Assembly (NCBI GenBank): GCA_018223385.1
Contig: JAGTTR010000019.1
Coordinates: 29,866-93,865 of the forward strand
Source: Oscillospiraceae bacterium Marseille-Q3528
Lineage (GTDB): Bacteria > Bacillota > Clostridia > Lachnospirales > Lachnospiraceae
Length of the DNA: 64,000 nucleotides
Direction: 5' to 3'
The notes under the pieces are model-generated. The model was not told the origin of the DNA. It worked only from the letters and a program-made list of their open reading frames with translations, and made no database searches. A program made the translations under genes and the position numbers. Positions 1-64,000 of the stretch are shown here, piece by piece; the first letter of the stretch is position 1, and each line of letters begins with the position of its first letter.

Positions 1-1
1 T

Positions 2-871
2 GTGGATATGGAGCAGATCGATCTGTCTGTGCCTGACGGCGTCAGCATTGAGGATCCTGTCCGTATGTACTTAAAGGAGATCGGCAAGGTGCCGCTCTTA
101 AGTGCGGAGGAAGAGATCGAGCTGGCAAAACGGATGGAGCTGGGCGACGAGGACGCCAAGAACCGTCTGGCAGAGGCGAACCTCCGTCTTGTTGTCAGCA
201 TTGCCAAGCGGTATGTGGGCCGCGGCATGCTGTTCCTTGACCTGATCCAGGAGGGTAACTTAGGGTTGATCAAAGCCGTGGAGAAGTTTGATTACCGCAA
301 GGGTTACAAGTTTTCCACCTATGCGACCTGGTGGATCCGTCAGGCCATCACAAGAGCCATCGCGGATCAGGCGAGAACGATCCGTATCCCGGTACACATG
401 GTAGAGACCATCAACAAGCTCATCCGTGTGTCCAGACAGTTATTGCAGGAGCTGGGACGTGAACCTACCCCGGAGGAGATCGCCGAGGAGATGAAGATGC
501 CGGTGGAGCGTGTCCGCGAGATCCTGAAGATCTCCCAGGAGCCGGTTTCCCTGGAGACCCCCATCGGTGAGGAGGAGGACAGCCATCTGGGCGACTTTAT
601 CCAGGATGACAATGTACCGGTGCCTGCGGATGCGGCAGCCTTTACCCTGTTAAAGGAGCAGCTGGTAGAGGTGCTTTCCACGCTGACAGAGAGAGAGCAG
701 AAGGTGCTCTGTCTTCGGTTCGGCCTGGAGGACGGCAGAGCCCGCACGCTGGAAGAGGTGGGCAAGGAGTTCAACGTCACCCGTGAGCGGATCCGTCAGA
801 TCGAGGCCAAGGCACTGCGCAAGCTCCGTCATCCCAGCAGAAGCCGGAAGCTGCGGGATTATCTGGATTAA
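2..871 (+). CDS. rpoD: RNA polymerase primary sigma factor RpoD, 5' end cut by the window
   Basis: Housekeeping sigma-70 factor that directs RNA polymerase to -35/-10 promoters. The visible 289 residues begin just before region 1.2 ([12 protein letters not shown]). They continue through region 2 ([19 protein letters not shown] and the -10-melting [10 protein letters not shown] stretch), region 3, and the region 4.2 helix-turn-helix ([20 protein letters not shown]) near the C terminus. The frame is open to the first base of the window, so the N-terminal region 1.1 is missing here and the GTG at position 2 is not the real start. The stop is 10 bp before trmK, with which it probably forms an operon. 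Confidence 0.96.
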
Positions 872-881
872 GGAGAAAACC

Positions 882-1646
882 ATGCAGCAGTTGTCAAAAC
901 GGCTGACGGCAGTGGCTGCGCTGGTGAGCAGCGGCAGCCGCCTGGCAGATATCGGAACCGACCATGCTTATGTGCCGATCCGGCTGGTGCAGGAGGGACG
1001 GATCCCCGGCGCGCTGGCCATGGATGTGAAGGATGGCCCTCTTGCCAGAGCGAGAGAGCATATCCGGGAACAGGGGCTGGAGCAATACATACAGACAAGA
1101 AAGAGTGACGGCCTTGCCGCACTGCAGCCGGGGGAAGCGGATACGGTGCTCATGGCCGGCATGGGCGGCCTTCTCATGATCCGCATTCTGGAGGCCGGAC
1201 ACTGCCACTGGCAGCAGGTGCCGGAGTGGATCTTGCAGCCCCAGTCCAAGGTGGGCGAGGTGCGAAGATTTGTACGGGAAGCGGGCTTTACCATCGAGGA
1301 TGAGGATTTCGTGGAGGAAGACGGGAAATACTATCCCATGATGCGGCTCATCGGGCCGGGAGCCGAACAGAAAACGGGTTCCTGCCATGCGGGGAGTTCT
1401 GGAAATGCCGGGATCAATGTCGGAACGGCAGAGTCCTGGAGTCAGGTGGAATACGCGTTTGGAAAACTTCTTCTGCAGCGCCATGATCCGGTACTGCGGG
1501 AGTTCCTTCTGAAAGAAAAGGCCCAGTATGCGCAGGTGCGCCGGACGGTTTCTGACAAAATGGCAGAGGACGGCCGGGGCCGCGTGCAGGAGATTGATGC
1601 ATATCTGGCACTGATCGGGGAGGCGTTGGCATATGATGGAATGTAA
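882..1646 (+). CDS. trmK: tRNA (adenine(22)-N(1))-methyltransferase TrmK
   Basis: A 254-residue class I SAM-dependent methyltransferase of the TrmK family, which methylates N1 of A22 in the tRNA D-loop. The SAM-binding start reads ADIGTDHAYVPI (about residues 24-35), followed by AMDV and the catalytic-region motif DTVLMAGMGG. The ATG at 882 was chosen because AAGGAG lies 7-8 bases upstream. The frame is open further up but would overlap rpoD. It sits between rpoD and a Nif3-like gene, a conserved Firmicutes arrangement, and its 3' end overlaps the next start by 14 bases, suggesting translational coupling. Confidence 0.9.
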   Translation: MQQLSKRLTAVAALVSSGSRLADIGTDHAYVPIRLVQEGRIPGALAMDVKDGPLARAREHIREQGLEQYIQTRKSDGLAALQPGEADTVLMAGMGGLLMIRILEAGHCHWQQVPEWILQPQSKVGEVRRFVREAGFTIEDEDFVEEDGKYYPMMRLIGPGAEQKTGSCHAGSSGNAGINVGTAESWSQVEYAFGKLLLQRHDPVLREFLLKEKAQYAQVRRTVSDKMAEDGRGRVQEIDAYLALIGEALAYDGM

Positions 1647-2433
1647 AGAGATCATGCGCAGACTGGAAGGGCTGATCCCTCCGGCCTGCGCTTCGGACTG
1701 GGATAACGTGGGTCTCCTGGTGGGAGACCCGAAGAAAAAAGTGGATAAGATACTGGTGGCGCTGGATGCGTCAGATCAGGTACTGGATCAGGCGGAAGCA
1801 GTGGGGGCGGATATGCTGCTCACGCATCATCCCCTGATTTTTTCGCCTGTGAAAAATGTGCGGGAGGATGATTTCATCGGCTGGCGGATCCGCCGGATGA
1901 TCCGCATGGATCTTTCCTATTATGCGATGCACACCAACTATGATGTGTGCCGGATGGGAGAGCAGGCGGCTGCACGGATGGGGCTTGACCTTTCGACGGT
2001 GACATTTCTGGCGCAGGAAAAGCCGTTTATTTATGAGGGAAAACCGGCGGGTTTTGGTGCTGTCGGTGATTTGGATACAGCTATGCCCCTCGGTGACTAT
2101 GCGGCATTTTTGAAGCGGCAGTTTGGGCTGCCGGGGGTGATCGTCTATGGGGATGCCTCCCAGATGGTTTACCGGGCGGCCACCTGTCCGGGTTCCGGCA
2201 AAAGCTTTGGCAGGGAAGCACTTGCCGCCGGAGCAGATGTGTATGTGACCGGAGATGTGGATTATCATTTCGGCACCGATATGGCAGCCCAGGGGATGGC
2301 GGTCATTGACGCTGGACATTATGGCATCGAGCATATTTTTATCGCGGATATGCGCCAGCAGGTGGAATGGCTGCTGGAAGGCGAGGTGCAGGTGGAGGCC
2401 GTGCCTGTGCAGCATCCGTACACGGTTATTTAA
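1633..2433 (+). CDS. Nif3-like dinuclear metal center protein (YqfO family)
   Basis: A 266-residue member of the Nif3/DUF34 family, which forms hexameric toroids with a di-metal site. The exact biochemical role of the family is unsettled, although GTP cyclohydrolase-like and metal-related roles have been proposed. Metal-ligand motifs are visible: LTHHPLIF (about residue 64), AMHTNYD (about 97) and, near the C terminus, DAGHYGIEH. The protein is the short form, without the PII-like insert of some Bacillus homologues. The start overlaps the end of trmK, and two adjacent ATGs (1633 and 1636) are possible. Confidence 0.88.
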   Translation: MMECKEIMRRLEGLIPPACASDWDNVGLLVGDPKKKVDKILVALDASDQVLDQAEAVGADMLLTHHPLIFSPVKNVREDDFIGWRIRRMIRMDLSYYAMHTNYDVCRMGEQAAARMGLDLSTVTFLAQEKPFIYEGKPAGFGAVGDLDTAMPLGDYAAFLKRQFGLPGVIVYGDASQMVYRAATCPGSGKSFGREALAAGADVYVTGDVDYHFGTDMAAQGMAVIDAGHYGIEHIFIADMRQQVEWLLEGEVQVEAVPVQHPYTVI

Positions 2434-2455
2434 GGGAAAGTCAGGAGTGTCTGAC

Positions 2456-2496
2456 TGCAGAATGGATAGGCGGCAGAGAAAGCGTATCCTTCTGCA
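2456..2496. other. Hairpin in the nif3-like/kinase intergenic gap
   Basis: TGCAGAA-t-GGATA pairs with TATCC-TTCTGCA, giving a 12-bp stem with one bulged base and a loop of about 16 nt. No T-run follows, so it is not an obvious intrinsic terminator. It lies about 50 bases before the next start and could be a leader structure or a processing site. Confidence 0.4.
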
Positions 2497-2549
2497 ATGT
2501 GGGTATATAGAAACGGGGAAAAACAGGATGTAGAAGGAGGTACTTCTGT

Positions 2550-4211
2550 ATGGAAATGCAGAAAGTAATCATCAACGGGGAAACCAGGGAATATCCCAAG
2601 GGAACAAAGCTGAAAACCATTGCGGCAGACTATCAGCAGGGATTTGCACAGGACATTTTGCTTGTGTCTCTGAACGGCCGCCTGCGGGAACTGAACAAGG
2701 AGCTGAAAGAGGACGGCACCATCGAATTTCTGACCGCGGACACGGAGGCCGGGATCAACACGTACCGGAGAAGTGCCATGCTGCTCATGATCAAGGCGCT
2801 CTATGACATTTCCGATAAGGAGACGGTGGATCGGCTGTTCGTACATTTTTCCTTAAGCAGGGGCTTATATTGCACGATTGGAAATAAGAAGGGCGTGGAC
2901 GAAGCATTTTTGCAGAAGCTGGAGGCACAGATGCGCCTGCTGGCAGAGAAAGCCATTCCCATTGAGAAATTTTCCGTGGATACGAGAGACGCCGTGCGCA
3001 GATTCCGGTTTCACGGCATGGAGGACAAAGTAGAGCTGTTCCGCTATCGTCGGGTATCCCGGGTAAATATTTACCGGCTGGATAATCTGGAGGATTATTA
3101 CTACGGCTACATGGTGCCGGATTCCTCCTATATCAAATACTTTGCGCTGTATCCGTACGACGAGGGTTTTGTTTTGCAGATGCCCCAGAAGGAAGCGCCT
3201 AAAGTGGTGCCGTCCTTTGCGCCGCAGCATAAGCTGTTCCATGTGCTCAAGGAGTCCTGCCAGTGGGGAGAGATGCTGGGCATTCCCACCGTCGGTGCGC
3301 TGAACGATCAGATCACCGCCGGCAAGGTGAGCCAGATGATCCTTGTGCAGGAAGCGCTGCAGGAGAAAAAGATCGCGGAGATCGCCCAGACCATCAGCAG
3401 CCGGCCCGACGTGAAGCTGGTCATGATCGCAGGGCCGTCCTCCTCCGGCAAAACGACCTTTTCCCATCGGCTGTCCGTCCAGCTTATGGTGCACGGCATG
3501 AAGCCCCACCCGGTGGCAGTGGACAATTATTTCAAAAACCGGGAGGATACGCCGGTGGATGAGTTCGGTCAGAAGAATTATGAGTGCCTGGAGGCCATCG
3601 ACGTGGAGGGCTTCAACCGGGATATGACCCGCCTGCTGGCAGGGGAGACGGTGGAGATGCCTACCTTCAACTTCAAGACCGGTGTCCGGGAATACAAGGG
3701 CGATACGCTGACGCTGGGCAAGGACGATGTGCTGGTGCTGGAGGGCATCCACTGCCTGAATGACGCCCTGTCCTATGCGCTGCCCAAGGAAAATAAATTC
3801 AAGATCTATATCAGTGCGCTGACCCAGATAAACATTGATGAGCATAACCGGATCCCCACCACAGACGGCCGTTTGATCCGCCGGATCGTCCGGGATGCCA
3901 GAACAAGGGGCACTTCTGCGAAAAATACCATCGCCATGTGGCCTTCCGTGCGCCGGGGCGAGGAGCAGAACATTTTCCCGTATCAGGAAGAGGCGGACGT
4001 GATGTTCAATTCGGCGCTGATCTATGAACTGGCGGCGCTGAAATGCTACGTGGAACCGGCACTGTTCGGCATCCGGCCGGAGGAACCGGAGTATATGGAG
4101 GCCAAGCGCCTGCTGAAATTCCTGGATTATTTTGTGGGAATCCCCAGCGAAGAAATACCGAAAAATTCGCTGCTGCGGGAATTTGTGGGCGGCGGATGCT
4201 TTAAAATCTAA
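2550..4211 (+). CDS. TGS domain and uridine kinase-like P-loop protein
   Basis: 553 residues. The N-terminal 60 or so (VIINGETREYPKGTKL) form a TGS-type ubiquitin-like fold, followed by a segment resembling the threonyl-tRNA synthetase second domain. The C-terminal half is a uridine kinase/phosphoribulokinase-type P-loop NTPase: Walker A GPSSSGKTTF at about residue 296, VAVDNYF, and VLVLEGIHCLND. Family knowledge suggests phosphorylation of a nucleoside-like substrate, but the true substrate of this TGS-fused clostridial form is not known to me. AAGGAGG lies 9 bases before the ATG. Only 15 bases separate it from the next gene. Confidence 0.85.
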   Translation: MEMQKVIINGETREYPKGTKLKTIAADYQQGFAQDILLVSLNGRLRELNKELKEDGTIEFLTADTEAGINTYRRSAMLLMIKALYDISDKETVDRLFVHFSLSRGLYCTIGNKKGVDEAFLQKLEAQMRLLAEKAIPIEKFSVDTRDAVRRFRFHGMEDKVELFRYRRVSRVNIYRLDNLEDYYYGYMVPDSSYIKYFALYPYDEGFVLQMPQKEAPKVVPSFAPQHKLFHVLKESCQWGEMLGIPTVGALNDQITAGKVSQMILVQEALQEKKIAEIAQTISSRPDVKLVMIAGPSSSGKTTFSHRLSVQLMVHGMKPHPVAVDNYFKNREDTPVDEFGQKNYECLEAIDVEGFNRDMTRLLAGETVEMPTFNFKTGVREYKGDTLTLGKDDVLVLEGIHCLNDALSYALPKENKFKIYISALTQINIDEHNRIPTTDGRLIRRIVRDARTRGTSAKNTIAMWPSVRRGEEQNIFPYQEEADVMFNSALIYELAALKCYVEPALFGIRPEEPEYMEAKRLLKFLDYFVGIPSEEIPKNSLLREFVGGGCFKI

Positions 4212-4226
4212 AAGGAGAGAAAGAGG

Positions 4227-5888
4227 ATGGAAAAATTGGAACAGGTTCGCCGGCAGATCGTTGTCGTGTTCTTTGCGGCAGTCTTTCTGCTGGGCATGTT
4301 CCTGGCAAAGGACTATGGGATGCCCTGGGATGAGACAACGGAGTTTGGCATTTTTGCCGCCAATATCAAGGAGTACGCCCGGGTGCTGGAGGGCGAGGAC
4401 AGCGCCTTTGTGCGCTGGGCGGACGAAAAGGATTACCCGTATATTTCCGAATATATCGAAAAAGACCACGGGCAGTCCGCCTATTATCCGTGTACGCCCT
4501 GGTTTATCAAATACGGGTATGCGGATGATATGCGTTCCTTAAGCCATGCCTGGCACCGGTATACGTTCTTTGTCACCTTCCTGGGGCTTTTGTCCCTGTA
4601 TGCCATCATCAAGCTGCTGTTAAAGGACTGGAAATATGGCATTGTGGGCGTGCTCATGTACTGGCTCAGTCCCCGGATGTTTGCGGATGGTTTTTACAAC
4701 AACAAGGATATGGTGTTTGCCTCCCTGCTGCTGATGGTGGCTGCGCTGGGCATTTACTTTATCGAAACGCGGAAGATCCGCTACGCGGTGCTGTTGGGTA
4801 TTGCGGCCGGTTTTGCGGCCAACACCCGGGTCATCGGCTTCTGGGTGCTGGGGCTGGTGGGCCTTCTTTACCTGGTGGTGCTGACGGCGCAGAAGCAGTG
4901 GAACCGGAGCAATTTTCTGAAAGGCGTCCTGATCGTGGTTGTCTTTGCCGTCACCTTTTTCCTGATCACACCGGCCTGCTGGCCGTCCATCGTGGGATAC
5001 TTCCAGTACGTCATTTCCCAGTCCATGGACTTCGTGCGCTGGGAAGGCTCCCTGCTCTATCAGGGCCAGATGTTCGGCAACAGCTTCCGGACACTGCCCT
5101 GGCATTACGTGCCGGTACTCATTTTCCTCACCAGCCCGCTGATCTTTCTTATGCTGATGGTGGCGGGCCATGTGCTCACTGCAGGAAAATTCCTGCGTTT
5201 CCGGGAAATTTTAAACGGCTGTGAAAAATATTATCTGCTGCTGATGGCCATTGTCTGGCCGGTGCTCATCTACACCATGATCGGCGATCCGGTCATTTAC
5301 AACGGCTGGCGGCATCTGTATTTCGTGTACGGCCCCTTCGTGGTGTTCGGTGCCCGGGCGCTGCAGGTGCTCATGCATGCGGACAGCAAATGGATCCGGC
5401 GGACGGCAGCCTGCGCCGTGGGCGGCCAGATGCTCTACCTGGTGGTCATCATGGCCATCTGGCATCCCAACCAGTTCGGGTATTATAACCTGCTGGCCGG
5501 CGGCAATGTGGAAAAACGCTATGAGCTGGACTACTGGGACACAGCGGCTGCCAGCTGCATCAGACATCTGGTGGACAAAGTCAACCCCACAGAGCCTATT
5601 GTCATCGGGGCCTACGACGGCTACAGCTATGCGGGTCTTCCCTGGGGCGCCATGGTACTGCCCAAGGAATACCAGGACAAGCTCATCATTTTGCCGGAGG
5701 ATACATACCTGACCGCAGATTATCTGTTTGTGGATACCACCTACCGGGAGATCACCGAGAAGCGCTATGAAATGCAGCTGGGCGGCTATGAGCCCTTTGA
5801 CTATGACAGTTGGGGCGATGAATACTACAGTGAGGATTTCCTGGATAACCGGCTGTGGGTCGTGTATAAGAGAAAGGGACTGGAGTAA
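4227..5888 (+). CDS. Multi-pass membrane glycosyltransferase, GT39/PMT-like
   Basis: 553 residues with an N-terminal membrane anchor (VVVFFAAVFLLGMFLA), the early acidic motif MPWDETTEFG and roughly ten hydrophobic segments, ending in a soluble C-terminal domain of about 120 residues. This matches the GT-C fold, where an Asp-Glu pair in the first outer loop binds a polyprenyl-phosphate sugar donor. The acceptor, whether cell-wall polymer or protein, cannot be told. It follows the TGS-kinase gene by 15 bases with its own AAAGGAGAG ribosome binding site and precedes rnpB. Confidence 0.75.
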   Translation: MEKLEQVRRQIVVVFFAAVFLLGMFLAKDYGMPWDETTEFGIFAANIKEYARVLEGEDSAFVRWADEKDYPYISEYIEKDHGQSAYYPCTPWFIKYGYADDMRSLSHAWHRYTFFVTFLGLLSLYAIIKLLLKDWKYGIVGVLMYWLSPRMFADGFYNNKDMVFASLLLMVAALGIYFIETRKIRYAVLLGIAAGFAANTRVIGFWVLGLVGLLYLVVLTAQKQWNRSNFLKGVLIVVVFAVTFFLITPACWPSIVGYFQYVISQSMDFVRWEGSLLYQGQMFGNSFRTLPWHYVPVLIFLTSPLIFLMLMVAGHVLTAGKFLRFREILNGCEKYYLLLMAIVWPVLIYTMIGDPVIYNGWRHLYFVYGPFVVFGARALQVLMHADSKWIRRTAACAVGGQMLYLVVIMAIWHPNQFGYYNLLAGGNVEKRYELDYWDTAAASCIRHLVDKVNPTEPIVIGAYDGYSYAGLPWGAMVLPKEYQDKLIILPEDTYLTADYLFVDTTYREITEKRYEMQLGGYEPFDYDSWGDEYYSEDFLDNRLWVVYKRKGLE

Positions 5889-5892
5889 AATA

Positions 5893-5920
5893 TTGTTTGC
5901 ATTTGCCATGCAAATATGCT
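5893..5920 (+). promoter_or_regulatory. Promoter of rnpB
   Basis: TTGTTT (5893-5898), a 16-bp spacer and TATGCT (5915-5920). Initiation is expected near 5927, just before the conserved RNase P RNA sequence. The spacer contains the inverted repeat TTGCAT...ATGCAA, possibly by chance. Confidence 0.6.
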
Positions 5921-5927
5921 AGAATTC

Positions 5928-6285
5928 CAGAGGTGAAGCAGAATAAATGATCGCGGGCGGCAGGCCGAAAGGTGCCGTCTGAGGAAAGTCCGGGCTTCAT
6001 AGGGCAGGATGCCGGATAACGTCCGGTGGAGGTGACTCCAAGGATAGTGCAACAGAAATGTACCGCCGGGAGCATTCCCGGTAAGGTTGGAAGGGCAGTG
6101 TAAGAGACTACCGCCCGCCTGGTAACAGGCGGGGCATATGTAAACCCCATCCGAAGCAAGACCGAACAGAAAGCGATACGGCGGCCCGTCGTGCTTTCAG
6201 GTAGGTCGCTAGAGACCGGTGGCAACATCGGTACCAGATAGATGATCATTCACGACATAACCCGGCTTATCGTTCCGCTTTATTT
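5928..6285 (+). ncRNA. rnpB: RNase P RNA
   Basis: Catalytic RNA that removes 5' leaders from precursor tRNAs. The universally conserved elements are present in order: the GAGGAAAGTCCGGGCT block containing the 5' half of P4 (from 5981), ATAGTGCAACAGAAA, GGTAAGGTTGGAAGGGCAGTGTAAGAGACTACCGCCC broken into its usual helices, AGACCGAACAGAAAGCGATAC, and the 3' block ending in TAACCCGGCTTA, which pairs back to form P1/P2. It is followed at once by an intrinsic terminator. The ends are estimated from the promoter and the terminator rather than mapped. Confidence 0.95.
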
Positions 6286-6292
6286 CAAAAAG

Positions 6293-6349
6293 AAAAGAAC
6301 CGATAGCATAACCGATTTTCGCAGTCGGCTGTGCTGCCGGTTCTTTTTT
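6293..6349 (+). terminator. Intrinsic terminator of rnpB
   Basis: AAAGAACCG pairs with CGGTTCTTT, with an internal stem of AGCATAACCGA against TCGGCTGTGCT, followed by a run of T residues ending near 6349. Confidence 0.8.
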
Positions 6350-6364
6350 AATGGAAAATTTGAT

Positions 6365-6805
6365 TTACGGGTGCCGGTGATATTTTTCCTCGCAGTAGCG
6401 GCAGCGGTATACCTGCCGGTCGGGATCTGTCAGGAGGAATTCCTGTGGAAGGCCACGCTCAATGGAAGTGATGCACCGGGGATTGGTGCATCGGATCACG
6501 TTGGTGAGGCGGGCGGGGAGCTTTAGTTTCTTTTTCTCCACGATAACAGCATTTTCGATGATGTTGACGGTGATGTTGTGGTCGATGAAGCCCAAAATAT
6601 CCAGAATGTTCATATCCAGACTGTCGATGGGGCACTCCGCTTTCAGAATGTCCTTGCGTCCCATTTTGCTGCTGGTGGCATTGCGGATGATGGCAACGCC
6701 GCAGTCCAGTTTGTCCAGACCGAGCATTCGGTAGATTTCCATGCCTTCTCCGGCCGGGATGTGATCCAGCACGAAGCCTTCGTTGATTGCGCCTACATTT
6801 AACAT
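6365..6805 (-). CDS. pyrI: Aspartate carbamoyltransferase regulatory subunit PyrI
   Basis: 146 residues. The N-terminal allosteric domain begins [16 protein letters not shown] and contains [10 protein letters not shown]. The C-terminal zinc domain carries the cysteine pairs CTNPRC and CRYC expected to hold the structural zinc at the interface with PyrB. In the family it binds nucleotide effectors and allosterically controls the first committed step of pyrimidine synthesis. The ATG lies 7 bases inside the end of pyrB, so the two are translationally coupled. The pair stands alone here, without the rest of the pyr pathway. Confidence 0.95.
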
Positions 6806-7719
6806 ACGTGCACCTCCAGTAATGTGAGAATCAGAGCCATGCGGACATAAACGCCGTACTGTACCTGTTTGAAATAAGCGGCCCGGGGATCGTCATCCAC
6901 CTCCGCGGCGATCTCGTTGACCCGGGGCAGGGGATGGAGGACGATCATATCCTGCGGCGCCAGCTTCATTTTCTCCCGGTCAAGGATGTAGAAATCTTTC
7001 ATGCGCACGTAGTCCTCTTCGTTGAAAAAACGTTCCTTCTGGACTCTGGTCATGTACAGCACATCCAGATCGGGCAGGGCGTCCTCCAGCCGGATGACCT
7101 CCTGATAGGGAATGTGGTCTTTCTCCAGAATATCCTGGCGGACGTAATCGGGAATGCGCAGCTCTTCCGGGGAAATGAGCACGAAGCGGATGCCGGCGTA
7201 CCGGGACAGGGCGCCGATGAGAGAGTGCACCGTCCGTCCGAATTTCAGGTCGCCGCACAGCCCCACCGTCAGATGATCCAGGTGACCTTTTAAGGAACGG
7301 ATGGTGAGCAGGTCGGTGGCTGTCTGGGTGGGGTGCTGATGGCCGCCGTCCCCCGCATTGATGATGGGGATGGAGGAATACATGGAGGCAACCGTGGCGG
7401 CGCCTTCCTTGGGATGGCGCATGGCGCAGATGTCCGCAAAGCAGGAAACCACGCGAATGGTGTCTGCCACCGTTTCGCCTTTGGCGGCGGAGCTGGAATC
7501 GGCAGAGGAAAAGCCCAGGACGCTGCCGCCCAAATTGAGCATGGCAGCTTCGTGGCTTAAACGGGTGCGGGTGCTGGGCTCATAGAACAGGGTGGCCAGC
7601 TTCTTCCCGGCACAGGCGTGGGCGTATTTGTCCGGGTGCCGGCGGATGTCATCGGCCAGATCCATCAGCGTGTCCAGTTCCTCGATGGAGAAGTCCAGGG
7701 GATTCAAAAAATGTCTCAT
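6799..7719 (-). CDS. pyrB: Aspartate carbamoyltransferase catalytic subunit PyrB
   Basis: 306 residues, the usual length. Carbamoyl phosphate-binding [15 protein letters not shown] is at about residue 50. [10 protein letters not shown] and the C-terminal HPLPRVNEI loop are also present. It condenses carbamoyl phosphate with aspartate to N-carbamoylaspartate in UMP synthesis. The start at 7719 (MRHFLNPLD) was chosen over the upstream in-frame Met because AAAGGAG lies 5-6 bases before it. The upstream 75 bases contain a possible small hairpin, GAGCCT/AGGCTC, but no clear antiterminator pair, so the regulation is not evident. Confidence 0.96.
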
Positions 7720-7793
7720 AAAAGCTCCTTTCATGTTATCATGGCAACAGTCAGAGCCTCTTGGAAACACAGGCTCCAGGGCTTTGGCTGCGC

Positions 7794-7822
7794 AAAAAAA
7801 GAGGCTGTAAAAAACAGCCTCT
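7794..7822 (-). terminator. Intrinsic terminator after the nitroreductase gene
   Basis: On the minus strand GAGGCTGT pairs with ACAGCCTC across a short T-rich loop and is followed by seven T residues. It separates the nitroreductase gene from pyrBI, both read on this strand. Confidence 0.8.
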
Positions 7823-7827
7823 CAAAA

Positions 7828-8370
7828 TCAACAAAAAGTAAGAAGATCGGAAACAGCCTTCCGTCTCGGTGCGGCAGGCTCTTCATCGGGATATCCAAAT
7901 GCGATCAGCGCGGTAACGACTTCATTCTCGGGGATATGAAGAAGCTCAGCCACCTTGTCGGCATCAAAGATGCCCATGATCACGGTACCTACGCCGTAAT
8001 CGTAAGCGGCAAGACAAAATGTCTGGGCGGCAATGCCGGAATCGAACATAAGCCAGCTCTCACCTTTGGATGTGGTGCAGGAGCCATCCTTTTCCATGCC
8101 GCTGCGACCCTTCACTGCGGTGAGGGCAACAACCTGGGGCGCATGCTCCAGAGTACCGGTATTATAAGCAAAACCGAGGGTATATTTGTTGGCAATGTCA
8201 GACTTGATCTGCGGGTCGTCAAATACATGGTAGCGGACAACCTGGGTATTCTTCCAGGACGGTGCGTAGGAAGCGGCAGCCACGATCTTCTCGATGGTCT
8301 CCCGGTCAACCTTCTGCTCCTTGAATTTGCGGATGCTTCGTCTGCCATTGATAGCCTGTAAAGTTTCCAT
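7828..8370 (-). CDS. Nitroreductase family protein
   Basis: 180 residues. The FMN-binding N terminus reads METLQAINGRRSIRKF, followed by ASYAPSWKNTQ and, near the C terminus, GYPDEEP. Members are flavin-dependent oxidoreductases that act on nitro compounds, quinones or other acceptors; the physiological substrate cannot be told. An AAAGGAGG ribosome binding site sits 8 bases before the ATG and a good promoter lies just upstream. It is monocistronic, being closed by its own terminator. Confidence 0.88.
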   Translation of the reverse strand: METLQAINGRRSIRKFKEQKVDRETIEKIVAAASYAPSWKNTQVVRYHVFDDPQIKSDIANKYTLGFAYNTGTLEHAPQVVALTAVKGRSGMEKDGSCTTSKGESWLMFDSGIAAQTFCLAAYDYGVGTVIMGIFDADKVAELLHIPENEVVTALIAFGYPDEEPAAPRRKAVSDLLTFC

Positions 8371-8400
8371 AGCGGTTCAACCTCCTTTGTAATCTGATTT

Positions 8401-8429
8401 ATTATAGCGTACCTTCTTTTCAAATTCAA
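8401..8429 (-). promoter_or_regulatory. Promoter of the nitroreductase gene
   Basis: On the minus strand TTGAAT (8429-8424), a 17-bp spacer, then TATAAT (8406-8401), about 30 bases before the start codon. Confidence 0.65.
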
Positions 8430-8483
8430 TGAAATATTTATGAAAATTTGTATCATCAGTCTTTGCAGACCCCGGGAAGTCGT

Positions 8484-8663
8484 GGTATCATGATACCAGT
8501 GGACAAAGCTCTGAGACTGCGCATGCTCGCATGCAGGCGGGCGAAAGAGCTTGGGACACGCCCCGATATGAGCATAAAAGTGAAGCGATAGCTTCACGAT
8601 ATGCGAATCGTGGCGAGAATTGTGAGAGTGCGAAGCACGGAGCAATTCGTGAGGTATCATGAT
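8484..8663. repeat. Modular hairpin-rich intergenic element, copy 1
   Basis: This 180-bp stretch fills most of the gap before the PH-domain gene. It opens with the perfect palindrome GGTATCATGATACC and closes with GGTATCATGAT. Between them are nested hairpins: AAGCTCT...AGAGCTT (8506-8552) enclosing GCATGCtcGCATGC, GTGAAGCgataGCTTCAC (8580-8596), and GAATTG...CAATTC enclosing GTGCgaaGCAC. The segment GGGACACGCC-CGATATGAGC and following bases recurs at 49119-49173. See the other copies at 28063, 35806, 36004, 40254 and 48985. Confidence 0.7.
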
Positions 8664-8694
8664 TAACACATCGAGAAAAATCGGAGGAATAAAG

Positions 8695-9084
8695 ATGGGA
8701 TTCACAGAGAAGAAGCGCCTGGTTCTGTTCGGGCTCCCCTGGACATTTACCAGCTATCACATAGAAGAAGACATTTTGACCATTGACGAGGGATTTTTGA
8801 AAAAAACGGAGAATGACTGTTACATGTACCGGATCCAGGACGTGGTGTTGAACCGGAGCCTCCTGGAGCGGTTGTTCGGTTTGGGCACGGTGTCCTGTCT
8901 GACGTCTGATAAGACCCATCCCCGGCTGGAGCTGGTACATATCAAGAATTCCAAAGAAGTGAAGGAGTTCATCCTGCGCAAGTCCGAGGAAGCCCGGATG
9001 AAGCGCAGAACGGTGGGCATGCAGAATCTGGATGGCGGGCCGGAAGCCCCGGAACCGCCGGAGGATATGGATTTTTACGACTGA
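8695..9084 (+). CDS. PH domain-like protein
   Basis: 129 residues resembling the bacterial PH (bPH2/YdbS-like) fold. A beta-rich core (FTSYHIEEDILTIDEGFL; CYMYRIQDVVLNRSLLERLFG; GTVSCLTSD) is followed by a helix (SKEVKEFILRKSEEARMKRR) and an acidic, Pro-rich tail. The usual N-terminal membrane segments are absent, so it is probably cytoplasmic or peripheral. Function unknown. The start at 8695 has GGAGGAAT 6-7 bases upstream; the in-frame ATG at 8659 lies inside the repeat element and lacks a ribosome binding site. Confidence 0.7.
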   Translation: MGFTEKKRLVLFGLPWTFTSYHIEEDILTIDEGFLKKTENDCYMYRIQDVVLNRSLLERLFGLGTVSCLTSDKTHPRLELVHIKNSKEVKEFILRKSEEARMKRRTVGMQNLDGGPEAPEPPEDMDFYD

Positions 9085-9464
9085 CGGGGGCGGGTCAGTA
9101 TTTTTTCATAAAGAAGGCCCACGAAAAACCAGAGGAAAAAGTAATCCGGGCGGATGAGTCCCTTATAATGGAACCGCGCCCGGCTGTAGTCCCAGGGACA
9201 CAGGCCATGCCGGGACAGAAGCGAGCCGGACAGGAATTCGCCTGTCAGGATGAGAAAAGAATAGATGCTGCCGCGTAAGATCGCGGGAAAACGCCGGATC
9301 AGACGGCTTACCGGGGACAGAAGCGCCGCGCAGCCATAGATAGGGAACATCCAGGCGGATGTGGTTCCCATGAGTTTCATTTGTCGTTTGCGAAGGGCAC
9401 CAAGGGAGGTCCAGAAGATTTCCAGACACCAGCCCATGACGCCGCAGGTCAGAAATTTTTTCAT
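9075..9464 (-). CDS. Small integral membrane protein of the putative ABC-transporter permease (CmpB-like) family
   Basis: 129 residues with about four hydrophobic segments. The signature near the N terminus, CGVMGWCLEIFWT, matches the GxxxExxW pattern of the family annotated as putative ABC-transporter type IV/CmpB, whose transport function is unproven. The start at 9464 has GGAGAG upstream, and the upstream in-frame Met at 9560 has no such site. The 3' end overlaps the convergent PH-domain gene by 10 bases. Confidence 0.65.
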   Translation of the reverse strand: MKKFLTCGVMGWCLEIFWTSLGALRKRQMKLMGTTSAWMFPIYGCAALLSPVSRLIRRFPAILRGSIYSFLILTGEFLSGSLLSRHGLCPWDYSRARFHYKGLIRPDYFFLWFFVGLLYEKILTRPRQS

Positions 9465-9541
9465 ACAATGCTCTCCACAGGGACAGTATGCGCCAAAATG
9501 GCAGATGTGATACGGGTAAATTTTGGAAAAGAGGAAGAAAG

Positions 9542-10744
9542 ATGAGTTATGCAGTTGCACGAATCAAAAGAGGAGAGGCCAGAGCCCTGAAAGCAGGGGG
9601 CCTGTGGATCTATGACAACGAGATCGCAGGGGTGGACGGTTCCTTTGAAAATGGAGACATTGTAGCCGTGGAAGATTTTGACGGCTATTTTCTTGGTTAT
9701 GGGTTCATCAATATGAATTCCAAGATCCGCATCCGGGTGCTTTCCCGGAAAAAGGAGCACGAGATCACGGAAAGCTTTATGGAGCAGCGGGTGCGGGACT
9801 GCTGGGAATACCGCAAGGCCGTGGTGGACACCGACAGCTGCCGTCTGATCTTCGGGGAGGCGGATTTCCTGCCCGGTTTCGTGGCGGACAAGTTTTCGGA
9901 TGTGATCGTGGTACAGTCGCTGGCGCTGGGCATTGACCGGTGGAAGGAATTCCTGGTACAGACACTGATCAAAGTGCTGGCGGAGGACGGCATCACCATC
10001 CGGGGCGTCTATGAGCGCAGCGACGCCAAGGTGCGTACCCAGGAGGGCATGGAGCGGGTGAAGGGCTTTATCGGCCCGGCATTCGATACCAAGGTGGAAA
10101 TACAGGAAAATGGTGTGCGCTATTATGTGGACGTAAAGGAAGGCCAGAAGACCGGATTTTTCCTGGATCAGAAATACAACCGGCGGGCGGCGGCAGCACT
10201 CTGTAAGGATAAGACGGTGCTGGACTGCTTTACCCATACGGGTTCCTTTGCGCTGAATGCGGGACTGGCAGGAGCAAAAAGCGTGCTAGGTGTGGACGCT
10301 TCCCAGCTGGGTGTGGATCAGGCCACGGAAAATGCGGCCCTCAACGGCCTGTCTGACCGGGTGACATTTACGTGCGCGGATGTGTTTGAACTGCTGCCTC
10401 AGCTGGAACGGGAGGGCAAAAAGTTCGATGTGGTGATCCTGGATCCCCCGGCCTTCACGAAGTCCCGGAATTCCGTGAAAAATGCCACCAAGGGCTATAA
10501 GGAGATCAACCGCCGGGGCATGGATCTGGTAAAGAACGGCGGGTATCTGTGTACCTGCTCCTGTTCCCATTTCATGACACCGGAGCTGTTTTTACAGGCC
10601 ATCAGGGATGCGGCCAGGGATGCCCACAAGCGGCTTCGTCAGGTGGAATACCGCACCCAGGCGCCGGATCACCCGATCCTCATGAGCGCGGATGAGTCTT
10701 ATTATCTCAAGTTCGTGATCTTCCAGGTCGTGGATGAAAAATAG
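9542..10744 (+). CDS. Class I SAM-dependent rRNA methyltransferase, RlmI-like
   Basis: 400 residues. An N-terminal PUA-like domain (VARIKRGEARALKAGGLWIYDNEI within the first 30 residues) is followed by an EEHUD-like middle domain and a Rossmann methyltransferase. The latter has DCFTHTGSFALNA (SAM binding), the catalytic-loop LDPPAF and CSCSHFM. RlmI makes 5-methylcytosine at position 1962 of 23S rRNA, and this family also contains uncharacterised clostridial paralogues. The ATG at 9542 follows GAGGAAGAAAG. pheA starts 17 bases downstream. Confidence 0.85.
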   Translation: MSYAVARIKRGEARALKAGGLWIYDNEIAGVDGSFENGDIVAVEDFDGYFLGYGFINMNSKIRIRVLSRKKEHEITESFMEQRVRDCWEYRKAVVDTDSCRLIFGEADFLPGFVADKFSDVIVVQSLALGIDRWKEFLVQTLIKVLAEDGITIRGVYERSDAKVRTQEGMERVKGFIGPAFDTKVEIQENGVRYYVDVKEGQKTGFFLDQKYNRRAAAALCKDKTVLDCFTHTGSFALNAGLAGAKSVLGVDASQLGVDQATENAALNGLSDRVTFTCADVFELLPQLEREGKKFDVVILDPPAFTKSRNSVKNATKGYKEINRRGMDLVKNGGYLCTCSCSHFMTPELFLQAIRDAARDAHKRLRQVEYRTQAPDHPILMSADESYYLKFVIFQVVDEK

Positions 10745-10760
10745 GGAGGAAACAAGTACA

Positions 10761-11894
10761 ATGGCGATAGATTTACTGCAATTAAGAGATCAGCTGGACG
10801 ATATCGACGAGCAGATCGTGCATTTATATGAGAAACGGATGGATATCTGCCGGGAGGTGGCAGAGTATAAGATCGAGAACGGCAAGCAGGTGCTGGACAA
10901 GGAGCGGGAGAAATCCAAGCTGCAGACATTGAAAGCCATGGCTTCCAATGATTTTTACCGGCACGGCGTGGAGGAGCTGTTTGAGCAGATCATGTCCATG
11001 AGCCGGAAGCTGCAGTATCAGCTGCTTTCCAAACGGGGCGTGATCGGCCGTCTGCCCTTTATGGAGGTGGACAGCCTGAAGCAGGCATCCGCCCGGGTCG
11101 TTTTCCAGGGCGTGGAGGGTGCCAACAGTGAGGCAGCCATGCGTGCCTATTTCGGCGATCAGGTGAACAGCTTCCATGTGGAATCCTTCCGGGACGCCAT
11201 GGAAGCCATCGAGGAGGGCATGGCGGATTTTGCGGTGCTTCCCATTGAAAATTCTTCCGCGGGCATTGTCAGCAGTATCTATGATCTGCTGGTGGAATTT
11301 GAGAATTACATTGTGGGCGAACAGGTGATGAAGATTGAAAATTGCCTCATGAGCGTAAAGGGAGCAAAGCTTTCTGATATCCGCACCGTCTATTCTCATC
11401 CTCAGGCGCTGATGCAGTCGGCGAAATATCTGGAGGAGCACCGGGAGTGGCAGCAGATCAGTATGCTGAACACCGCGGAGGCGGCCCGGATGGTTGCCAG
11501 AGAGCAGGATCCGTCCAAAGCGGCCATTGCCAACAGCCTGGCGGCGAAGCTTTATGACCTGGAGATCCTGGAACCGGAGATGTGCAGCAATGCGGCCAAT
11601 TCCACCCGGTTTATCATCGTCACCAACCAGAAGATTTACCGGAAGGATGCGGGAAAGATCAGCATCTGCTTCGAGATCCCCCATGAGAGCGGCTCCCTGT
11701 ATCACGCCATGTCCCATTTTATTTATAATGGATTAAATATGTGCAAAATTGAGTCCCGCCCCATCGAGGGCCGGAACTGGGAATACCGGTTCTTCCTGGA
11801 TTTCGAGGGCAATCTCAATGACAGTGCGGTGAAAAATGCCCTGCGGGGGCTCCGGGATGAGACGCGCAACATGCGGATCCTTGGTAATTATTAG
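10761..11894 (+). CDS. pheA: Bifunctional chorismate mutase/prephenate dehydratase PheA
   Basis: 377 residues. The N-terminal AroQ-type chorismate mutase (LRDQLDDIDEQIVHLYEKRM) is followed by prephenate dehydratase: FQGVEGANSEAA, the NSSAG motif in LPIENSSAG, and NSTRFIIV at about residue 285. The C-terminal ACT domain (HESGSLYHAMSHF; CKIESRP) is the usual phenylalanine feedback site. It makes phenylpyruvate for phenylalanine synthesis. GGGAGGA lies 10 bases before the ATG. Confidence 0.94.
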   Translation: MAIDLLQLRDQLDDIDEQIVHLYEKRMDICREVAEYKIENGKQVLDKEREKSKLQTLKAMASNDFYRHGVEELFEQIMSMSRKLQYQLLSKRGVIGRLPFMEVDSLKQASARVVFQGVEGANSEAAMRAYFGDQVNSFHVESFRDAMEAIEEGMADFAVLPIENSSAGIVSSIYDLLVEFENYIVGEQVMKIENCLMSVKGAKLSDIRTVYSHPQALMQSAKYLEEHREWQQISMLNTAEAARMVAREQDPSKAAIANSLAAKLYDLEILEPEMCSNAANSTRFIIVTNQKIYRKDAGKISICFEIPHESGSLYHAMSHFIYNGLNMCKIESRPIEGRNWEYRFFLDFEGNLNDSAVKNALRGLRDETRNMRILGNY

Positions 11895-11916
11895 AAAAGA
11901 GAAAGAAGAGAAAAAC

Positions 11917-13230
11917 ATGAGTAAAGTAAACCAGCTGATTTTGTTTAAACATTTTGAGGACGGCCAGATCTTGGATGATATGACATGGATCATGGACAAT
12001 TATGACAGCGATTATTATAACAAAGAGGATATCACGGCCCTTCTGTATGACTGCATCAACGGCATGGTGGAGCTGGCCGGGAGCCATGGCTTTGAGGGAA
12101 ATCTGTGGCACAATTATCTGACATATCTGCTGGTCAATAACGAAAATGCGTTCAGCATGGCCTGTGAGATCGTGGGCCCGGTGGAGGGCAGCATCAACCC
12201 GGTGGCGCTGAATGACTTTTCCATTTTCAAGGAATTGTTTGACTATGATCTGGACAAGATCGATGAGGCGCTGGGGGTCAACGGTCTGGCCCTTCTGAAA
12301 AATTATAAAAATGTCAACGAGCACAGCAAGATGTTCAACAAGCGGATCCGTGACCGGATCTGTGAGACGAGCCGTAGACTGGCGGCAGCAGCCGATGAGC
12401 ACGCATTCATGGACATCATGACCGCGTTTTACAAGGATTTCGGTGTGGGCAAACTGGGCCTGCACAAGGCATTCCGGGTGGAGCACACCGAGGAGGGCGC
12501 CGAGATCGTGCCCATTACGAATATTGCCCACGTCAGCCTGGACGATCTGGTGGGCTATGACATTCCAAAGAAAAAGCTGACGGACAACACCAAGGCTTTT
12601 GTGGAAGGCCGTCCGGCCAACAACTGCCTGTTGTTCGGTGATGCGGGCACCGGCAAATCCACCAGCATCAAGGCCATCCTGAACCAGTATTACGATCAGG
12701 GCCTGCGGATGATCGAGATTTACAAGCACCAGTTCCAGGATCTCAACGATGTGATCGCCCAGATCAAAAACCGGAATTACAAATTTATCATTTACATGGA
12801 TGATCTGTCCTTTGAGGAGTTTGAGATCGAGTATAAATATCTGAAAGCCGTCATCGAGGGCGGCCTGGAGAAGAAACCGGACAACGTGCTGATCTATGCC
12901 ACCTCCAACCGCCGCCACCTGATCAAGGAGGAGTACGGGGACAAGGATGGCCGCAGAGAGGATATGCACACCTCTGACACCGTTCAGGAGAAGCTGTCTC
13001 TGGTGGCAAGATTTGGTGTGTCTATTTTCTTCGTGGGCCCGAGCAAAAAGGAATTCATGGAGATCGTAAAGACACTGGCTGCAAGATACGAACTGCACAT
13101 CCCGGAGGAGGAGCTGCTGCTGCAGGCCAACCAGTGGGAGTTGAGCCATGGAGGGCTTTCCGGACGTACCGCCCAACAGTTTATCGATTATCTGCGGGGG
13201 CAGATGAAAGAATCGTCCCCGGTTTCATAA
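11917..13230 (+). CDS. DUF815 family AAA-type ATP-binding protein
   Basis: 437 residues. An N-terminal helical domain of about 200 residues precedes an AAA core with Walker A GDAGTGKST (about residue 245), Walker B-like FIIYMDDLSFE and sensor-1-like IYATSNRRHL, all typical of the DUF815 family. Function unknown; the fold suggests a remodelling ATPase. It starts 22 bases after pheA with an AAAGAAGAG site, so it is probably in the same transcript, and is followed by a terminator. Confidence 0.82.
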   Translation: MSKVNQLILFKHFEDGQILDDMTWIMDNYDSDYYNKEDITALLYDCINGMVELAGSHGFEGNLWHNYLTYLLVNNENAFSMACEIVGPVEGSINPVALNDFSIFKELFDYDLDKIDEALGVNGLALLKNYKNVNEHSKMFNKRIRDRICETSRRLAAAADEHAFMDIMTAFYKDFGVGKLGLHKAFRVEHTEEGAEIVPITNIAHVSLDDLVGYDIPKKKLTDNTKAFVEGRPANNCLLFGDAGTGKSTSIKAILNQYYDQGLRMIEIYKHQFQDLNDVIAQIKNRNYKFIIYMDDLSFEEFEIEYKYLKAVIEGGLEKKPDNVLIYATSNRRHLIKEEYGDKDGRREDMHTSDTVQEKLSLVARFGVSIFFVGPSKKEFMEIVKTLAARYELHIPEEELLLQANQWELSHGGLSGRTAQQFIDYLRGQMKESSPVS

Positions 13231-13237
13231 AATGGGA

Positions 13238-13272
13238 GCGCGTCGGACGGGGGTATCGTCCGGCGCGTTTCT
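13238..13272 (+). terminator. Intrinsic terminator after the DUF815 gene
   Basis: GCGCGTCGGACG pairs with CGTCCGGCGCG across a short loop and is followed by TTTCT. The T-run is short, so efficiency may be moderate. Confidence 0.6.
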
Positions 13273-13381
13273 ATATGGAAATCACCGTTTTCCAGGGTCA
13301 GGAACCGCTGCTTCATATCTGAGCACCTCACAGTGAGGAACGCTGGGGACGGCAGGCAAAGAGATAACGAATAAAAGGGTT

Positions 13382-14521
13382 TTAGGGTTTCACTGTATGC
13401 TGCGTTAAAAATTCTACTGCGATCGTGGAACCTTTCTCTGAACTTTCATCCACCCAAACGGAGCCATTGTGGAGATCGGCAATCTCCCAGACCAGGGAGA
13501 GTCCGAGCCCTGCGCCTCCATATTCCCGGCTGCGGGACTTATCCACCCGGAAGAAGGGATGGAAGATGCTTCGCTGATATTCTTCCGGGATGCCGCAGCC
13601 GGTGTCAGAAACACGGATTAGGAGCTTTTCCGGCTTCTGCAAAACCGAAACCTGCACGGAGCCATTCGGACGGTTGTACTTGACGGCATTTTCCGTAAGA
13701 TTAAAGAGGAGTCGGTAGATCAGCGCATCGCTTCCGGTCATGACGCCGTCTCCATCTACTTCCAGGGTGATGCTGCGCTTCTCCGCCAGCGGCGCAAGAT
13801 CCGTAAAAATCTCTTCGACCATGGGCGCCAGCTGGATCCGCTCGTTCCGGGCCACCTGTTGCAGATTGCTCATTTCCAGCAGGGTTTTTGTCATTTGGGT
13901 CAGTCGCTCTGTCTGCTCCCGCAGCAGGAAGAGAAAATTGGCCGTCTCTGGCAGCACGTCGGGATGCTCTGCGGAAAATAGTTCCAGTTGTGCCTGCATC
14001 AGCGCCAGCGGTGTTCGCAGCTCATGGGCGGCGTTGCCGGTGAACTGCCGCTGGGCGGCGAAGGCATTGTTCAGTCGTTCCAGCATCTTGTTGAAGGAGT
14101 GGCTCAGCTGTCGGAATTCCGGCAGGGTGTCCTCGTTCATTTGCATGTCCGCAAGCGTGCTCAGCTGCACCTTTTCCACCTGAGAGGTAAAGCTACGCAG
14201 AGGCTTCAGGGCGTGTCCACTGACGAAATAGGCCAGGATGCCGCCCAATACCGTCACTGCCGCAGTGATGTACCAGTTGGTCATACAGAAATCCTCCTGT
14301 GCCCCATGGATAACGATGGTGACATCCTGCCCGGGCTCCGCCATCTGTGGGTCAAAGAAAGCGGGCTCGCCACCGGTTGGGTAGTCCTGCAGGGATTCTC
14401 CGATGAAATCCATGTAGTGGACACCGGAGGAGCAGAGCAGCAGCTTCATGGTAACGCAGGTGACACCGATGAGCAGGATGGTCATTAAGGTGATGCGCCA
14501 CTGTAAGGAAAGTTTCCTCAT
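13382..14521 (-). CDS. Sensor histidine kinase
   Basis: 379 residues. The first membrane helix is at about residues 10-29, followed by an extracytoplasmic loop of about 50 residues, a second helix at about 84-101, HAMP (HALKPLRSFTSQVE), and the H-box AAHELRTPLA with the phosphorylated His at about 166. The ATPase domain has NAVKYN (N box), DTGCGIP (G1) and GAGLGLSL (G2). The stimulus is unknown. Its start overlaps the response regulator stop by 4 bases. The divergent neighbours are thioredoxin-like and methionine sulfoxide repair lipoproteins, so envelope oxidative stress is a reasonable guess. Confidence 0.93.
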   Translation of the reverse strand: MRKLSLQWRITLMTILLIGVTCVTMKLLLCSSGVHYMDFIGESLQDYPTGGEPAFFDPQMAEPGQDVTIVIHGAQEDFCMTNWYITAAVTVLGGILAYFVSGHALKPLRSFTSQVEKVQLSTLADMQMNEDTLPEFRQLSHSFNKMLERLNNAFAAQRQFTGNAAHELRTPLALMQAQLELFSAEHPDVLPETANFLFLLREQTERLTQMTKTLLEMSNLQQVARNERIQLAPMVEEIFTDLAPLAEKRSITLEVDGDGVMTGSDALIYRLLFNLTENAVKYNRPNGSVQVSVLQKPEKLLIRVSDTGCGIPEEYQRSIFHPFFRVDKSRSREYGGAGLGLSLVWEIADLHNGSVWVDESSEKGSTIAVEFLTQHTVKP

Positions 14522-15195
14522 GTTTCCTCGCCTCCGATCAGGTAGCCCTCGCCAATGCGATTGCGGATGGGGTCATAGCCCAGTGCGGCGCGAAGCTTCT
14601 TGCGCAGGGCGGAGATATGGACTCGGATGGAGTTACTGAAACTGTCCACGCTGTTGTCCCAGACATGGTCCATCAGCTCCTCCTGACTTACCGGCCGTCC
14701 CTGATGTACCATCAGGTATTCCAGGATCCCTGTCTCCTTGCGGGTCAGTGTCAGGGCTTGCCCGTTGACGGCAGCAGTGCGGGAACGGGTATCGAAGTTC
14801 AGACATCCACAGCTCAACAGCACATCCCGTTGGGTGAACTGCCGCAGGGTCAGGCTGCGGATGCGGGCTTCCAGCTCGGCCAGGTGAAAGGGTTTTGCCA
14901 GATAGTCGTTGGCTCCTGCGTCCAGCCCCTCCACCTTGTCCTCTACCTCACCGCGGGCGGATAGGATGAGCACCTTGGTCTCCCGGTCAGTATGACGCAG
15001 GGTGCGCAGCACCGTCATGCCGTCTTTCTCCGGCAGGTTCAGATCCAGCAGGATAAGATCGTATTTTTCGACAGCAATGAGCTCCAACGCTTTTTCACCG
15101 TCATAGCAGCAGTCCACGCTGTAGGCCAGACGCCGCAGGCTGCGGACGATGGTCTCACACAGGGCACGCTCGTCTTCAATGACCAAAAGGTGCAT
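14518..15195 (-). CDS. OmpR/PhoB-family response regulator
   Basis: 225 residues. The receiver domain has the acidic pair ED (7-8), the phospho-acceptor Asp at about 51 in LLDLNLPEKDG, T/S in ILSAR and the conserved Lys in AKPF. The C-terminal winged helix includes LTRKETGILEYL and SNSIRVHISALRKKL. It is the first gene of the pair with the histidine kinase, transcribed away from the thioredoxin-like lipoprotein gene, whose promoter region it shares. Confidence 0.94.
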   Translation of the reverse strand: MHLLVIEDERALCETIVRSLRRLAYSVDCCYDGEKALELIAVEKYDLILLDLNLPEKDGMTVLRTLRHTDRETKVLILSARGEVEDKVEGLDAGANDYLAKPFHLAELEARIRSLTLRQFTQRDVLLSCGCLNFDTRSRTAAVNGQALTLTRKETGILEYLMVHQGRPVSQEELMDHVWDNSVDSFSNSIRVHISALRKKLRAALGYDPIRNRIGEGYLIGGEET

Positions 15196-15263
15196 AACAC
15201 TCCTCCTTTACTTTACAAGCTTTTTTCGTTGCCTTCAGTATAGCAGAAACGGATAAGATTTGC

Positions 15264-15295
15264 GTTAAGTTTTCGTTCTTAACAGAGACTTTAAC
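15264..15295. promoter_or_regulatory. Possible operator in the divergent two-component/lipoprotein intergenic region
   Basis: The inverted repeat GTTAAG-8-CTTAAC (15264-15283) is followed by a further TTTAAC (15290-15295). Repeated GTTAA-type half-sites at a response regulator's own divergent promoter would suit an OmpR-family binding site. Promoter hexamers are not clear on either strand. Confidence 0.35.
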
Positions 15296-15337
15296 TTTCC
15301 TGCGTTATGATAATAGCATAAAAAAGGAGGAATGAAC

Positions 15338-16297
15338 ATGAATACAAAGAAACTTTTGTCCCTGGTATTGTCCCTGATGCTGGTATGCAGTCTGGCCGCC
15401 TGCGGTGTGAAGGGAGATAACAAGACGGCGAATATGAATAGTAATGATGCTTCCATGACCGATGAGCCGAAAAACGCTGAGGAGGCACTCACTTTACACA
15501 AGAAGCTGCTGGAGCAGGAGAACATACTTCTTTCAGAAAATACGGAGCTCTGGGAAAAGGTTTTCATGGAAGCTGACAAGGGCATGGTCATGGTGGAGGA
15601 TGGAAAAAACTACGGTGATTTCCTGCTGGACACCATTGAGGCCATTAAGGATCAGTTCACTGCTGAGGAGTACGAGATGCTGAAGGCGTCTGCCACTAAG
15701 ATCAGTGATATTGAAAAGAAGCTGACCGCGCTGGAGGAAGAATATCCGGAGGTGGCACAGCTATCTATGGACAGCGATATGAGTATGTCCGCGGACAGCG
15801 ACATGAGCATGGCTTCTGATGACGGCAGCATACAGAGGTTCCCTGCCTTTGAGGGAAAGGATCTGGATGGGAACACGGTGAAGAGCGACGAACTGTTCTC
15901 AGGCAATGCTGTCACCGTGGTGAACTTCTGGTTTACCACCTGCAACCCCTGCGTAGGCGAGCTTGCCGAGTTGGACGGGCTGAATCGCGAGCTTGCAGAG
16001 AGGGACGGCGCACTCATTGGTGTTAATGCCTTCACGTTGGACGGTGACGAAACGGCGATTTCTGATGCAAAGGATGTACTGATGAAAAAGAACGCCACCT
16101 ATCAGAACGTGTATTTTGATTCCACCGGAGAGGCCGGAAAGTTTACCACCAACATCTTTGCCTATCCGACCACCTATGTTGTGGATCGAAACGGCAACAT
16201 CGTGGGTGAGCCCGTCGTGGGTGCCATCACTGAAAAGAAGCAGGGGGAGGCATTGCAAAAACTCATCGATCAAGCGCTTGCCGACGATATGGGCTGA
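15338..16297 (+). CDS. TlpA-like thioredoxin-fold lipoprotein
   Basis: 319 residues. The signal peptide ends in the lipobox LAAC (Cys at about 22). A helical linker and an odd Ser/Asp/Met-rich stretch repeating SDMSM (about residues 145-165) follow, then a TlpA/ResA-type thioredoxin domain whose active site is WFTTCNPCVGEL. AAGGAGG lies 7 bases before the ATG at 15338; the ATG at 15332 is too close to it. It is probably an extracytoplasmic reductant. Because an MsrA-MsrB lipoprotein gene follows, it likely recycles that enzyme's active-site cysteines, as thioredoxin-like/MsrAB pairs do in streptococci. Confidence 0.85.
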   Translation: MNTKKLLSLVLSLMLVCSLAACGVKGDNKTANMNSNDASMTDEPKNAEEALTLHKKLLEQENILLSENTELWEKVFMEADKGMVMVEDGKNYGDFLLDTIEAIKDQFTAEEYEMLKASATKISDIEKKLTALEEEYPEVAQLSMDSDMSMSADSDMSMASDDGSIQRFPAFEGKDLDGNTVKSDELFSGNAVTVVNFWFTTCNPCVGELAELDGLNRELAERDGALIGVNAFTLDGDETAISDAKDVLMKKNATYQNVYFDSTGEAGKFTTNIFAYPTTYVVDRNGNIVGEPVVGAITEKKQGEALQKLIDQALADDMG

Positions 16298-16344
16298 GGA
16301 AAGAAGAGAGCGGAAAGGAGAATTCCATGGTATGAAGAGGTCCG

Positions 16345-17451
16345 GTGCTGTTGCTTACCGCGGTGTTGCTGAGTGGATGCGCTGTCTGGCAGAAAAATAT
16401 ACCACAGAAAACGGATGCAAAGGAAATAATCGGACAGTCCTCTGATATGTCCGGCGAGACGTGTACGTACAGGATGGATACCACAGAAAACGTTATCTAT
16501 CTGGCTGGCGGTTGCTTCTGGGGCATGGAACAGCTGATGCAGTCCATTCCCGGTGTCCTTGATGCCGAGAGCGGCTACGCTAACGGTACCGATAAAGCAG
16601 ACGCAAACTACCAGACCGTCTGCAAGGGAAACACCGGATTTCGGGAGACCGTGCGGGTGGAGTATGATCCTGAACAGGTGAGTCTTGATGCCCTGCTTTT
16701 GGCTTACTTCTATGTTATTGATCCTACGGTAGAAAACAGGCAGGGCAACGACCGGGGCAGTCAGTATCAGACCGGTGTTTACTACACAAATGATAAAGCG
16801 AAGGAGACGGTGGAGCGCATCGCGCGGATTGAACAAGGACGCAGCGGGCAGTTCTTCGTGGAGATTGGCCCGCTGAAAACCTACTATCCGGCCGAGGAGT
16901 ACCACCAGAACTATCTGGAGAAGAATCCGAATGGTTACTGCCATATCCCCAGAGCGGAGATGGAACTGCTTTCCGGGCTGCGTATCGATCCGGGCAATTA
17001 TAAAAAGCCTGCTGTGGAATTCATTCGTGACAAACTGACGGAGGAGCAGTACCGTGTTACTCAGGAGAACGGCACCGAGCGCGCCTTTACCGGCGAGTTC
17101 TGGAACCAGTTCGAGAAAGGCATCTATGTGGATGTGGTCACCGGCGAGCCACTCTTTTCCTCCATAGACAAATTTGAGAGTGACTGCGGCTGGCCCGCCT
17201 TTACAAAGCCCATTGAGGAACCTTCTGTGGTGAAGCTTGAAGATTTAAGTCACGGGATGCGCCGCACAGAGGTCAGAAGCCGTACGGGAGACTCTCACCT
17301 CGGTCATGTGTTTACTGATGACCCGGCATCTCCCAACGGTGTGCGCTACTGTATCAACAGTGCATCTCTTCGCTTTGTGCCGTATGCAAAGATGGAAGCC
17401 GAGGGGTATGGGTATCTTCTGTATCTCTTTGAGGAATATATCTGTAAATAA
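16345..17451 (+). CDS. msrAB: MsrA-MsrB fusion lipoprotein, peptide methionine sulfoxide reductase (start region disturbed)
   Basis: About 368 residues. MsrA has the active site [10 protein letters not shown] and YFYVIDPT; MsrB has CGWPAF, SHLGHVF and the catalytic [11 protein letters not shown]. Together they reduce both S- and R-methionine sulfoxide. The N terminus has a lipobox LLSGC, so the enzyme is outside the membrane. The start is uncertain. The best site, AAAGGAG at 16314, serves ATG 16327 or 16332. The first is followed by TGA after two codons, and the second is one base out of frame: removing one G at 16344-16345 would give MKRSVLLLTAV, an ideal signal peptide. GTG 16345, with GAAGAGG just upstream, is the only intact start visible. 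Confidence 0.85.
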
Positions 17452-17563
17452 AGATTAAAAACCAGAAGATTTGCTTGTGTCCGTAATGAATTAAGTGAAG
17501 TAAATAAAAGTATAACAAACAGGTAGTATTTGAACTATTCTGACAAAACAGGAGGGAACGGAT

Positions 17564-18370
17564 GTGGAAGAATTAAAAGAACTGTATGAGAGTAAAAAGT
17601 ATGCAGCACTGGATCGGGCATGCAGGAAGGCAGAGGCCGATGACAGTCAGGATTTTGAGGTATATTTGTACCATGCATGCGGACTGGCGGCCAGAAGTAA
17701 TTTTTCTCATTTTACGATGGAGCAGGCGATTGATCTGTTTCGGAAGGCAGGAAAATGCAGTAAAGGCAATCCGGAACAGCAGCAGCTTCTGTATCATTTA
17801 TTTACGGTTGAGGTGATAAAAGCCGTACAGCGTTATGAGGATACGTTTTCCTCTGTGAGTATGACGAATGAGATTGTGGAATCTTACCGGAACAGCATGC
17901 GTCTGGCAGCAGATGCGCTGCAGGAAGCAGTTGCCCTTGGAGAGCGACTTACGCAGTTTTCTTTGGACGGGGAGAGCAGTGTGCTGTCAGCAAAAAAGCT
18001 GGCAGTGCATTGTATGGTGGAACTATGCAAAGTACGTAAGTATGAGGTTGATATGGGGAAAGCTATTTCCAAGCGGACAAACAATGCACCTGAAGAGATT
18101 CGCAGCCGGTATGCAATTCTGTATGACAATTTGACAGAACAAATTCAGGCAGTAGATACAGAGTATGAACCGGAGCTGATCCAGCGGGATTTTGTAAAAC
18201 CGGATGAGACCAATGCCTGCCAGCTGAAGATGCCATCAGCAGAACCCGGAGTGACAGGAGAAACCGGTGAAACAGTTGTACAGGCGGAAACTGAGAAAAC
18301 AACAGAGCAAACAGAACCGGGAGAGCATTCCCGGGGACTGTTTGAATGGATGAAAGGGAAGTTTCGATGA
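17564..18370 (+). CDS. Helical protein of unknown function upstream of lplA
   Basis: 268 residues, not recognised. The first 200 are predicted largely helical with TPR-like spacing (LKELYESKKYAALDRACRKAEA; AIDLFRKAGKCSK; AADALQEAVALGERL). A Glu/Thr-rich linker of about 40 residues (VTGETGETVVQAETEK) and a short amphipathic end (RGLFEWMKGKFR) follow. There is no signal peptide. GTG 17564 has GGAGGG 7 bases upstream; the overlapping ATG at 17562 gives only a 4-residue frame. Its stop overlaps the lplA start (ATGA), so the two are coupled. Confidence 0.75.
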   Translation: MEELKELYESKKYAALDRACRKAEADDSQDFEVYLYHACGLAARSNFSHFTMEQAIDLFRKAGKCSKGNPEQQQLLYHLFTVEVIKAVQRYEDTFSSVSMTNEIVESYRNSMRLAADALQEAVALGERLTQFSLDGESSVLSAKKLAVHCMVELCKVRKYEVDMGKAISKRTNNAPEEIRSRYAILYDNLTEQIQAVDTEYEPELIQRDFVKPDETNACQLKMPSAEPGVTGETGETVVQAETEKTTEQTEPGEHSRGLFEWMKGKFR

Positions 18371-19359
18371 TTTATCTGGAAAGTCCGTCCACAGATCCGA
18401 CTTTTAATCTGGCACTGGAAGAATATGCCTTTGGACATCTGGATCCGCAGGAGGAGTATTTTATGCTTTGGAGAAACCGTCCTTCTGTGATCATCGGAAA
18501 GCATCAGAATGCACAGCAGGAAGTCAATCTCCTCTACGCAGAACAGCATCACATTCCCGTTGTCCGCCGTCTTTCCGGCGGCGGCGCTGTTTATCACGAC
18601 CTGGATAATCTGAATTTTACTTTCATTGTGCAGGGCATGGTGCCGGAGCTGTCCATGGAACGGTTTGCGGCGCCGCTGCTGGCTGCCTGTCGGCGGTTTG
18701 GCATCCACGCCCGGGTGGAGGGGCGCAACGATGTGACGGTGGACGGGAAAAAGATTTCCGGCAACGCCCGGTATATGGAAAACGGACGCACCATGCATCA
18801 CGGTACCATTCTGCTGAAGACCGATGCGGAGACCATGAGCCAGGTATTGCAGGTATCAGAGGATAAGATCCGCTCTAAGGGCGTATCGTCAGTGAAAAGC
18901 CGGGTGACCTCCCTTTCTGCCTGTGCGGGATATCCCATCGGGCCGGAAGAGTTTGGCTCCGTTCTTCGAAAAGAAGTGTTCGGTACTGCTTCTCCCCGGA
19001 CCTATGCGTGGACGGAAGCAGATCTGGCGCAGGCGGAGCAGCTGAAAAAGCGCCGCTATGAAACGTGGGAGTGGAATGTGGGCACCTTTCCTCTCTATGA
19101 GGTGACCCGAGCCAGAAGGATCGAGGGCTGCGGCACCGTGGAGGCCGGATTTTCCGTGCTGGGCGGGCGGATCAGCGAGATTTCCCTGCGGGGGGATTAT
19201 ATGGAATCCGCGCCGGTATCAGAGCTGGAGGAGCAGCTGCAGAACTGTCAGCTGGAGTTGGGAGCGCTGGAAAGCTATCTGAAAAGTGTGCATCCGGAGC
19301 AGTATATCTGCGGTCTCACGGCAGGTGTGCTGGCCCGGCTTCTCTGTGGCCTTTTGTGA
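18367..19359 (+). CDS. lplA: Lipoate-protein ligase A
   Basis: 330 residues. The ligase core has NLALEEYAF, the lipoyl-AMP loop RRLSGGGAVYHD at about residue 69, NDVTVDGKKISGNA with the catalytic Lys, and HHGTILL. A C-terminal accessory domain (YETWEWNVGTFPLYE) is typical of LplA. It activates free lipoate or octanoate with ATP and attaches it to lipoyl domains such as GcvH or 2-oxoacid dehydrogenase E2. Those partners are not in the window. Confidence 0.92.
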   Translation: MIYLESPSTDPTFNLALEEYAFGHLDPQEEYFMLWRNRPSVIIGKHQNAQQEVNLLYAEQHHIPVVRRLSGGGAVYHDLDNLNFTFIVQGMVPELSMERFAAPLLAACRRFGIHARVEGRNDVTVDGKKISGNARYMENGRTMHHGTILLKTDAETMSQVLQVSEDKIRSKGVSSVKSRVTSLSACAGYPIGPEEFGSVLRKEVFGTASPRTYAWTEADLAQAEQLKKRRYETWEWNVGTFPLYEVTRARRIEGCGTVEAGFSVLGGRISEISLRGDYMESAPVSELEEQLQNCQLELGALESYLKSVHPEQYICGLTAGVLARLLCGLL

Positions 19360-19459
19360 CGAAAAGGGTACGAATTTGTCTAAAAATAAGAAATAAACAC
19401 ACAATTTACACAATAATGTCACAAGATGCAAATAATTTAAAAAATATTTCAAAATAGTA

Positions 19460-19488
19460 TTGACAAAATGGGGATGCTAAGATATAAT
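19460..19488 (+). promoter_or_regulatory. Near-consensus sigma-A promoter of an orphan transcription unit
   Basis: TTGACA (19460-19465), a 17-bp spacer and TATAAT (19483-19488). Both hexamers are perfect matches. The next long gene downstream starts over 1 kb away, beyond a strong terminator. Confidence 0.88.
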
Positions 19489-19551
19489 CAAATCATCAAA
19501 AGGAAATACATAAAACAAACAGATATTTCCAAGAAGACAGAGGTGATTCCA

Positions 19552-19665
19552 ATGGGTCAGGAAGCAGAGCTTAGCCTCATCAGTTACTTTGGAAGATATG
19601 AAGTAATTGATGAGATCGACAACAACCTTCACATGGCAGAGGATAAGAGCGCAGAAGAGATGTAA
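19552..19665 (+). CDS. Small protein of 37 residues, unknown
   Basis: The frame MGQEAELSLISYFGRYEVID and onward is acidic and has no membrane segment. GAGGTGATT lies about 6 bases before the ATG. It is the first frame after a consensus promoter (expected mRNA start near 19495), which argues for expression. An in-frame ATG at 19468 lies inside the promoter and cannot be used from it. Confidence 0.5.
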   Translation: MGQEAELSLISYFGRYEVIDEIDNNLHMAEDKSAEEM

Positions 19666-19721
19666 GAGCTTCATCTGTAAAGAAAGATGAAAGCAGGAAA
19701 TGATCTTACAGAACAGGAGAA

Positions 19722-19841
19722 ATGGAATCAGTAGTTGCCGCCATCCTCAGCAGACAGGCGAAGGAAAGACAACTGAATAAGTACATGTATTTGATATCAG
19801 TCATGGTATGCAGCTTGTACACAAACCTTCTTCCATCATAA
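19722..19841 (+). CDS. Possible 39-residue membrane peptide
   Basis: The frame starts MESVVAAILSRQAKERQ and ends in a hydrophobic stretch, YMYLISVMVCSLYTNLL. AGGAG lies only 2-3 bases before the ATG, closer than usual. It might be a short membrane peptide or chance. Confidence 0.25.
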   Translation: MESVVAAILSRQAKERQLNKYMYLISVMVCSLYTNLLPS

Positions 19842-19847
19842 AATAAC

Positions 19848-19874
19848 AGAAAGGAAGGTACAGACCACCAGATA
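19848..19874 (+). repeat. GGAAGGT...GACCACC repeat, copy 1
   Basis: AGAAAGGAAGGTA followed by CAGACCACCAGATA. It shares the core GGAAGGTA-(C/T)(A/G)-GACCACC with two further copies downstream in the same putative transcript. Confidence 0.6.
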
Positions 19875-19889
19875 ATTAGATTTTTTATT

Positions 19890-19927
19890 CATAATCTGAC
19901 GAAAGGAAGGTACGGACCACCGGATAT
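19890..19927 (+). repeat. GGAAGGT...GACCACC repeat, copy 2
   Basis: CATAATCTGACGAAAGGAAG followed by GTACGGACCACCGGATAT. With copy 3 it shares the longer 5' extension ATAATCTGA. Confidence 0.6.
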
Positions 19928-20250
19928 TTGATTGAATGGTAAGATGAAGGAACCGTGAGAAGAGGATTGATTACCGAAGTTTATCGGAAGACGAGCTGCT
20001 CCCCCTCGAAAAAAGAGAAGTGTAACCGCCGCAGGCGGCAAACAACAGAAGCTCTGAGATGAAAGCTGTACCGCGTGCCCCGAAGTGTCCGGGGAGATAG
20101 GACAGGCGGCAGGCAGGACAGAAGATTTTCAGAAGGGAACGTTGGAGAAGCTGCCGGGGAAAGGGAAAAGCTTTTCCAGGAGGGCAGAGGGAGTCTGAAG
20201 AAAACCGGTGTATGAGATAGACCGTCTCCACAGAACAGACAGTCATCTGT

Positions 20251-20289
20251 TTATAATCTGAGAAAAGGAAGGTATAGACCACCGAAATA
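20251..20289 (+). repeat. GGAAGGT...GACCACC repeat, copy 3
   Basis: TATAATCTGAGAAAAGGAAG followed by GTATAGACCACCGAAATA, about 330 bases after copy 2 and 80 bases before the terminator. Confidence 0.6.
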
Positions 20290-20365
20290 GTAATGTTTTC
20301 AGACGGTTTGTGCATACAGGAAGCAACCAATGGAATAAATGAGCAAATTACATAATTGATGATAG

Positions 20366-20395
20366 GGGAGCGTCCATTCGGACGCTCCCTTTTTG
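20366..20395 (+). terminator. Strong intrinsic terminator
   Basis: GGGAGCGTCC-attc-GGACGCTCCC, a perfect 10-bp stem with a tetraloop, followed by five or six T residues. Confidence 0.9.
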
Positions 20396-20524
20396 CGAAT
20401 GGTGCGACTGAACGTTGCCGATTCTCCACTTCGTAAACTCCTTGTAAATTCTTCCCCTTTTCTATGGAGTTTTTCCCCTGAAACGTGTAAAATAAAATCA
20501 AAACCTTCCGAAAGAGGTGTGTGT

Positions 20525-22078
20525 ATGCAGATTACAACATTTGCAGGTGTTGATATTGGTTCCTACGAAGTGGGAATGAAGATTTTTGAATTATCATCCA
20601 AGTATGGCATGCGAGAGATTACCTATGTCCGTCATCGGATCGATCTGGGAAGAGACGCCTATACGACAGGCAGGATCAGTACAGAGGTAATGGATGAACT
20701 GTGTGTCATTCTTACGGATTTTATGCATATCATGAAAGAGTACCAGGTGCAGGCGTACCGGGCCTGCGTGACCAGTGCCATCCGGGAGTCGGACAATGCG
20801 CTGATCGTGCTGGATCACATCAAGGTGCGCAGCGGCATGACGGTGGAGGCACTGAGCAATTCCGAACAGCGGTTCCTGGGTTACAAATCCATTGCCTACC
20901 AGGGCAAATCTTTTGAAAAAATGATCCAGAAGGGCACGGCGATCTTCGATGTGGGCGGCGGAAGCATCCAGCTGTCCCTGTTTGACAAGGATCGGCTGGT
21001 GACGACGGAAAATATCCGCATGGGCATCATCCGTATCCGGGAGCGGCTGCAGCGTCTGGAAGACCGGCCATCTTACATGGTGCCGCTCATTGAAGAGCTG
21101 GTAAACAGTGAGATCGGTGCTTTTCAGCGGATGTATGTGAAGGACCGGGAGATCCGCAGCGTCATTCTCATCGGCGATTACATCAATTATGTGGTCAGGC
21201 GTTACCGGAAGAAGCCGGAAGGGGATACGCCCTTTGTGACGAAGGAAGAACTGATGGCGGATATGGAGCAGCTCATTGCCCTGTCTCCGGCGCAGATTGC
21301 CAAGCGGCTGGAGATCCCGGCGGAGAACGAGTCCATGATCCTGCCGGCGCTGGTGGTATACCGGAAGCTTCTGAAGGATACCCCGGCGGAACTGATCTGG
21401 GCGCCGGGCCTGAACTTAAGCGACGGCCTGGCATACGACTATGCGGAGCAGCATAAGATCATCCGGGGCAGCCATAATTTTGAAAATGATATCCTGGCGG
21501 CAGCAAAAAATATTGCCAAGCGCTACCAGGCAGACCGGCCCCATGTGGCTCATGTGGCGGATCTGGCGCTGACGATCTTTGATGCCATGCGAAAACCTGC
21601 GGGGTTAAAGGACAGAGACCGACTGCTGCTGAATATTTCCGTGCAGCTCCATCACTGCGGAAAATTCATCACCATTTCCAAGGCGCCGGAGTGTAACTAT
21701 AATATCATCATGTCCACGGAGATCATCGGTCTGTCTCACAAGGAGCGGAACCTGGTGGCCAACATTGTGCGCTACGTGATCACAGATTTTGCCGGGTTTG
21801 ATGAGCTGGCAGCCAAGGAAGACATCGAGGAGGAAAGTTATCTGAAGATCGCCAAGCTGGTGGCCATCCTCCGGGTAGCCAACGCCCTGGATCGCAGCCA
21901 CAAGCAGAAGATCCGGGAGATGAAAGCCTCCCTGAAAGGAAGCCAGCTGGTGCTGACGGTGGATACGGACGAGGATATGACACTGGAGCGGGGACTGTTC
22001 CCGGATAAAGCGGAGTTTTTTGAAGAGGTATTCGGGATCCGCCCGGAGATCCGCATGAAAAAAAGACTGAACGGATGA
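20525..22078 (+). CDS. ppx: Exopolyphosphatase, Ppx/GppA family with C-terminal HD-like domain
   Basis: 517 residues. The N-terminal actin-like ATPase fold has FAGVDIGSYEVGMKIFE, the Glu/Arg region YRACVTSAIRESDNA and GTAIFDVGGGSIQLSLF. A helical HD-type C-terminal domain follows (HVAHVADLAL; LLNISVQLHHCGKFI). It releases phosphate from polyphosphate ends or hydrolyses pppGpp. The start has GAGGTG 6-7 bases upstream. It is directly followed by ppk, so synthesis and breakdown of polyphosphate are encoded together. Confidence 0.9.
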   Translation: MQITTFAGVDIGSYEVGMKIFELSSKYGMREITYVRHRIDLGRDAYTTGRISTEVMDELCVILTDFMHIMKEYQVQAYRACVTSAIRESDNALIVLDHIKVRSGMTVEALSNSEQRFLGYKSIAYQGKSFEKMIQKGTAIFDVGGGSIQLSLFDKDRLVTTENIRMGIIRIRERLQRLEDRPSYMVPLIEELVNSEIGAFQRMYVKDREIRSVILIGDYINYVVRRYRKKPEGDTPFVTKEELMADMEQLIALSPAQIAKRLEIPAENESMILPALVVYRKLLKDTPAELIWAPGLNLSDGLAYDYAEQHKIIRGSHNFENDILAAAKNIAKRYQADRPHVAHVADLALTIFDAMRKPAGLKDRDRLLLNISVQLHHCGKFITISKAPECNYNIIMSTEIIGLSHKERNLVANIVRYVITDFAGFDELAAKEDIEEESYLKIAKLVAILRVANALDRSHKQKIREMKASLKGSQLVLTVDTDEDMTLERGLFPDKAEFFEEVFGIRPEIRMKKRLNG

Positions 22079-22084
22079 GGATGA

Positions 22085-24256
22085 ATGATGAAGCAGGAGA
22101 ATAGAAAAATGAGCACGGATGATTTTTTGAAACCGGAATATTACAAAAACCGGGAACTGAGCTGGATCCAATTTGACGACCGGGTACTGGGGGAGGCCAG
22201 AGACAAGACGCTGCCCCTGTTTGAACGGCTGAAATTTCTGAGCATTTCCGCCTCCAACCTGGATGAATTTTTTATGATCCGGGTGGCTTCTCTGAAGGAT
22301 ATGGTCAATGCGGGTTACACGAAGAAGGATATGGCAGGTATGTCTGCCTCGGATCAGCTGGAGGCCATCAGCCAGGATGTGCATGAGCTGGTGAACGTAC
22401 AGTATTCGACCTTCCTACGTTCCCTGGTTCCGGCGCTGCGCGGCGTGGGGCTGAACTTTATCAAGGAGCATGAGGATCTGCGGCCGGATCAGGCAGAATA
22501 TGCGGATCGTTATTTTAAAGAAAATGTGTACCCGGTGCTGACACCCATGGCGGTGGATTCTTCCCGGCCGTTTCCGCTGGTGCGCAACAAGACGCTGAAC
22601 ATCGGTGCGCTGGTGCGTAAGAAGGATCAGCCGGACAGCGAGGTGGAGTTTGCCACGGTACAGGTGCCGTCGGTGCTGCCAAGAATCGTGGAGCTCCCGG
22701 CTTCGGATGACGGGGTGCGCAGCGTGATCCTGCTGGAGGAGATCATTGAGCGGAATATTTCCCGGCTGTTTTTAAGCTACGATGTGATCTGCGCCCATCC
22801 GTACCGGGTCATGCGAAATGCCGACCTGACCATCGACGAGGATGAGGCCGCCGACCTTCTGAAGGAGATCCAGAAGCAGCTGAAACGGCGGCAGTGGGGC
22901 GAGGTCATCCGTCTGGAAGTGGAAGACCGGATGGAGAAACCGCTCTTTAAGATTTTGAAAAAAGAATTCCATGTCCATGAGTCGGAGGTCTACAAGATCA
23001 ACGGGCCGCTGGATCTGACTTTTGCCATGAAGCTGTATGGTCTGAAGGGTTATGAGGAGCTGAAAGCGCCTGCCCATGAGCCTCAGCCGGTACCGGAGAC
23101 CATGACAGAGGAGAGTATTTTTGATCAGATCCGTCATGGCGATATTCTGCTGCACCATCCGTATCAGAGCTTTGATCCGGTGGTGGGCTTTGTGAAGCAG
23201 GCGGCGCGGGATCCCCAGGTGCTGGCCATCAAGCAGACGCTGTACCGGGTCAGCGGCAATTCTCCGATTATCGCGGCACTGGCCCAGGCGGCAGAGAACG
23301 GTAAGCAGGTCAGCGTGCTGGTGGAGCTGAAAGCCCGTTTTGATGAGGAAAACAATATCGTGTGGGCGAAGATGCTGGAAAAAGCAGGCTGCCATGTGAT
23401 CTATGGTCTGGTGGGGCTGAAAACCCACAGCAAGATCACCCTGGTGGTGCGCCGGGAGGAGGAGGGCATCCACCGGTACGTCCATCTGGGTACCGGCAAC
23501 TACAACGATGCCACCGCCAAGCTGTACACGGACTGCGGACTTCTGACGTGTTCCCCGGCCATCGGCGAGGATGCCACGGCCGTATTCAACATGCTTTCCG
23601 GTTATTCGGAGCCCATGTCCTGGAACAAGCTGACATTGGCGCCGCTCTGGCTGCGGGATAAGTTCCTGGAGCTCATCGGCAGAGAGCGGGACAATGCGAG
23701 AAACGGCCATCCGGCCCGGATCATTGCCAAGATGAATTCCCTCTGCGACCAGGAGATCATTGCGGCGCTCTATGAGGCATCGGCGGCCGGGGTACAGATC
23801 GACCTCATCGTCCGGGGCATCTGCACGCTGCGGGTGGGCATTCCCGGTGTTAGCGAAAATATCCGGGTGCGTTCCATCGTCGGCAATTTCCTGGAGCATG
23901 CCAGAATCTTTTATTTCCTGAACAACGGCCAGGAAGATGTGTATATGGGAAGTGCGGACTGGATGCCGCGAAACCTGGATAAACGGGTGGAGATCATGTT
24001 CCCCATTGAGGATCCTGACAAAAAGGCTGAGGCCATTCACATTCTGGAAATCCAGCTGGCGGATACGTGCAAGGCCCATCTGCTCATGCCGGACGGCAAT
24101 TATGAGAAGGTGGACCGCCGGGGCAAGGCGGCGCTGATCGCCCAGGATTATTTTGTGGAAGAGGCAAAAGAAAAGGCGAAGAAAAAACAGGAACCGGATG
24201 AGACCCATGACCGGGTATTTGTTCCGGAGGAACCCGTCCCGGATGTGGAAGATTAA
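22085..24256 (+). CDS. ppk: Polyphosphate kinase 1
   Basis: 723 residues. The N domain has YKNRELSWIQFDDRVL and LDEFFMIRVA. The catalytic half has ILLHHPYQSFDPV, the phosphorylated-His region VGLKTHSKITLVVRRE and HLGTGNYND, and ends with YMGSADWMPRNLDKRVE. It reversibly polymerises the gamma phosphate of ATP. Several ATGs are available (22085, 22088, 22109); the first is given. It begins 7 bases after the ppx stop and ends in a hairpin terminator shared with the convergent HAD gene. Confidence 0.95.
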   Translation: MMKQENRKMSTDDFLKPEYYKNRELSWIQFDDRVLGEARDKTLPLFERLKFLSISASNLDEFFMIRVASLKDMVNAGYTKKDMAGMSASDQLEAISQDVHELVNVQYSTFLRSLVPALRGVGLNFIKEHEDLRPDQAEYADRYFKENVYPVLTPMAVDSSRPFPLVRNKTLNIGALVRKKDQPDSEVEFATVQVPSVLPRIVELPASDDGVRSVILLEEIIERNISRLFLSYDVICAHPYRVMRNADLTIDEDEAADLLKEIQKQLKRRQWGEVIRLEVEDRMEKPLFKILKKEFHVHESEVYKINGPLDLTFAMKLYGLKGYEELKAPAHEPQPVPETMTEESIFDQIRHGDILLHHPYQSFDPVVGFVKQAARDPQVLAIKQTLYRVSGNSPIIAALAQAAENGKQVSVLVELKARFDEENNIVWAKMLEKAGCHVIYGLVGLKTHSKITLVVRREEEGIHRYVHLGTGNYNDATAKLYTDCGLLTCSPAIGEDATAVFNMLSGYSEPMSWNKLTLAPLWLRDKFLELIGRERDNARNGHPARIIAKMNSLCDQEIIAALYEASAAGVQIDLIVRGICTLRVGIPGVSENIRVRSIVGNFLEHARIFYFLNNGQEDVYMGSADWMPRNLDKRVEIMFPIEDPDKKAEAIHILEIQLADTCKAHLLMPDGNYEKVDRRGKAALIAQDYFVEEAKEKAKKKQEPDETHDRVFVPEEPVPDVED

Positions 24257-24266
24257 CAGAAGAGGC

Positions 24267-24303
24267 AAACTGCCTGCTGAGATTATTTCAGCAGGCAGTT
24301 TTT
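24267..24303. terminator. Terminator between convergent ppk and HAD genes
   Basis: AAACTGCCTGCTGA pairs with TCAGCAGGCAGTTTTT. The T-run follows on the plus strand. The stem includes the last codons of the HAD gene and may also act on the minus strand, where an A/T-rich flank is present. Confidence 0.75.
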
Positions 24304-25299
24304 AATGATCTCGGCAAAACCGTCATGATCGTTGTCGGCCATGGTCACATAGTCAGCAGCCTCTTTGACCGGTACCATGCTGTTGGCCATGGCAGCGCCG
24401 ATGGCCGCTTCCCGGATCATGGACAGATCGTTCTCTGAATCTCCGGCAGCCACCGTGTTGGCCACGGGAATGTTCAGGTAATTGCACAGAAAATGCAGGG
24501 CATTTCCCTTGGATGTCCCGGCGGGAATGACCTCCAGATAGGTATTGCTGGAAAAAACAAACTGAATGCGGCCCTGGAACTTTGGCTCCACAGCGGCGCG
24601 GAAATCCTCCAGCTTCTGGTGATTGTGCAGGTCGATGAGCAGCAGTTTGTTGGGTTCCTTGGAAAGCTCGTCTGTTCCGGCAATGATCTGGCAGGGGGTG
24701 TGGGTATGCTCAAAGTAGGAGCGCCCTTCCTCATCGTCCCGCAGGTAGAGCACATGGTTCTCCTCATAGGACTGGCAGTGGATGCCGGCTTTTTCCGCCG
24801 CATCGAAAACGGAAAGCACATCGTCCAGGGAAATGGTGCGGTTCATGAGAAAACGCTGTTCCCCGCAGTCATACACAACGGAGCCGTTGAAGCCGATGAT
24901 ATAGCTGCCGGGGCCATCCAGCTGGAGGTCCTGAGCCAGCGGCAGAATGGAAGCCATTGGCCGCCCTGTGGTGAGGACGATGATATGTCCGGCTTCCCGG
25001 GCCAGACGGATAGCTTCCCGGTTGGCAGGGGAAATCTCCTTGTTGTTGTTCAGCAGCGTGCCGTCCAGATCGGTAAACAGGATCTTTGTAGGGCAGGCGA
25101 GATAGGCTGCCTTCTCCTTTTCCAGCAGCGCCTCCAGCGCCTCGTCACTCTGGCTGATCCACACATCCTCTTCTTCACCGTTCAGGCCAAGGTAAGCGGC
25201 CAGAGTGCACGTCTCATCGCTGAAATTCCAGCGGCTCGTATATCGGTCAATGTCCTCGAAGGGGATCTCTCCGAGGAAAAAACGTTCTTTAAAAGTCAT
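24283..25299 (-). CDS. HAD-IIB (Cof-type) phosphatase with N-terminal extension
   Basis: 338 residues. After an N-terminal extension of about 75 residues (PFEDIDRYTSRWNFSDETC) comes the Cof-type HAD domain: motif I LFTDLDGTLLNN, motif II VLTTGRPMAS, and motifs III/IV with KGNALHFL and AAGDSENDLSM. Such enzymes hydrolyse sugar phosphates or related metabolites; the substrate is unknown. The start at 25299 was chosen because AAGGAG lies 6 bases before it; the longer frame up to 25362 has no ribosome binding site. The function of the extension is not recognised. Confidence 0.85.
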   Translation of the reverse strand: MTFKERFFLGEIPFEDIDRYTSRWNFSDETCTLAAYLGLNGEEEDVWISQSDEALEALLEKEKAAYLACPTKILFTDLDGTLLNNNKEISPANREAIRLAREAGHIIVLTTGRPMASILPLAQDLQLDGPGSYIIGFNGSVVYDCGEQRFLMNRTISLDDVLSVFDAAEKAGIHCQSYEENHVLYLRDDEEGRSYFEHTHTPCQIIAGTDELSKEPNKLLLIDLHNHQKLEDFRAAVEPKFQGRIQFVFSSNTYLEVIPAGTSKGNALHFLCNYLNIPVANTVAAGDSENDLSMIREAAIGAAMANSMVPVKEAADYVTMADNDHDGFAEIIKNCLLK

Positions 25300-25394
25300 A
25301 GGATTCTCCTTTTTCATTGCCTGCATACACAGGCCGTTCGTTCGATATTCACCGTTCGTCATTTATGCGAGCATAATGACTCACTTGCGTTCAT

Positions 25395-25403
25395 ATTATA
25401 GCA
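25395..25403 (-). promoter_or_regulatory. Extended -10 promoter of the HAD gene
   Basis: On the minus strand TGCTATAAT is an extended -10 element. It lies face to face with the fabH promoter, 8 bp from its -35 element, so the two polymerases may compete. Confidence 0.5.
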
Positions 25404-25410
25404 TGTTTTC

Positions 25411-25439
25411 TTGACAAAAGGGAAGATATTTCGTATACT
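25411..25439 (+). promoter_or_regulatory. Promoter of fabH
   Basis: TTGACA (25411-25416), a 17-bp spacer and TATACT (25434-25439). The FabT-box-like palindrome lies immediately downstream, at the expected transcription start. Confidence 0.85.
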
Positions 25440-25447
25440 GACGATAG

Positions 25448-25467
25448 ATACTTTGATAATCAAAATA
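25448..25467. promoter_or_regulatory. FabT-box-like operator at fabH
   Basis: ATACTTTGATAATCAAAATA contains the palindrome TTTGA-TAA-TCAAA (25452-25464). It matches the acpP site at 40450-40469 at 18 of 20 positions, the only differences being two bases at the centre. The known FabT consensus of lactic acid bacteria is of the form TTTGA-N3-TCAAA, so a MarR-type lipid regulator is the likely ligand. Confidence 0.75.
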
Positions 25468-25483
25468 AAAAGAGGAATCGAAA

Positions 25484-26449
25484 ATGGGATTGAAAATACT
25501 GGGAACGGGCAGCGCCCTTCCTTCCAATATGGTAACCAATGAGCAGCTGACGAAGATGGTGGACACTTCGGACGAGTGGATCGCATCCCGGACAGGCATC
25601 CGGCAGCGGCATATTTCCACAGGGGAGACGACGACGGAGCTTTGTGTGCGCGCGGCCAGGCGGGCGCTGGAAAATGCCGGGATGCAGGCGGAGGAGCTGG
25701 AGCTGATCGTGGTGGCGACGCTTTCCGGTGATCGGGCACTGCCTAACACCGGGTGCGAGGTGCAGCGGGAATTGAACGCTGTTCATGCGACTGCCTTTGA
25801 GATCAATGCGGCCTGCTCTGGTTTTCTGTTTGCGTTGAACACAGTTCAGGCGTATATGGCTGCGGGGCTGTACCGGAAGGCACTGGTCATCGGCGGGGAG
25901 GTGTTGTCCAAGCTGGTGGACTGGCAGGACCGGAACACCTGTGTGCTGTTTGGGGACGGCGCCGGTGCCGCGGTGGTGGAGGCAGACCCGGCGCGGATGT
26001 ATTATTTTGACCAGGGAAGTGACGGCAGCCGGGGAGAGGCGCTGTCCTGTCCGGGAAGACCGTTACGAAGTCCGTTTGTTGCGACAGATCACGGTTCTTC
26101 TCCCTACATTTTCATGGACGGCCAGGAGGTTTTCCGGTTCGCAGTAAAAAAAGTGCCGGAGACGGTGGCGCTGGTTTTACAGAAGGCCGGTCTGACGGCA
26201 GAAGACGTGGATCTTTTCCTGCTGCACCAGGCCAACGAGCGCATTTTGCAGGCGGCGGCCAGAAGGATCGGGGCGCCGGTCAGCAAGTTTCCCATGAATA
26301 TGCAAGCCTGCGGCAATACATCCGCAGCCAGCATTCCGATCCTGCTGGATGAGGCGAACCGCAAAGGACTGCTGAAACGGGGACAGACCGTCGTTCTGTC
26401 CGGTTTTGGCGCCGGGCTGACCTGGGGAACCGCTTTGTTTCAGTGGTGA
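25484..26449 (+). CDS. fabH: 3-oxoacyl-ACP synthase III (FabH)
   Basis: 321 residues, the normal length. The catalytic triad is visible: Cys111 in EINAACSGF, His in LLHQANERI and Asn in QACGNTSAAS. GILTSDEW-type substrate-entry residues appear as DTSDEWIASRTGI. It condenses acyl-CoA with malonyl-ACP to start fatty acid synthesis. Unusually, it stands about 15 kb away from the rest of the fab/acc operon but carries the same operator, so it appears to be a detached member of that regulon. The ribosome binding site is AGAGG. Confidence 0.94.
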   Translation: MGLKILGTGSALPSNMVTNEQLTKMVDTSDEWIASRTGIRQRHISTGETTTELCVRAARRALENAGMQAEELELIVVATLSGDRALPNTGCEVQRELNAVHATAFEINAACSGFLFALNTVQAYMAAGLYRKALVIGGEVLSKLVDWQDRNTCVLFGDGAGAAVVEADPARMYYFDQGSDGSRGEALSCPGRPLRSPFVATDHGSSPYIFMDGQEVFRFAVKKVPETVALVLQKAGLTAEDVDLFLLHQANERILQAAARRIGAPVSKFPMNMQACGNTSAASIPILLDEANRKGLLKRGQTVVLSGFGAGLTWGTALFQW

Positions 26450-26453
26450 TCCT

Positions 26454-27974
26454 ATGAATAAAAATCCCACATTCACAGACAATAGGAAGGACGATTGCGA
26501 AAGGAATGTGGGATTTTTTATGGAAAAAAACAGACCGGAAAAGATTTCGAAAAATCTGGAAGAGAATATGAAAATATGTGAGCAGATGCTTGCCATCAGC
26601 AAAAGTTTTGACCTGCTGGAACGGAAAATGACAGTGGGCGGTCGGGCGTGCTGCTTTTATTTTGTGGACGGGTTTACGAAGGATGAGGCCATGCTGAAAA
26701 TCATGGATTCTCTGTATGGCATTGCAGAGGCGGATATGCCGGCCACCGCCAGGCAGCTGGTGGAAGACCATTTGCCCTATGTGGAGGTGGAGCTTCTTGC
26801 GCGGTATGAGGATCTGGGGAAAAATCTGTTTGCCGGCGTGCTCTGTCTGTTTGTGGACGGATATGACTGCTGCATTGCCATCGACTGTCGGACGTACCCG
26901 GCCAGGGGAGTGGAGGAGCCCCAGAAGGACAAGGTGCTGCGGGGCTCCCGGGATGGCTTTGTGGAGACGCTGATCTTTAATACGGCACTGATCCGCCGCC
27001 GGATCCGGGATGCAGATTTCCGGGTGGAGATTCAAAATGTGGGGCGGGCATCCAAGACCGATGTGGTACTGTGCTACATGGATGGGCGGGTGGATCAGCA
27101 GTTGCTGGGAGAGATCCGAAAGCGCCTGCAGACCGTGGATGTGGATGCGCTGACCATGAACCAGGAAAGCCTGGCGGAGTGCCTGTACAAACGGCGATGG
27201 TACAATCCGTTTCCAAAATTCAAGTACACCGAGCGGCCGGATACGGTGTCGGCCTGTATTCTGGAGGGAAATATTGTTGTTCTGGTGGACAATTCCCCGT
27301 CGGCCATGGTCATTCCCACATCCATTTTTGACATTGTGGAGGAGGCGGACGACTATTATTTTCCGCCTATTACGGGCACCTACCTGCGGCTGTCCCGTTT
27401 TCTCATTGCCATTGTGACGCTGATCATCACGCCGCTGTTTCTGCTGATGATGCAAAATCCGGAGGTGGTGCCGGACTGGCTGTCCTTTGTCATGGTAAAA
27501 GAGGAGATCCATGTGGGGCTGCTGTGGCAGTTTCTCATCCTGGAGCTGGCTGTGGACGGTCTGAAGCTGGCGGCACTGAACACGCCCTCTGTGCTGACAA
27601 CGCCGCTGAGCATCATCGCGGCGCTGGTGCTGGGAGAATTTTCGGTGAAATCCGGCTGGTTCAATTCCGAGGTGTTGGTCTATATGGCCTTTGTGGCGCT
27701 GGCTAACTATACCCAGGCCAGTCTGGAACTGGGGTATGCGCTGAAATTTATGCGGATCATGCTGCTGTTCACCACCCGGCTCTTCGATGTCTGGGGATTC
27801 GTGGGCGGCCTCATCGTGGTGATTTTATTTATCTGCTTCAACAAAACCGTGGCCGGGAAGAGCTATATTTATCCGCTGATCCCCTTTGATCCCAAGGAAT
27901 GTGCACGACGTTTTCTGCGGGTGCGGGTGCCGCACACCTATGAGGAAAAGAAAGGAGAGGGTGGAGGAAAATAA
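26454..27974 (+). CDS. GerA-family spore germination protein
   Basis: 506 residues (484 if the ATG at 26520 is used). A soluble N-terminal domain of about 290 residues includes FYFVDGFTKDEAMLKIMDSLYG and the conserved ILEGNIVVLVDNSPSAMVIP. Four to five membrane helices (FLIAIVTLIITPLFLLMM; LLWQFLILELAVDGLKLAALNTPSVLTTPL) follow. GerA-type A subunits sense germinants in the spore inner membrane. The B and C subunits are not adjacent, which is unusual. The start is ambiguous: 26454 follows fabH by 4 bases, while 26520 sits just behind a terminator-like hairpin. Confidence 0.85.
   Translation: MNKNPTFTDNRKDDCERNVGFFMEKNRPEKISKNLEENMKICEQMLAISKSFDLLERKMTVGGRACCFYFVDGFTKDEAMLKIMDSLYGIAEADMPATARQLVEDHLPYVEVELLARYEDLGKNLFAGVLCLFVDGYDCCIAIDCRTYPARGVEEPQKDKVLRGSRDGFVETLIFNTALIRRRIRDADFRVEIQNVGRASKTDVVLCYMDGRVDQQLLGEIRKRLQTVDVDALTMNQESLAECLYKRRWYNPFPKFKYTERPDTVSACILEGNIVVLVDNSPSAMVIPTSIFDIVEEADDYYFPPITGTYLRLSRFLIAIVTLIITPLFLLMMQNPEVVPDWLSFVMVKEEIHVGLLWQFLILELAVDGLKLAALNTPSVLTTPLSIIAALVLGEFSVKSGWFNSEVLVYMAFVALANYTQASLELGYALKFMRIMLLFTTRLFDVWGFVGGLIVVILFICFNKTVAGKSYIYPLIPFDPKECARRFLRVRVPHTYEEKKGEGGGK
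26460..26519 (+). terminator. Long hairpin between fabH and the gerA-like gene
   Basis: AAAAATCCCACATTC pairs perfectly over 15 bp with GAATGTGGGATTTTT, followed by one more T. The loop of about 29 bases contains AGGAAGG. It resembles an intrinsic terminator for fabH, yet it lies within the possible 5' codons of the next gene, so it could be an attenuator or read-through point. Confidence 0.6.
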
Positions 27975-28059
27975 TGAACAAATAATGGGATGACTGTTTG
28001 AAAAACGGCAGACAAGAAGCGGAATATGCAGTTCAGTATTTACTTGCAGGTGAAGGAAA

Positions 28060-28130
28060 TGGTATAATGATACAGATGAACGAACAGCCTGCGCAGCAGG
28101 CAATAAAGCGCGGTAGCGCGTGTTCGTGAG
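28060..28130 (+). repeat. Modular two-arm hairpin element, copy 2
   Basis: An extended -10 motif TGG-TATAAT (28060-28068) precedes an outer stem CGAACA/TGTTCG (28081-28086 with 28121-28126). That stem encloses two arms: GCCTGC-gca-GCAGGC and GCGC-ggta-GCGC. It occupies the gap upstream of degV, and its promoter-like motif could drive that gene. The rest of this 203-base gap holds nothing recognisable. Confidence 0.65.
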
Positions 28131-28177
28131 ATGATGAAGAAGAATTTTCGGAATAAAAATAAAGGAGTACGCTGCAT

Positions 28178-29047
28178 ATGAGAGAATTCAAAATTTTAAC
28201 GGATAATACCGCAGATCTGCCGGAAAGCTATATCCAGGCGCATGATCTGACGCTGGCCTGGCTGCCCTATCTGCTGGACGGAGAGACGTACACAAGAGAA
28301 AATACGCTGGATTACCCGACTTTTTATGCCAGGATGCGTGCGGGCAGCATGCCCACCACCTCTCAGGTGAATCCGCAGCAGGCAAGAGAGGTACTGGAGG
28401 CAGTGCTCCGGCAGGGATACGATGTTCTGTACATCGCTTTTTCCTCCGGGTTAAGCGGCACCTACAACAGCGTGCGTATGGCGGTGGAGGAGTTGTCCGG
28501 GGAATATCCCGAGGCGACCATTGCGGTGGTGGATTCTCTCTGTGCATCCTTGGGCGAGGGACTGCTGGTGCACAAGGCTGTGCAGATGAAGGAGGCAGGC
28601 AAAAGCCTTGGGGAAATCCGGGAATGGCTGGAGGCCAACAAGCTGCACCTGTGCCATGTGTTTACCGTGGATGACCTGAATCATCTGTACCGCGGCGGCA
28701 GAGTATCCCGGACGGCGGCATTTTTAGGGACACTGGCCAACATCAAGCCCATGCTCCATGTGGATGATGAGGGACATCTCATCGCCCTGTCCAAAGTCAG
28801 AGGCCGGAAAAAATCCATTTCCAAGCTGGTGGATATGATGGAGGAGCGGCTGGGAGACTGGAAGGACAAAAATGATATCATCTTTATCAGTCATGGGGAC
28901 TGTATCGAGGATGCCAACCGGCTGAAAGAGCTGGTGGAAGAGCGTACCGGCATCCAGGCGTACCTCATTGATTATGTAGGGCCCACCATCGGCGCACATT
29001 CCGGCCCTGGTACCCTGGCATTGTTTTTTATGGGGGAGAAGCGATAA
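28178..29047 (+). CDS. DegV family fatty acid-binding protein
   Basis: 289 residues. It begins FKILTDNTADLPESYI, and has SMPTTSQVNP, YIAFSSGLSGTYNS and, in the C-terminal lobe, VGPTIGAHSGPGTLALFF. This is the typical DegV two-lobe fold. Family members bind a fatty acid; in several Firmicutes the FakB proteins present it to the FakA kinase for incorporation into phospholipid. No fakA is present in the window. AAAGGAGT lies upstream of the ATG. Confidence 0.92.
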   Translation: MREFKILTDNTADLPESYIQAHDLTLAWLPYLLDGETYTRENTLDYPTFYARMRAGSMPTTSQVNPQQAREVLEAVLRQGYDVLYIAFSSGLSGTYNSVRMAVEELSGEYPEATIAVVDSLCASLGEGLLVHKAVQMKEAGKSLGEIREWLEANKLHLCHVFTVDDLNHLYRGGRVSRTAAFLGTLANIKPMLHVDDEGHLIALSKVRGRKKSISKLVDMMEERLGDWKDKNDIIFISHGDCIEDANRLKELVEERTGIQAYLIDYVGPTIGAHSGPGTLALFFMGEKR

Positions 29048-29050
29048 TTT

Positions 29051-29698
29051 ATGGCAAAAAAACGCCTTCTTTTTATCGGGGACAGCATCACCGACTGCGG
29101 CCATCTGTGGGATTTTCATGAAAAAGCCCTGGGTGACGGGTATGTGCGGCTCATCTCTGAATACATGGAGCGGCTGGATCCGGACTACGAGGTGATCAAC
29201 TGCGGCTTCAACGGCTTTACCGCCGGAGATCTTTTGCATTACTGGCAGAAAAACGGCAAAGCACTGCGCCCGGATGTGGTGACAGTGCTTATTGGCGTGA
29301 ATGACATTGCGGAATATTTTGACATGGATTACACCGGCGGCATGTGGCGGTTTTCCAACGATTACCAGCGGCTGCTGGCAGATATCCGCCGGGAGACGGA
29401 AGCAAAGCTGATCCTCATGGAGCCCTTCGTCTTCTTTCACCCGCCCTATCTGCAGCAGTGGCATGTGTATGTCCGGGAGGAGATACGTCTCATCCAGACC
29501 ATGCAGAAAAAGTATGGGGCGGGCTATGTGCCCCTCTATGATGGCATGATGAAAGCCTGCCGGGAATTCGGGGAAAATGCCCTGACGGTGGACGGCATGC
29601 ATCTGACCCGGAAGGGCAATGAGCTGCTGGCGGCGCTGTGGACGCAGTCCGTGGTGAAAAGAGAGGAAGATGGCCGGTGGCGCGTGATGGGCGTATAG
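29051..29698 (+). CDS. SGNH/GDSL hydrolase
   Basis: 215 residues. Block I is FIGDSITDCG with the nucleophile Ser at about 10. Block II is NCGFNGFTAGDL, block III is VTVLIGVNDI, and block V is VDGMHLTRKGNELLA with the catalytic Asp-His. There is no signal peptide, so it is probably a cytoplasmic esterase; the substrate is not evident. It begins 3 bases after degV stops, implying co-transcription and possibly a lipid-related role. Confidence 0.88.
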   Translation: MAKKRLLFIGDSITDCGHLWDFHEKALGDGYVRLISEYMERLDPDYEVINCGFNGFTAGDLLHYWQKNGKALRPDVVTVLIGVNDIAEYFDMDYTGGMWRFSNDYQRLLADIRRETEAKLILMEPFVFFHPPYLQQWHVYVREEIRLIQTMQKKYGAGYVPLYDGMMKACREFGENALTVDGMHLTRKGNELLAALWTQSVVKREEDGRWRVMGV

Positions 29699-29764
29699 AA
29701 GTATTTCCACGGCCAGAATGCTGCGGAGGTGCAGAATGTTATTTGGAACGGAGAGGAATGCGGT

Positions 29765-30538
29765 ATGATATTTGAAACGTTTGGCAATAAACAAAATCCG
29801 GCGATCCTGTTTTTTCATGCCATGGGCGTTACCGGGGCGAGCAGCGAACCGGTGGTGCGGTATTTGCAGGATCGCTATTTCTGTATCCTTCCTACCTCTA
29901 CGGTTTACTGTGCCGGACAGAAATACAGGGGCAAGACCGATGAGGTGCGGCAGGTAGAGGTATTCCTGCGGGCGCAGGGCGTGGAACGTCTGGCGCTGGT
30001 CGTTGCCTCGTCCATCGGTGCAGCCCTTGCCGGTGCGTTTCGGGCGCAGCCGGGGTTATCCGGGGAGCATGTTTTTTTCGATGGCGGACAGTTGGCGCAG
30101 ATCGGCAAAGGACCCCGCCGTATCATGATGCCCTTTTTGTACCTTGCCATCAAGAGCCTGTACTGGTCCAGGGGCGGTACCCTCAAAAAAATCCTCTGGT
30201 GTGAGGATGCGGCCATCAAGCCCTATTTCATTGCGGCAGGCAAAGCGCTGACCTATGGCAATCTGCGCCGTCAGTTATCAGACAGCCTGGAGGAGGGGGC
30301 TTTTCTCATGCTTCCGGAAGAACTGCAAAGACATACCTATTTTGCATTTGGAAGCATTGAGGAGCATTTCAAGTATCGGGATGCCGTGATAAAGGCATAT
30401 CCGTATGGCAATTTCCCGGTGTTCGAGGAACATCAGCATATGCAGTATCAGATCAGAGATCCGAAGGGATTTGCAGATATGCTGTGCTGTATCATAGAGG
30501 AGGATCGTTTGCCGGAGCTTCCGTTCATTAGAAAGTGA
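29765..30538 (+). CDS. Alpha/beta hydrolase-like protein
   Basis: 257 residues. Features consistent with the fold are FFHAMGVTGASSEPVVRYL (oxyanion region), LALVVASSIGAALAGAF, where the nucleophile elbow reads ASSIGA rather than the usual GxSxG, and a late EEHQHMQYQ with a candidate catalytic His. The changed first Gly of the elbow makes the activity uncertain. The start was placed at 29765 because GGAGAGG lies about 8 bases upstream; a GTG at 29729 would add 12 residues. Confidence 0.65.
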   Translation: MIFETFGNKQNPAILFFHAMGVTGASSEPVVRYLQDRYFCILPTSTVYCAGQKYRGKTDEVRQVEVFLRAQGVERLALVVASSIGAALAGAFRAQPGLSGEHVFFDGGQLAQIGKGPRRIMMPFLYLAIKSLYWSRGGTLKKILWCEDAAIKPYFIAAGKALTYGNLRRQLSDSLEEGAFLMLPEELQRHTYFAFGSIEEHFKYRDAVIKAYPYGNFPVFEEHQHMQYQIRDPKGFADMLCCIIEEDRLPELPFIRK

Positions 30539-30560
30539 GAAATGGATATTTTATAAAATA

Positions 30561-30607
30561 AAGAAAACCCCGGAAATACGGCCCATTCCGTATCCTTCGG
30601 GATTTTC
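30561..30607 (-). terminator. Terminator after tRNA-Val
   Basis: On the minus strand AATCCCGAAGGATACGG pairs with CCGTATTTCCGGGGTT, followed by TTCTTT. Because the hairpin has a T-run on both sides, it may also end the convergent hydrolase transcript. Confidence 0.7.
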
Positions 30608-30614
30608 GTGATAG

Positions 30615-30688
30615 TGGAAGTAATGGGGCTCGAACCCATGACCTCTCGCGTGTGAGGCGAACGCTCATCCCAGCTGAGCTATACTTCC
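30615..30688 (-). tRNA. tRNA-Val (anticodon CAC)
   Basis: The 74-base gene folds as a standard cloverleaf. The acceptor GGAAGTA pairs with TACTTCC, and the D stem is GCTC/GAGC. The anticodon stem TTCGC/GCGAG carries the loop CTCACAC, with CAC at positions 34-36. The T arm contains GGTTCGAGCCC, with TTCGAGC as its loop. The discriminator base is A, and the 3' CCA is not encoded (CTA follows). It reads valine GTG codons. Confidence 0.93.
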
Positions 30689-30752
30689 ATTTCTTTTCAT
30701 ATTGTATACCTTTTTTGAAAAAAATCAATACCTGACTGAAAAAATATTGCCA

Positions 30753-30800
30753 GAAAAAACGGCAGCCGGAAAACGCCGTGGACGGTTTCCAGCTGCCGCT
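30753..30800 (-). terminator. Terminator of the cotJ operon and recombinase transcript
   Basis: On the minus strand GCGGCAGCTGGAAA pairs with TTTTCCGGCTGCCGT, followed by TTTTTC. It lies 13 bases after the stop of the detached cotJC 3' segment, as expected for the natural end of the cotJ operon. Confidence 0.85.
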
Positions 30801-30812
30801 TTGCTGTGCAGG

Positions 30813-30971
30813 CTATCGGGCATTTCTGCCACAGGGATTGTCGCAGGGGCTGCCAGCATGATTTCCGCCTCTGTTTGCGGCGGAGGAGATGGAGCAGTCG
30901 AAGGACGGATTGAAGGCATAGAAGTTCCGGGCGTTCAGATCATCCTGGAGCATCCGAAGCGCTTCCCCGAA
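30813..30971 (-). CDS. cotJC: Detached 3' segment of cotJC
   Basis: On the minus strand this frame reads RFGEALRMLQDDLNARNF, then YAFNPSFD, then a Cys/Asn/Gly-rich tail and a stop at 30813. RFGEALRxxQ...NFYAFNPxFD is the characteristic C terminus of CotJC proteins, and exactly this part is missing from the upstream cotJC. It begins at the direct repeat TTCGGGGAA (minus strand) that also ends the 5' segment. Joining the copies gives 175 + 49 residues in one frame. Alone, the segment has only an internal ATG at 30953 behind GGGGAAG. It overlaps the last codons of the recombinase gene in another frame. Confidence 0.88.
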   Translation of the reverse strand, partial: FGEALRMLQDDLNARNFYAFNPSFDCSISSAANRGGNHAGSPCDNPCGRNAR

Positions 30972-31953
30972 CCGGGCAGGATGGTGTATCAGGGAAACAG
31001 CAAGAGGTTAATGGCTGGCAGGGAGACCGTGGATTCTGGCAGGCCAGCCAGAGATCGGCGGGGACAATCCCTTCATGTGGGGCAAGAACCAGGAAACCTT
31101 TCCTGGCGTTTTTCTGCCCGGGGGCGAGGGCAGAGGCGGAGGAACGCGCTTCCTGTTTTTCCCGGTAGAAGTAGCAGCCGTTGGTGCCGATGAAGTCCTC
31201 CGGCGGATTGCAGATAACGGCACCTCGCTTCTGGAAAAAGTGACGGACAGACGGATCAGCTTTCACGTAAATGGGGTTGCGCAGCAGCTCGCTGAGGCGG
31301 GCGGTGTTCCAGGGACGTCCCCGGTGTTTGGCGATGTGATGATTTTCCAGATAGTGAACGACGTCAGCTAGGGAGCGGTCGGGATCTGCGTACAGGCGAT
31401 AGACCAGCAGGATCTGCTGTGCCTCTTCGGGGACGGGCACGTAGCAGGAGGTATGGATGCCCTGAAGCACCGTGTCGGCCAGCTGAAAACCGTAGGGGAT
31501 CCGGCCGCCCATGTACAGACCCAGGCGGCAGCGGGCATAATAGGCGTCGGACACCCGTTTCTGGATGGTTTCCCGTTCCAGCTGGGCAAACACGATGCAG
31601 ATGTGGAGCATGGCCCGGCCGATGGGGGTGGAGGTATCGAATTTTTCCGTGGAGGAGACGAATTCCACATGAAAGGTCTGAAACTGTTCCATCATGTTGG
31701 CAAAATCGAGAATGGAGCGGCTGATCCGATCCAGTTTGTAGACGATGACCCGGCGGATTTTTCCGGCCTGCACATCGTTCATCATCTGTGTAAATCCCGG
31801 CCGGTGGGTGTCTTTTCCGGAAAAACCCCGGTCGGTGTATGTAAGAAAGGGCGCTCCGTGGGTTTCGTACTGGCAGTAGGCCAGCTGGCTTTCCACGGAA
31901 ATGCTGTCCTGTTTTTCTATGGACTGGCGGGCGTACAACGCATCATATAACAT
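30940..31953 (-). CDS. Serine site-specific recombinase of the cotJC element
   Basis: 337 residues. The resolvase catalytic domain starts MLYDALYARQSIEKQDS, with the nucleophile Ser at about 11 and IVYKLDRISRSILDFANMM. It is followed by a recombinase domain (GGRIPYGFQLAD; RPWNTARLSELLRNPIYV) and a partial ribbon-like region (GTNGCYFYREKQEAR). At 337 residues it is shorter than typical large serine recombinases (450-550), lacking the long coiled coil and C-terminal zinc-ribbon part. The last 7-10 codons lie beyond the element boundary, so its C terminus would differ in the excised circle. No strong ribosome binding site (GAAAGGCGG at 13 bases). It reads in the same direction as cotJC. Confidence 0.85.
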   Translation of the reverse strand: MLYDALYARQSIEKQDSISVESQLAYCQYETHGAPFLTYTDRGFSGKDTHRPGFTQMMNDVQAGKIRRVIVYKLDRISRSILDFANMMEQFQTFHVEFVSSTEKFDTSTPIGRAMLHICIVFAQLERETIQKRVSDAYYARCRLGLYMGGRIPYGFQLADTVLQGIHTSCYVPVPEEAQQILLVYRLYADPDRSLADVVHYLENHHIAKHRGRPWNTARLSELLRNPIYVKADPSVRHFFQKRGAVICNPPEDFIGTNGCYFYREKQEARSSASALAPGQKNARKGFLVLAPHEGIVPADLWLACQNPRSPCQPLTSCCFPDTPSCPVRGSASDAPG

Positions 31954-32020
31954 GGGCAAGGGAAGCCGCCTTTCAATGTTTTCTCTATACCATATGCGGA
32001 CGGTCTGATAAAAAATGCGG

Positions 32021-32049
32021 TTGAGGGAAGTGCGATGGCAGAGTATAAT
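32021..32049 (+). promoter_or_regulatory. Promoter of the MBL-fold gene
   Basis: TTGAGG (32021-32026), a 17-bp spacer and TATAAT (32044-32049). A start near 32056 excludes the in-frame ATG at 32035 as the initiation codon. Confidence 0.65.
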
Positions 32050-32073
32050 AGCTGGAGAATATGCGGAGAAAGG

Positions 32074-32889
32074 ATGGAGAAAACTTTTATGGATATGATC
32101 ATGCTGGGAACCGGAAATGCTATGGTGACAAACTGCTATAACACCTGTTTTGTGCTGCGGGACGAGAAGGGATATTTTATGGTGGATGCGGGCGGCGGCA
32201 ACACGGTGCTGCATCAGCTGGAGCAGGCCGGGATTGATTGGCAGGACATTCATACGATGTTCGTCACCCACAAGCATATCGACCATCTGCTGGGTGTGAT
32301 CTGGATGATGCGCCGGATCTGTCAGGGGATGAATCAGGGAAAATATGCGGGCGAGGCTGTGATCTACGCCCATGAAGAGGTCATCGGCCTTTTGCGGGGT
32401 ATGGCCGGTGCGCTGCTGCAGAAAAAACAGGCCGCCTGCATTGACAACCGGCTGTATCTTGTTGCAGTGGAAGACGGGGAGAGCCGGGAAATCCTTGGAA
32501 AGCAGGTGACATTTTTTGATATCCAGTCCACCAAGGCGAAGCAGTTTGGGTTTTGTATGGAGCTGGGCAATGGAGAAAAGCTCACCTGCTGCGGGGATGA
32601 GCCGTACAACGAATGTGAACGGAAATACGCGGAAAACAGCACCTGGCTGCTGCATGAGGCGTTCTGCCTGTACAAAGAGGCAGATATTTTTTCACCCTAT
32701 GAAAAACACCATTCTACGGTGAAGGATGCCTGCCAGCTGGCGGAGCAGCTGCATGTGAAAAATCTGGTGCTGTACCACACGGAGGATAAAAATATAGCGA
32801 ACCGGAAAGCGTTATATATGGAAGAAGGACGGCAGTATTATACCGGCCATCTGTACGTACCGGACGACCTGGAGGTGCTGCATCTGTAG
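32074..32889 (+). CDS. MBL-fold metallo-hydrolase (RNase Z-like) carried by the cotJC element
   Basis: 271 residues. The metal-binding signature is VTHKHIDHLLG (HxHxDH). It also has CCGDEPY, a possible Asp ligand, LLHEAFC and a late LVLYHTED. The overall form resembles ribonuclease Z/arylsulfatase-like MBL proteins, but the substrate is unknown. A possible start at 32089 (MDMIML) also has a GGAG upstream. The stop lies 17 bp before the right core repeat and the gene overlaps the truncated end of cotJC by 52 bases on the opposite strand, so it is part of the insertion. Confidence 0.8.
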   Translation: MEKTFMDMIMLGTGNAMVTNCYNTCFVLRDEKGYFMVDAGGGNTVLHQLEQAGIDWQDIHTMFVTHKHIDHLLGVIWMMRRICQGMNQGKYAGEAVIYAHEEVIGLLRGMAGALLQKKQAACIDNRLYLVAVEDGESREILGKQVTFFDIQSTKAKQFGFCMELGNGEKLTCCGDEPYNECERKYAENSTWLLHEAFCLYKEADIFSPYEKHHSTVKDACQLAEQLHVKNLVLYHTEDKNIANRKALYMEEGRQYYTGHLYVPDDLEVLHL

Positions 32890-33431
32890 GGATCTTCCCG
32901 GTTTGTTTCCCCGAAGCGTTGGAAGTGTACGATTTCCCGTTCCCGCAGGAACCGGATGGGGTCTGCCACCTCGGGATCCTTCACCAGTCGGAGGATATTA
33001 TCGTAGGTGGAGCGGGCTTTCTGCTCCGCAGCCATGTCTTCCATCAGATCGGTGATGGGATCGCCCTTGGACTGGAATTCGCAGGCATTGAAGGGAACGC
33101 CGCCGGCGGCCTGGGGCCACAGAGCTGTGGTATGATCCACATAATATTTCTCAAAGCCCGAGGACATGACCTCCTCCGGTGTGATGCCTTTGGTCAGCTG
33201 GTAGACGATGGCGCCGATCATCTCGAGATGGCCCAGTTCTTCCGTGCCGATATCGTTTAATACTCCGGCAATTTTTCGGGTAGGAGCTGTATATTTCTGG
33301 GACAGATATCGCATGGAAGCAGCCAGTTCTCCGTCAGGACCGCCGAACTGGCTGAGGATCACCTGTGCGATCTTTGGATTGGGCTTTGTGATTTTTACCG
33401 GGTATTGCAGTCGTTTTTCATAATTAAACAT
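32838..33431 (-). CDS. cotJC: Spore coat protein CotJC, interrupted 5' segment (Mn-catalase-like)
   Basis: Residues 1-175 (MFNYEKRLQYPVKITKPNP through REIVHFQRFGE) are a normal CotJC, a ferritin-like, manganese catalase-related coat protein with EELGHLEMIG and AAEQKARSTYDN metal-site helices. After codon 175 (32907) the frame enters the inserted element and adds 22 unrelated residues (TNREDPYRCSTS...) before a chance stop at 32838. The expected C terminus is found at 30813-30962. GGAGG precedes the ATG, and the start abuts the cotJB stop. In the cell line sequenced the full protein cannot be made without excision. Confidence 0.92.
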   Translation of the reverse strand: MFNYEKRLQYPVKITKPNPKIAQVILSQFGGPDGELAASMRYLSQKYTAPTRKIAGVLNDIGTEELGHLEMIGAIVYQLTKGITPEEVMSSGFEKYYVDHTTALWPQAAGGVPFNACEFQSKGDPITDLMEDMAAEQKARSTYDNILRLVKDPEVADPIRFLREREIVHFQRFGETNREDPYRCSTSRSSGTYRWPV

Positions 33432-33725
33432 TTAACATCCTCCTTCCCAGGGAAGCGGGGATGTGGCCCATTCCCAGCTTCTGGCGCAGGCGGGCACCGT
33501 GTCGATGGTCAGCGGATAGTATGCCTGCGCAAAGTCCTCCAGTGCCTGTCTGCGAAGCTCGGAATAGGTATTGAAATATTCCAGCGCCGCCGGATCCTGG
33601 GGGTGCGTATCGAGAAACAGTTTGATATCGTCAACGGCAAAGCTTACCATGTTGATCCAGGAGAGCAGGGAAGCTTTGGAGCGTCCATTTCCATTTCTGT
33701 CAGGGATTCCATTCACATCTGACAC
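33432..33725 (-). CDS. cotJB: Spore coat protein CotJB
   Basis: 97 residues. It contains the family signature LLSWINMVSFAVDDIKLFLDTHP and AALEYFNTYSELRRQALEDFAQ. CotJB is a small partner of CotJC, produced in the mother cell and needed for its assembly in Bacillus. The start is probably the GTG at 33725, within the last codons of cotJA; a second GTG at 33716 is possible. It directly precedes cotJC. Confidence 0.92.
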   Translation of the reverse strand: MSDVNGIPDRNGNGRSKASLLSWINMVSFAVDDIKLFLDTHPQDPAALEYFNTYSELRRQALEDFAQAYYPLTIDTVPACARSWEWATSPLPWEGGC

Positions 33726-33859
33726 CCCCGTTTCCCAAGGAAAGGCATATTCAATTCCGGAAAAATCGTTCCGATCTGCAATGCCTTTTCCAGATCATAG
33801 ACAGAACCGAAATGCTGCCAGGGAACGTATGCCATGGCAATCGGCGTATATTTTTGCAT
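33713..33859 (-). CDS. cotJA: Spore coat associated protein CotJA
   Basis: 48 residues. It reads MQKYTPIAMAYVPWQHFGSV, then EKALQIGTIFPELNMPF and ends GKRGCQM. The AMAYVPWQ and GTIFPELxxPF motifs are typical of CotJA. AAGGAG lies 8 bases before the ATG. It is the first gene of cotJABC and overlaps cotJB by 13 bases. I could not assign a confident sporulation-sigma promoter upstream. Confidence 0.9.
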   Translation of the reverse strand: MQKYTPIAMAYVPWQHFGSVYDLEKALQIGTIFPELNMPFLGKRGCQM

Positions 33860-33928
33860 AAAAATGGCTCCTTCCTCACATAAAAAACTCGAAATTCAAT
33901 AATATATTATGTTGGGGCTCCGCAAATG

Positions 33929-33937
33929 TGCTATAAT
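33929..33937 (+). promoter_or_regulatory. Extended -10 promoter of the GDPD gene
   Basis: TGC-TATAAT, about 36 bases before the start codon. The only -35-like sequence (TTGGGG, 33912) has a 14-bp spacer, so recognition would rest on the extended -10. Confidence 0.5.
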
Positions 33938-33972
33938 GGGGAGCATAAACAGTTGGAAAGACAGGAAACAGG

Positions 33973-35790
33973 ATGAAAGAATATTTTCAGATTCTGAAAA
34001 AACTTCGCACAAATTTGATCAATTTGCTCTGCTTTGAGCTTTTATACCGGGCGGCATTGTTTGCTGCTGTGCTCCAGGGGGCGCGGATCTGGTTTAACTA
34101 TGCGCTGAAACGGATGGGGTACAGCTATCTGACGGCAGAGAATTATCCGGTGTTTATCCGAAACGGCTGGACGCTTGCGGGACTGGCCGTTTTTCTTGTG
34201 GTGATCCTTGCGGCACTTTTTCTGGAAATCTGTGTGATCTCCAAGAGCTGGTTTTACGGTTTCGCGGGGCAGAGCCGGGGCATTCGGGAGACGTTTTTCT
34301 CGGGCTTTCATCTGTTTTTGTCTCTTTTACGGAAAAATTTTCCGGGCTGTCTGGTGATCTCGGCCATGACCGGTGTTTTTGCCTGCACGCATTTTATGAT
34401 CCGGGAAGTCATGGATATCAAGATCCTGAATTATGCCCTGCTGCGGATTTATAAATGGGGCAATGACAAATATATTCTGATCGGTGCGCTGGTGCTGTTT
34501 CTGATCCTCAGTGTGGCCTCTCTGTTTACCGTTCCGGTGATGATCTGCGAGGGAAAAGGGTGCTTGGCGGCATTTCGAAGGAGCCTGTCGATTTTTCGGG
34601 CGCATGTGTGGGAGTGCCTGCGGACGGTGATCCTGTGCAATGCGGCCATCACGGTGGGCATTCTGGCTATTTATTATGTGCTCATGTTCGGCGCGTCGCT
34701 GTTTGTGTCCACGTTCTGGGATTCCCATGTGGCTATGGGCGTGCTGTTTTCCTTAAGTGACGGCATCGGCGTGGTGACGGGATTCCTGTCCGGGGTCATC
34801 GGCATTACGCTGAATCTGCAGAATATCGTCTGCCTGTATGTGAAGCTGGAGCAGTCCGCAGGAGATCCGCTCTGCATCGGAAGAGCGGAGGAATGTGCTG
34901 CTTCCGGGAAGCCCTTTTTTGAAAAACAGCAGAGAAAAGGGGTATTTGCTTTCCTGCTTGTGATCCTGCTGGAAGTTTTTTATGTATATTCGGTGATTTC
35001 CAACGGCACCCAGATTTTCCGGGATCTGTATGCAGGCACGCTGGTGACTGCCCATCGGGGCGGAGCCAAGACGGCGCCGGAAAATACGTTGGCATCGCTG
35101 GAGGCTGCCATCAATAATTTATCCGATTATGCGGAGATCGATGTGCAGGAGACGAAGGACGGGGAGCTGGTGCTGCTCCATGACAACAATCTGAAGCGTA
35201 CCACCGGCGTGAACTGGAAGATCTGGGAGACGACGCTGGAGGAAGTGAAGACGCTGGATGCGGGCAGCAGTTTCAGTGCGGATTTTGCCGGGGAGCAGGT
35301 TCCCACGCTGCGGGAGGCGCTGGAGCTTTGCCGGGGCCGTCTGGAATTGAATATTGAGGTGAAGAATAACCATCACAATGCGGATGTGGCGGTGAAAACT
35401 GCCGAGATGATCACGGAGATGGGCATGGAAGATCAGTGCGCCATTTCCTCCATGAGCTATGATTTCCTGAAAGATGTGAAGGAAGTGAATCCCCAGATCC
35501 GCACCGGCTATATCATGAGCGTGGCCTACGGAAGAGTGGAGCTGCTGGAATATGCGGATTTCCTGAGCGTGCACTATGACTGCGTCAACGAGCGGTTTAT
35601 GGAGCGTGCCCATGAAGCCGGTAAGGAAGTCCATGTGTGGACGGTGAATTCCCGAAAACTCATGCGGCGCATGAAGGCGCTGGGGGTGGACAATATCATC
35701 ACCGACCGGCCCGGCGTGGTGCGGGAGATCCTGCTGGAAGACAAGACCCGGGCGGGCTTTTTGGAACTCATGAGATTTGCCATGGAGTGA
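33973..35790 (+). CDS. Membrane-anchored glycerophosphodiester phosphodiesterase
   Basis: 605 residues. The N-terminal 340 form a membrane domain of about six to eight helices of the GDPD-associated type. The last transmembrane segment (FAFLLVILLEVFYVYSVI) leads into a catalytic GDPD barrel: VTAHRGGAKTAPENT (His-Arg), EIDVQETKDGELVLLHD, and C-terminal VHVWTVNS and NIITDRP. It hydrolyses glycerophosphodiesters to glycerol 3-phosphate, probably outside the membrane. This architecture is common in Firmicutes. It is monocistronic. Confidence 0.92.
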   Translation: MKEYFQILKKLRTNLINLLCFELLYRAALFAAVLQGARIWFNYALKRMGYSYLTAENYPVFIRNGWTLAGLAVFLVVILAALFLEICVISKSWFYGFAGQSRGIRETFFSGFHLFLSLLRKNFPGCLVISAMTGVFACTHFMIREVMDIKILNYALLRIYKWGNDKYILIGALVLFLILSVASLFTVPVMICEGKGCLAAFRRSLSIFRAHVWECLRTVILCNAAITVGILAIYYVLMFGASLFVSTFWDSHVAMGVLFSLSDGIGVVTGFLSGVIGITLNLQNIVCLYVKLEQSAGDPLCIGRAEECAASGKPFFEKQQRKGVFAFLLVILLEVFYVYSVISNGTQIFRDLYAGTLVTAHRGGAKTAPENTLASLEAAINNLSDYAEIDVQETKDGELVLLHDNNLKRTTGVNWKIWETTLEEVKTLDAGSSFSADFAGEQVPTLREALELCRGRLELNIEVKNNHHNADVAVKTAEMITEMGMEDQCAISSMSYDFLKDVKEVNPQIRTGYIMSVAYGRVELLEYADFLSVHYDCVNERFMERAHEAGKEVHVWTVNSRKLMRRMKALGVDNIITDRPGVVREILLEDKTRAGFLELMRFAME

Positions 35791-35805
35791 AAACAGGCTC
35801 CATGG

Positions 35806-35982
35806 GCGGAGCGTCACGTATGAGCAGAAATGAGCTGCAACGCAGCGGAGAGCGCGTAAGCGCGGTTCTGCGAAGAGTGACGAGCCGATAAGCAGATGAG
35901 CGGAGCGTCACGTATGAGCAGAAGTGAGCTGCAACGCAGCGGAGAGCACGCAAGTGCGGTTCTGCGAAGAGTGACGATACGT
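35806..35982. repeat. Two tandem two-arm hairpin elements, copies 3a and 3b
   Basis: Two units of about 80 bp (35806-35885 and 35898-35978). Each has an outer stem CGTCAC/GTGACG, a middle stem GCAGAA/TTCTGC, arm 1 GCTGC-aac-GCAGC and arm 2. Arm 2 is GCGC-gtaa-GCGC in the first unit and GCAC-gcaa-GTGC in the second: both sides of the stem changed together, which supports a selected structure. They fill the gap after the GDPD gene. Confidence 0.75.
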
Positions 35983-36003
35983 AGCTGTTGGTTTTTCACA
36001 GAA

Positions 36004-36127
36004 ATCATGATATAATGAGCGCAAGCGAGGCATCATGCTGGCATGAATGACGAGCGGCGAATTGGATCATGATAGCTGCAAAGCAGCGTCAAGCACAGAA
36101 TGTGCGAATCATGATATAATGAGCGCA
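36004..36127 (+). repeat. Two-arm hairpin element flanked by repeated extended -10 motifs, copy 4
   Basis: ATCATGATATAATGAGCGCA occurs at 36004 and again at 36108. Each copy contains TGA-TATAAT, an extended -10 element. Between them ATCATGAT (36066-36073 and 36108-36115) brackets the arms GCTGC-aaa-GCAGC and GCACA-gaa-TGTGC. The element probably supplies the promoter of the downstream ftsW-family gene. Confidence 0.65.
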
Positions 36128-36169
36128 AAAGAAAAGAAAGATAGGAAATGCAGGGAAGGAGGCCGCCTC

Positions 36170-37459
36170 ATGTCCGAGAGAAATCGGAGGAGACGTACAG
36201 AAGATCTGCAGATGTCCGACAGGAGCCGAAGAAGACGGGATGCATATGCGCCGGAGACTTACGGGAACCGGGAGCAGCGGGCACGCCGTCCGCGCCCATC
36301 CGGCGGAAAGCGGCGCCGGACATCGAAAGGAAGAATTCCGCGTCCGAAGGGCGCGATGGATTATAACCTGCTGACGGTGATCATTTTCCTTGTCTGTTTT
36401 GGACTTGTGATGCTGTACAGCACAAGCTATTATCAGGCACAGCTGAAATTCAATGACGGATTTCATTATTTTAAGAGGCAGGCAATATTCAGCATCCTCA
36501 GTATGGGTGCAATGATTTTTGTTTCCAAATTTCACTACAATTTGTGGAAGCGTTTTGCAGCGCTGGCATATCTGGCGGCAGTTTTTTCCGTACTGCTGTT
36601 AAAGACGCCGCTGGGCCAGACCAGAGGCGGTGCGACCCGGTGGATCGGGATTACGGAATCCATATCCTTTCAGCCGGCGGAGCTTTGCAAGATCGCGATG
36701 ATCATTTTTATTCCGTTTATGATCGAGAAGATGGATCGGAAAGCGCAGACGCTGAAAGGCGCCTTGCTGCTCATTGCGCTGGGCGGCCTGGTCAGCTTTC
36801 TAATCTGGAAAATCTCCGATAATATGAGTTCCGCCATCATCATTGGCGGTATTGCCGTTGCGGTTGTCTTTATCGTATCCCGGCGGGTATGGCCCTACCT
36901 GCTGATGGGCGGCCTGGGCGCTGTTGGTATTGCGGCATTTGTCCATTTTGTCATCAGCGGGATGGAGAACAGTGAGAACTTCCGTTTTCGTCGGGTCATC
37001 GCCTGGCTGAATCCGGAAAAATATGCCTCTGACCTGGCGTATCAGACCATGCAGGCGCTGTATGCCATCGGAAGCGGCGGGCTTTTCGGCAAGGGACTGG
37101 GCAATAGTACCCAGAAAATGGTGCTTCCCGAGGCACAGAACGATATGATCTTCTCGATCATCTGCGAGGAACTGGGGATTTTCGGCGTGTGTATCGTGAT
37201 GGTACTGTTTGTCATGCTGCTGTACCGGCTGCTGGTCATTGCGGAAAACGCGCCGGATCTGTACAGCTCCCTCATGGTGACGGGTATTTTTGCTCATATC
37301 GCGATCCAGGTGGTGCTCAACATTGCGGTTGTCACCAACACGATCCCCAATACAGGGGTGACGCTGCCGTTTATCAGCTATGGAGGTACCTCCATTCTGT
37401 TCCTGATGGCGGAGATGGGACTGGCACTGGGCGTGTCCCGGCGGATTGAGTGGGAATAG
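36170..37459 (+). CDS. FtsW/RodA/SpoVE family peptidoglycan polymerase with Arg-rich N terminus
   Basis: 429 residues. A very basic N-terminal tail of about 60 residues (runs such as ERNRRRR and RSRRRR) precedes ten predicted membrane segments of the SEDS family. Family motifs include ARTGGATRWI-like QTRGGATRWI, PAELCKIAM, and near the C terminus NTGVTLPFISYGGTS. SEDS proteins polymerise lipid II with a class B PBP. It could be FtsW or the sporulation paralogue SpoVE; no PBP is adjacent. AAGGAGG lies 7 bases before ATG 36170, which excludes longer frames. It is followed by a terminator. Confidence 0.88.
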   Translation: MSERNRRRRTEDLQMSDRSRRRRDAYAPETYGNREQRARRPRPSGGKRRRTSKGRIPRPKGAMDYNLLTVIIFLVCFGLVMLYSTSYYQAQLKFNDGFHYFKRQAIFSILSMGAMIFVSKFHYNLWKRFAALAYLAAVFSVLLLKTPLGQTRGGATRWIGITESISFQPAELCKIAMIIFIPFMIEKMDRKAQTLKGALLLIALGGLVSFLIWKISDNMSSAIIIGGIAVAVVFIVSRRVWPYLLMGGLGAVGIAAFVHFVISGMENSENFRFRRVIAWLNPEKYASDLAYQTMQALYAIGSGGLFGKGLGNSTQKMVLPEAQNDMIFSIICEELGIFGVCIVMVLFVMLLYRLLVIAENAPDLYSSLMVTGIFAHIAIQVVLNIAVVTNTIPNTGVTLPFISYGGTSILFLMAEMGLALGVSRRIEWE

Positions 37460-37491
37460 GCATCTACATAAAACAGAATAGGAAAATACAG

Positions 37492-37535
37492 ATCCCGGAC
37501 GGTGGGCAAGAATATGTCTGCCGCCCGGGATTTTG
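37492..37535 (+). terminator. Terminator after the ftsW-family gene
   Basis: ATCCCGG pairs with CCGGGAT, with an inner GGCA/TGCC-type stem, followed by TTTT. Confidence 0.7.
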
Positions 37536-37555
37536 CTGTCCTGTGCGGGCTTTTG

Positions 37556-37611
37556 TTGACAAGAAAGCGGGAAGCCTTTATCATATAAATGATAAACGAC
37601 AATCAATATCA
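37556..37611 (+). promoter_or_regulatory. feoAB promoter with possible iron-regulator site
   Basis: TTGACA (37556-37561), a 17-bp spacer and TATCAT (37579-37584). Just downstream is the imperfect inverted repeat ATGATA...TATCAT (about 37588-37611), resembling a Fur-type GATAAT/ATTATC site with one extra base. Iron repression of feo genes is common in the group. Confidence 0.55.
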
Positions 37612-37642
37612 TAAAAATACAGTCAAAAACGGGAGACAAAAG

Positions 37643-37876
37643 ATGAGCATTGATAATGGTGCAGTGAATGCTTTGTATGAAGTGACAGAGCTTCACGTAA
37701 AGGATGAGATCATGCGGCGGCTGGAAGCACTGGGGATCACGGAAGGCACAAAGATCCGGATTCTGAACCGGAAGAGAAATGGTGCCTGTATCATCCAGGT
37801 GCGGGGAACCCGATGGGCCGTGGGACGGCAGATCGCCCGCGGCATATGGATCAGAGAACAGGAGAGCTTGGGATAA
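37643..37876 (+). CDS. feoA: Ferrous iron transport protein FeoA
   Basis: 77 residues with the SH3-like FeoA fold (IMRRLEALGITEGTKIRILN; VGRQIARGIWIR). FeoA is a small cytoplasmic protein that modulates FeoB. The ATG at 37643 has GGGAGA upstream; the frame is open further up but crosses the promoter region. Its stop immediately precedes the feoB ATG. Confidence 0.9.
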   Translation: MSIDNGAVNALYEVTELHVKDEIMRRLEALGITEGTKIRILNRKRNGACIIQVRGTRWAVGRQIARGIWIREQESLG

Positions 37877-39868
37877 ATGGAAAAAGAACTGACAGTGGCG
37901 TTTGTGGGCAATCCAAACTGTGGAAAAACGACGCTTTTTAATGCTTTTACAGGTGCGAATCTGAAGGTGGCCAACTGGCCCGGCGTTACGGTGGAGAAGA
38001 AGGAGGGAGAGACCTCCTACAAGGGGCATCGCATTCGCCTCATCGATCTTCCAGGCATTTACAGCCTGACCTCCTATTCCATTGAAGAGCGGGTGACGAG
38101 AAAATGTGTCATGGAGGACGAGGTGGATGTGGTCATCAATGTGGTGGATGCCTCCTCCCTGGAGCGGAACCTCTATCTGACGATGCAGCTTCTGGAGCTG
38201 GGAAAACCGGTGATCCTGGCGCTGAATATGATGGATATTGTAAAAGAGCGTGGCATGGAGATCGACATGCACCGTTTGCCGGAGATGCTGGGCGGCATCC
38301 CGGTGGTGCCGGTATCTGCCAGAAAACGGACCGGACTGGATGTGCTGATGCATGCGGTGCGTCACCACTATGAGGAAGGCCCCTCCGGGTCCGTGATCTC
38401 TTACGGGGAGGCGCTGGAGGAGAAGATCGGGAAGCTGGAAACGGCGTTGGAGGCAGCATCCCCCGGCATCGCCAATCCACGGTGGCATGCCATTAAGTGG
38501 CTGGAGCATGATGAGGAAGTGATGCGCAATCATCCGATAGATGTGACGGGCATTGCGGAGCACAGCTATGAAAAAGAGATCATCAACCGGAAATATGCGT
38601 ACATAGAAGAAATCCTGGAGGAAACGATGTTTTACCGGGATGAGAAAGCGGCGGCCACTGACCGGATCGACCGGTGGATGACCCATCCGGTGTGGGGCGT
38701 GCCGATTTTTCTCTGTATCATGGCTTGTGTCTTTTTCCTGACCTTCACGGTGGGAGATCTGTTAAAAGGCGGATTTGAGGCGGCCCTGGCGGTGCTTTCC
38801 CATGCTGTTGCCGGTTTTCTGACTTCCGTGGGTGCGGCAGGATGGCTGAATTCTCTCATTGTGGATGGCATTCTTGCCGGTGTGGGCGGGATCCTGACCT
38901 TTTTGCCGAATATTTTTATCCTTTTCCTGGCGCTGGCGTTTCTGGAGGACAGCGGCTATATGGCCAGAGTGGCTTATGTCATGGACGGCATCATGGGAAA
39001 AGCGGGGCTGTCGGGAAAGGCATTTCTGCCCATGGTGCTGGGCTTTGGCTGTACCGTGCCCGCCATTATGGCAACCCGGGCGCTGGAGACGGAGAAGGAT
39101 CGGCTGAAAACCATGCTGGTGACACCGTTTATGTCCTGCTCGGCCAGACTGCCGATTTATGTCTTATTTTCAGATATCTTTTTTGAAAAACATGCGGCGC
39201 TGGCAGCGTTTTCCATGTATGTCATCGGACTGGCGGCTGCCATTCTCATTGCGCTGACCGTGAACAGGCTGGACAAAGGACAGTCGGAGAACACACTGCT
39301 GATCGAGCTGCCGGAGTATAAAAGGCCCAATGCCAGAACCATCGCTATCTATGTGTGGGAGAAGGTGAAGGATTACCTGACCAAAGCGGGAACCACGATT
39401 TTTCTGGCATCCATCGTGATCTGGTTTTTGCTGAATTTTGGAAGCACCGGCATGGTTACCGATGTGTCCCAGAGCTTCGGGGCTGTCATCGGACGCTGGA
39501 TGGAACCTATTATGGCTCCGGCGGGACTGGGACACTGGCAGCTGGGCGTGGCGCTGATCTCCGGTATTTCGGCCAAGGAAGTGGTGGTGTCCAGCTTCTG
39601 CGTGCTGTTTGGCATCAACAATGTAAATTCGGCCCAGGGGATGCAGACGCTGGCTGCCAATCTGGCAGCCATGGGATTTGGCGCAAGAAATGCGTATGCC
39701 ATGATGCTGTTCTGTCTGCTGTACACACCCTGTGCGGCAACCATTGCAACGATCCGAAAGGAGACCTATTCCACCAGATGGACGGTTGGCGTTGTGATCT
39801 TTCAGTTGGTATTTGCCTGGATCGCAGCCACGCTGTTTTTCCAGATCAGTGGACTTTTTATCGGATAA
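37877..39868 (+). CDS. feoB: Ferrous iron transporter FeoB
   Basis: 663 residues. The N-terminal G domain has G1 GNPNCGKTT, G3 DLPGIYSL and G4 NMMD. A helical GDI-like region and a C-terminal transporter domain of about eight helices with Gate motifs follow (FGCTVPAIMATRALE; MSCSARLPIYVLF). It takes up Fe(II) across the cytoplasmic membrane. It is the second gene of feoAB. Confidence 0.96.
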   Translation: MEKELTVAFVGNPNCGKTTLFNAFTGANLKVANWPGVTVEKKEGETSYKGHRIRLIDLPGIYSLTSYSIEERVTRKCVMEDEVDVVINVVDASSLERNLYLTMQLLELGKPVILALNMMDIVKERGMEIDMHRLPEMLGGIPVVPVSARKRTGLDVLMHAVRHHYEEGPSGSVISYGEALEEKIGKLETALEAASPGIANPRWHAIKWLEHDEEVMRNHPIDVTGIAEHSYEKEIINRKYAYIEEILEETMFYRDEKAAATDRIDRWMTHPVWGVPIFLCIMACVFFLTFTVGDLLKGGFEAALAVLSHAVAGFLTSVGAAGWLNSLIVDGILAGVGGILTFLPNIFILFLALAFLEDSGYMARVAYVMDGIMGKAGLSGKAFLPMVLGFGCTVPAIMATRALETEKDRLKTMLVTPFMSCSARLPIYVLFSDIFFEKHAALAAFSMYVIGLAAAILIALTVNRLDKGQSENTLLIELPEYKRPNARTIAIYVWEKVKDYLTKAGTTIFLASIVIWFLLNFGSTGMVTDVSQSFGAVIGRWMEPIMAPAGLGHWQLGVALISGISAKEVVVSSFCVLFGINNVNSAQGMQTLAANLAAMGFGARNAYAMMLFCLLYTPCAATIATIRKETYSTRWTVGVVIFQLVFAWIAATLFFQISGLFIG

Positions 39869-39913
39869 CGGGTATAATGAGTGTTGAGAAACGCTGGTAA
39901 TCAGGAGGAAATG

Positions 39914-40087
39914 ATGGCAACCGTGATCATTGGCGGATTGATTATTTTATATGCGGTGTGGGTACTGGTGCGCAGGCACCGGGACCGCAAAGCCGGAAAA
40001 ATGTGCAGCTGCGGATGCGGCGGCTGTGCGTCCGGCTGTCAGGAGCGCCGCAGCCAGGGAGGCCAGGAAGATGGGGCAGGGAAATAA
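39914..40087 (+). CDS. FeoB-associated Cys-rich membrane protein
   Basis: 57 residues. One N-terminal membrane helix (VIIGGLIILYAVWVLV) is followed by a basic patch and a Cys-rich segment, CSCGCGGCASGC. Such proteins are regularly found next to feoB in Firmicutes and may bind metal at the cytoplasmic exit or stand in for FeoC; this is inference from context. AGGAGG is 5 bases before ATG 39914. Confidence 0.82.
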   Translation: MATVIIGGLIILYAVWVLVRRHRDRKAGKMCSCGCGGCASGCQERRSQGGQEDGAGK

Positions 40088-40253
40088 CTGCGAGAGCTGT
40101 GCGTATTATCTGTACGATGAAGATTATGAGTGTTATGTGTGTGACATGGATCTGGACGAGGATGAGATGGCCCATTTCATGATGGGAAATTTTTCCCACT
40201 GTCCGTATTTCCAGCTGTATGATGAGTATAAGATTGTCAGGAAACAGATGTAG
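40071..40253 (+). CDS. Small Cys-containing protein, DUF6472-like
   Basis: 60 residues. It contains CESCAYYLYDEDYECYVCDMD and a late HCPYF, i.e. a likely zinc or iron site of four or more Cys, with a very acidic middle. It overlaps the FeoB-associated gene by 17 bases, with a GGAGG about 10 bases before its ATG. It resembles the short clostridial DUF6472 proteins; function unknown. Confidence 0.65.
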   Translation: MGQGNNCESCAYYLYDEDYECYVCDMDLDEDEMAHFMMGNFSHCPYFQLYDEYKIVRKQM

Positions 40254-40412
40254 CACCAGTTCAGTTATGCTTCAAACGGGCAGAGATCATGCTTGCATGA
40301 AGCTCTGCCTGTAAAGAAGCATAAGCTGAGCGCAAGAACATGAGCAAAAATGAGCTGCGCAGCAGCGGAGAGCGCGAAGCGCGGTTTTGCGAATGGCGCG
40401 TCTGAACTGGTG
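40254..40412. repeat. 159-bp MITE-like structured element with 11-bp terminal inverted repeats, copy 5
   Basis: CACCAGTTCAG (40254-40264) and CTGAACTGGTG (40402-40412) are perfect inverted repeats. Inside, TTATGCTT/AAGCATAA (40265-40272 with 40317-40324) encloses GGCAGAG/CTCTGCC. A second branch GCAAAA/TTTTGC encloses GCTGC-gca-GCAGC and GCGC-gaa-GCGC. The element starts one base after the upstream stop codon and ends 13 bases before the acpP -35 element. No protein is encoded. Confidence 0.8.
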
Positions 40413-40425
40413 TTGAAAAAATGTC

Positions 40426-40454
40426 TTGACATCCTCTTTTTTTACATATATACT
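40426..40454 (+). promoter_or_regulatory. Promoter of the fab/acc operon
   Basis: TTGACA (40426-40431), a 17-bp spacer and TATACT (40449-40454), with the FabT-box-like palindrome starting at its last base. Confidence 0.88.
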
Positions 40455-40469
40455 TTGAATATCAAAATA
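40450..40469. promoter_or_regulatory. FabT-box-like operator at acpP
   Basis: ATACTTTGAATATCAAAATA contains the palindrome TTTGA-ATA-TCAAA (40454-40466), overlapping the -10 element and start site. Binding here would block transcription. It is nearly identical to the site at fabH, 15 kb away. Confidence 0.78.
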
Positions 40470-40508
40470 TTAGAAATACAAAACAATAACCAATAAAGGA
40501 GAATCATC

Positions 40509-40739
40509 ATGTTAGAGAAAATCAGAGAGATCATTGCAGACCAGTTAAACATTGAGGCGGACACCATCACTGAGGAAACCGCCTTCAAAGAGGATCTGGG
40601 TGTGGATTCCCTGGATCTGTTTGAGATCGTCATGGCGTTTGAGGAGGCTTACGGTATCGAGATCCCGTCCGAAGATCTGGAGGGACTGACAACGGTGGGC
40701 AGCGTTATGAATTACCTGAAAGAAAAAGGCGCAGAGTAA
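40509..40739 (+). CDS. acpP: Acyl carrier protein
   Basis: 76 residues. It starts MLEKIREIIADQLNI; the phosphopantetheine attachment site is GVDSLDLFEIV with Ser at 34; an acidic recognition helix follows. It carries growing acyl chains on its prosthetic group. First gene of the operon, with AAAGGAG before the ATG. Confidence 0.96.
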   Translation: MLEKIREIIADQLNIEADTITEETAFKEDLGVDSLDLFEIVMAFEEAYGIEIPSEDLEGLTTVGSVMNYLKEKGAE

Positions 40740-40760
40740 GCAAAACGGAGGACGAGAACG

Positions 40761-41702
40761 ATGGATACACAGATCACAGAGCTTTTGGGCATCCGTTATC
40801 CGATCCTGCAGGGCGGTATGGCCTGGGTGGCGGAGCATCATCTGGCGGCGGCTGTTTCCGCCGCAGGCGGTTTTGGCATTCTGGGGGCGGCAGCGGCTCC
40901 GGCGGAGGTTGTCCGGGAGGAAATCCACAGGGTGCGGGAGCTGACAGATCAGCCCTTCGGCGTCAATGTGATGCTCATGAGTCCCCATGCAGCGGAGGTG
41001 GCCCAGGTAACGGTGGAGGAAAAGGTGGCAGCAGTCACCACGGGAGCCGGTAACCCGGAAAAATATATGACAGCCTGGAAGGCAGCCGGGGTGAAGGTGA
41101 TCCCGGTGGTGGCATCGGTGGCGCTGGCCCGGCGGATGGAGCGCTGCGGCGCGGACGCGGTCATTGCGGAGGGCATGGAGTCCGGCGGTCATATCGGCAG
41201 TCAGACGACCATGACGCTGGTGCCCCAGGTGGTGGACGCCGTCAGCATCCCGGTCATTGCCGCAGGCGGCATCGGCGACGGAAGAGGTTTTGCGGCAGCT
41301 ATGATGCTGGGGGCAAAAGGAGTACAGATGGGCACCCGGTTTGTGATCGCCAGGGAATCCATCGTTCATGACAATTACAAGCAGCGGATTTTGAAGGCAA
41401 AGGATATCGATTCCGAGGTGACAGGGCTGTCCGGCGGGCATCCCATACGCAGCCTGCGCAACCAGATGACAAGGGAATACCTGCGTCTGGAAAAAGAAGG
41501 GGCATCGATGGAGGAGCTGGAGCTTCTGACGCTGGGATCCCTTCGAAAAGCGGTGCAGGAGGGGGACGTGAAAAACGGAACCGTCATGGCAGGGCAGATC
41601 GCGGGTCTGCTGAAAAAAGAGCAGACCTGCCGGGAGATCATAGAAGAAGGGATGGCAGAAGCCGGGGCGCTTCTGGGAGGAACAGCAATATGGGAAAAAT
41701 AG
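40761..41702 (+). CDS. fabK: Enoyl-ACP reductase II FabK (FMN-dependent)
   Basis: 313 residues of the nitronate monooxygenase-like barrel family. It contains GIRYPILQGGMAWVAEHHLA, NVMLMSPHA, EGMESGGHIG and IAAGGIGDGRGFAAAMMLGA, which bind FMN and substrate. In this operon it is the reductase of the last elongation step, replacing FabI; FabK enzymes are naturally insensitive to triclosan. Its stop overlaps the start of fabD. Confidence 0.93.
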   Translation: MDTQITELLGIRYPILQGGMAWVAEHHLAAAVSAAGGFGILGAAAAPAEVVREEIHRVRELTDQPFGVNVMLMSPHAAEVAQVTVEEKVAAVTTGAGNPEKYMTAWKAAGVKVIPVVASVALARRMERCGADAVIAEGMESGGHIGSQTTMTLVPQVVDAVSIPVIAAGGIGDGRGFAAAMMLGAKGVQMGTRFVIARESIVHDNYKQRILKAKDIDSEVTGLSGGHPIRSLRNQMTREYLRLEKEGASMEELELLTLGSLRKAVQEGDVKNGTVMAGQIAGLLKKEQTCREIIEEGMAEAGALLGGTAIWEK

Positions 41703-42625
41703 CATTTATCTTTCCGGGACAGGGTGCCCAGTACCCGGGAATGGCAGAAGATTTCTGCGCACAGCGGCAGGAGAGCCGTCTGGTACTGGATCTGGCAGAA
41801 CAGGTGTCCGGGCTGGATATGAAAAAGCTGCTGTTTGACCGGGAGGATCAGCGATTGAACGAGACGGCATACACCCAGATCGCACTGCTGACGGCGGAGC
41901 TTGCCATTGCGGAGGCGGTGAAAGCCTGTGGCGTCCGGCCGGATATGACGGCGGGACTGAGTCTGGGAGAATATGCGGCGCTGGTGACAGCAGGAGTGTT
42001 TTCCATGGCGGATGCCCTGCGCATCGTGCGGAAACGGGGGATTTTCATGCAGGAGGCAGTGCCCACAGGCGGCGCCATGGCTGCGGTACTGGGCCTGGAT
42101 GGTGCGGTCATTGCAGATATCTGTGAAAAGACACTGGGCATCGTTTCCATCGCCAACGATAACTGCCCGGGGCAGATCGTTATTACCGGAGAAGCGGCGG
42201 CGGTGGAGGCTGCCTGTGAGGCGCTGAAAGCTGCCGGAGCCAAACGGTGCATCCCCTTAAAAGTCAGCGGCCCCTTCCACGGCAAACTCATGGAACCGGC
42301 GGGAGAACAGCTGGAGCAGGAGCTTTTGCAGGCACAGGGGGGAGAGATACAGCTCCCCTTTGTCAGCAATGTGACGGCAGACTTTGTCACGGACAAAGAA
42401 GAAATCAGAGGGCTTTTGAAGCGGCAGATTTCTTCTTCCGTGCGCTGGCGGCAGAGCATGGAGCGGATAATCGCAGACGGTGCCGACCTGTTTCTCGAAC
42501 TGGGGCCCGGCAAAACGCTGAGCGGGTTTTTACGAAAAATCGACCGTAATGTGAAGGTGCTCAACGTAGAAACGATACAGGATCTGGAAAAACTGACGGA
42601 GGTGCGGGAATGGAACAGAAAGTAG
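41690..42625 (+). CDS. fabD: Malonyl-CoA:ACP transacylase FabD
   Basis: 311 residues. FIFPGQGAQYPGM is at the N terminus, the nucleophile is in GLSLGEYAAL (Ser at about 92), and the catalytic His in GPFHGKLM. It transfers malonyl from CoA to ACP. It overlaps fabK by 13 bases and fabG by 16, indicating coupled translation. Confidence 0.95.
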   Translation: MGKIAFIFPGQGAQYPGMAEDFCAQRQESRLVLDLAEQVSGLDMKKLLFDREDQRLNETAYTQIALLTAELAIAEAVKACGVRPDMTAGLSLGEYAALVTAGVFSMADALRIVRKRGIFMQEAVPTGGAMAAVLGLDGAVIADICEKTLGIVSIANDNCPGQIVITGEAAAVEAACEALKAAGAKRCIPLKVSGPFHGKLMEPAGEQLEQELLQAQGGEIQLPFVSNVTADFVTDKEEIRGLLKRQISSSVRWRQSMERIIADGADLFLELGPGKTLSGFLRKIDRNVKVLNVETIQDLEKLTEVREWNRK

Positions 42626-43347
42626 CGCTGGTGACAGGTGCCAGCAGGGGCATTGGCCGGGCCATCGCCTTGAAACTGGCGGCCCAGGACATGTATGTCA
42701 TTGTAAATTATGCAAGTTCTGCCGAAAAAGCCCAGGCCGTGCTGGGAGAAATCCGCGCAGCCGGAGGGGATGGCTGCTGTATGGGCTGGGATGTCAGTGA
42801 TTTTACAGCCACAGAAAATGCCATGAAAGAGATCATCCGCACATGCGGTCATCTGGATGTGGTGGTGAACAATGCGGGCATTACCCGGGACGGCCTGCTG
42901 ATGAGCATGAAGGAAGCGGATTACGACCGGGTGCTGGATGTGAACCTGAAGGGCGCTTTTCACGTGATACGGTTTGCAGCCCGGCAGATGCTAAAACAGA
43001 GAGGCGGCCGGATCATCAACATTTCTTCGGTGAGCGGCCGCCTGGGAAATGCTGGACAGGCCAACTACTGTGCCGCCAAAGCGGGACTTCTGGGACTGAC
43101 GAAATCCGCTGCCCGGGAGCTGGGCAGCCGGGGCATCACAGTCAATGCCATTGCGCCGGGATTTATCGAAACGGAAATGACGGAAGGACTGTCAGAGGAG
43201 CTGCGGGCAAAGATGCAGGAGCGCATTCCGCTGGGACACATGGGAACTGCAGAGAATGTGGCGGATGCGGCGGCATTTCTGGCGTCCGATCAGGCGTCCT
43301 ACATCACCGGGCAGGTGCTGTCCGTGGACGGCGGTATGTATATGTAG
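42610..43347 (+). CDS. fabG: 3-oxoacyl-ACP reductase FabG
   Basis: 245 residues. The Rossmann motif is TGASRGIGRAIALK, followed by NNAGITRDGLL, the catalytic Ser in ISSVSGRLGNAGQ and the YCAAKAG (YxxxK) motif. The C-terminal SVDGGMYM is typical. It performs NADPH-dependent reduction of the beta-ketoacyl-ACP. Confidence 0.95.
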   Translation: MEQKVALVTGASRGIGRAIALKLAAQDMYVIVNYASSAEKAQAVLGEIRAAGGDGCCMGWDVSDFTATENAMKEIIRTCGHLDVVVNNAGITRDGLLMSMKEADYDRVLDVNLKGAFHVIRFAARQMLKQRGGRIINISSVSGRLGNAGQANYCAAKAGLLGLTKSAARELGSRGITVNAIAPGFIETEMTEGLSEELRAKMQERIPLGHMGTAENVADAAAFLASDQASYITGQVLSVDGGMYM

Positions 43348-43364
43348 ACAGAAAGGCAGAAAAT

Positions 43365-44618
43365 ATGAGACGAGTGGTAATCACCGGCATGGGCGCCATC
43401 ACGCCGCTGGGCAACAGTGTGGAGGCGTTCTGGAACGGCATAAAGGAGAAAAAAACAGGCTTCGGGCCTATCACAAAATTTGACACATCGGCGTATAAAT
43501 GCAGACTGGCGGCGGAAGTGAAGGACTTTGATCCGGCCCTTTCCATGGACAAAAAGGATGCCAGAAGAATGGAGCTTTTCTGTCAGTATGCGGTGGCTGC
43601 GGCGAAAGAGGCGTACGGGCAGGCCGGGCTTTCCATGGAAAAGGAGGATGCTTACCGGGTGGGCTGTGCCATCGGCTCCGGTATCGGCAGCCTGCAGACC
43701 ATGGAACGGGAACACAGCCGTCTGCTGGAAAAAGGGCCGGGACGGATCCATCCGCTGATGGTGCCCATGATGATTTCCAACATGGCTGCGGGCAATGTTT
43801 CCATTCAGCTGGGGCTGAAAGGGAAAAGCATCAATGTGGTGACGGCCTGTGCCACAGGAACGAACAACATCGGGGAAGCGTTTCGGACGATCCAATATGG
43901 AGATGCGGATGTGATGCTGGCGGGCGGTACGGAGAGCTGCATTACCCCGGTGGGCATCGGCGGCTTTCAGGCGCTGACGGCGCTGAGTACCAGCGAGGAT
44001 CCCACACGGTGTTCCCTGCCCTTTGATAAAAACCGCAGCGGGTTTGTCATGGGAGAAGGGGCGGCGGTGCTGGTACTGGAGGAACTGTCCCATGCCCGGG
44101 CGCGGGGGGCCCGCATTCTGGCGGAGATCGTGGGCTACGGCAACAGCAGCGATGCCTACCACATCACTTCCCCGGCGGAGGACGGCGCGGGTGCGGCTTA
44201 TGCCATGTGCCAGGCCATCCGGGACGCCGGGATCACACCGGAGGATGTGACGTACATCAACGCCCACGGAACGGGCACCCACCACAATGACCTGTTTGAG
44301 ACCCGGGCCATCAAAAAAGCTTTCGGGGCTCATGCAAAGGCATTAAAGATCAATTCCACCAAATCCATGATCGGCCATCTCCTGGGGGCGGCAGGGGCGG
44401 CAGAATGCATTGCCTGTGTGAAAGAACTGGAAGAGGGATGGCTGCACCCCACGGTGGGACTGACGGAAACGGAAGAAGAGATGGATCTGGACTATCTGCC
44501 GGGCGACGGCGTCCATGCGGATGTCACCTATGCCCTCAGCAATTCTCTGGGGTTTGGCGGACACAATTCCAGTATTTTACTGAAAAAATATGATGCGAAG
44601 CAGGAAGGTGGGATGTGA
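43365..44618 (+). CDS. fabF: 3-oxoacyl-ACP synthase II FabF
   Basis: 417 residues. It starts RRVVITGMGAITPLGN; the catalytic Cys is in VTACATGTNNI; the two His are in NAHGTGTHHND and KSMIGHLLGAAGA; NSLGFGGHN closes the fold. It elongates acyl-ACP with malonyl-ACP. The ATG at 43365 follows GAAAGGCAG; the frame is open far upstream but only as a shadow of fabG. Confidence 0.95.
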   Translation: MRRVVITGMGAITPLGNSVEAFWNGIKEKKTGFGPITKFDTSAYKCRLAAEVKDFDPALSMDKKDARRMELFCQYAVAAAKEAYGQAGLSMEKEDAYRVGCAIGSGIGSLQTMEREHSRLLEKGPGRIHPLMVPMMISNMAAGNVSIQLGLKGKSINVVTACATGTNNIGEAFRTIQYGDADVMLAGGTESCITPVGIGGFQALTALSTSEDPTRCSLPFDKNRSGFVMGEGAAVLVLEELSHARARGARILAEIVGYGNSSDAYHITSPAEDGAGAAYAMCQAIRDAGITPEDVTYINAHGTGTHHNDLFETRAIKKAFGAHAKALKINSTKSMIGHLLGAAGAAECIACVKELEEGWLHPTVGLTETEEEMDLDYLPGDGVHADVTYALSNSLGFGGHNSSILLKKYDAKQEGGM

Positions 44619-44620
44619 GG

Positions 44621-45157
44621 ATGGATATGCAGCATATTCTGACACTCATTCAGGCGGTGTCGGATTCATCCTTAAGCGGATTTGCCTTGGAAGAAGGGGA
44701 TTTCCGTCTGTCCCTTTCCCGGGGCGGGCAGCCGTTGACAGGAGCCATTGGAGCCACAGGTCAGTTGGTGCCGGGAAGCCAGGATTATTCGACGGGACAG
44801 CATTTGTCCAGTCAGGTGAGCAGTGGAAGTCCTGACCGTTTGGCGGGGCAGCAGGCAGTTGCAAATGGGCAGTCAGCGCCCGGTATGGTCGATTTGGCTG
44901 GAACAGAAGCAGAGACAGCTTCCGGCACCTGTGTGAAATCCCCTCTGGTGGGCACTTTTTATGCGTCTGCGGGCCCGGAGGAAGCGCCTTTCGTGTCTGT
45001 AGGGGATATGGTGAAAAAAGGCCAGGTGCTGGGCATCGTGGAGGCCATGAAGCTGATGAATGAGATCGAGAGCGAGGCGGACGGCGTGGTGAAAGCCATT
45101 TATGTGGAAAATGAGCAGATGGTGGAATACGGTCAGTCCCTGTTTCTCATCGGATAG
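44621..45157 (+). CDS. accB: Biotin carboxyl carrier protein AccB
   Basis: 178 residues (180 from an alternative GTG at 44615, which overlaps the fabF stop). After a helical N terminus and a Gln/Ser/Gly-rich linker of about 60 residues comes the biotinyl domain, with VEAMKLMNEIES and the biotinylated Lys at about 144. It shuttles carboxyl groups between AccC and the carboxyltransferase. Confidence 0.93.
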   Translation: MDMQHILTLIQAVSDSSLSGFALEEGDFRLSLSRGGQPLTGAIGATGQLVPGSQDYSTGQHLSSQVSSGSPDRLAGQQAVANGQSAPGMVDLAGTEAETASGTCVKSPLVGTFYASAGPEEAPFVSVGDMVKKGQVLGIVEAMKLMNEIESEADGVVKAIYVENEQMVEYGQSLFLIG

Positions 45158-45169
45158 AAGGAGAAGAAA

Positions 45170-45598
45170 ATGGCAGTACTGCGAATCAAAGAAATCATGA
45201 AGCTTCTTCCCCACCGGCAGCCGTTTTTGCTGCTGGATACGGTGGAGGAGCTGGAACCGGGCAAACGGGCAGTGGCGCGAAAATGCGTGACCTACAATGA
45301 ACCGTTTTTCAACGGGCATTTTCCCCAGGAGCCGGTGATGCCTGGGGTTCTCATCATAGAGGCCATGGCACAGACCGGCGCGGTGGCTGTGCTGTCGCTG
45401 CCGGAATATCAGGGAAAAACAGGGTATCTGGGGGGCATCCGTTCTGCCAGATTCCGTGGGAAAGTGGTGCCGGGCGATGTGCTGGTGCTGGAAGTGGAGA
45501 TGATCCGGCAGAAAGGGCCGGTGGGCATCGGTGCGGCAAAAGCCATGGTAGACGGGAAGATCGTTGCAGAGGCAGAGCTGACTTTCGCCATTGGGTAG
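45170..45598 (+). CDS. fabZ: 3-hydroxyacyl-ACP dehydratase FabZ
   Basis: 142 residues with the hot-dog fold. LLPHRQPFLLLD and the active site GHFPQEPVMPGVLIIEAMAQ hold the catalytic His and Glu. It dehydrates beta-hydroxyacyl-ACP to trans-2-enoyl-ACP. Because no FabM or FabA is present in the window, how unsaturated chains are made is not evident. Confidence 0.95.
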   Translation: MAVLRIKEIMKLLPHRQPFLLLDTVEELEPGKRAVARKCVTYNEPFFNGHFPQEPVMPGVLIIEAMAQTGAVAVLSLPEYQGKTGYLGGIRSARFRGKVVPGDVLVLEVEMIRQKGPVGIGAAKAMVDGKIVAEAELTFAIG

Positions 45599-45676
45599 TG
45601 CGTTTTACAGGCGTGCAGGCAGGCGGAGAAACGACGGATGCAGAAGCCGGACAGAGAAGGAAGGATATATGAGAAA

Positions 45677-47026
45677 ATGTTTCAGAAAATTTTGATTGCC
45701 AACCGGGGAGAAATCGCGGTGCGGATCATCCGCGCCTGCCGGGAAATGGATATCCGCACGGTAGCCGTATATTCGGAGGCGGACCGGGAGGCGCTGCATA
45801 CCCAGCTGGCGGATGAGGCCATCTGCATTGGCCCGGCACCGGCGAAGGACAGCTATCTGCATATGGAACGCATCTTAAGTGCGGCGGTGGTCAGCGGCGC
45901 CCAGGCCATCCACCCGGGCTTTGGCTTTCTGTCAGAGAACAGCAAATTTGCCCGGCTGTGCGAGGAATGCAGCATTACCTTCATCGGGCCGGATTCCCGG
46001 ATGATGCTGGAAATGGGGGATAAGTCCCGGGCCAGAGCCACCATGGAAAAGGCCGGGATTCCGGTGATTCCCGGGGGAAAAGCGCCGGTGCAGGATGTGG
46101 AGGCCGGGAAAATTGAGGCTGCGCACATCGGTTACCCGGTGATGATCAAGGCCGCACTGGGCGGCGGAGGAAAAGGCATGCGGGTGGCAGAAAACGAAGA
46201 GGAATTTACAGAGCGTTTTCAGACGGCCCAGAAGGAGGCACAGGCGGCTTTTGGCGACGGCACCATGTACCTGGAACGGTATATCCGTCACCCACGGCAC
46301 ATCGAGGTGCAGATTCTGGCGGACAGCTTCGGGAATACCGTATATCTGGGCAACCGGGACTGCTCCGTGCAGCGGCGGCATCAGAAGGTGCTGGAGGAAG
46401 CACCTTCCCCGGCATTGAATGATGTTCAGGCAAAAGAAATCGGAGAGACGGCCGTGCGGGCGGCGAAAGCCGTGGGTTATGTGAATGCCGGAACGCTGGA
46501 ATTTCTGCTGGACGCTTCCGGGGCCTTTTTTTTCATGGAAATGAACACCCGTATCCAGGTGGAGCATCCGGTGACAGAGATGATCACGGGGCTGGACCTT
46601 ATTCAGGAGCAGATCCGGATTGCGGCCGGGCTGCCGCTGTCGGTGCGGCAGGAAGACATTGTCTGCCGGGGGCACGCCATCGAGTGTCGGATCAACGCGG
46701 AAGATCCGCAGCATCATTTCCGGCCGTCTCCGGGAACCATTTCCTATCTTTATCTGCCCGGCGGCAGAAATGTGCGCATTGACAGTGCGGTGTATCCGGG
46801 CTGTGTGGTGCAGCCCTTCTATGATTCCATGCTGGTGAAAATCATTGTGCACGGGGAAAACCGGCAGGAAGCCATCCGGCGGATGAAGCGGGCACTGGGC
46901 GAGGTGGTGCTGGAGGGCATCACGACGAATGTGGATTTTCTTTATGAAATCCTGGAAAACCAGGTGTTTGAGAAAGGCGAGGCAGACACCGGATTTCTGG
47001 AAGAGCAGATGGGCATCAAAGGATAA
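45677..47026 (+). CDS. accC: Biotin carboxylase AccC
   Basis: 449 residues, the usual length. It has ILIANRGEIAVRIIRACRE, HPGFGFLSEN, the glycine-rich ATP loop AALGGGGKGMR, and EMNTRIQVEHPVTE. It carboxylates the biotin of AccB using ATP and bicarbonate. The start at 45677 (MFQKILIANRGE) matches the family N terminus. An in-frame ATG at 45638, preceded by GGAG, would add 13 residues. Confidence 0.95.
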   Translation: MFQKILIANRGEIAVRIIRACREMDIRTVAVYSEADREALHTQLADEAICIGPAPAKDSYLHMERILSAAVVSGAQAIHPGFGFLSENSKFARLCEECSITFIGPDSRMMLEMGDKSRARATMEKAGIPVIPGGKAPVQDVEAGKIEAAHIGYPVMIKAALGGGGKGMRVAENEEEFTERFQTAQKEAQAAFGDGTMYLERYIRHPRHIEVQILADSFGNTVYLGNRDCSVQRRHQKVLEEAPSPALNDVQAKEIGETAVRAAKAVGYVNAGTLEFLLDASGAFFFMEMNTRIQVEHPVTEMITGLDLIQEQIRIAAGLPLSVRQEDIVCRGHAIECRINAEDPQHHFRPSPGTISYLYLPGGRNVRIDSAVYPGCVVQPFYDSMLVKIIVHGENRQEAIRRMKRALGEVVLEGITTNVDFLYEILENQVFEKGEADTGFLEEQMGIKG

Positions 47027-47053
47027 CGCAACAGATAAAAGGAAGCAGAAACA

Positions 47054-48961
47054 ATGGCAATACTGAAATTTCGAAAAGGCAATTATATTTCGCTGAAAGG
47101 GAGCCGGGCGCAGGAGACGGCGGTAAATGTACCGGACGATCTGTTTATGAAATGCCCGGCCTGCGGAGAGACCTTGTACCGGCCGGACGTGGTGGAGCAT
47201 GCGTATTGCTGCGGCAAATGCGGCAAATATTTTCGGCTGGGAGCCAGAAACCGTCTGCGGATGGTGCTGGATAAGGGAAGCTTTCAGGCGTGGGATGAGG
47301 GCATCCGGGAGCGCAATCCTTTGCAGGATGCGGCATACGGGGAAAAACTGGACAGCCTGAAAGGAAACAGTGGTCTGGATGAAGCGGTGATCACCGGTGT
47401 GGGTACCATCGGCGGTATCCGGTGCGCCATTGCCGTGTGGGACACCCGGTTTCTCATGGGAAGCATGGGTACGGTGGCAGGCGAAAAGCTGACCCGGGCC
47501 TTTGAGCGGGCCCAGCGGGAGCGGCTGCCCATCGTTGTGTTTGCTTGCTCCGGCGGAGCACGCATGCAGGAAGGGCTGGCCTCCCTCATGCAGATGGCCA
47601 AAACATCCGCAGCAGTAAAGCGGCACAGCGAGGCCGGCCTTTTGTACATTTCCGTGCTCACCGATCCCACCACCGGCGGCGTGACGGCCAGCTTTGCCAT
47701 GCTGGGGGACATTATTCTGGCGGAGCCCGGCGCCCTCATCGGTTTTGCGGGCCCCCGGGTCATCGAACAGACCACCGGACAGAAGCTGCCGGAGGGCTTT
47801 CAGCGGGCGGAATTCCTGCTGGAACACGGGTTCGTGGATAACATTGTGGAGCGCCCCCAGCTGAAAGCGACACTGCATCAGCTGCTGCAGATGCATGGAT
47901 ATCCGGAAAACAGCGGAACTGCCAATAATCCGACGGCTGACATGGCTACCACTCATGCTGACAGGAAAGTAGATGTGGAAGGAATGGCGTTCGGACAGAA
48001 AAAGACAGAGCAAAGAGAAGCCGTATCCTGGGAACGAGCGGAAGCAGAAGGAAAGCATGACGTTAAAAGAAGACAGGAGAACTGGGAAGCGTGCCAGCGA
48101 GAGACGGAACAAAGAATCCGGTGGGAAAAGGCTGCCGCAGATGAAATTTGGGAAAGCAGTAACGACTTCTTCCCAGAGAAAAAAAGTGCCTGGGAGCGGG
48201 TGAAGCTGTCCCGCCGCAAAGACCGGCTGACGGCGTTAGACTATATCAACGGCATTTTTGCGGATTTCACAGAACTGCACGGCGACCGGGGATGCCGGGA
48301 TGACGCGGCCATTGTGGGCGGCATCGGATTTCTCAACGGCCGTCCGGTGACGGTGATCGGTGTGCAGAAAGGAAAAAATACGAAGGAGAATCTTCGTCGG
48401 AATTTCGGCATGCCGTCCCCGGAAGGCTACCGGAAAGCACTGCGTCTCATGCAGCAGGCGGAAAAATTTGGCCGTCCCATTGTTACGTTTGTGGACACGC
48501 CGGGTGCTGCCTGTGGCATGGAGGCGGAAGAGCGGGGACAGGGCGAGGCCATCGCCAGAAATCTTCTGGAAATGTCGGCGCTGCGGGTACCGGTGCTTGC
48601 CATCATGATCGGGGAAGGCGGCAGCGGCGGCGCCCTGGCGCTGGCTGTGGCCAATGAAGTGTGGATGCTGGAAAATGCTACTTATTCCGTGCTCTCCCCC
48701 GAGGGCTTTGCTTCCATCCTGTGGAAGGACAGCCGCCGCAGTGCGGAAGCGGCCGAGCAGATGCGCATGGGAGCCGCCGAATTAAAAGAAATGGGTTTTG
48801 TAGAGAAAATCATCCCGGAATACGGCCAGGCCCAGGAAAAGACCCGGGAGCCCATCTGCGCATTTCTGAAAAAAGAGCTGGAGCTTTTCTGCCAGCGGTA
48901 TGAACAGCTGTCACCTGCCATGCTGCCTGTTCAGCGCTATGAACGTTTTCGAAAAATGTAA
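47054..48961 (+). CDS. accDA: Fused acetyl-CoA carboxylase carboxyltransferase, AccD-AccA
   Basis: 635 residues. The N-terminal half is the beta subunit: zinc finger CPAC...CGKC (Cys 34, 37, 53, 56), [12 protein letters not shown] and [12 protein letters not shown]. The C-terminal half from about residue 376 is the alpha subunit: [35 protein letters not shown] and [13 protein letters not shown] charged linker of about 95 residues, rich in Glu, Lys, Arg and Trp, joins them; it is unlike either subunit. In most bacteria these are two genes. The fusion fixes 1:1 stoichiometry of the complex that makes malonyl-CoA. Confidence 0.93.
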
Positions 48962-48981
48962 TTGGGAAATGGGCGAGAATG

Positions 48982-49175
48982 TGGTATACTGTAAAATGCA
49001 AAAGAAAAATGAGCGACGTCGAAGACGACATTCATTTTTCTTGCATCAACAGCGAACGAGCAGCCTGCGTCAGCAGGCAGTAAAGCACGTCAGTGCGGGT
49101 TCGTGAGATTGATATATAGGGACACGCCTCGATATGAGCATAAAAGGGAAGCATTAGCTTCACGATATGTGAATG
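48982..49175. repeat. Modular hairpin-rich element, copy 6
   Basis: An extended -10 motif TGG-TATACT (48982-48990) leads into a long hairpin (ATGCAAAAGAAAAATGA, 48996-49012, with TCATTTTTCTTGCAT, 49032-49046). An outer stem CGAAC/GTTCG (49053-49103) encloses arms GCCTGC-gtca-GCAGGC and GCAC-gtca-GTGC. The GGGACACGCC-CGATATGAGC segment shared with copy 1 follows at 49119-49173. The element fills the gap after the fab/acc operon. Confidence 0.7.
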
Positions 49176-49206
49176 GATAGATATAAAAAACAGGCAGGTG
49201 ACAGCC

Positions 49207-49464
49207 GTGTGGATATGGGACAAGAAGCTGATCTACAGCGGGCCGGATAAGGGCCGGTTCTTTCGGATCCGAAAGGCGCTGGAGAAGGACGGCATCAAAT
49301 ATGAAGTGGCAATACAGAATCTGGAATATACGAAGCTTTTGACGCTGCGTCTCCTCGTTGGCAATCTGGGAAAAGAGGAGCCGGATTACAAATACTGGTT
49401 TTATATCCACGTCCACAAGAAAGATCAGGAGCGTGCCGAATATTGGGTAAGAAGAACACCGTGA
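49207..49464 (+). CDS. Small protein of unknown function
   Basis: 85 residues, not recognised. It begins MWIWDKKLIYSGPDKGRFF, is basic, has no signal or membrane segment, and ends YIHVHKKDQERAEYWVRRTP. The form with KYEVAIQN and the predicted beta-alpha-beta order suggest a small ferredoxin-like fold (compare DUF2007-type putative signal transducers), but this is a guess. GTG 49207 has AGGTGA upstream; GTG 49198 lies too close to any site. It is followed by its own terminator. Confidence 0.6.
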   Translation: MWIWDKKLIYSGPDKGRFFRIRKALEKDGIKYEVAIQNLEYTKLLTLRLLVGNLGKEEPDYKYWFYIHVHKKDQERAEYWVRRTP

Positions 49465-49506
49465 GAATCAGAGAGAGAAATCTTCCTGTTTTTACGGTGT
49501 TTTTTT
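49455..49506 (+). terminator. Terminator after the 85-residue protein gene
   Basis: AACACCGT pairs with ACGGTGTT across a loop of about 31 bases, followed by six T residues. The stem begins in the last codons of the gene. Confidence 0.6.
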
Positions 49507-49606
49507 GTATGATAGGAAATTGCGTCTTATCACACAAAAAGCGCTCCGCGAGATCGCACTGCGGCGGTACTGAATTATGTTGCAAATGCGACCCACCGCA
49601 AGCGGA

Positions 49607-49634
49607 GAATCCTGCAGTGTAGGATTCTTTTTTA
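49607..49634 (+). terminator. Orphan intrinsic terminator
   Basis: GAATCCT-8 nt-AGGATTC followed by six T residues. No gene ends in front of it; the preceding 100 bases (49507-49606) hold nothing recognisable and may be a gene remnant at the island edge. Confidence 0.6.
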
Positions 49635-49655
49635 TAATGTTGATATTCAACTGCT

Positions 49656-49716
49656 CTTAACTCAAATATTGCATCTTAACTTAAAAAGAGTTATAATACA
49701 GAAAAAAGAGTTAAGA
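49656..49716 (+). promoter_or_regulatory. Promoter of the AbiE-like operon with flanking inverted repeat
   Basis: TTGCAT (49670-49675), a 16-bp spacer and TATAAT (49692-49697). The 9-bp inverted repeat TCTTAACTC (49656-49664) / GAGTTAAGA (49708-49716) brackets it, as expected for an autoregulating antitoxin that binds its own promoter. Confidence 0.65.
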
Positions 49717-49730
49717 TTGCAGGTGATGAT

Positions 49731-50690
49731 ATGGAATATCTCAATAAAGTTCTTGGAATCAAGGTTATCTATGAGGATGTGGACTTTAAGCACTTACCCA
49801 ATTTTATAGCCACAAGGTATCGCTTACAGATGGTTTCTATGAATGAGCAGAAGATGATTTTTCTTTATCCCAAGACAGAACTGGAGCAGATTGAAGTGTT
49901 GAAAAAGCATATTGCCCGGATACAGAAAAATGAGAATTTTCCCATTGTGCTGGTGCTAAAACAACTTAGCTATCGCCAGAAAGAATATTTGATTCGTGAG
50001 AAGATTCCTTTTATTGTAGATGGAAAGCAAATTTATTTGCCCTTTATGGCGGTGTATTTGCAGGAACGGTGCAGCGCAGAAAAAAAGCCACGGGAAGAAA
50101 TGCTTCCATCGGCGCAGATGCTTCTACTGCATTTCATTTATGGAGGCGCACAAGAACTATCCACAAGTCAAGCTGCGAAGGACTTGGAACTGACACCTAC
50201 TTCTATATCAAGGGCATCGAGACAACTTGAAGAAATGGGATTGCTGCATATCAGGAAAGCAGGTGTGCAGCGGATTTTGCTCTCTGAGGATTCTCCGAAA
50301 ACACTGTTCCAAAAAGCAGGAGATAAGTTGCTGAATCCAATAAAACGAACGGTTTATATTCCGGAAGAATTGGTGGGAACAGAGCTATTGGAAAGTGGAT
50401 ATTCGGCATTGGCAGAGTGTTCCATGCTGAACGCACCGAATGTCAGATGCTATGCGGCAGAAAGAATCTCTCAATGGAAAGATGTTATGACAAATAGCTT
50501 GCAAGATTCGCAGGTGCAAGTGGCCGTAGAGATGTGGAGATACAATCCCCGAAAATTGTCTATGCGAAATGTTGTAGACGAACTTTCGTTGGCATTGGCA
50601 TTGAGAGAAGATGCAGATGAACGAGTGGAAGAAGCAGTGGAAGAAATGCTGAATGAACTGTGGAGGAAGATAGATGGTTACAGGAATTGA
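49731..50690 (+). CDS. Winged-helix protein, AbiEi-like putative antitoxin
   Basis: 319 residues. The middle contains a winged helix-turn-helix (LSTSQAAKDLELTPTSISRASRQLEEMGLLHIRKAG, about residues 140-176). A C-terminal domain follows that resembles those of AbiEi-type regulators (YSALAECSMLNAP...CYAAERISQWKD). The coding sequence is much more AT-rich than its neighbours. Its 3' end overlaps the nucleotidyltransferase gene by 17 bases. By analogy with type IV AbiE systems it would repress the operon and oppose the partner's toxicity. Confidence 0.7.
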   Translation: MEYLNKVLGIKVIYEDVDFKHLPNFIATRYRLQMVSMNEQKMIFLYPKTELEQIEVLKKHIARIQKNENFPIVLVLKQLSYRQKEYLIREKIPFIVDGKQIYLPFMAVYLQERCSAEKKPREEMLPSAQMLLLHFIYGGAQELSTSQAAKDLELTPTSISRASRQLEEMGLLHIRKAGVQRILLSEDSPKTLFQKAGDKLLNPIKRTVYIPEELVGTELLESGYSALAECSMLNAPNVRCYAAERISQWKDVMTNSLQDSQVQVAVEMWRYNPRKLSMRNVVDELSLALALREDADERVEEAVEEMLNELWRKIDGYRN

Positions 50691-51438
50691 CAGCTTTAAG
50701 GAATGGTTCAAGGGCAGTGAAGAACAATACACCATCATTGGAGGAACGGCGTGTGACATTCTAATGACGGAAGAAGGACTGGACTTCCGAGCAACAAAGG
50801 ACATTGACCTTGTTTTGATTATAGAAGCAGTTGACGCGAATTTTGGAAAGAAATTCTGGGAATATGTAAAACAGGCTGGATATGAACATTGCGATAAAAG
50901 TTCGGGTGTGCCGCAGTTTTATCGTTTCAGTCACCCAATCTCGAATCAGTATCCTGCGATGATTGAACTTTTCACGCGAAAGCTGGATGCCATCCAACTT
51001 CCAGAAGATGCAGTGCTAACACCGTTACCGATGGACGAAGATATTTCAAGTCTGTCTGCGATTCTTTTGGACGATGATTACTACGGATTTTTGAAGCAGG
51101 GAAAAGTCACTGTTGATGGAGTGACTGTTTTGGATGCGGCATATTTGATTCCATTTAAAGCAAAAGCGTGGATGGATTTGATAGATCGTAAGGCCGCAGG
51201 AGAACATGTTGATAGCAAAAATATCAAGAAACATAAGAATGATGTTTTCCGTCTGACGGAGTTGATTGATCCCACCGCCAAGATAGTGGCTCCCAAAGGA
51301 GTTTATGCCGATATTCAAGAGTTTGTCCAGCGTATGAAAAATGAAAACGTGGATATTAAGCAGTTGGGGTTGGTTGGCAGAACAAAGGAGAAGATTCTGG
51401 AAGAATTGAAAGCAATGTATGAGGAACTTTCGGAATAA
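50674..51438 (+). CDS. Nucleotidyltransferase-like protein (putative AbiEii-type toxin)
   Basis: 254 residues. The nucleotidyltransferase core is visible as YTIIGGTACDILM followed by FRATKDIDLVLI (GG...DxD). Then come a fold with LIPFKAKAWMDLIDRKAAGE and a helical C terminus. It may transfer nucleotides to an RNA target as in AbiEii/MenT toxins. A chromosomal housekeeping role for this family is not excluded. It is coupled to the winged-helix gene and, like it, AT-rich. Confidence 0.72.
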   Translation: MVTGIDSFKEWFKGSEEQYTIIGGTACDILMTEEGLDFRATKDIDLVLIIEAVDANFGKKFWEYVKQAGYEHCDKSSGVPQFYRFSHPISNQYPAMIELFTRKLDAIQLPEDAVLTPLPMDEDISSLSAILLDDDYYGFLKQGKVTVDGVTVLDAAYLIPFKAKAWMDLIDRKAAGEHVDSKNIKKHKNDVFRLTELIDPTAKIVAPKGVYADIQEFVQRMKNENVDIKQLGLVGRTKEKILEELKAMYEELSE

Positions 51439-51441
51439 TAT

Positions 51442-51723
51442 ATGAGTGAGGATATTAGAAACTTGGATATAAACGCGATTGTAGAGAGAATTCAAGATGC
51501 AAGTGAGCTGTCATATAATTACTATAAGCCGCTTGTAGATAGAATTATCGCAGAGAAGGCATCTGAAAAAGAAGTGGAACATTTGCTGGATTATATGCTT
51601 GATGTATGCCATGATGATAGAATGCTGAATCTGTTCAAGAAGGTTTGCAGACGATATTATAGTCTTTATCCAGAGATGATTGCATCTGAGATACTGGCCT
51701 ATAAAGAATGGTATGAGGATTGA
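51442..51723 (+). CDS. Third gene of the AbiE-like operon, unknown function
   Basis: 93 residues, not recognised. It is acidic and predicted almost entirely helical (AIVERIQDASELSYNYYKPL; EKEVEHLLDYMLDVC). It starts 3 bases after the nucleotidyltransferase stop, so it belongs to the operon. It may be an accessory or an additional antitoxin; nothing in the sequence decides. Confidence 0.6.
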   Translation: MSEDIRNLDINAIVERIQDASELSYNYYKPLVDRIIAEKASEKEVEHLLDYMLDVCHDDRMLNLFKKVCRRYYSLYPEMIASEILAYKEWYED

Positions 51724-51859
51724 ATGATTTTTCCTTTTGAATTTGTGAAAAGGCAAGCGAAGAAAAATTAACGATAGAATCGAGATGATATATGGATATC
51801 TCGCGCAGAATGACGAGGGAAAAACCAGTGATTTATAAACTAAAAAATTTACTTAAGAG

Positions 51860-52060
51860 ATGACACGACAAGAATTATTTACATGGATACGCCAGCAGTA
51901 CGGCACAGAGCCGGAATATCCCTGGCATGACTGGAATGCTGTGCTGCGGCACAAAGACAATAATAAATGGTATGGTGTGATGTGGGAAGAAGTCGGCATT
52001 AATCCGGGACTGCCGTTCGAGGAAAAAGTGAAGCTCTATCACATGCAGATATTAGACTGA
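51860..52060 (+). pseudogene. Truncated MmcQ/YjbR-like gene fragment
   Basis: 66 residues. The start MTRQELFTWIRQQYGTEPEY and WNAVLRHKDNNKWYGVMWE match the N-terminal half of MmcQ/YjbR-type DNA-binding-like proteins (usual length about 115). The continuation, GINPGLPFEEKVKLYHMQ, is unrelated to their C-terminal half. It is therefore probably a remnant. The 136 bases before it (51724-51859) contain nothing recognisable. Confidence 0.5.
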
Positions 52061-52063
52061 TAA

Positions 52064-52333
52064 TTGTGCAGACGGCATCTGCACAATTTGCATCAAAATT
52101 GCAAGTACAAGGAGACAAAAACAATCCCCGCTGCTGGTGACAGCGGCAGCAACACCAACAACACCAACAACACCAACAATACTATTAGGGCGACTGCCGG
52201 TTCTGCCAGTGCGCCCCAGACAGGCGACAGCAATCAGATGCTGCTTTGGCTCTCTCTGCTGTTTGCTTCCGGCTTCGGCGTAACCGGTGCTACCCTGTAT
52301 GGCAGAAGGAAAAAACACTCCCGCCAGAGATAA
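52064..52333 (+). pseudogene. C-terminal remnant of a sortase-anchored surface protein
   Basis: The frame carries a low-complexity Asn-Thr stretch (NTNNTNNTNNT) and a cell-wall sorting signal: APQTGDS (LPxTG variant), a hydrophobic segment (LLWLSLLFASGFGVTGATLY) and a basic tail (GRRKKHSRQR). The N-terminal secretion signal and ectodomain are missing, and no ribosome binding site precedes the nominal GTG. It is the decayed end of a larger gene. Confidence 0.65.
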
Positions 52334-52364
52334 AAGCAGATCGAAATCCATAAACAGTTATCAC

Positions 52365-52414
52365 AAAAAGAGCCGATCGTCCGCATACAAGATATACGGG
52401 TGACCGGCTCTTTG
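52365..52414. terminator. Bidirectional terminator
   Basis: AAAAAGAGCCG pairs with CGGCTCTTT. A/T-rich flanks on both sides fit termination of the remnant region on the plus strand and of the convergent peptidoglycan-binding gene on the minus strand. Confidence 0.7.
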
Positions 52415-52428
52415 CTGTGAGTTCACAT

Positions 52429-53697
52429 TTACGGATTGAGCTCCGCGATCCGGGAAATGCCCACGTAGATTTCCGATATTTTATACCAGGTGGGATAATC
52501 CACGATACCGGTGGCGCCCAGGCCAAAGATGGACTGGAATTGCCGGACTGCCGCGGCGGTGTCGCTGCCGAAAATGCCGTCCTCTGCGATTTTGGGGATG
52601 CTGGTGTATACGTTGGCGATGGCATTGAGCTGTTCCTGCATCTGCAGCACCTTGGCCCCGGTGGAGCCCACGGTCAGGTCGTTGCCGGGCCAGGAGGCCG
52701 GGATGCCCGCGATCTCCTCTGCGGTGTTGATGTACATGGAATCGCCGTAATAGTAGCGCAGAATGTCAATGGTGGAATAGCCGTCGTCGGCCAGGGATTT
52801 GCTGCCCCACTGCGACAGCCAGTTGGGACAGGACACCCGCCTGCCGTCACAGTACTGGGTGAGGATGGGCTGGCGCACGCCCGGGCGGGACAGATAGTCG
52901 GCAAAAATCTCATCCACCACCAGAGAAATGGTGTCGAAAATATTCCGGCCGGGGATCCACTTGTGGTCAAAGGCTGTGGAAGAGGTGATGGTGAAATTGT
53001 AGCCGCGATTCCGGTACCATTCCGTGTACACCCGGTTCAGGGTAAAGGACATGATGGCCAGAATGTTGGCGCGAATGGCCGCGTCTGGCCAGGTGGCATA
53101 GATTTCACTGGAAGCCACATTTTTGATGTAATCCTTATAGGAAACATAGTAGTCCGAGGCGGAACGATCTGTGGGCGGGCCGTCGTGCACCACAATGGTT
53201 TCTGGCACCACCACCCGGCTTAAAACGATCTCCCCGCTTTCCTGAACCGGCTTGATCTCAGTTTCTGCGATTTTCGGTGGATAATCCCCGTAGAGCGTGT
53301 GGGGGCCGATGACATAGAGGGATTCCTCCGCCGGGCGGGTGCGGGGGCGAAGCCGGGCCTGATAAAGAGACGTGATCAGCGGCAGTACCTCCACGCCGGA
53401 CACCTGGAACGGATCAAAGCCGGGCGCTGTGATGGTAAGCGTATATTCGGAATAGGGCTGGGGGCGGTCGGGATTCAGACTGTATTCCACCGGCGGCGCG
53501 GGCAGGGAGACGGCCTCCGTCTGGCCGTTATTGTCTGTGGTGAGCTGTTCGATGGCACCGGAAGGATCGCCGGTATAAGCGATGGAAACCTGGGCATCAG
53601 CTACGGGGGCAGCGGTGGCAGCGGACACAACCGAGACGTCCAGCTGGCCGGTATCCGTCATGTCCTGTGCAAATGCGGTGAGAGAAGAAGATGGCAT
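52429..53697 (-). CDS. Peptidoglycan-binding domain protein, possibly spore-related
   Basis: 422 residues. An N-terminal part with carboxypeptidase-regulatory-like beta repeats (GQLDVSVVSAATAAPVADAQV; YTLTITAPGFDPFQVSGVEV) is followed by a SpoIID-like central region (AAIRANILAIMSFTLNRVYTEWYRNRGY) and a C-terminal PG-binding-1 domain (GSTGAKVLQMQEQLNAI; DGIFGSDTAAAVRQFQ). No signal peptide is visible from the chosen start, 53697, which has GAGG 7 bases upstream; the longer frame to 53727 adds none either. A mother-cell spore-envelope role would explain the absence, but this is inference. Confidence 0.7.
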   Translation of the reverse strand: MPSSSLTAFAQDMTDTGQLDVSVVSAATAAPVADAQVSIAYTGDPSGAIEQLTTDNNGQTEAVSLPAPPVEYSLNPDRPQPYSEYTLTITAPGFDPFQVSGVEVLPLITSLYQARLRPRTRPAEESLYVIGPHTLYGDYPPKIAETEIKPVQESGEIVLSRVVVPETIVVHDGPPTDRSASDYYVSYKDYIKNVASSEIYATWPDAAIRANILAIMSFTLNRVYTEWYRNRGYNFTITSSTAFDHKWIPGRNIFDTISLVVDEIFADYLSRPGVRQPILTQYCDGRRVSCPNWLSQWGSKSLADDGYSTIDILRYYYGDSMYINTAEEIAGIPASWPGNDLTVGSTGAKVLQMQEQLNAIANVYTSIPKIAEDGIFGSDTAAAVRQFQSIFGLGATGIVDYPTWYKISEIYVGISRIAELNP

Positions 53698-53742
53698 AGA
53701 AAACCTCGTATGAGAAAACTTCCTCATATCCTATGCAGAGAA

Positions 53743-53776
53743 TAAAAAAATGTGCCTGTTCGTGAGAGCAGACACA
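53743..53776 (-). terminator. Terminator after the 65-residue membrane protein gene
   Basis: On the minus strand TGTGTCTG pairs with CAGGCACA, followed by seven T residues. Confidence 0.75.
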
Positions 53777-53797
53777 AAGTAAAATTTATTTTATGTG

Positions 53798-53995
53798 CTA
53801 GAAAAATACAGGCGTGTTTGCCACAGATGTATCTTCCTCCGTGACCTGCAAAACAGTCACAGTTGGCGCAGACAGGCGTTCCCTGGAAGCGACGCCGGAC
53901 TTTGCGGAAAGAGAGTAGGTCATGCCGGTAATCGTGATAGCCAGCACGCTTAAGGCCAGGATAATATAATTCATAAAGTGATTGTGTTCATACAT
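53798..53995 (-). CDS. Small single-pass membrane protein
   Basis: 65 residues. One membrane helix, FMNYIILALSVLAITITGMTYSL, broken at its middle as usual for short anchors, is followed by an extracytoplasmic tail of about 40 residues. GGAGG lies 6 bases before ATG 53995. Function unknown. Confidence 0.6.
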   Translation of the reverse strand: MYEHNHFMNYIILALSVLAITITGMTYSLSAKSGVASRERLSAPTVTVLQVTEEDTSVANTPVFF

Positions 53996-54149
53996 GGAAA
54001 TACCTCCCTTGCTGAAGAAAGAATCCAATCCGATTACTATTTATCGTATAGTTATCATATCAGATAATCTGAAAAAATATGTGAAAGATATTCGAAGATT
54101 TTCTTACGGAAAACTTAATATTGAAAACGAAAGATCGGGAAAACAAAAA

Positions 54150-54187
54150 CACCGATATCCGTTAAGAGGGGGGAGGGGATATCGGTG
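54150..54187. other. Strong hairpin with G-rich loop
   Basis: CACCGATATCC and GGATATCGGTG form a perfect 11-bp stem; the 16-nt loop is G-rich. On the minus strand TTTTTGTTTT follows, so it would work as a terminator there, although no gene ends on that side. The surrounding 333-base gap (54029-54361) shows no other feature apart from the gltX promoter. Confidence 0.5.
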
Positions 54188-54311
54188 CTATGAAAAAGAG
54201 AGGGTTATGAAAAAGGTGTTTTCCTTTTACGATATTTACTATACCCGGTAAGTGTGAAAAAAATGTGACGGACTTTTGAAGAGATTGTGAAGGTTTGCGA
54301 AAGGGAAGCGC

Positions 54312-54341
54312 TTGTCAAACCGGAAGGATATGGTATATAAT
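54312..54341 (+). promoter_or_regulatory. Promoter of gltX
   Basis: TTGTCA (54312-54317), an 18-bp spacer and TATAAT (54336-54341). Confidence 0.65.
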
Positions 54342-54397
54342 AGGATGCACTGATAACAGAAATGGAAAAATATCATGAGGAAATGGAGATAGAGCAT

Positions 54398-55858
54398 ATG
54401 GCAAAAGTAAGAACAAGATTTGCACCGAGCCCCACAGGCCGGATGCATGTGGGCAATTTAAGAACCGCACTGTACACCTACCTGATCGCCAAGCATGAGG
54501 ACGGCGATTTTATCCTGCGTATCGAGGATACCGACCAGGAGCGTTTCCAGGAGGGCGCAGTGGATATCATTTACCGTACCCTGGAGAAGACCGGTCTTAT
54601 CCACGATGAAGGCCCGGACAAGGACGGCGGCTGCGGCCCCTATGTGCAGAGTGAGCGCTGCAGACAGGGCATTTATATGAAATATGCAAAGCAGCTCATC
54701 GAGCAGGGCGACGCTTATTACTGCTTCTGTGATAAGGAGCGTCTGGAGGGCTTAAAGCAGGTTGTGGCAGGCAAGGAGATTTCCGTGTATGACAAGCACT
54801 GCCTGCACTTATCCAAGGAAGAGATCCAGGCCAATCTGGATGCGGGCAAGCCGTATGTCATCCGCATCAACATGCCCACCGAGGGAACGACGACGTTCCA
54901 CGATGTGATTTATGGAGATATCACCGTAAACAACGAGGAACTGGACGACATGATCCTGATCAAGTCCGACGGTTTCCCTACCTATAATTTTGCAAATGTC
55001 ATCGACGACCATCTCATGGGCATCACCCATGTGGTGCGCGGCAACGAGTATCTGTCTTCCGCACCGAAGTATAACCGCCTGTATGAGGCTTTTGGCTGGG
55101 AGGTGCCGGAGTACATCCACTGTCCGCTGATCACCAACGAGGAGCACAAGAAGCTGAGTAAGAGAAGCGGTCACTCTTCTTATGAAGATCTGATCGAGCA
55201 GGGCTTCTTATCCGAGGCAGTTGTGAACTACGTGGCACTGCTGGGCTGGAGCCCGGCGGAGGACCGGGAGATCTATTCCCTGCCGGAGCTGGTGAAGGCC
55301 TTTGATTATCGGCGGATCAACAAGTCTCCGGCGGTATTTGACATTGTAAAATTAAAATGGATGAACGGCGAGTACATCAAGGCCATGGATCCGGAAAAGT
55401 TTTATGAGATGGCGAAGCCGTATATCCAGCAGACCATCCATCGGGATCTGGATCTGCGGAAGATCGCCGGCATGGTACAGACCCGTATCGAGTATTTCCC
55501 GGACATTGCGCCACTCATTGATTTCTTTGAGAAAGTGCCGGAGTATGATCCGTCCATGTACCGCCATAAGAAAATGAAGACCACTGAGGAATCTTCCCTG
55601 ACCGTGATGAAAGAGGTGCTGCCGGTGCTGGAAGCCCAGGACAATTACACCAACGACGCGCTCTATGAGCGGCTGCTGGCCTTTGCCCAGGAGAAGGGCT
55701 ACAAGAATGGCCAGGTGATGTGGCCGATCCGTACCGCACTGTCCGGCAAGCAGATGACACCGGCGGGAGCCACCGAGATCCTGGAGGGTCTGGGAAAAGA
55801 GGAGTCCATCCGCAGAATCCAGAACGGCATTGCGCTGCTGGAGACTGTCGTACAGTAA
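54398..55858 (+). CDS. gltX: Glutamyl-tRNA synthetase
   Basis: 486 residues of the class I family. The HIGH-type motif is [19 protein letters not shown] and the KMSKS-type motif is KKLSKRSG. Further conserved blocks are RIEDTDQER and [15 protein letters not shown]. It charges tRNA-Glu and possibly, as a non-discriminating enzyme, tRNA-Gln; the sequence alone does not tell. Start 54398 ([14 protein letters not shown]) has GGAG about 10 bases upstream; an in-frame ATG at 54362 would add 12 residues. Confidence 0.96.
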
Positions 55859-55931
55859 CTCTGTATTCCTGCAATCGGAATGAATAAGCATACATTGTCG
55901 GAATGAACAATGTTCAAAAAAGGAGTGTTCT

Positions 55932-58004
55932 ATGGAAAGCAATCAGAACACATCAGTGAAAAATACAGGAAATAAACAGGAAAATAGCGCAACGGGGAAA
56001 TGGAACCCCGGGCAGCAGAGGGCCATCTGTTATGGAGATGGCCCTCTCCTTGTGCTGGCAGGACCGGGATCGGGCAAGACCACGGTCATTGCTCATCGGG
56101 TACAGCAGATGGTGAACGTGCGGGGCATTGCGCCCACGTCCATTCTGGTCATCACCTTTACCCGGGCGGCGGCGGAAGAGATGCGGGAGCGGTTTGCGCT
56201 CCTTTGCAGAAAAAGCGTGCCGCCGGTGACCTTTGCCACTTTTCATTCCTTTTTCTTCCGAATTTTAAAATATGCCTACGGCTATACGGCGGAGAGCATT
56301 GTCCGGGAGGAGGAGCAGCGGCAGATCATCCGGGAAGCGCTGGAAAAAGAGACGCTGGACATCGGGGATGAGAGTGAATTTATCCAGAATGCGCTCTCGG
56401 AGATCGGCCTGCTGAAAAATGACCGGATCCCGTCGGAGCAGTGGATGCCCAGGGTGTGCGAACGGCCGGTCTTCCTGCGGCTGTACCGGAGTTATGAACA
56501 GCGGATGCGGCAGATGCGGAAGATCGATTTTGACGATATGCTGGTGTACACCTACGAGCTTTTATCCCAGAGAAAGGATATCCTGGCGGCCTGGCAGAAC
56601 CGGTTCCGGTATTTTCTCGTAGACGAGTTTCAGGATGTGAACAGAATTCAATATGATATTCTGCGGCTGCTGGCCGGGGAGCGGCAGAATCTGTTCGTGG
56701 TGGGAGATGACGACCAGTCTATTTACCGGTTCCGGGGGGCCAGACCGGAGATCATGCTGCATTTTCAGGAGGATTTTCCAAAGGCAGACCGGGTGCTGCT
56801 GGATGTGAATTACCGTTCCCAGGCGGAGATCGTGACCCGTTCCCTCTGCCTCATCGCCCATAACGAGGAGCGGTACCGGAAAGCACTGCGGGCCCACCGC
56901 AAACCGGGGCGGCCGGTGGATGTGCGGGAATTTCGGAACGTGCCGGAGGAGACAGCTTTTCTGGTGGAGGATATCCGGAAACGGCTGGAGAACGGCACGC
57001 CGCCGGGCAGTATGGCGGTGCTGTACCGGACGGCAAATCAGGCAAGACCGCTGCTGGATCGGATGATGGAGTTTAACGTGCCCTTTTCTGTCCGGGACGG
57101 CATGCCGGACATTTATCATCACTGGATCGCCCTGGATATGATGAGCTATATCCGCATCGGCATGGGCGGCCGGGAGCGGAAGGATTTTCTGCGAGTCATG
57201 AACCGGCCTAACCGGTACATCAGCCGGGAGGCGGTGAACAGCGTTCAACTTTCTTTTGAAAATCTGGAGGAATACTATCGGGAGAAGGACTGGATGCAGG
57301 AGCGCATCGACCGGTTCTGGTATGATGCCAAAATGATCGGCAAAATGAACCCCTATGGGGCCCTGCACTATATCAGGCATGTGGTGGGGTATGAGGCGTA
57401 CCTGCTGGAGTACGCAGCCCAGCGGGGCATTCCGACATCGGAGCTGACAGATGTGCTGGAGGAACTCATGGAGGCGGCGAAGAATTATGCCAGCTTTGAC
57501 ACCTGGTTTTCTCATATCGCAGAATATCAGCAGGAATGGCAGCGGCAGATGCAGAAAAAACGGGCCGCCCGGGAGGCGGTGGCCTTTATGACCATGCATG
57601 CCTCCAAGGGACTGGAATATCCCATTGTTTACATTGTGGATGCCAATGAGGAGATCACGCCCCATAAGAAGGCGGTGACCACCCAGGAAATTGAGGAAGA
57701 GCGGCGGCTCTTTTATGTGGCCATGACCCGGGCCAAAAATGAGCTGCACATCTGTTCTGTGAAGGAACGGTACGGCCGCAGGCAGGAGCCCTCCCGTTTC
57801 ATCGGGGAGCTGCTTTTTGACCGGGAGAAGGCAAAGGAAAAAGGAACCGTCTGGCATAAGGTGTACGGCACCGGGAAGCTGCTGTCCATGAAGGGGGACA
57901 AGGCGGAGATCCTTTTCGACCGGGATCACCGGCGGATCACACTGAATATGGCTTACTGTATCGAGAAGGGTATTTTAAGGACAGAACAGGAAAAGGGACG
58001 CTGA
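55932..58004 (+). CDS. UvrD/PcrA-like ATP-dependent DNA helicase
   Basis: 690 residues of superfamily 1A. The Q motif region is WNPGQQRAI, Walker A VLAGPGSGKTTVI, motif Ia TFTRAAAEEM, motif II FLVDEFQDVN, motif III VVGDDDQSIYRFRGA, motif IV LDVNYRS, motif V TMHASKGLEYPIVYI and motif VI FYVAMTRAK. Slightly shorter than PcrA (about 730) and without its usual C-terminal extension. It unwinds DNA in repair or replication restart. Confidence 0.92.
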   Translation: MESNQNTSVKNTGNKQENSATGKWNPGQQRAICYGDGPLLVLAGPGSGKTTVIAHRVQQMVNVRGIAPTSILVITFTRAAAEEMRERFALLCRKSVPPVTFATFHSFFFRILKYAYGYTAESIVREEEQRQIIREALEKETLDIGDESEFIQNALSEIGLLKNDRIPSEQWMPRVCERPVFLRLYRSYEQRMRQMRKIDFDDMLVYTYELLSQRKDILAAWQNRFRYFLVDEFQDVNRIQYDILRLLAGERQNLFVVGDDDQSIYRFRGARPEIMLHFQEDFPKADRVLLDVNYRSQAEIVTRSLCLIAHNEERYRKALRAHRKPGRPVDVREFRNVPEETAFLVEDIRKRLENGTPPGSMAVLYRTANQARPLLDRMMEFNVPFSVRDGMPDIYHHWIALDMMSYIRIGMGGRERKDFLRVMNRPNRYISREAVNSVQLSFENLEEYYREKDWMQERIDRFWYDAKMIGKMNPYGALHYIRHVVGYEAYLLEYAAQRGIPTSELTDVLEELMEAAKNYASFDTWFSHIAEYQQEWQRQMQKKRAAREAVAFMTMHASKGLEYPIVYIVDANEEITPHKKAVTTQEIEEERRLFYVAMTRAKNELHICSVKERYGRRQEPSRFIGELLFDREKAKEKGTVWHKVYGTGKLLSMKGDKAEILFDRDHRRITLNMAYCIEKGILRTEQEKGR

Positions 58005-58021
58005 TCCTGGATCGGCGTCCC
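57995..58021 (-). terminator. Terminator after the DUF1292 gene
   Basis: GGGACGC and GCGTCCC form the outer stem with inner GATC/GATC. On the minus strand TTTTCC follows, so it ends the minus-strand gene; it overlaps the 3' end of the helicase gene. Confidence 0.65.
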
Positions 58022-58039
58022 TGTCGTGTTGCTTCTGTT

Positions 58040-58372
58040 TTATTCGTCGTCCTCGTCGCCGAACAGCTCGTCGTATTCTTCGCTGTCCATCAGCTCATCA
58101 AAAGCATCCGCAACGATATCGTATTCCTCATCGTCCTCGATGTTGTCCAGCACCGGATTGCCATCGGCATCCTCGGAATACCGGTATAAATAAATGTCGT
58201 CCTCGTCCTCACTTTCCTGCTCGACGGGAAGCAGAGCCACGTACATCTGCTTGTTGCTTGCCGGGAAGATGGCAAGCACTTCGCATTCCACTTCGCTGCC
58301 GTCGTCCAGGCAGAGGGTAACGGTCATATCGATCTCTTCTTCTTCCAGATTCTTGAACGGATTTTCACTCAT
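58040..58372 (-). CDS. DUF1292 family acidic protein
   Basis: 110 residues. The beta-rich core includes DMTVTLCLDDGSEVECEVLAIF and KQMYVALLPVEQE. A very acidic tail contains EDEDDIYLYRY, the family signature, and ends DELFGDEDDE. Function unknown; homologues (YrzB) are widespread in Firmicutes, usually beside yrvK/yrzL, which is not the case here. AAGGAG precedes the start. Confidence 0.85.
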   Translation of the reverse strand: MSENPFKNLEEEEIDMTVTLCLDDGSEVECEVLAIFPASNKQMYVALLPVEQESEDEDDIYLYRYSEDADGNPVLDNIEDDEEYDIVADAFDELMDSEEYDELFGDEDDE

Positions 58373-58473
58373 ATTTTTTCTCCTTATGCATCAGAATTTG
58401 ATGGATTCCCATAAATAAACAATAGCAGAAGCGGCAGCAATTTGCAACTGAAAATCATTTTTGCGCGAGGATA

Positions 58474-58501
58474 TTGACTTTACTGCAAAAAGCAATAAAA
58501 T
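58474..58501 (+). promoter_or_regulatory. Promoter of the aminotransferase gene
   Basis: TTGACT (58474-58479), a 16-bp spacer and TAAAAT (58496-58501). Confidence 0.5.
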
Positions 58502-58537
58502 AGTAGATAGTTTATACAAAAAGGGAGAAGACTGATT

Positions 58538-59704
58538 ATGGAAGTCACATTTGCAAAGCGTATGGATTCCTTTCAGGAAGGAATTTTCACAGTATTGAAT
58601 AAGAAGAAAAATGAGCTGCTGGCCCAGGGAAGAACCATTTACAATCTTTCTGTTGGTACCCCGGATTTCAAACCGGCACCTCATGTGATGCAGGCACTGA
58701 CGGAATCTGCCAGCAAGCCGGAGAACTACAAGTATTCTCTGGTGGAGCGCCCGGCGCTGCTGGAAGCCATGCAGAATTTTTACAACAGACGGTTTGGCGT
58801 GCAGCTGGATACGAAGCAGATCATGGCCGTGAACGGTTCCCAGGAAGCCATGACCCATATCTGCTGGGCACTGTGCGATCCCGGTGATGTGGTGCTGGTG
58901 CCCAACCCCGGCTACCCGATTTTTGAGGTGGGCCCGTTCCTGTGCGGTGCCGAGATTGTCAAATATCCGCTATATGAGGAAAACGGCTTCCTGCCGAAAT
59001 TTTCCGATATTCCGGAGGAGACGGCGAAGAAGGCAAAGGTGATGGTGGTTTCCTATCCGGCCAATCCGGTCTGTGCCACGGCCAACGATGCCTTTTATGA
59101 GGAACTGATCGCATTTGCAAAGAAATACAATATTATCATCATTCACGACAATGCCTATGCGGACATCATTTATGACGGAGAGGGACAGTCTTTCCTGAAA
59201 TACGACGGTGCCAGTGAGGTGGGCGTGGAGTATTATTCCCTGTCCAAGACCTTTGACCTGACCGGTGCCCGGGTTTCCTTTGTGCTGGGCAATGAAGCCA
59301 TCATTCAGAAGTTCCGTACCCTGCGTTCCCAGATCGACTATGGTATTTTCTATCCGGTACAGGATGCGGCCATCGCAGCGCTGAACGGCCCCTTTGACGG
59401 CGTAGAGCGTCAGCAGGAAGAGTATGCGGCAAGAAACCGTGCCCTTTGCGGCGGCCTGCGCAGCATCGGCTGGAACGTGCCGGACAGCAAGGGAACCATG
59501 TTCGTGTGGGCACCCATCCCGGCTTCCTATACCAGCTCTGAGAAATTTACCCTGGATCTGATGGAAAAATCCGGCGTCATCGTTGTGCCGGGCAGCAGCT
59601 TCGGTTCCCTGGGCGAGGGCTATGTGCGTATGGCACTGGTGCTGGATGTGCCCACCATGGAAAAAGTGGTGCAGGTCATCAAAGAGAGCGGCATTCTGGA
59701 ATAA
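58538..59704 (+). CDS. PLP-dependent class I/II aminotransferase
   Basis: 388 residues. It has LSVGTPDFKPAPHV, NGSQEAMTHICWAL, PNPGYPIFE and YPANPVCA. The Schiff-base Lys is in YYSLSKTFDLTGAR and the carboxylate-binding Arg is near GEGYVRMALV. The form resembles LL-diaminopimelate/aspartate-type aminotransferases; the substrate is not settled. GGGAGAAG lies upstream of the ATG. Confidence 0.88.
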   Translation: MEVTFAKRMDSFQEGIFTVLNKKKNELLAQGRTIYNLSVGTPDFKPAPHVMQALTESASKPENYKYSLVERPALLEAMQNFYNRRFGVQLDTKQIMAVNGSQEAMTHICWALCDPGDVVLVPNPGYPIFEVGPFLCGAEIVKYPLYEENGFLPKFSDIPEETAKKAKVMVVSYPANPVCATANDAFYEELIAFAKKYNIIIIHDNAYADIIYDGEGQSFLKYDGASEVGVEYYSLSKTFDLTGARVSFVLGNEAIIQKFRTLRSQIDYGIFYPVQDAAIAALNGPFDGVERQQEEYAARNRALCGGLRSIGWNVPDSKGTMFVWAPIPASYTSSEKFTLDLMEKSGVIVVPGSSFGSLGEGYVRMALVLDVPTMEKVVQVIKESGILE

Positions 59705-59721
59705 AACGGAGGGGATAAACG

Positions 59722-60162
59722 ATGGAAGATCGTAAGAATATGAAGCTGGAGGATCGCGTGGCTCTGGCCATGGCGTACCATGACAGAGGATTTAACTGTG
59801 CCCAGGCAGTGGCCTGCGCTTACTGCGACAAAGCAGGCATCGATGAGAAAACCATGTTTCAGCTGACGGAAGGCTTTGGCCTTGGCATGGGCGGCATGAA
59901 GGGCACCTGCGGCGCCGTGTCCGGCGCGGTGCTGCTGGCAGGCATGAAAAACAGCACCGGCAATGTGGAGCATCCGGATTCCAAGGGGGCAACCTACAAG
60001 CTTTCCCGGGAGATCGTCAAGGAATTCCAGGAGAAAAATTCCAGTGTTGTCTGTGAAGAGTTAAAGGGCGTGGAGACAGGGAATGTCTTACGCTCCTGCG
60101 GTGGCTGCATCAAGGATGCGGTGATGCTGGCCGGGAAAATCCTTTACGGAGAAGAGGAATGA
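59722..60162 (+). CDS. C_GCAxxG_C_C family protein (putative redox protein)
   Basis: 146 residues. The family pattern is visible: FNCAQAVACAY, GMKGTCGAVSGAVLL and, at the C terminus, RSCGGCIKDAV. Conserved cysteines suggest a redox or metal role; no activity is established. GGAGGGG precedes the ATG. Its end overlaps trkH by 4 bases (ATGA), which ties it to the potassium genes. Confidence 0.85.
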   Translation: MEDRKNMKLEDRVALAMAYHDRGFNCAQAVACAYCDKAGIDEKTMFQLTEGFGLGMGGMKGTCGAVSGAVLLAGMKNSTGNVEHPDSKGATYKLSREIVKEFQEKNSSVVCEELKGVETGNVLRSCGGCIKDAVMLAGKILYGEEE

Positions 60163-61490
60163 TCAAAAAAACATTTACCCAGACGCAAATTATTGCGTTG
60201 GGATTTTTTCTGATGATTGCAGCGGGGACATTGCTTTTGCTTTGTCCCTTTTCTTCCAGAAACGGAAGCGTTCCTGTGCTGGATGCGCTGTTTACAGCCA
60301 CCAGTGCGTCCTGTGTGACGGGCCTGGTGACAGTGGACACATACACCCAGTGGAGCCGGTTCGGGCAGGTGGTGATCCTGATCCTCATTCAGATCGGCGG
60401 CCTGGGGTTCATGACCATTGCCACCCTGTTTTCCTTTTTCCTGCGGCGCAAGATCAGCCTGCGGGAGCGGGGCATCCTGCAGGAGAGTATGAACAGCGAC
60501 CGGATCGGCGGCATCGTCCGGCTGGTGCGTCTGGTGCTGAAGGGGACACTGCTGTGCGAGGGGCTGGGCGCCTTTTTGCTGGCCTTTCGTTTTGTGCCGC
60601 TGCTGGGCTGGGGCGAAGGGCTGTTTTACAGCGTGTTTCATGCGGTTTCTGCCTTCTGTAATGCGGGCTTTGACCTGATGGGGCGGTATGCGCCTTATGA
60701 TTCTCTCGTGCGGTTTCAGACGGATCCGCTGGTGAACGGTGTGCTCATCGCTCTCATTGTCATGGGCGGCATCGGTTTCCTTGTCTGGCAGGATGTGGTG
60801 GCGTATCGCTGGCACTGGAAGGAATATACGATGCAGACGAAGCTGGTGCTGACGGTGACGGCGGTGCTGTTATTGGGCGGTGCCCTGGGCATCTGGCTGC
60901 TGGAGCGGCACGCCCTGTTTGCCGGGCAGCCCAGAGGTATACAGCTAATGGAAGCGCTGTTTGCCTCGGCCAGTGTGCGGACAGCCGGGTTTAACACAGT
61001 GGATCTTGGAAGATTTTCAGAAGGAACGAAGCTGTTCCATCTGTTTTTCATGCTGGTGGGCGGCAGCCCCGGCTCCACAGCGGGCGGCATCAAGACCACC
61101 ACGCTGGCGGTACTGGTGCTGGGCGTGCGTTCCAACGTGCGGCATGAGGCGGACATTAATGTGTTTGGACGACGCCTGGAGGAGGATGCGGTGAAGCGGG
61201 CCTCCGCCATTCTCATGATCAATCTGACGCTGGCGGTGGTGACATCCCTGTGGATCTGCAGCGCGGACGGTATGCCGGTCATTGATGCCATGTTTGAGGC
61301 ATTTTCCGCCATCGGCACGGTGGGTATGACTGTGGGCATTACGAGAGATCTGGGGCTGGTATCCCGGCTGCTCGTTATTTTTCTCATGTACTGCGGCCGC
61401 GTGGGAAGCTTATCCTTTGCCCTTTCTTTTTCCCAGAGAAAGCGCCCGGCGCCGGTACGGCAGCCGGTGGAAAAAATAGCAGTGGGATAG
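60159..61490 (+). CDS. TrkH/KtrB-family potassium transporter membrane subunit
   Basis: 443 residues with the four MPM repeats of the SKT superfamily. Selectivity-filter loops appear as TSASCVTGLVTVD, SAFCNAGFD, SVRTAGFNTVD and FSAIGTVGMTVG. Membrane helices flank each. It moves K+ under control of the peripheral RCK subunit encoded next. By length and partner it is closer to KtrB than to proteobacterial TrkH. Confidence 0.93.
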   Translation: MIKKTFTQTQIIALGFFLMIAAGTLLLLCPFSSRNGSVPVLDALFTATSASCVTGLVTVDTYTQWSRFGQVVILILIQIGGLGFMTIATLFSFFLRRKISLRERGILQESMNSDRIGGIVRLVRLVLKGTLLCEGLGAFLLAFRFVPLLGWGEGLFYSVFHAVSAFCNAGFDLMGRYAPYDSLVRFQTDPLVNGVLIALIVMGGIGFLVWQDVVAYRWHWKEYTMQTKLVLTVTAVLLLGGALGIWLLERHALFAGQPRGIQLMEALFASASVRTAGFNTVDLGRFSEGTKLFHLFFMLVGGSPGSTAGGIKTTTLAVLVLGVRSNVRHEADINVFGRRLEEDAVKRASAILMINLTLAVVTSLWICSADGMPVIDAMFEAFSAIGTVGMTVGITRDLGLVSRLLVIFLMYCGRVGSLSFALSFSQRKRPAPVRQPVEKIAVG

Positions 61491-61503
61491 TAGGAGGAGA
61501 ACA

Positions 61504-62166
61504 GTGAAATCAATTTTAATGATAGGAATGGGAAAATTCGGCCACCATCTGTGCCGGAATCTGTGCGAGATGGGCAATCAGGTGATGATCGTGGATATGG
61601 ATGAAAAGAAGCTGGAAGACCTGCTGCCCATTGTTACCACGGCCAAGATCGGCGACTGCACCAACGTGGAGGTGCTCAAAAGCCTGGGCGTGGGAAACTT
61701 TGACATGTGCATCGTCTGCATCGGTACCAATTTCCAGAGCAGCCTGGAGATCACCAGCCTGGTAAAGGAACTGGGGGCGGCGCATGTGGTCAGCAAGGCC
61801 AACCGGGACATCCATGCCAAGTTTCTGCTGCGCAACGGCGCCGACGAGGTCATTTATCCGGATCGGGACATTGCGGAGAGCCTGGCGGTGTCCTTGAGCT
61901 CCAGCCATGTGTTTGACTACATCGAGCTGACGGATGAGTATTCCATTTACGAGATCTCCACGGCGGAGATCTGGGTGGGCAAGACCATTAAAGAGGTGGA
62001 TTTCCGGGCAAAATACCAGATCAGCATTCTGGCCACCAAGGTGGGAGAGAATATGAAGCTGCTGCCCGGCCCCGATTATGTCTTCAACCGGGACGATCAC
62101 CTGATGATCGTGGGAGAGCGCAGCTATATCAAAAAGCTGTTAAAAGAGATCAATTTTAATGAGTGA
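61504..62166 (+). CDS. TrkA/KtrA-family RCK regulatory subunit
   Basis: 220 residues. The RCK-N Rossmann domain has ILMIGMGKFGHHLCRNL (glycine-rich NAD/ATP loop) and VDMDEKKLEDL. An RCK-C domain follows (AEIWVGKTIKEVDFRAKYQISILA). It gates the membrane subunit in response to nucleotides. The start is GTG 61504 with AGGAGGAG upstream. Confidence 0.93.
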   Translation: MKSILMIGMGKFGHHLCRNLCEMGNQVMIVDMDEKKLEDLLPIVTTAKIGDCTNVEVLKSLGVGNFDMCIVCIGTNFQSSLEITSLVKELGAAHVVSKANRDIHAKFLLRNGADEVIYPDRDIAESLAVSLSSSHVFDYIELTDEYSIYEISTAEIWVGKTIKEVDFRAKYQISILATKVGENMKLLPGPDYVFNRDDHLMIVGERSYIKKLLKEINFNE

Positions 62167-62202
62167 TTTTGAAGCACAACGGCCTGCAGAAAGGAGAAGC
62201 AC

Positions 62203-62586
62203 ATGAGGATTGAACACGTTGCCATGTATGTCAGTCATTTGGAAGAAGCCCGGGATTTCTTTGTCAAGTATCTGGGTGCAAAGTCGAATGACGGGTATCG
62301 CAATCCCCGGACAGGTTTCCGGTCGTATTTTCTCACCTTTGATGATGGCACCCGGCTGGAACTCATGAACAAGCCGACGATGATTGATGATGCAAAAGTG
62401 CCGGAGCGCACCGGGTATGCCCACATTGCTTTTTCTGTCGGAAGCAAAGAAGCGGTGGATACACTGACGGCCCGGTTGCGGGCAGATGGCTACGCGGTGG
62501 TCAGCGGACCGAGAACAACCGGAGACGGCTACTACGAAAGCTGTATCCTGGCCGTGGAAGACAACCAGATTGAGATTACCGTCTGA
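62203..62586 (+). CDS. VOC family protein (glyoxalase/bleomycin resistance fold)
   Basis: 127 residues of the vicinal oxygen chelate fold. The metal ligands expected for lyase-type members are visible: RIEHVAMYVSH (His), RLELMNKP (Glu), YAHIAFSVG (His) and QIEITV (Glu). Substrate unknown. GAAAGGAGAAG precedes the ATG. Confidence 0.85.
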   Translation: MRIEHVAMYVSHLEEARDFFVKYLGAKSNDGYRNPRTGFRSYFLTFDDGTRLELMNKPTMIDDAKVPERTGYAHIAFSVGSKEAVDTLTARLRADGYAVVSGPRTTGDGYYESCILAVEDNQIEITV

Positions 62587-62620
62587 GCAGGAGATCAGGC
62601 AGACCATAACCGGAGTATCT

Positions 62621-63178
62621 ATGTTACAGTTTCAGCAGGCGAACAGTAGTGATTTTGCGGCGATCCGGCAATTTTACTGGGATGTGATAGAGGATATTCA
62701 TAAGAACAATACGGCAAATGAAAACCTGGGCTGGGAGAAGGGCGTTTATCCGTCGGATGATTTTATCCAAACCAGTCTGGAAAAGGGAGAGCTATACACC
62801 CTGGCGGAGGGCGGTGTTTTATATGCCTGCGTGATCTTAAACAGCGAATGCAACGAGGGATATCTCGGCTGTCCCTGGGGGATCACCTGTGAACCGGTGG
62901 AGGTGCTGATCCCTCATGCGCTGGCTGTCCATCCCCGGATGCAGGGAAAAGACATCGGGAAAATCGTGGTGGGACATGTGCTGGATCTGGCGGAGCAGGA
63001 ACATAAGAAAGCGGTGCGTCTGGATGTGCTGGGCGCCTGTAAGGCAGCGGAAGCGCTTTACAGAAGCTGCGGTGTTGCGTTTGTTGCGGCGAAAAATATG
63101 TACTATGAGGATACCGGCTGGACAGAGTACCGGTTGTTTGAGCGGAATTTGCCCGTGGAACCAATGCCGGATATGTAA
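62621..63178 (+). CDS. GNAT family N-acetyltransferase
   Basis: 185 residues. The acetyl-CoA-binding motif A region reads HALAVHPRMQGKDIGKIVVGHVLDLA, followed by VRLDVLGACKAAEALYRSCG. The substrate is not evident. The start at 62621 has CGGAG 6-7 bases upstream. Confidence 0.88.
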   Translation: MLQFQQANSSDFAAIRQFYWDVIEDIHKNNTANENLGWEKGVYPSDDFIQTSLEKGELYTLAEGGVLYACVILNSECNEGYLGCPWGITCEPVEVLIPHALAVHPRMQGKDIGKIVVGHVLDLAEQEHKKAVRLDVLGACKAAEALYRSCGVAFVAAKNMYYEDTGWTEYRLFERNLPVEPMPDM

Positions 63179-63202
63179 AGTGATGAATATGCAAGGAAAA
63201 GA

Positions 63203-63236
63203 AAGGAGAAGCCCAGGTGGACTTCCCCTTGTTTTT
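63203..63236 (+). terminator. Terminator after the acetyltransferase gene
   Basis: AAGG-a-GAAG-c-CC pairs with GG-a-CTTC-c-CCTT, then G and five T residues. A second inverted repeat, ATATGATAG/CTATCATAT, follows at about 63238-63264. Confidence 0.7.
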
Positions 63237-63265
63237 ATATGATAGAAAATGGCATCCTATCATAT

Positions 63266-63874
63266 TTATTCTGCGGAACTTTCGGTTTTCAGTCTTACAG
63301 CCGCTGCCAGCAGTTCCACGGAACCGTCGATGCCCAGAAGGCTGCTGTTGATCATGAGATCCATGTTCTCTCTGGCACCCCATTTCTGGTCGGTGTAGTA
63401 CTGATAGTAGGTGCGGCGGTTCTTATCCGTGCGGCGGATGATCTTCTCGATGAGTTCCGGGTCTTTCAGGTGATGACGTTCCCGGATGAGATGGATCTTA
63501 TACTGCATATCGGCATAGATGAATGCCCGGATGCAGTTTGGCTGATCCCGGAGAATGTAATCGGCGCATCGCCCGACAATGACACAGGACTCTCTGGAGG
63601 CAATCTCCCGGATCACATCCTGCTGGTATTTGAACAGCCGGTCATTGAGGTTCCCCTGGTCAACAGCAGGGTTGGTGAAGGGACTGGAAAATGGATTGGT
63701 GGCAACCTCGTCAGCACCCTTTAATACGTCGGGATGAATGCCGCTTTTTTCTGCTGCCAGTTCGATCAATTCTTTGTCATAGAAGGAAATACCAAGTTTT
63801 GCGGCCAGCTTTTCACCGATCATGCGGCCGCCGCTGCCAAATTCTCTTCCGATGGTGATGATAGTATTACTCAT
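63266..63874 (-). CDS. Cytidylate kinase-like family protein
   Basis: 202 residues. The P-loop-like start ITIGREFGSGGRMIGEKLA is typical of the cytidylate kinase-like (AAA_26) family, distinct from canonical CMP kinase. SCVIVGRCADYIL and RTYYQYYTDQKWG are further family marks. The substrate is not established. GAAAGGGGG precedes the start. Confidence 0.85.
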   Translation of the reverse strand: MSNTIITIGREFGSGGRMIGEKLAAKLGISFYDKELIELAAEKSGIHPDVLKGADEVATNPFSSPFTNPAVDQGNLNDRLFKYQQDVIREIASRESCVIVGRCADYILRDQPNCIRAFIYADMQYKIHLIRERHHLKDPELIEKIIRRTDKNRRTYYQYYTDQKWGARENMDLMINSSLLGIDGSVELLAAAVRLKTESSAE

Positions 63875-63937
63875 ATAGGAAGCCCCCTTTCTGTGTCCTT
63901 CGTTCTGTCAGGATATCACACATATATCGTTTTCTAT

Positions 63938-63946
63938 ATTATAGCA
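63938..63946 (-). promoter_or_regulatory. Extended -10 promoter of the cytidylate kinase-like gene
   Basis: On the minus strand TGC-TATAAT, about 65 bases before the start codon. No good -35 element was found. Bases beyond it to the window end are A/T-rich, with no gene seen. Confidence 0.5.
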
Positions 63947-64000
63947 AAAATAAGCAAAAAATGAAAGAAAAATCTGAAATTGTTGATAAATAAATCAAAT

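Follow-up and report, generated by a model that had tools for sequence, protein, structure and literature searches.

The window, by which we mean the whole 64,000-nucleotide stretch of DNA that was analysed, carries a cotJ operon in which cotJC stands behind cotJA and cotJB, so that the element interrupting cotJC sits inside a sporulation gene. The features of the locus are listed below from the promoter side of the operon; G001 denotes the nearest genome compared, and P0007 a second 337-residue form of the recombinase.

33903..33930, minus strand: candidate sigmaK-like promoter 5' of cotJA (CACA, 15 bp, CATAATATA; consensus match)
33713..33859, minus strand: cotJA, 48 aa (Pfam CotJA PF11007)
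33432..33725, minus strand: cotJB, 97-aa frame (Pfam CotJB PF12652)
32907..33431, minus strand: cotJC 5' exon, 175 codons, ending HFQRFGE (Pfam Mn_catalase PF05067, residues 1-175)
30963..32915, no strand assigned: whole intervening element with both cores, 1,944 bp from core start to core start (the same 1,944 bp in G001)
32907..32915, minus strand: attL core TTCGGGGAA, followed on the minus strand by the arm ACAAACCGGGAAGATC (similar core and arm in most split relatives)
32035..32889, plus strand: metallo-beta-lactamase-fold hydrolase, 284-aa frame, element cargo (Pfam Lactamase_B_2, Lactamase_B)
30940..31953, minus strand: short serine recombinase, 337 aa (Pfam Resolvase and Recombinase, without the zinc ribbon)
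30963..30971, minus strand: attR core TTCGGGGAA, preceded on the minus strand by the arm CATCCTGCCCGG (attR-encoded residues kept in P0007)
30813..30971, minus strand: cotJC 3' exon, FGEALRMLQDDLNARNFYAFNPSFD...GRNAR and stop (sequence comparison)

The first-pass annotation had proposed that cotJC is interrupted by a compact recombinase element whose excision would restore the gene exactly, and the split is confirmed. The 5' exon comprises 175 codons on the minus strand and ends ...IVHFQRFGE; the 3' exon opens with FGEALRMLQDDLNARNFYAFNPSFD and closes with ...GRNAR and a stop. Joining the two copies of TTCGGGGAA, which lie 1,944 bp apart and read TTCCCCGAA on the plus strand (32907-32915 and 30963-30971), yields a single cotJC frame of 224 codons with no base lost. 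In the unexcised state the 5' reading frame continues through foreign sequence to 197 aa, and this foreign tail is mostly antisense to the hydrolase gene. The same annotation had described the restored site and the predicted circle junction as symmetric. The CCCGGTT/AACCGGG arms are indeed present; the predicted circle junction of the window is most symmetric (11 of 22 positions) about a point between G and A of GGAA, 2.5 bp away from the proposed CGCTTC-GGG-GAAGCG centre. The attR core of G001 carries one base change, and the best centre of its circle junction differs from that of the window.

Upstream of cotJA, the exact sigmaK-like match is equalled in none of 300 shuffles of the 200-bp region, given the sigmaK consensus that we assumed for this call; the sigmaE consensus does no better there than chance (64 of 300 shuffles of the same region). 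Upstream of the recombinase, no clear sigmaE or sigmaK promoter motif was found.

Only two genes are recognisable within the 1.9-kb element, the recombinase and the hydrolase, and no phage structural or replication genes were recognised there; we therefore reject the idea that the element is a phage. Searches of viral_contigs with the attP and attL patterns returned 0 matches each, viral relatives of the recombinase amount to one locus (52%), and every phage or plasmid match is below 60% identity. The hydrolase gene, which the first-pass annotation did not mention, lies on the strand opposite to cotJC and the recombinase; the hydrolase is the only match in G001, with one homologue each in G013-G015 (47-53% identity).

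The recombinase is indeed a serine recombinase, as had been claimed, to the extent that its Resolvase (catalytic) and Recombinase domains are present and conserved. It is, however, a short form of 337 aa in which the third member of the large serine recombinase domain set, the zinc ribbon, is absent together with the coiled-coil part. Full-length relatives at the same codon have 502-525 aa, and the zinc ribbon (PF13408) occurs in 116 of 120 homologues among the matches listed. The C-terminal end of the short form is encoded across attR and into cotJC exon 2, in a different frame that ends at 30940. Its predicted structure is of modest confidence (pLDDT 65.8) with a disordered tail at 310-337. 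Among PDB folds, the model is best matched by the SPbeta integrase complexes 9dxf and 9dxd, where the protein is named YokA, which we take to be SprA.

Comparison with P0007 gives 80% identity over the whole length, distributed very unevenly: 135 of 150 residues are identical in the catalytic region, 5 of 17 in the tail, and 13 of 13 among the residues that come from the attR arm and exon 2. Between the window and G001, the recombinase differs at 23 synonymous and 11 non-synonymous codons, and only one of the latter falls within residues 1-150. Since P0007 has the same attR-encoded C terminus and the catalytic region is kept, the comparison suggests that the 337-aa recombinase is probably still in use. 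Two further short proteins, P0009 and P0124, were rejected as members of the short form; by eye, and from what resembles an adapter tail, their ends look like assembly artefacts.

A small gene lies just upstream of the recombinase in all 10 of the other related elements tested, and a search for this small ORF in the elements of the window and of G001 gave nothing at E below 1. One may guess that it encodes a directionality factor, and an unrelated factor may lie elsewhere. Because the recombinase is short and the small upstream gene has no match here, excision by the usual pairing of integrase and directionality factor is not expected.

How often is cotJC split in this way? Among 80 related cotJC loci, which in the named records are mostly from Lachnospiraceae, 11 are split exactly at the codon of the window, and in 69 the frame continues beyond FGE into a similar C terminus (L060, among these, being interrupted by a contig end). 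Uninterrupted cotJC genes had been predicted in relatives, and these 69 bear that out; relatives whose CotJC ends naturally at RFGE were looked for and not seen, and we reject a natural end of CotJC at this point. Given these proportions, the split seen in the window is more than a product of chance. The order census omits matches whose incompleteness may have other causes: those starting at 9-19, G389 and G492 (contig ends), and also matches ending at 177-185 except G001, for which C-terminal divergence is possible.

Complete elements were resolved at 14 loci, nine at the same codon and five at different codons, where the recombinases are far diverged. Joining core to core restores the CotJC frame in each of the 14, whose sizes range from 1.9 to 8.7 kb. 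In G009, G011 and G012 (loci L040, L083 and L084), where attL is of the same type, a genome-wide search found no close relative of the window recombinase, the best E values being 2.5e-11, 1.3e-12 and 4.8e-8, respectively.

The public protein P0128 has 224 aa and differs from the product of the G001 exons, joined at GA, only at residues 3 and 7 (N3V, R7K). At the three exon-2 positions that separate G001 from the window (206, 214 and 223) it agrees with G001, and it has Gly174 as attL encodes, where the attR of G001 encodes Glu. P0128 thus matches what is predicted for a rejoined CotJC, and a strain lacking the element throughout could also be its source. It has five member sequences; the split form, P0126, has 79. 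Another public CotJC, P0127, is 93% identical to the split form of the window; it is split at the same place, and its foreign tail is nearly that of the window. P0127 and P0007 may stem from different organisms. G001 has the same element at 98% identity and its cotJC is split in the same way. A second, intact cotJC, which would have spoken against the annotation, is rejected for G001, the only genome checked on this point, where the split gene is the single cotJC match.

The 1,944-bp element splits cotJC at codon 175, and on balance we think it fairly probable that the short recombinase excises it in the sporulating mother cell, rejoining the 224-codon frame. The recombinase would recombine attL with attR at the GA of TTCGGGGAA, and we infer that this excision takes place during sporulation. 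By analogy with the LI integrase, it would need no directionality factor, since it is without the coiled-coil motif that blocks attL x attR recombination in that enzyme (PMC3783163). According to that paper, LI integrase without the coiled coil carries out intramolecular attL x attR excision without a directionality factor, its integration being abolished, and deletion of the zinc ribbon weakens DNA binding about 25-fold; the excision assay used a deletion of the coiled coil alone, whereas the window recombinase lacks the zinc ribbon too. Excision would be limited to the mother cell, leaving the element in the spore to be passed on. CotJC without its last ~49 residues would presumably work less well. 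The window element looks like a resident that is no longer mobile, descended from mobile elements targeting the same codon, which would have had a full-length recombinase, the upstream small gene and varied cargo. In weighing this explanation, we counted in its favour the exact join, the single and likewise split cotJC of G001, the pattern of substitutions in the recombinase, the coiled-coil deletion in LI integrase, the sigmaK-like promoter of the cotJ operon, P0128, P0127 and the recurrence in relatives; we counted against it the missing zinc ribbon, the other possible source of P0128, the possibly separate origins of P0007 and P0127, the exon 2 changes, the base change in the G001 attR and its shifted symmetry centre, the modest structure model and the recombinase promoter that was not found.

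The element might instead be an immobile relic, whose recombinase has lost its C terminus and whose small gene has gone, so that no excision occurs and CotJC is permanently of ~197 aa. Such a CotJC would perhaps still be active, because the Mn_catalase match reaches residue 175; all of its metal ligands presumably lie before the break. The shortened recombinase, its missing PF13408 and the unmatched small gene all fit a relic, as do the exon 2 changes between the window and G001, which are mostly non-synonymous (four codons, three in the variable tail and one in the attR core, against one synonymous), exon 2 by itself showing no sign of constraint in this comparison. Yet the short form is kept in P0007, where the catalytic region and the attR arm are strongly constrained, synonymous changes predominate in the recombinase, and P0128, the predicted rejoined CotJC, bears the exon-2 haplotype of G001 itself. 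We therefore regard a relic as unlikely.

We give a similarly low probability to an ordinary integrative element that found its attB by chance in a conserved, dispensable spore gene and is excised occasionally, by its own recombinase or one acting in trans, unlinked to sporulation. Full-length relatives at the same codon do look mobile: the recombinases of G002-G006 are 92-97% identical over the first 300 aa (that of G006 being a 203-aa fragment), their host cotJC exons only 73-90%, and the cargo of full-length relatives varies (MATE, aldo-keto reductase, macro, GGDEF, ParE). Two full-length relatives of the recombinase in G001, at 53-56% identity, might act in trans, and several split genomes have a second, uncut cotJC match (for example G044, G216, G147, G294, G061, G164, G262 and G048). 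The window form, however, looks resident rather than mobile, and a single coat gene is interrupted repeatedly, at several codons, by elements whose recombinases are far diverged. The 3' exons of split genes also stay open, with dN/dS of 0.012-0.042 against the nearest loci not split at GGPDGE; these values come from six of 16 comparisons (the other ten, with infinite dS, were unused), three of the six had dS of at least 1.88, L040, one of the reference loci, is split at codon 175 too, and young insertions would be expected to give equally low values.

Several known systems resemble the one proposed here. The gin element in gerE of Bacillus cereus ATCC10987 (PMC5595907) is likewise a non-phage element with serine recombinase that splits a sporulation gene, shares a 9-bp core and restores the gene on excision. 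It differs in its size (28.6 kb), its three recombinase genes and GirX, and its demonstrated excision in sporulation; the window element has 1.9 kb, one short recombinase, another target gene and a sporulation timing that is inferred. As in SPbeta, the recombinase adjoins attR, and the small conserved ORF upstream of the recombinase in full-length relatives stands as sprB does to sprA; unlike SPbeta, an active phage, the window element has no phage genes, no small ORF and a recombinase without C-terminal domains. Skin in sigK (B. subtilis, C. difficile), vfbin in spoVFB, vrin in spoVR and yin in yabG also lie inside mother-cell genes rejoined by excision (PMC6957869, PMC10747680, PMC4191935), but they belong to other element families, and cotJC has several independent split sites. 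The available sections of these three papers do not name cotJC among the targets. The mobile relatives recall the staphylococcal cassette chromosome (CcrA/CcrB) in combining a large serine recombinase with variable cargo at one site; the window recombinase itself scores far under the NCBIfam cut-offs of these families and is not a member of CcrB (NCBIfam score 96.6, cut-off 900). A cotJC homologue beside prophage phi027 is mentioned in PMC11222575, and PMC12904643 treats another element. A search of titles and abstract openings found no published report of a split cotJC.

More tentatively, and with rather less confidence than we place in excision at this one locus, we suggest that clostridial cotJC is a convergent hub of programmed splitting, entered at several conserved motifs by far-diverged elements, and that in the lineage of the window the integrase has shrunk to an excision-only enzyme of 337 residues, independent of any directionality factor, whose sole role is to rejoin the spore-coat gene in the mother cell. 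Since the 14 resolved elements are small, the whole unit is testable on a plasmid. A recombinase that still excises without zinc ribbon and coiled coil would, if confirmed, reveal the integrase parts that serve solely integration and the control of direction, knowledge that would be useful for genome engineering. Splitting and rejoining of spore genes has already been reported, in the literature as available to us, for sigK, spsM, spoVFB, spoVR, gerE and yabG. If our reading is true, a spore-coat catalase gene has been split repeatedly in spore-forming Clostridia by different elements, and it would therefore offer a natural experiment on the reasons for which such elements take up residence in genes of the mother cell.

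The minus strand of the window carries cotJA, cotJB and cotJC. As the first-pass annotation had proposed, cotJC is interrupted after codon 175 (...REREIVHFQRFGE) and its C terminus resumes 1,944 bp further on, with TTCGGGGAA present at both junctions. The computed join at this shared core gives, again as proposed, a single frame of 224 codons ending ...NFYAFNPSFDCSISSAANRGGNHAGSPCDNPCGRNAR. The serine recombinase attributed to the element is also there, in a short form of 337 residues, together with a hydrolase:

30940-31953, minus strand (that of cotJC), serine recombinase
32035-32889, strand opposite to cotJC, metallo-beta-lactamase-fold hydrolase

The recombinase frame crosses one element end, attR, and terminates within the 3' part of cotJC (exon 2). 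A tRNA-Val (cac) gene at 30614-30688, about 125 bp downstream of exon 2, does not serve as the integration site.

The genome G001, the nearest of those compared, to which 72% of the window's words are common, carries the same 1,944-bp element, at 98% identity over 3,401 compared bases. G001 is a single 3.6-Mb contig whose sole cotJC match is the split copy; the second, intact copy about which the annotation had asked is not there, and uninterrupted genes, for which it had suggested looking, do occur in relatives. Among three further genomes of the genus, cotJC is uninterrupted in G013 and G014 and split elsewhere in G015, and of 80 loci retrieved by a search with CotJC of the window, 69 continue past FGE. 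The remaining 11 are split there (L011, L014, L026, L028, L030, L031, L032, L040, L061, L083 and L084). The ungapped register between the window and the G001 stretch L001 breaks below about 29,700 (window ~29650-29700), and the alignment thus indicates an insertion or deletion near 29650-29700 relative to L001.

By following contigs we resolved nine complete elements at codon 175, whose lengths are 1,944 bp (window and G001), 8,717 bp (G002), 8,670 bp (G003), 8,706 bp (G005), 4,122 bp (G007), 3,398 bp (G010), 2,569 bp (G044) and 2,190 bp (G216). The stretches covered of other split genomes (G004, G006, G008, G009, G011, G012, G138, G147, G282 and G294) did not include the second exon. FGE is in frame at both ends of the nine, except that the attR core of G001 reads FEE. 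The seven elements other than those of the window and G001 encode recombinases of full length (502-525 aa). The G002-G006 enzymes share 92-97% identity over the first 300 aa (that of G006 is a fragment), more than the host cotJC exons do (73-90%), and therefore these elements probably move between hosts. Their cargo varies among the codon-175 relatives: MATE transporter, aldo-keto reductase, macro domain, GGDEF, ParE toxin, and a SIR2-like protein whose match lies below its cut-off. The ParE-type toxin gene (L130, 2249-2611, minus strand), with comparable frames in L129 and L131 and a Pfam assignment of the G003 copy, separates the recombinase from attR in G003 and also, judged by sequence, in G002; such a frame also follows the recombinase in G004, whose attR is outside the stretch seen. 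The toxin probably aids element retention.

In related elements a small ORF of about 58-60 aa, a candidate directionality factor, ends just before the recombinase start. With the G004 and G007 copies as tblastn queries it is found in 10 of 10 other elements (G002-G007, G010, G044, G138, G216), and the elements of the window and G001 give no match at E < 1. Pfam returns nothing for the G004, G007 and G010 copies, and PHROG nothing for those of G004 and G007.

The short recombinase might be read as a decayed enzyme, since it lacks PF13408, a domain that 116 of 120 listed homologues (out of 7,795) possess. The protein P0007, however, is a second short form, likewise of 337 residues and 80% identical. 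Identity is 135/150 in the catalytic part, 20/24, 64/86 and 32/47 in the recombinase domain, 5/17 in the tail before attR, and 13/13 over the attR arm and exon 2. The two share the C-terminal end SCPVRGSASDAPG; in the window the codons for it come from the attR arm and, read in another frame, from cotJC exon 2. This likeness, at the level of sequence, argues against decay. Also against decay, 23 synonymous and 11 non-synonymous codons differ in the recombinase between the window and G001 (Fisher 4e-8), although this stretch is unusually diverged, the hydrolase having 2 differences and cotJC exon 1 none, which suggests that it arrived by recombination. A structure model predicts part of the recombinase domain with confidence and residues 310-337 as disordered, and its top PDB hits are complexes of the SPbeta integrase that include the directionality factor. 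G001 as a whole has 26 serine recombinase matches at E <= 0.001; two, besides the element's own, are full-length frames (53-56% identity) and possible helpers in trans.

Public proteins include both the split form of CotJC (P0126, a 197-aa cluster of 79 member sequences) and a 224-aa form (P0128, 5 member sequences). P0128 is identical to the G001 exons joined at core GA save at residues 3 and 7, and shares G001's residue at 3/3 exon-2 positions at which G001 and the window differ. A crossover at GA, 3' of the residue-174 base, predicts Gly at residue 174; P0128 has Gly, as attL encodes, where G001's attR core encodes Glu. The predicted circle junction of the window has its symmetry centred on GA (11/22 positions), as do, more strongly, those of G002, G003 and G005 (15/22); in G001 and G010 the best centre differs from GA. 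This is a strong sign of excision of the element, and not proof, because a strain in which the element had never been present could also yield P0128.

Splits also occur at other codons. In a family census, 180 of 299 genomes have a cotJC match, and among the best 150 matches listed 7 end at residue 178-179 and 9 begin at residues 15-28. The break is present in 14/14 stretches inspected (the 178-179 group except G001, six stretches, and the 15-28 group except G120, eight stretches); the 15-28 starters have foreign sequence directly before GGPDGE. At the order level, where 99 of 196 genomes have a match, 34 of the 102 matches listed are partial, at four places, and some of these are candidate splits only: starts at 24-30 (9) and 49-63 (18), ends at 129-137 (6) and 178 (one, G001). 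Of 14 stretches inspected there, three have a recombinase flanked by the two exons (G364, G467, G418), three have one a short way upstream of the 3' exon (G042, G337, G412), and eight have one piece only, a contig end or an unclear arrangement; breaks at 129-137 showed no exon pair among those inspected.

Elements at other codons (core, length)
G015: GAGT, 2,370 bp
G298: TTCGGCGG, 3,666 bp
G364: TAGGTA, 2,229 bp
G467: TAGGT, 3,340 bp
G418: TATGGTGG, 4,839 bp

In these five the core join restores a CotJC of 199-205 aa. Each core was picked by script as the join with the highest score against intact CotJC, a procedure biased towards a good outcome; the G298 and G015 junctions were additionally read directly. 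The G015 recombinase is 21-23% identical to the G216, G138 and G044 enzymes. For those of G298, G364, G467 and G418 the identity is 21-28%, measured against either the G015 enzyme or P0010, which is related to the window's recombinase and of full length. By these identities the other-codon recombinases are far diverged from those at codon 175. The G042 and G337 enzymes are ~40% identical to that of G015. Of 16 dN/dS comparisons of cotJC 3' exons from split genes, 10 were saturated. In L196 (G075; reverse complement, 22-483 and 3562-4023) the cotJC 3' part occurs twice, ~3.5 kb apart, perhaps through tandem elements or a duplicated attR.

Elements that split sporulation genes are already known as a kind (skin, SPbeta/spsM, vfbin, vrin, gin, yin). 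The literature searched, which covered only a minority of subscription papers and no bioRxiv preprints, did not yield cotJC as a target; it is absent from the parts consulted of PMC5595907, PMC4191935, PMC6957869 and PMC10747680, and a term search of the latter three gave 0 occurrences of cotJ or cotJC. What we rate as new here is cotJC as target, the very small element, the truncated recombinase, and convergent splitting at several codons.

According to PMC3783163, LI integrase without its coiled coil excises 4/4 tested site pairs, including attL x attR, and loses integration; when the entire zinc domain is deleted, binding is ~25-fold weaker. The window's enzyme has neither the coiled coil nor the zinc domain. 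We infer that it may be an excision-only, factor-free enzyme that recombines two sites separated by 1.9 kb, with excision kept in check by the timing of its production; upstream of the recombinase no sigmaK-like promoter was recognised. Because a sigmaK-like promoter precedes the cotJ operon, cotJC is probably needed in the mother cell only, and loss of the element there would carry no cost to the spore. In G001 the sole match to the hydrolase sits in the element; three sister genomes have one homologue each (47-53% identical). Excision of the element would delete this gene (32035-32889) from the mother cell.
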